Shown here one piece after another: positions 1-8,379 of a stretch of 8,379 bases of DNA. Origin of the DNA: Chloroflexota bacterium (GTDB lineage Bacteria > Chloroflexota > Anaerolineae > Anaerolineales > Villigracilaceae); assembly GCA_021796155.1 (NCBI GenBank), contig JAJYOO010000082.1, positions 1 through 8,379 of the forward strand, in the 5' to 3' direction. How positions within the stretch are numbered: position 1 is the first letter of the stretch; every line of letters begins with the position of its first letter. The notes beneath the pieces were generated by a model, which ran no database searches, was not told the origin of the DNA, and saw only the letters and a program-made list of their open reading frames with translations. A program made the translations under genes and the position numbers.

Positions 1-678
1 TGATAATGCCGAAAGAAATGAATACTTCGGATAAAGCAGAAGACTCAGAAAAATAAAATTGATGACCAGCAAATTGACCTGCACGTAATCCAGCGTCCGC
101 AGGAGCGGCGTATTGACCAGAATAAAAAGTGTCGCGGCGATGGCGGCGAGCCGAATCGAGAAGCCGTATGTTTCAAGCAGGCGATGCAGCAAAAAATAAA
201 ACAGGAACAGCGAAAGAATATTGACCAGCCATAAGATCAATAGCATTCCTGCATCGCCGAGCGGCGCGATCGGTTCGAGCAAGGTGGCCCACAAAGGCAA
301 ATAGAAATAAGTGCTGGGCAACGGCTTGTGTTGAAGCAAATTGTTTGCGGCTTGAAGATAATATTGATAATCGCCGTAACGGAATCTTTCGCTCAGAACA
401 TTCAAATAGACGAACGCAATCAGGAAGAATCCGGCAAAGGTCAGCGCGTTGGACGAATTGATTTTTTCATTCGCTAAGCGATACAACAAAAATCCGGCCA
501 ACAGCCACGTCAACGCAGCGGACACCAGCACAATCGGCAAATCCGTCAGCGGCCATTGCTGGATGAAAATGCTGAATCCCGCAATGCCCCAACGCAGATA
601 AATAATCAATAGACTGGCCGCGACCAGTGCGGTGATCGCGGCCCAGAAAATCAAAGCGGTTCGAGCAATGCGTGTCAT
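1..678 (-). CDS. GT87-like polyprenyl-phosphate-sugar glycosyltransferase, C-terminus beyond window
   Basis: An open frame of 226 codons reaches the window edge without a stop, so the C-terminal part is missing. It is strongly hydrophobic, with likely membrane helices near residues 8-27, 46-66, 79-93, 145-165, 173-190 and 200-217. The first long loop carries an Asp-Tyr pair (residues 103-104) followed by an aromatic, Pro-rich stretch ending in a Tyr-Leu-Pro-Leu-Trp motif (about 125-129). This layout is typical of GT-C fold glycosyltransferases of the GT87/DUF2029 group, which move a sugar from a polyprenyl-phosphate carrier to an acceptor outside the membrane. The start ATG overlaps the stop of the upstream C39 gene as ATGA, so translation is probably coupled; I see no clear Shine-Dalgarno of its own. 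The acceptor cannot be deduced. A PMT/GT39-like enzyme is the main alternative. Confidence 0.72.
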   Translation of the reverse strand, partial: MTRIARTALIFWAAITALVAASLLIIYLRWGIAGFSIFIQQWPLTDLPIVLVSAALTWLLAGFLLYRLANEKINSSNALTFAGFFLIAFVYLNVLSERFRYGDYQYYLQAANNLLQHKPLPSTYFYLPLWATLLEPIAPLGDAGMLLILWLVNILSLFLFYFLLHRLLETYGFSIRLAAIAATLFILVNTPLLRTLDYVQVNLLVINFIFLSLLLYPKYSFLSALS

Positions 679-1838
679 TGACTCAGTTGCACGTATTGAG
701 CGGCAACGTAGCCTCTCAGTCCATTGTCATCGCGCACGGCGATCCATTGCCCGGACACACCGATTTTCGGCAGCGCTGAATTGGAGGGTTCGATCACCGT
801 AAGCGCCGCGCCGGGATGTTCGACAGCAACCAATGCACCGCCCAGCGAAGGAACTTTTCGCAGACGCAGTCCTCCGGGCGCCAGAGTCGTCGAAACGATG
901 ACTTGGAATTTTTGCGGCGCGGACGATGGCGGGGGCGTTGTCGGCGCGGGAGGGGTCGAAGGCGTGGGAGCCGGCCCCGGTTCGGGCGGGGGCGCGGCAA
1001 CGTTGGATTTTTCCACGTACCAGGCCGCCACGTACCCCTGATTGCCATTCGGGTCGCGCACATAAATCCATTGATTGTTGACGCCGATCTTTGCCAGCGC
1101 GCCATTTTTATCTTCGATCACATTCAACTGCGTGCCCGGCATTTCCGCGAAGTCGGCAGGCGAATCAGCGGAGGCTTGTGTATGCAGACGGAGTCCGGCG
1201 GTTGCGCTGGCTGCGACAACGACAACAAGATCGGTTTGAACAGGTGGAGGCGCAGGTGGCGTTGTCGTGGTGGAGCCGCCCGGCGTCGAAGAAGGAGTCG
1301 GAGTCCCGGAGGCAGTGCAAACATACCACGCCACGGCTTTGATCGCGCGTTGAAGCGGTTGTCCCTGGCTGAAGCGCGACATCAGCGTGACTTGATTCGT
1401 CTCCGGCGGATTCGGCCACGGATCTTGAATCAAGTAATCGCTGCCTTGTTTGGCGTAAACCAAAACCCAATGCGTTTGCAGCCCGGCATCGGGCGAATAA
1501 TCCACCTCGACGACGACCGGTTGTCCGGCGGCGAGGGAGTCGTCAATCTGCGAAAGCGGCGCGGCGCTGTTCTGGCAAATCGTCAGGCCGGTGCTTTGAA
1601 TTTGCGGATGAATGGAACTGACTTTGGACCAGACGATGGCTTCGTCCATGAACCCGCCGATGGCTGTAAGTTTTTTGTTGAGGGTGTCTGGCGTTTCTTC
1701 AAATCCCCAGCCGCTGACGAGCATCGCGGCGCTGGTGAGCGCGCAGCCAATATAGCCGATGGTATCCGGCCCGCCGCCGATCTTGTTGTTCTTCCATTGC
1801 GGGTCTCGCTGAGAATAACGGACAAGGTTGAAAGCCAT
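675..1838 (-). CDS. C39-family cysteine peptidase with two C-terminal SH3-like domains
   Basis: 387 residues. Residues about 5-170 match the Peptidase_C39_2 pattern: a QRDPQW motif at 10-15 (oxyanion Gln10), catalytic Cys32 in a Gly-Cys-Ala-Leu-Thr-Ser context, His123 (THW) and Asp139 (QDPW). Two SH3b-like domains follow, about 203-276 and 311-384. They are similar to each other: both contain LRL, a central TVIE/NVIE strand, KIGV..QWI.VRD and GYVAA.YV. They are separated by Pro/Thr/Ser-rich linkers (178-200 and 281-309). The likely role is cleavage of a peptide or cell-wall crosslink, with the SH3 domains binding the wall. No signal peptide or membrane anchor is visible, which is odd for a wall-acting protein. 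The start is supported by AAGGAG at 1845-1850, six bases before the ATG. The stop overlaps the downstream glycosyltransferase start, so the two form one unit. Confidence 0.85.
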   Translation of the reverse strand: MAFNLVRYSQRDPQWKNNKIGGGPDTIGYIGCALTSAAMLVSGWGFEETPDTLNKKLTAIGGFMDEAIVWSKVSSIHPQIQSTGLTICQNSAAPLSQIDDSLAAGQPVVVEVDYSPDAGLQTHWVLVYAKQGSDYLIQDPWPNPPETNQVTLMSRFSQGQPLQRAIKAVAWYVCTASGTPTPSSTPGGSTTTTPPAPPPVQTDLVVVVAASATAGLRLHTQASADSPADFAEMPGTQLNVIEDKNGALAKIGVNNQWIYVRDPNGNQGYVAAWYVEKSNVAAPPPEPGPAPTPSTPPAPTTPPPSSAPQKFQVIVSTTLAPGGLRLRKVPSLGGALVAVEHPGAALTVIEPSNSALPKIGVSGQWIAVRDDNGLRGYVAAQYVQLSQ

Positions 1839-1872
1839 AAATGCCTCCTTGGGTGGGAAACGCGATGGCTTG

Positions 1873-1900
1873 ATTATACACTTGGAGATCGGAGAAACAA
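1873..1900 (-). promoter_or_regulatory. Sigma-70-type promoter for the C39 gene (proximal)
   Basis: On the minus strand TTGTTT (1900-1895) lies 16 bases before a perfect TATAAT (1878-1873), about 35 bases upstream of the C39 start codon. A second match, TTGTTT (1940-1935), 17 bases, TATAAG (1917-1912), lies just upstream and could be an additional start. Both fit the bacterial housekeeping sigma consensus. This is from pattern only. Confidence 0.5.
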
Positions 1901-1941
1901 AGCATCACCCGCTTATAGAAACATCCAGCTTTATAAACAAC

Positions 1942-1969
1942 CAGCCGCGCCCATTGAACGCGGCGGCTG
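1942..1969. terminator. Intrinsic terminator-like hairpin between pyrE and the C39 gene
   Basis: CAGCCG (1942-1947) pairs with CGGCTG (1964-1969). A further CGC/GCG pairing past one bulged base leaves a nine-base loop. On the plus strand it is followed by T6 (1970-1975). On the minus strand the stem is preceded by A6 and followed by GTTGTTTAT, a weaker U-rich tail. Since all neighbouring genes are minus-strand, it most likely ends the pyrB-pyrF-pyrE transcript 108 bases past the pyrE stop. The better T-run faces the plus direction, so it may work both ways. Confidence 0.5.
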
Positions 1970-2076
1970 TTTTTTCTCAAAGAGTGTCCGGCATTCTTGC
2001 CGTACCTGTGTTGGTCGTCTTTGCGGCTGGCGCATATTACACCCCGCCGGTGCAAGAGCATCTCGCTGCTTCCTCG

Positions 2077-2700
2077 CTATTTGCCTTGTTTCAAAAATTT
2101 CTTCGTCTCCACGATTTTAGCTTCTTCCACTTTACCCATCTTTTCCCAATAATTCAATAACTGCGTGATGGTCAACACCGCGTGAAGATGGAAGCCTGCT
2201 TGCTCCAATGATTCTTTTGCGCCGGATTGACGATCAACTAAAACAACAACATCTTTTACAACCAAACCTGCGCCGGTTAATTTTTCAATGGCTTCGAATT
2301 TGCTTCCGCCAGTGGTGGCGAGATCGTCAATGACAACGACTATCTCGCCCGCGTGATATTCGCCTTCGATCTCGGCTTTCGTGCCGTAAGCCTTTACTTC
2401 CTTGCGCGGATAGATCATCGGGTAATTGCCTTGCAGTGAAATCGCGGTTGCAATCGGAATTGCCGCGTAAGGCAAACCGGCGATGCGATCAAATTTCAAA
2501 TCTTTGAGTAATGGTAAATACGCCGCGCCAATTTGTTCAAGCAGTTTTGGATACGAAATGATCTGGCGCAAGTCAATATAGATTGGCGATTGCAATCCGG
2601 ACTTCAAAGTGAAGCTGCCGAATTTGATGCAGCTTGCGGACAGCAGATCGTCGGCGAGCTTGGATAATTCGGCATTCGATATTCGTGCCTCGTCGTTCAT
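2077..2700 (-). CDS. pyrE: Orotate phosphoribosyltransferase
   Basis: 207 residues, the usual length of the family. It makes orotidine 5'-monophosphate from orotate and PRPP, step five of UMP synthesis, in the cytoplasm. The PRPP-binding signature is VVVIDDLATTGGS at 121-133. A flexible-loop segment follows the pattern PRKEVKAYGTK (98-108), and the N-terminal GSFTLKSG..SPIYIDLR (28-45) is typical. I chose the ATG at 2700 rather than an in-frame ATG 40 codons upstream, because AAAAGGAG lies just before it and the upstream stretch is inside pyrF. Only 16 bases separate it from the pyrF stop, so the two are cotranscribed. Its first ~11 codons are encoded by a period-7 DNA array (see the repeat entry) and look like an extension relative to usual family N-termini. 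Confidence 0.95.
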   Translation of the reverse strand: MNDEARISNAELSKLADDLLSASCIKFGSFTLKSGLQSPIYIDLRQIISYPKLLEQIGAAYLPLLKDLKFDRIAGLPYAAIPIATAISLQGNYPMIYPRKEVKAYGTKAEIEGEYHAGEIVVVIDDLATTGGSKFEAIEKLTGAGLVVKDVVVLVDRQSGAKESLEQAGFHLHAVLTITQLLNYWEKMGKVEEAKIVETKKFLKQGK

Positions 2701-2701
2701 A
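2667..2701. repeat. Heptad array at the 5' end of pyrE
   Basis: On the plus strand, five consecutive 7-base units occur in strict register: ATTCGGC, ATTCGAT, ATTCGTG, then the more diverged CCTCGTC and GTTCATA. The last unit contains the complement of the pyrE start codon. The same ATTCGNN unit recurs at 4745-4779. The array encodes about the first 11 residues of PyrE. Confidence 0.6.
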
Positions 2702-2716
2702 AAATCTCCTTTTCGA

Positions 2717-3604
2717 TTAACGTTTGCCGAACATCGAAGATCGAATTTCGAGTATCTGATCTCGCATCTCCGCCGCGGCACGCTTTGGATTGTCGGCGCG
2801 AGCAATCGAACGCGAAACATTGATCAACATCCCGCGTCCATCTTGACCTAAGCCTGCTCTCATTGCCGATTCCAAATCTCCGCCTTGAGTTCCAACTCCG
2901 GGGACGAGGAACCACAAGTCCGGCGCGGCGGCGCGAACGCGTTTCATCGCGTCGGTGTGCGTTGCGCCGACGACGAGACCGATATTATTTTTGGTATTCC
3001 ATTGTTGAGCGAGATGAGCAACATATTCATATAGCGGCATAGACCGTTGACCGTTGACCGTTGACTGTTTTGTTTCATCCATCCACCGTCCACGGTCCAC
3101 GGTCAAGTCTTGCAAATCACCCGAACCAGGATTGGAAGTCTTGCATAAAAGGAATACGCCCTTTTCCTGATTCTTGATGAATGGCTCAATCGAATCTTTT
3201 CCAAGATATGGACTCAGTGTAATGCAATCCACACCGAGATTCTCGAACGCGGATTTTGCATAGGCTTCTGCGGTGGATGCAATGTCGCCGCGCTTTGCAT
3301 CGAGGATGATCGGAATCTTCGAGCCGAGTCGATTCGATTCTTCGTGAATTGCATCAATGACTTGCTTGAGCGCAGCCCAGCCGTCCGCACCAAAGACTTC
3401 GAAGAATGCCGCGTTGGGTTTGAAAGCCGCGGCGTAAGGCGCAGTCTGTTTAACAAGATTCAAGCAAAAGTCGAGGGCAGACGCGGCGGTGGGCGAATGA
3501 CCATCCGCCCCTATGAGATCGGGAATGTGCGGGTCGAGTCCAACGCAAAGTAAAGACGATGAATCGTCCACTCGTCGTTCAAGAAAAGAGAAGAAGGATT
3601 CCAT
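2717..3604 (-). CDS. pyrF: Orotidine 5'-phosphate decarboxylase, type 2
   Basis: 295 residues. It decarboxylates OMP to UMP, the last step of the pathway. Substrate and catalytic motifs are visible: GLDP (22-25), FKPN (61-64), LDAKRGDI (101-108, catalytic Lys104 and Asp107), VGATH (212-216), PGVGTQGG (235-242) and NVSRS (262-266). The long form with this motif spacing is the subfamily 2 enzyme, usually about 270-280 residues. The excess is explained by an insertion at about residues 167-188, encoded by a heptad-repeat hairpin between the conserved QDL and PLYEYVA segments. The last ~12 codons also lie in a heptad array. No Shine-Dalgarno is visible before the ATG, where an octad palindrome lies; still, the N-terminus matches the family. 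It is followed 16 bases later by pyrE. Confidence 0.93.
   Translation of the reverse strand: MESFFSFLERRVDDSSSLLCVGLDPHIPDLIGADGHSPTAASALDFCLNLVKQTAPYAAAFKPNAAFFEVFGADGWAALKQVIDAIHEESNRLGSKIPIILDAKRGDIASTAEAYAKSAFENLGVDCITLSPYLGKDSIEPFIKNQEKGVFLLCKTSNPGSGDLQDLTVDRGRWMDETKQSTVNGQRSMPLYEYVAHLAQQWNTKNNIGLVVGATHTDAMKRVRAAAPDLWFLVPGVGTQGGDLESAMRAGLGQDGRGMLINVSRSIARADNPKRAAAEMRDQILEIRSSMFGKR
2728..2769. repeat. Heptad array at the 3' coding end of pyrF
   Basis: Six consecutive 7-base units in register on the plus strand: CGAACAT, CGAAGAT, CGAATTT, CGAGTAT, CTGATCT, CGCATCT. It encodes roughly the last 14 to 17 residues of PyrF. The consensus CGAANAT is the family of the heptads at 4745-4779 read with an offset. 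Confidence 0.6.
3042..3104. repeat. Heptad-built hairpin inserted in frame within pyrF
   Basis: Three exact GACCGTT units plus GAC (3042-3065) form the left arm. CCACCGT followed by CCACGGT units (3083-3104) form the right arm. The arms pair at 18 of 22 positions around a 19-base loop, and the mismatches recur every seven bases. The segment is 63 bases, a multiple of three, and keeps the pyrF frame open. It encodes residues about 167-188, which have no counterpart in the family as I know it. Confidence 0.8.
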
Positions 3605-3616
3605 ATCTTTATGTTA

Positions 3617-3673
3617 GAAGGTTTGAAGGTTGGAAAGTTTGAACGTTCAAACCTGCCAACCTTTCAACCCTTC
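3617..3673. repeat. Octad palindrome in the pyrB-pyrF gap
   Basis: Octads GAAGGTTT, GAAGGTTG, GAAAGTTT lead to a centre GAAC/GTTC (3641-3648). Units of the complementary kind (CAACCTTT, CAACCCTT) follow. The halves match at 22 of 28 positions as an inverted repeat centred between 3644 and 3645. It lies 13 bases upstream of the pyrF start and could form a long hairpin in the transcript. There is no T-run next to it, so it is not an obvious terminator. Confidence 0.75.
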
Positions 3674-3686
3674 GACAAGCTCAGGG
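3668..3686. repeat. Small dispersed palindrome, CCCTTCGAC...CTCAGGG type
   Basis: The sequence CCCTTCGACAAGCTCAGGG lies between the pyrB stop and the octad palindrome. Its reverse complement shares the CCTGAGC-five bases-GAAGG core with 7785-7802 in the leader region. From memory, this core is scattered through many bacterial genomes, but I cannot count copies here. Confidence 0.5.
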
Positions 3687-3699
3687 CAGGCTTGTGAAC

Positions 3700-4680
3700 T
3701 TACGCTTTTCCTAAAACCATCGCCAGCAATGCCATTCTCACATACAAGCCATATTCCATCTGACGGAAATACGCGGCGCGTGGGTCGTCATCGAAGTCGG
3801 GGCTGATCTCGCCGACGCGCGGCAGCGGATGCATAACCGCCATTTCTTTTTTGGCGGACTTCATGATGGCGGGATCAATCACGTACGCACCCTTGACCTT
3901 TTCATAATCGGCGGGATCTTCAAATCTTTCCTTTTGGACGCGCGTTACGTACAGAACATCGGTTTCGGGCAACACTTTTTCAAGCGACGAGAACTCGGCT
4001 TGCGGAACTTTTTTCTCGGCGACTTCATCCATCACTTCCTTCGGCATCTTCAAAATGTCAGGCGAGACATAATTCAACTTGATGCCATTGAATTGCGAAA
4101 GCAGACGCGCCAGCGAATGGACGGTGCGTCCGTATTTCAAATCGCCGAGCATCGTGACGGTGAGGTTATCGAGCCGACCAATTTCTTCCATGATGGTGAA
4201 CGTGTCGAGCAAAGCCTGCGTGGGATGTTCGCCCGTGCCATCGCCCGCGTTGATAACCGGTTTGCGCGCGGCTTTTGCCGCAATCGCCGCCGAGCCGGTT
4301 TCGGGATGACGAAGCACGATCACGTCCGCATAACATTCGAGCGTGCGAACTGTATCGGGCAGGCTCTCGCCTTTCGACACAGACGAATATTTCACTTCGT
4401 TGATCGGGATGACCGAGCCGCCGAGTCGTTCCATCGCGGCAGTGAACGACGACGATGTGCGCGTGGATGGTTCATAAAAAAGATTGGCAAGGATTTTTCC
4501 TTTGAGCAGGTCGAACGTGCCGATGCGCTCGACCATGCCGCGCATTTCGTGCGCCACGCCGAAGACATATTCCAAATCTTCGCGCTTGAACTGCTTGACG
4601 GAAATAATGTCTTTGCCGTACCAATCGGCTTGCTTGTTCTCGCCGAACGGCAGGTGTTGGGATGAAGATGGTGTGGGCAT
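3700..4680 (-). CDS. pyrB: Aspartate carbamoyltransferase catalytic chain
   Basis: 326 residues. It joins carbamoyl phosphate and aspartate, step two of UMP synthesis. The carbamoyl-phosphate site is [12 protein letters not shown] (68-79), with the mobile-loop Lys103 in [13 protein letters not shown] (152-159), [12 protein letters not shown] (179-190) and the aspartate-site motif HPLPRVGEI (284-292). The C-terminus [21 protein letters not shown] is close to what I recall of the animal CAD domain. No regulatory-chain gene (pyrI) is adjacent. A good AGGAG lies seven bases before the ATG, and that AGGAG is itself one unit of an octad array. The 95-base gap to pyrF holds two palindromic repeats. 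The long plus-strand open frame over this gene is a shadow. Confidence 0.95.
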
Positions 4681-4734
4681 GTTTAGTCTCCTAGTTTGGT
4701 AGTTAGATAGTTTGATAGTTTTGTAGTTCGATAG
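4679..4734. repeat. Octad array running into the pyrB start codon
   Basis: Seven 8-base units in perfect register, each beginning CTA on the minus strand (for example CTATCAAA, CTACCAAA). The unit at 4694-4687 is CTAGGAGA, which supplies the pyrB Shine-Dalgarno. The last unit, 4686-4679, ends with the first two bases of the start codon. Confidence 0.8.
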
Positions 4735-4744
4735 TTGTTGCTCG

Positions 4745-4828
4745 ATATTCGATATTCGTGATTCGGTATTCGGAAATCGGACTTGATCCAGACGATTATC
4801 TATTCTCTATTATCTAATCTCTCTTTCG
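4745..4828. repeat. Two heptad arrays upstream of pyrB
   Basis: The first array holds ATATTCG twice, then TGATTCG, GTATTCG and GAAATCG (4745-4779). After a 14-base break a second array follows: GATTATC, TATTCTC, TATTATC, TAATCTC, TCTTTCG (4794-4828). It ends two bases before the stop of the membrane-protein gene. Together with the octads, it fills the whole 150-base gap before pyrB, and I see no clear promoter in that gap. Confidence 0.75.
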
Positions 4829-4830
4829 CT

Positions 4831-5574
4831 TCATTCTTTCTCTGCTCGGACCCCCGCAAGGGGGCGATGTCTCGCGACGGGTGAGGTGGATTCTGTTTTA
4901 TTAGTATTGATATTATCCTTTGGCTTATTCATTAAGTTTCTTGTGAAAAATAATCCCATTCCAATTCCTAAAGGGATAAAAGCGCAAATTTCTAAAATAT
5001 CCAATAGTCTATTGAGATCAACCGAAGGGAAAAGATTGAAAAATATTGTCCACCACGTTTTTCCTAGCAAATCATTGGAAAGCGTTAGATATAGATTCGA
5101 AAATAAACTGATAATTCCCCAGCCGATGCCATTCACAAGTAACCAGTAATAGCTTTTTGCTACTGAGTTTTTGTTTAGAAGCCACCATTGAGGAATAGTT
5201 CCTATAAAACCAACTAAAACAATCGAATCCAAGAATGTCAAATAAAATGACATTGCAGGGGATTTCCCAACAAAGAGTATGCTTCTAATGCTTGGTAATA
5301 AACCTGCTAGTAAAGCCCCGATAAGACTAGCAAGTATCCAGTTTCTGGGAAGGAATTCAGAGAACAAAACCCATGATGATAAGGAAACAAAAAGAAAGAG
5401 AAAAAAGCTAATGAGCGCATTACTCATAAATGTTCCTAAATTAAAAATACGCGATAGATAATCATCCATTGCCGCTAGAAAAGTGCCGCCGAAATAAATT
5501 GCCGTACATGCTGCCATGAATGTTATGATAACTTGTTTAAGAATCATGATTTGCTTTTGTTTGCCTAAGATCAT
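4831..5574 (-). CDS. Six-helix membrane protein of unknown function
   Basis: 247 residues, not recognised as a characterised family. Likely membrane segments lie near 12-30, 50-72, 79-100, 108-126, 142-165 and 190-211. A PQWWLLNK segment (128-135) followed by a Gly-rich helix recalls a group of uncharacterised proteins, common in Chloroflexota and cyanobacteria, with a QW-x-L-motif. Coding DNA is clearly more AT-rich than the pyr genes, which suggests separate acquisition. The last ~20 residues are charged and are encoded by a GC-rich stretch containing CCCCC-GCAA-GGGGG (4851-4864), so the tail probably comes from a repeat that replaced the original end. The ATG at 5574 lies one base after the stop of the duplicated pyrC end, whose AGAGGA acts as its Shine-Dalgarno. 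A second Met at residue 10 is possible. Confidence 0.7.
   Translation of the reverse strand: MILGKQKQIMILKQVIITFMAACTAIYFGGTFLAAMDDYLSRIFNLGTFMSNALISFFLFLFVSLSSWVLFSEFLPRNWILASLIGALLAGLLPSIRSILFVGKSPAMSFYLTFLDSIVLVGFIGTIPQWWLLNKNSVAKSYYWLLVNGIGWGIISLFSNLYLTLSNDLLGKTWWTIFFNLFPSVDLNRLLDILEICAFIPLGIGMGLFFTRNLMNKPKDNINTNKTESTSPVARHRPLAGVRAEKE
4851..4864. repeat. Perfect small hairpin in the tail of the membrane-protein gene
   Basis: CCCCC and GGGGG flank a GCAA tetraloop. The surrounding GC-rich stretch resembles the TCCCC-AAA-GGGGA hairpin at 5631-5641, also followed by ATG and then a CGCGAC/CGTCGCAC motif, so both may come from one repeat family. No T-run follows on either strand. Confidence 0.4.
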
Positions 5575-5575
5575 T

Positions 5576-5698
5576 CTATCCTCTCACATTCTTTCCAAAG
5601 CCTTTTTCCGCCAGCACTTTGCCGCGCGAGTCCCCAAAGGGGATGATATGCGTCGCACCTTTGGGATAGGCGAATCCGTTTAAGTGGTTAAAGTTCAT
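5576..5698 (-). CDS. Possible 40-residue chimeric ORF (repeat element plus pyrC tail)
   Basis: An ATG at 5698 preceded by AAAGGA opens a 40-codon frame. Its first ~17 codons lie in the inverted-repeat element at 5649-5733. The next few cover a small CCCC-AAA-GGGG hairpin. The last 15 are the duplicated PyrC C-terminus (GKVLAEKGFGKNVRG, against GKVLAEKGFGKNVRE in the true gene). It sits directly upstream of the membrane-protein start. It may simply be a fortuitous frame, or a short translated leader that couples translation to the next gene. Confidence 0.25.
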   Translation of the reverse strand: MNFNHLNGFAYPKGATHIIPFGDSRGKVLAEKGFGKNVRG

Positions 5699-5733
5699 TG
5701 GGTGATTCCTTTCGTTAAACACGGTGCGATGCA
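5649..5733. mobile_element. Small element with 11-bp terminal inverted repeats, copy A
   Basis: TGCGTCGCACC (5649-5659) and GGTGCGATGCA (5723-5733) are inverted repeats matching at 10 of 11 positions. The interior resembles copy B (7607-7693), with shared blocks such as AATCCG, TAAA.TTCA and AAACAC in the same order. It interrupts the duplicated pyrC end. It encodes no transposase, so it is at most a non-autonomous miniature element. I could not define a target-site duplication. Confidence 0.6.
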
Positions 5734-5764
5734 CACTCTACGCAAAACGACGCGCGTTCTTACA

Positions 5765-5797
5765 AAACTTCCGAAGTCTTCAAGACTTCGGAAGTTT
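5765..5797 (-). terminator. Perfect 16-bp palindrome, terminator of the toxin operon
   Basis: AAACTTCCGAAGTCTT (5765-5780) and its exact reverse complement (5782-5797) are separated by one base. On the minus strand the stem runs into TTTTGT and begins four bases after the toxin stop, so it can end the antitoxin-toxin transcript. The A/T-flanked symmetric structure would also work on the plus strand. The CCGAAGTC core looks like a dispersed palindrome rather than a one-off terminator. Confidence 0.7.
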
Positions 5798-5800
5798 ATG

Positions 5801-6220
5801 CTAACGGGTAGGATTGGGAACAAAGAAATTCTTGAATCCTTTCTCTTGCAAGCCTTCTTTCAATCGCTTATCGCCTGTCCAAAGATACGCGTCCAATTCG
5901 AGTGCAAGCGCGACGTGGGGCGTATCGGTTTCGTCAACATCACGGCAAAACTCGTACGCAGCTTTCCAATTCTCTACTGAAATCAAATCTTCCCGATAAA
6001 TCTGAACTCGCTTGACCAAGATGCGATACAGCCGCGTCACATCCTCGGATGAAAGATGGGAGACTTTGATTAGTTTTTCTTTGCGATCAAAAATCTCAAC
6101 GAGGGTTGTTTCGCATACGAAGAACTCATTCTCAGAGCGCAGCATGGCTTTTGCAAAAGAAGATTCCGCGCTGGCAAGCGCCGAGAACAGAATGTTCGTA
6201 TCTACTACAACCTGCGCCAT
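5801..6220 (-). CDS. PIN-domain ribonuclease toxin (VapC-like)
   Basis: 139 residues, single PIN domain. Acidic residues expected at the metal site are present: Asp7 (VVVDTN), Glu42 (VEIF), Asp96 or Asp99 (DVDETDTPH) and Asp117 (WTGDKRL). The LALELDAYLWTGDKRL stretch (105-120) is the conserved C-terminal block of PIN proteins of the PIN_2/COG2402 kind. The likely role is cleavage of RNA (tRNA or mRNA) when the partner antitoxin is lost. It begins two bases after the antitoxin stop, in the usual antitoxin-then-toxin order, and the pair is followed at once by a terminator. The DNA is more AT-rich than the pyr genes. The RNA target cannot be inferred. Confidence 0.85.
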   Translation of the reverse strand: MAQVVVDTNILFSALASAESSFAKAMLRSENEFFVCETTLVEIFDRKEKLIKVSHLSSEDVTRLYRILVKRVQIYREDLISVENWKAAYEFCRDVDETDTPHVALALELDAYLWTGDKRLKEGLQEKGFKNFFVPNPTR

Positions 6221-6222
6221 GA

Positions 6223-6447
6223 TTATTTCTCAAGATAAACTGGTTTGAGTTTTTTCCATACCGCCGCATCAATTTCCTTTGCAAGTTCTGTGGCTTGTTT
6301 CTCGGTCAACTTACTGCGTTTGCGGATGGACTCTAGTTCGAGATAATCTAAAAATAATCCTAGTGTGGTTTCGTCAATCATATCGCGTCGAAAACGCACG
6401 ATCACATCTTTCTTTTCTACATTTACCTGATAGGAAGGGGTATACAT
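6223..6447 (-). CDS. Antitoxin partner of the PIN toxin
   Basis: 74 residues. The N-terminal third is beta-prone (YQVNVEKKDVIVRFRR). The remainder forms charged, amphipathic helices (ELESIRKRSKLTEKQATELAKEIDAAVWKK). This resembles small proteins often encoded just before PIN toxins, and the two-base spacing supports the pairing; no AbrB, ribbon-helix-helix or Phd signature is certain. The start is supported by AAGGAG at 6458-6453. A perfect TATAAT (6476-6471) lies just after the pyrC stop and gives the pair its own probable promoter. Such antitoxins usually bind the toxin and repress their own promoter. Confidence 0.7.
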   Translation of the reverse strand: MYTPSYQVNVEKKDVIVRFRRDMIDETTLGLFLDYLELESIRKRSKLTEKQATELAKEIDAAVWKKLKPVYLEK

Positions 6448-6470
6448 TCTTTCTCCTTGACTCTGCTTAC

Positions 6471-6476
6471 ATTATA
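6471..6476 (-). promoter_or_regulatory. -10 box of the antitoxin-toxin operon
   Basis: A perfect TATAAT lies 24 bases upstream of the antitoxin ATG and 11 bases beyond the pyrC stop. No good -35 is seen at 16-18 bases, where the sequence is the 3' end of pyrC, so the promoter may depend on an activator or be weak. Confidence 0.45.
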
Positions 6477-6486
6477 CAACATGCCA

Positions 6487-7581
6487 TTATTCTCTCACAT
6501 TCTTTCCAAAACCTTTTTCCGCCAGCACTTTGCCATCTTTGAAGGCATCACGCCCACGCAAAACGACGCGTATCACGCGTCCTTTCACCTTCCAGCCTTC
6601 GAAAGGAGTCCAGCCGCAGCGCGTGAATTGATTCTCGGCTTTGATTTCGTATTCGGCATTCTCATCTACTTCGATCCATGTTTCGGGTTGATCGGGAAGA
6701 TGGAAAATCTTTCTTGGATTCGTATACATCTTTTGAACAATATCGTCCACTGTCAATCGTCCATCGTCAACTGCTGTCAACAACAATGGTAACGCAGTTT
6801 CGAGTCCTGGAAAACCTGGCGGAGGAGTCTCTGAATCTTTTTCTTCCAACGTATGCGGCGCGTGATCGGTGGCGAAGCAATCAATGACATCGAGGTTTTG
6901 CCATAACGCGTCAACATCTTCTTGTGCGGCGAGGCGCGGGCGGACTTCTGAACGCCCCCCTTTTCCTTTTTCCCTTATCCCTTGAAGGGAAGAGGGAGTA
7001 GGGGATAAGGGAATGCCGCCCTCAGAGAGAAACAAATGATGCGGACAAACTTCGCACGTTACTTTTATTCCGCGTTCTTTCGCGGCTTTGATTAATAAAA
7101 TTTCCTCTTTCAATGAAACGTGCGCGATGTGAATAGGCCGATCATAAATTGCGGCGAATAAGATCGCGGCGGCCATGCTTCGACTTTCCGCGTGAACCAC
7201 GATTGGATACTGCTTCGGATATTTTTCAAAGTGCGGCATCCATAACGTCATGTCATCGAGACGCAACTCGCCAAAAGTTGAGTCAAGGTACATTTTCAGC
7301 CCCGCAGCTTTATGCGCCAGCGATGGAGCGATCTCTGCATTATCCGGTCCCGCGCCGACGAATTGGGCGTAGTCGCAATGCGCTTTTTCTCTCGCAGCAC
7401 TGATCGCTGCATCGAATGTCGAATTATCGAATATCGGCGGTTTCGTATTTGGCATTGCCAAGATCATCGTGAATCCGCCCGCGAGGGCGGCTTGGGTCGC
7501 GGTGTCCCAATCTTCTTTGTGAATTTGTCCGGGTTCGCGGACGTGGACGTGAGGGTCAATTAAGCCGGGAAGTTTAAGCAT
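6487..7581 (-). CDS. pyrC: Dihydroorotase, CAD-like
   Basis: 364 residues. It closes carbamoyl aspartate to dihydroorotate, step three of UMP synthesis. Metal and catalytic motifs: DPHVHVREPG (9-18; His11, His13), GLKMYL with the likely carboxylated Lys96, VVHAE (His130), HIAHVS (His151, His154), CEVCPHHLFLS (176-186) and ATDHAPHTLEEK (237-248; Asp239). The protein starts directly at the LPGLIDPHVH strand, lacking the ~50-residue N-terminal part of common ~425-residue bacterial enzymes, as in the animal CAD domain. An in-frame TGA two codons upstream rules out a longer form. Residues about 187-212 are an insertion encoded by a 12-bp-arm hairpin. No Shine-Dalgarno is seen, because heptads abut the ATG. 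Its last 28 codons are duplicated at 5576-5754. Confidence 0.94.
   Translation of the reverse strand: MLKLPGLIDPHVHVREPGQIHKEDWDTATQAALAGGFTMILAMPNTKPPIFDNSTFDAAISAAREKAHCDYAQFVGAGPDNAEIAPSLAHKAAGLKMYLDSTFGELRLDDMTLWMPHFEKYPKQYPIVVHAESRSMAAAILFAAIYDRPIHIAHVSLKEEILLIKAAKERGIKVTCEVCPHHLFLSEGGIPLSPTPSSLQGIREKGKGGRSEVRPRLAAQEDVDALWQNLDVIDCFATDHAPHTLEEKDSETPPPGFPGLETALPLLLTAVDDGRLTVDDIVQKMYTNPRKIFHLPDQPETWIEVDENAEYEIKAENQFTRCGWTPFEGWKVKGRVIRVVLRGRDAFKDGKVLAEKGFGKNVRE
6741..6768. repeat. Heptad pattern inside conserved pyrC sequence
   Basis: Four 7-base units in register, TATCGTC, CACTGTC, AATCGTC and CATCGTC, encode DDGRLTVDDI, which is normal dihydroorotase sequence with no length change. It may be chance, because GAC/GAT and GTG/TTG codons favour it. 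Confidence 0.3.
6970..7013. repeat. 12-bp-arm hairpin inserted in frame in pyrC
   Basis: TTCCCTTATCCC (6970-6981) and its exact reverse complement (7002-7013) enclose a 20-base loop. Pyrimidine-rich sequence flanks it on one side (6953-6969). It encodes residues about 190-204, between the conserved PHHLFLS and the SEVRP segment. In CAD-like enzymes, as I recall them, this loop is about a dozen residues shorter. The reading frame stays open. Confidence 0.7.
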
Positions 7582-7807
7582 GTGTCAAGTTCCAAGTGTC
7601 AAGTGCCTGCGTCGCACCTGACAGAGTCAACCAATCCGCTAAACAGATAAATTTCAAGGAGAGGCAAGTCCCGTCAAACACAGTGCGACGCAGCCTCGAA
7701 CAGACAAAAAAGAGAGCCGCTGAAAGCGACTCTCTGAAAGGGAAAAGAAAAAGCTGATTTGGCGGGAGCAGATAACAGGCCCGTCCTGAGCGAGGCCGAA
7801 GGATCAT
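7574..7807 (-). CDS. Candidate leader ORF overlapping the pyrC start
   Basis: 77 codons from an ATG at 7807, crossing the leader hairpin (7711-7735) and element B, and ending eight bases inside pyrC in another frame. It has no clear Shine-Dalgarno and much of it is repeat-derived, so a functional peptide is doubtful. Its overlap with a pyrC start that lacks a ribosome site could allow reinitiation. A competing frame, ATG at 7826 to the stop at 7674 (50 codons), begins only a few bases after the predicted transcript start and also runs through the hairpin, with a Phe-rich FSFPF segment at the pyrimidine tract. Confidence 0.25.
   Translation of the reverse strand: MILRPRSGRACYLLPPNQLFLFPFRESLSAALFFVCSRLRRTVFDGTCLSLKFICLADWLTLSGATQALDTWNLTHA
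7585..7605. repeat. Heptads before the pyrC start
   Basis: TCAAGTT, CCAAGTG, TCAAGTG on the plus strand, three bases from the pyrC ATG. They occupy the place where a Shine-Dalgarno would be expected, and none is present. Confidence 0.55.
7607..7693. mobile_element. Small element with 11-bp terminal inverted repeats, copy B
   Basis: CTGCGTCGCAC (7607-7617) and GTGCGACGCAG (7683-7693) are exact inverted repeats. The length and interior order match copy A (5649-5733). It lies in the pyrC leader, between the hairpin terminator and the start codon. Confidence 0.6.
7706..7735 (-). terminator. Intrinsic terminator or attenuator upstream of pyrC
   Basis: On the minus strand AGAGAG (7711-7716) pairs with CTCTCT (7730-7735). 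After one mismatch, CGCT/AGCG pairs around a three-base loop, and a run of six T follows (7711-7706). No minus-strand gene ends upstream of it. A pyrimidine tract, AGCTTTTTCTTTTCCCTTTC on the minus strand, leads into the stem. A promoter lies about 100 bases upstream, so it is better read as a leader attenuator or as the end of a ~120-base small RNA. Confidence 0.75.
7783..7805. repeat. Dispersed CCTGAGC...GAAGG motif
   Basis: It contains CCTGAGC, five bases, GAAGG, as does the reverse complement of 3668-3686. It lies within the predicted pyrC leader transcript. Confidence 0.4.
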
Positions 7808-7835
7808 GTAAGAAGCGGTTTCTCATTTCGGGCTG

Positions 7836-7863
7836 ATTCTATGCAGGTGAGGGATTCTGTCAA
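7836..7863 (-). promoter_or_regulatory. Strong sigma-70-type promoter of the pyrC leader
   Basis: On the minus strand, a perfect TTGACA (7863-7858) is followed after 16 bases by TAGAAT (7841-7836), one base from consensus. Transcription would start near 7829 and cross the hairpin at 7735-7706 before reaching pyrC. This is the best promoter match in the window on that strand. I see no operator. Confidence 0.6.
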
Positions 7864-7875
7864 GGGCGAATCAAC

Positions 7876-7980
7876 GTCATCGTGAGGGCGGGGTCTGAAA
7901 CAATCCTCGCAAAAACAGGGGATTGCTTCGCGGCGCCCCCGCGTGTGCGGGATCTTCGGCTTGGCGCCACTCGCAATGAC
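7876..7980. repeat. 105-bp palindromic dispersed repeat with GTCATTGCGAG-type ends
   Basis: It starts GTCATCGTGAG and ends CTCGCAATGAC, imperfect inverted ends. Paired internal CAATC/GATTG blocks stand at 7901-7905 and 7920-7924, next to a CTTCGCGGCG stretch. GTCATTGCGAG...GAAGCAATC is a pattern I recall from many unrelated bacterial genomes, often giving spurious peptides with VIAS-type starts. It fills most of the space between the pyrC promoter and the icd promoter. Nothing else is visible in the remainder of this gene-free region. Confidence 0.65.
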
Positions 7981-8004
7981 ATATAAGAAAAGGACAATCG
8001 TCAC

Positions 8005-8033
8005 TTGGAAGCCGAAAAGCCCCCAGTTATAAT
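8005..8033 (+). promoter_or_regulatory. Sigma-70-type promoter of icd
   Basis: TTGGAA (8005-8010), 17 bases, then a perfect TATAAT (8028-8033). Transcription would begin near 8040, about 20 bases before the icd ATG, divergently from the pyrC leader. Confidence 0.65.
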
Positions 8034-8060
8034 CCGCGCATCTTTCGCAAGGAGCGTCTT

Positions 8061-8379
8061 ATGGCATATACAAACGTCAAAGTCCCGGCGGGCGGGGCGA
8101 AGATCAGCATCAAGAACGGCAAACTTCAGGTTCCGGATCATCCAATCCTTCCGTTCGTCGAAGGCGACGGCACGGGCCGCGATATCTGGCGCGCTTCGGT
8201 GCGCGTGTTCGACGCGGCAGTCGAAAAAGCCTATGGCGGCAAACGCAAAGTTCACTGGATGGAAGTTTACGCAGGCGAGAAGGCCTTCAAGCTTTTCAAC
8301 TCATGGCTGCCCGACGAAACCACCGAGGCCTTCAAGGAATTTCTGGTGGGGATCAAAGGCCCGCTCACGACTCCGATTG
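8061..8379 (+). CDS. icd: NADP-dependent isocitrate dehydrogenase, N-terminal part
   Basis: 106 codons are visible and the frame is open at the window end. The enzyme oxidatively decarboxylates isocitrate to 2-oxoglutarate in the citric acid cycle. The N-terminal pattern is that of the E. coli-type dimeric enzyme: [20 protein letters not shown] (24-43), [26 protein letters not shown] (50-75), [10 protein letters not shown] and IKGPLTTP (98-105, the conserved strand next to the substrate-binding Ser/Asn loop). The family is usually about 410-430 residues, so three quarters are missing. The start is supported by AAGGAG six bases upstream. It is divergent from the pyr genes and metabolically unrelated to them. 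Confidence 0.93.

Follow-up and report, generated by a model that had tools for sequence, protein, structure and literature searches.

The occurrence of a long palindrome inside the gene for an essential enzyme raises the question of how it arrived there, and whether it is an accident of one locus or an instance of something more general. We addressed this for pyrF in a window of 8,379 nucleotides (the whole stretch of Chloroflexota DNA that was analysed), the features of which are collected in Table 1. A sequence-only reading had proposed that pyrF carries a 63-base imperfect palindrome built of GACCGTT-like heptads. This was borne out, with one mismatched spacer base in each unit of the arms and an open reading frame that runs through the whole element with no stop and no frameshift. 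It is also the best palindrome of the gene, the loop in which it lies having a score of 16, with none of the other segments of equal length tested (in 9-nt steps) exceeding 8. As a single strand the palindrome folded better than 200 out of 200 shuffled versions, both as RNA (z −3.96) and as DNA (z −4.17), and a search of the window for known structured RNAs in Rfam gave no match anywhere. The exact 63-mer occurs once in the genome; partial matches of 27 bases (96%) and 56 bases (77%) lie in the genes for Mfd and an ADP-forming acyl-CoA synthetase.

Table 1. Positions of the pyr genes and of the inserted repeats within the window.
Feature	Positions	Strand	Details
pyrE	2077-2700	-	
pyrF, orotidine-5'-phosphate decarboxylase class 2 (pyrF_sub2)	2717..3604	-	TIGR02127, E 3e-77; PF00215, E 1.2e-35
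pyrB	3700-4680	-	
pyrC, dihydroorotase	6487..7581	-	carries its own in-frame palindromic insert
PyrF loop DLTVDRGRWMDETKQSTVNGQRSMP	3035..3109	-	25 residues (166-190); 9 residues in G001
Imperfect heptad palindrome in pyrF	3042..3104		units GACCGTN / NACGGTC; placed at 3047-3106 by a palindrome scan
Left arm	3042..3069	+	four GACCGTT-like heptads; read from sequence
Right arm	3083..3104	+	three NACGGTC-like heptads; read from sequence
Second pyrF insert	3491..3513		codons of IGADGHSP, near the N terminus; 23 bases, 2 differences from the type C repeat TAGGGGCGGATGGCCATCCGCCC (compared by eye)
pyrC insert CCCTTATCCC...GGGATAAGGG	6950..7020		residues 188-211, loop after HHLFL; palindrome score 12

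The insert was said to lie between the conserved QDL and PLYEYVA segments and to add about 20 residues. Its position and its in-frame, stop-free nature stood up to analysis, and the figure was slightly too high: the loop between Q165 and L191 has 25 residues compared with 9 in G001, a genome of the same genus, a net gain of 16. PyrF proteins without the insert were found on alignment, even within the genus, and the element is not conserved across distant PyrF proteins. The insert is not an assembly fault because an identical 295-residue PyrF is encoded on three contigs, the longest of 249,125 bases compared with 167,725 bases for the contig holding the window. An assembly artefact was also ruled out by the nearest homologues: among the 118 loops that could be parsed from the best 120 of 8000 scored homologues, 94 had at least 16 residues, 10 had 10-15 and 14 had 9. 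In the AlphaFold model of PyrF, modelling being a check that the earlier reading had proposed, the insert appears as a low-confidence loop (mean pLDDT 93 for the model, but 55 in block 171-180 and 68 in block 181-190), and the loop is short in the nearest solved folds, Leishmania OMP decarboxylase and UMP synthase. The model of PyrC has a mean pLDDT of 91, with residues 191-207 below 50, so that, as far as such models go, both inserts are compatible with tolerated surface loops.

The remainder of the window contains several related features. The second insert in pyrF, which the sequence-only reading had missed, is a worn GTAGGGGC-type palindrome (score 6); three exact copies of TAGGGGCGGATGGCCATCCGCCC exist in the genome, and the stretch after GLDP has 20 residues in this gene only, compared with 15 in 99 and 16 in one of the 101 family genes parsed. 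Just before the pyrF start codon lies a non-coding palindrome, delimited as 3620-3669 or 3613-3669, with units GTTNGAAN and a period of 8 (both by eye), similar units being present in Mfd residues 1005-1025. A CTTCGACAAGCTCAGGG repeat is found at the end of pyrB (3668-3692), with related repeats translated in PheT (L292) and Mfd (L244 and L248), and upstream of pyrB there are tandem octads TAGTTNGN at 4686-4734 and ATTCGAT-like heptads at 4742-4776. The intergenic palindrome AAACTTCCGAAGTCTTCAAGACTTCGGAAGTTT (5765-5797) is of a type that also occurs inside pyrF of L214 and L142. Finally, the 3' end of pyrC is duplicated about 0.9 kb away (5577-5623 and 6488-6534; 47 nt, 96% identical). The pyrC product itself scores above the cut-off of PF01979 and is matched by the NCBIfam dihydroorotase models, TIGR00857 giving 264.5 bits, below its cut-off of 279.05.

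To place the insert in context, pyrF was collected across the bacterial family, the named relatives of which are Anaerolineales (Chloroflexota). A pyrF match was present in 127 of 136 genomes, and 120 loci were taken, a sample that leaves out five further full-length matches and fragments; 119 of the loops were parsable (all but L117) and ranged from 9 to 31 residues. A palindrome score of at least 10 was reached by 30 of the 42 loops with 16 or more residues compared with 2 of the 77 shorter ones. Six palindrome types, assigned by hand, accounted for 48 of the 119 genes: GACCGTN heptads (type A, 22 loops), GAAAGAN (type B, 7), GTAGGGGC (type C, 11), CTCACCCC..GGGAGAGG (type D, 2), GAAAGTN (type E, 2; units similar to those of B) and a loose, GACTTCCGAAGTC-like group (type F, 4). 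The other loops were empty, with 9 residues (21), had a fixed 14-residue form designated M (33) or were left unassigned (17). In the type A loops identity at a lag of 7 nt was 0.56, compared with 0.15-0.30 at lags 2-6 and 8-13, and it rose again to 0.50 at lag 14; the lag-7 values of types B and E were similar (0.53 and 0.52), whereas in types C, D and F (0.23, 0.41 and 0.27) lag 7 was not the highest. The genus of the window alone includes heptads (G000 and G002), a GTAGGGGC palindrome (G004), an empty loop (G001) and the 14-residue form (G005), no pyrF having been found in G003. Some loops, L118 and L124 when read by eye, retain a single arm.

The palindromes were also mapped along the gene. 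With a threshold score of 13, residues 160-199 contained 25 and all other positions up to residue 279 only 2; a further 3 lay at residue 280 or beyond, and 18 preceded the start codon. When the threshold was lowered to 10, the loop bins contained 34, residues 80-99 and 240-259 contained 23 and 11, and 29 lay upstream; the two internal groups look like ordinary codons, and one palindrome of each was left at 13. Several palindrome families have targeted the PyrF site repeatedly, which goes beyond the single insert originally described, as does the palindromic insert of pyrC. Among 80 named loci, 55 were parsed and 9 of these had a segment of at least 40 residues, compared with 32 in an empty gene such as that of G001; one of the nine, L081, from a Dehalococcoidia genome, has a 71-residue segment with GC-rich repeats. 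A 415-residue PyrF (P0002), in which the second half is internally duplicated, was seen on a contig of 2,346 bases.

The distribution of types was then set against a tree of the PyrF protein from which the loop had been cut out. With nine states, 41 changes were required (43 on a quick tree), and origin in a single clade was rejected for type A (p 4e-127), type B (p 0.005) and type C (p 0.0002). Of the 116 inner branches of this tree, 43 have support under 80. Well-supported branches alone gave at least 8 changes for type A (17-18 in bootstrap trees), at least 4 for C and at least 3 for B. These results bear on the idea that one ancestral heptad insertion has diverged, the other types being its decayed forms. 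A motif, ..VDGGRWTVDG..STVNGPRSMPLYEYVA, is common, with changes, to many of the nearest homologues, as this idea would lead one to expect. However, beyond the rejection of single clades, GACCGT units cannot give rise to the sequences of types C, D and F, and the supported sister genes L130 and L141 on the quick tree differ in state, one carrying a C palindrome while the loop of its sister is empty. A single ancestral insertion is therefore extremely improbable, the least credible of the explanations we considered.

The same heptads were found within other coding regions of the genome, where the sequence-only reading had proposed to look for them. Allowing one mismatch, the heptad pattern gave 80 and 79 matches, the backward control giving 43 and 34, and the 36 exact GACSGT matches fell at 20 places. 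At 14 of these 20 places the array is read in frame within a long ORF that has a Pfam match (PyrF, Mfd, ADP-forming acyl-CoA synthetase, a TPR/AAA protein, FemAB, a glycosyltransferase, HypF, DUF2298, MutS2, PheT, aconitase, RecJ, GlyQS and an E2 acyltransferase), and the other six are outside or uncertain. The same units occur both in genes and between them. The copies have common units but are not near-identical, which is unexpected for a recently mobile element, and no transposase tied to the heptads was found in the genome. A simple gene caller, covering 75% of 408 kb, divided 58 palindromes into 9 in genes, 11 at gene edges and 38 between genes; as it missed pyrF, this split gives too low a number for genes and we did not treat it as a rate, and the Rieske and LuxR-type cases among the nine may be ordinary coding palindromes.

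For type C, 28 bases of the insert in pyrF of G004 recur without a mismatch in dispersed copies in G000, G001 and G002. In 12 genomes the pattern GTAGGGGC..GCCCCTAC was matched 0-38 times each (none in one, 38 in G004), with 0-2 for the backward control. The GTAGGGGC palindromes occur at 18 places in the genome, and of the 12 inspected none was clearly in a conserved gene, three having an ORF that spans them. A RAYT gene flanked by repeats is a feature of the GTAG REP superfamily; none of the six Y1_Tnp ORFs in the genome was seen to be flanked by these palindromes within the stretch of up to 1.5 kb covered on each side.

Absence of inserts in relatives was examined for PyrF, Mfd, PheT, RecJ and PyrC. 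At the heptad site of RecJ (read by eye), the place of the G000 heptads is taken by other GACC-type heptads in G002 and G004, by a GGGAATT-like palindrome in G005, by a CTCACCCC-type repeat in G011 and by a short segment in others. Elsewhere RecJ of this genome has a clean 36-nt insert that the other genes of a set of 11 lack; no target-site duplication was seen by eye at this clean empty site, the only one inspected, the others being too diverged. In PheT of this genome (11 genes compared) the heptads at one site are shared with G002 only, and at another site there is a different repeat that no other gene of the set has. The Mfd of this genome (L219:11017-14523) has four in-frame repeat-derived stretches, two of them weak palindromes with scores of 10 (5% of windows as good) and 9 (15%). 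When 23 Mfd genes, its own included, were aligned, the four loops scored at least 10 in 4, 2, 5 and 9 genes, with types that vary by gene. Among 23 parsed PyrC genes, L035, L036 and L037 also reached at least 10 and L034 reached 8, the rest scoring 4-7, mostly with a 13-residue loop; L051 has a different repeat there, which is not palindromic by score (4). The loops of RecJ, Mfd and PyrC thus also exchange repeats.

In type A pyrF loops a loop's own arms match one another better than they match the arms of other loops, only 6 of 10000 permutations being as good. No co-variation was detected for the arms of type B (4693 of 10000), and that of type C in pyrF was weak (321 of 10000) and did not exceed the level of the M and empty loops used as controls (293 and 459). 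In 40 type C copies, in a search for which the pattern fixes the outer 8 bases, the inner 5-base arms took 24 forms and 192 of 200 pairs were complementary, compared with a shuffled mean of 90.5 and a maximum of 124. The pairing in type A loops and in C copies indicates that symmetry is renewed in some families.

Taken together, we think it probable that the pyrF insert is one copy of a set of dispersed short palindromic repeats that land repeatedly in genes and are kept in tolerant surface loops where the frame stays open, the PyrF loop after QDL having been repeatedly filled, emptied and refilled. A palindrome copy would enter pyrF; in-frame, stop-free events would survive because the added codons fall in a loop outside the barrel core; the arms would then decay or be re-made, and the element would be lost or replaced. 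Copies may spread by transposition or by copying, survival may reflect loop tolerance only, complementarity of the arms could be kept by hairpin-templated correction, and unit number may vary by slippage. The main competing explanation is that the palindrome grew in place, a short quasi-palindrome having been enlarged by 7-nt replication slippage and hairpin template switching with no mobile element. This would fit families that differ in unit sequence but have a common architecture, the period of 7 in types A, B and E, the co-varying arms of type A and the C inner stems that vary yet remain complementary. However, it does not readily explain the same GACSGT units at 20 places, most of them in unrelated genes, the dispersed exact 28-base copies of the C repeat, or the presence in this loop of types C, D and F, which are not heptads, and we regard it as unlikely.

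It might also be argued that the loop segment moves among pyrF alleles by recombination, in which case the state changes would overcount insertions. Near-identical B loops (KEERGKTDD..LSS) occur in separate clades and in the same frame, and some of the changes may indeed be loop exchange of this kind. Bins G073 and G078 each contain two pyrF genes, with loop types that differ within each pair (a strain mixture or paralogues). Nevertheless, each type still requires an insertion, and recombination among pyrF alleles would leave unexplained why loops of RecJ, PheT, Mfd and PyrC turn over in a similar way, which makes recombination quite unlikely as the overall explanation. Nor does the hairpin appear to be selected in pyrF for a function as RNA or DNA, such as that of a translation pause or an attenuator. 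It folds strongly and some palindrome is retained at the site in many relatives, but many genes of the family have none, the types differ, loops with one arm exist, the arms of type B do not co-vary, Rfam has no match in the window and the loops of RecJ, PheT, Mfd and PyrC have such repeats too; we consider a function of this sort very improbable. Returning to repeated insertion of dispersed palindromes, we tentatively raise the possibility that heptad palindromes form a self-symmetrising class of element defined by architecture (a 6-nt word plus a spacer base, in tandem, in two complementary arms) and not by sequence. Such elements, often free of stops, would spread in coding DNA at little or no penalty and would make chosen loops of essential enzymes into sites that are repeatedly refilled across the family.

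A comparison with Rickettsia palindromic elements (RPEs) had been drawn from the start. RPEs are described as palindromic, in frame in conserved housekeeping genes, also intergenic and with several families per genome, the one insert tested being neutral or slightly detrimental (PMC2229807; PMC10969869), and their length is given as 105-146 bp with 12-bp terminal inverted repeats (PMC2229807). The pyrF heptad insert is likewise palindromic and in frame in conserved protein genes, and the existence of insert-free orthologues and of the same heptads in other coding regions supports the parallel. Compared by description, it differs in being 63 bp long with arms of 7-nt units; the host is a relative of environmental Chloroflexota, and different families swap at one orthologous loop. 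According to PMC3733652, the RPEs of R. conorii are in-frame inserts, REPs occur inside genes, GTAG repeats are known from Chloroflexi, and two Xanthomonas species have different REPs at nearly the same position of recB; on that account recB is the nearest precedent for the pyrF hot spot. Type C palindromes are like GTAG REPs in carrying GTAG (certain loops of pyrF have it with one base changed) and in being about 28 bases long in simple cases, and they agree with the description of a GTAG tag on a 20-40 bp palindrome in many copies. In contrast, the heptad insert ends without GTAG and has another architecture, and its relatives differ in placement, 14 of 20 heptad arrays being clearly in a gene as opposed to 0 of the 12 tagged C palindromes inspected. 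The MITEs ERIC, Correia/NEMIS and YPAL/RU-2 are small elements with inverted repeats, in some cases including an in-frame ORF fusion, and target-site duplications are tabulated for them (PMC2229807). At the RecJ site inspected here none was seen by eye. Cyanobacterial short tandemly repeated heptamers (STRRs) consist of heptamer units that form hairpins, and are generally known from non-coding DNA or an intron RNA. The tandem 7-nt units of types A, B and E are similar to these, but are translated and occur in relatives of Chloroflexota. Within the literature searched, which excluded subscription sources, the mention in PMC3733652 was the only precedent found in Chloroflexi, and nothing was found for Anaerolineales. 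The heptad architecture, the phylum and the turnover at one site differ from the systems found in print, and the best reading is that the heptad inserts belong with protein-coding palindromes and probably work like RPEs and intragenic REPs.

In-frame palindromes have so far been described mainly from Rickettsia, and also from Wolbachia, one archaeon and scattered REPs, according to PMC3733652 and PMC2996958. Here they occur at scale in an environmental bacterial family, with dozens of orthologous sites, filled and empty, that differ in type, so that the mode of insertion, the tolerance of loops and a possible supply of new protein sequence can be addressed directly. Caution is needed with loop alignments, gene trees and domain models of this group, in which some residues are derived from repeats. 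Palindromes of multiple types have colonised coding loops across the family, and pyrF is a clear hot spot.
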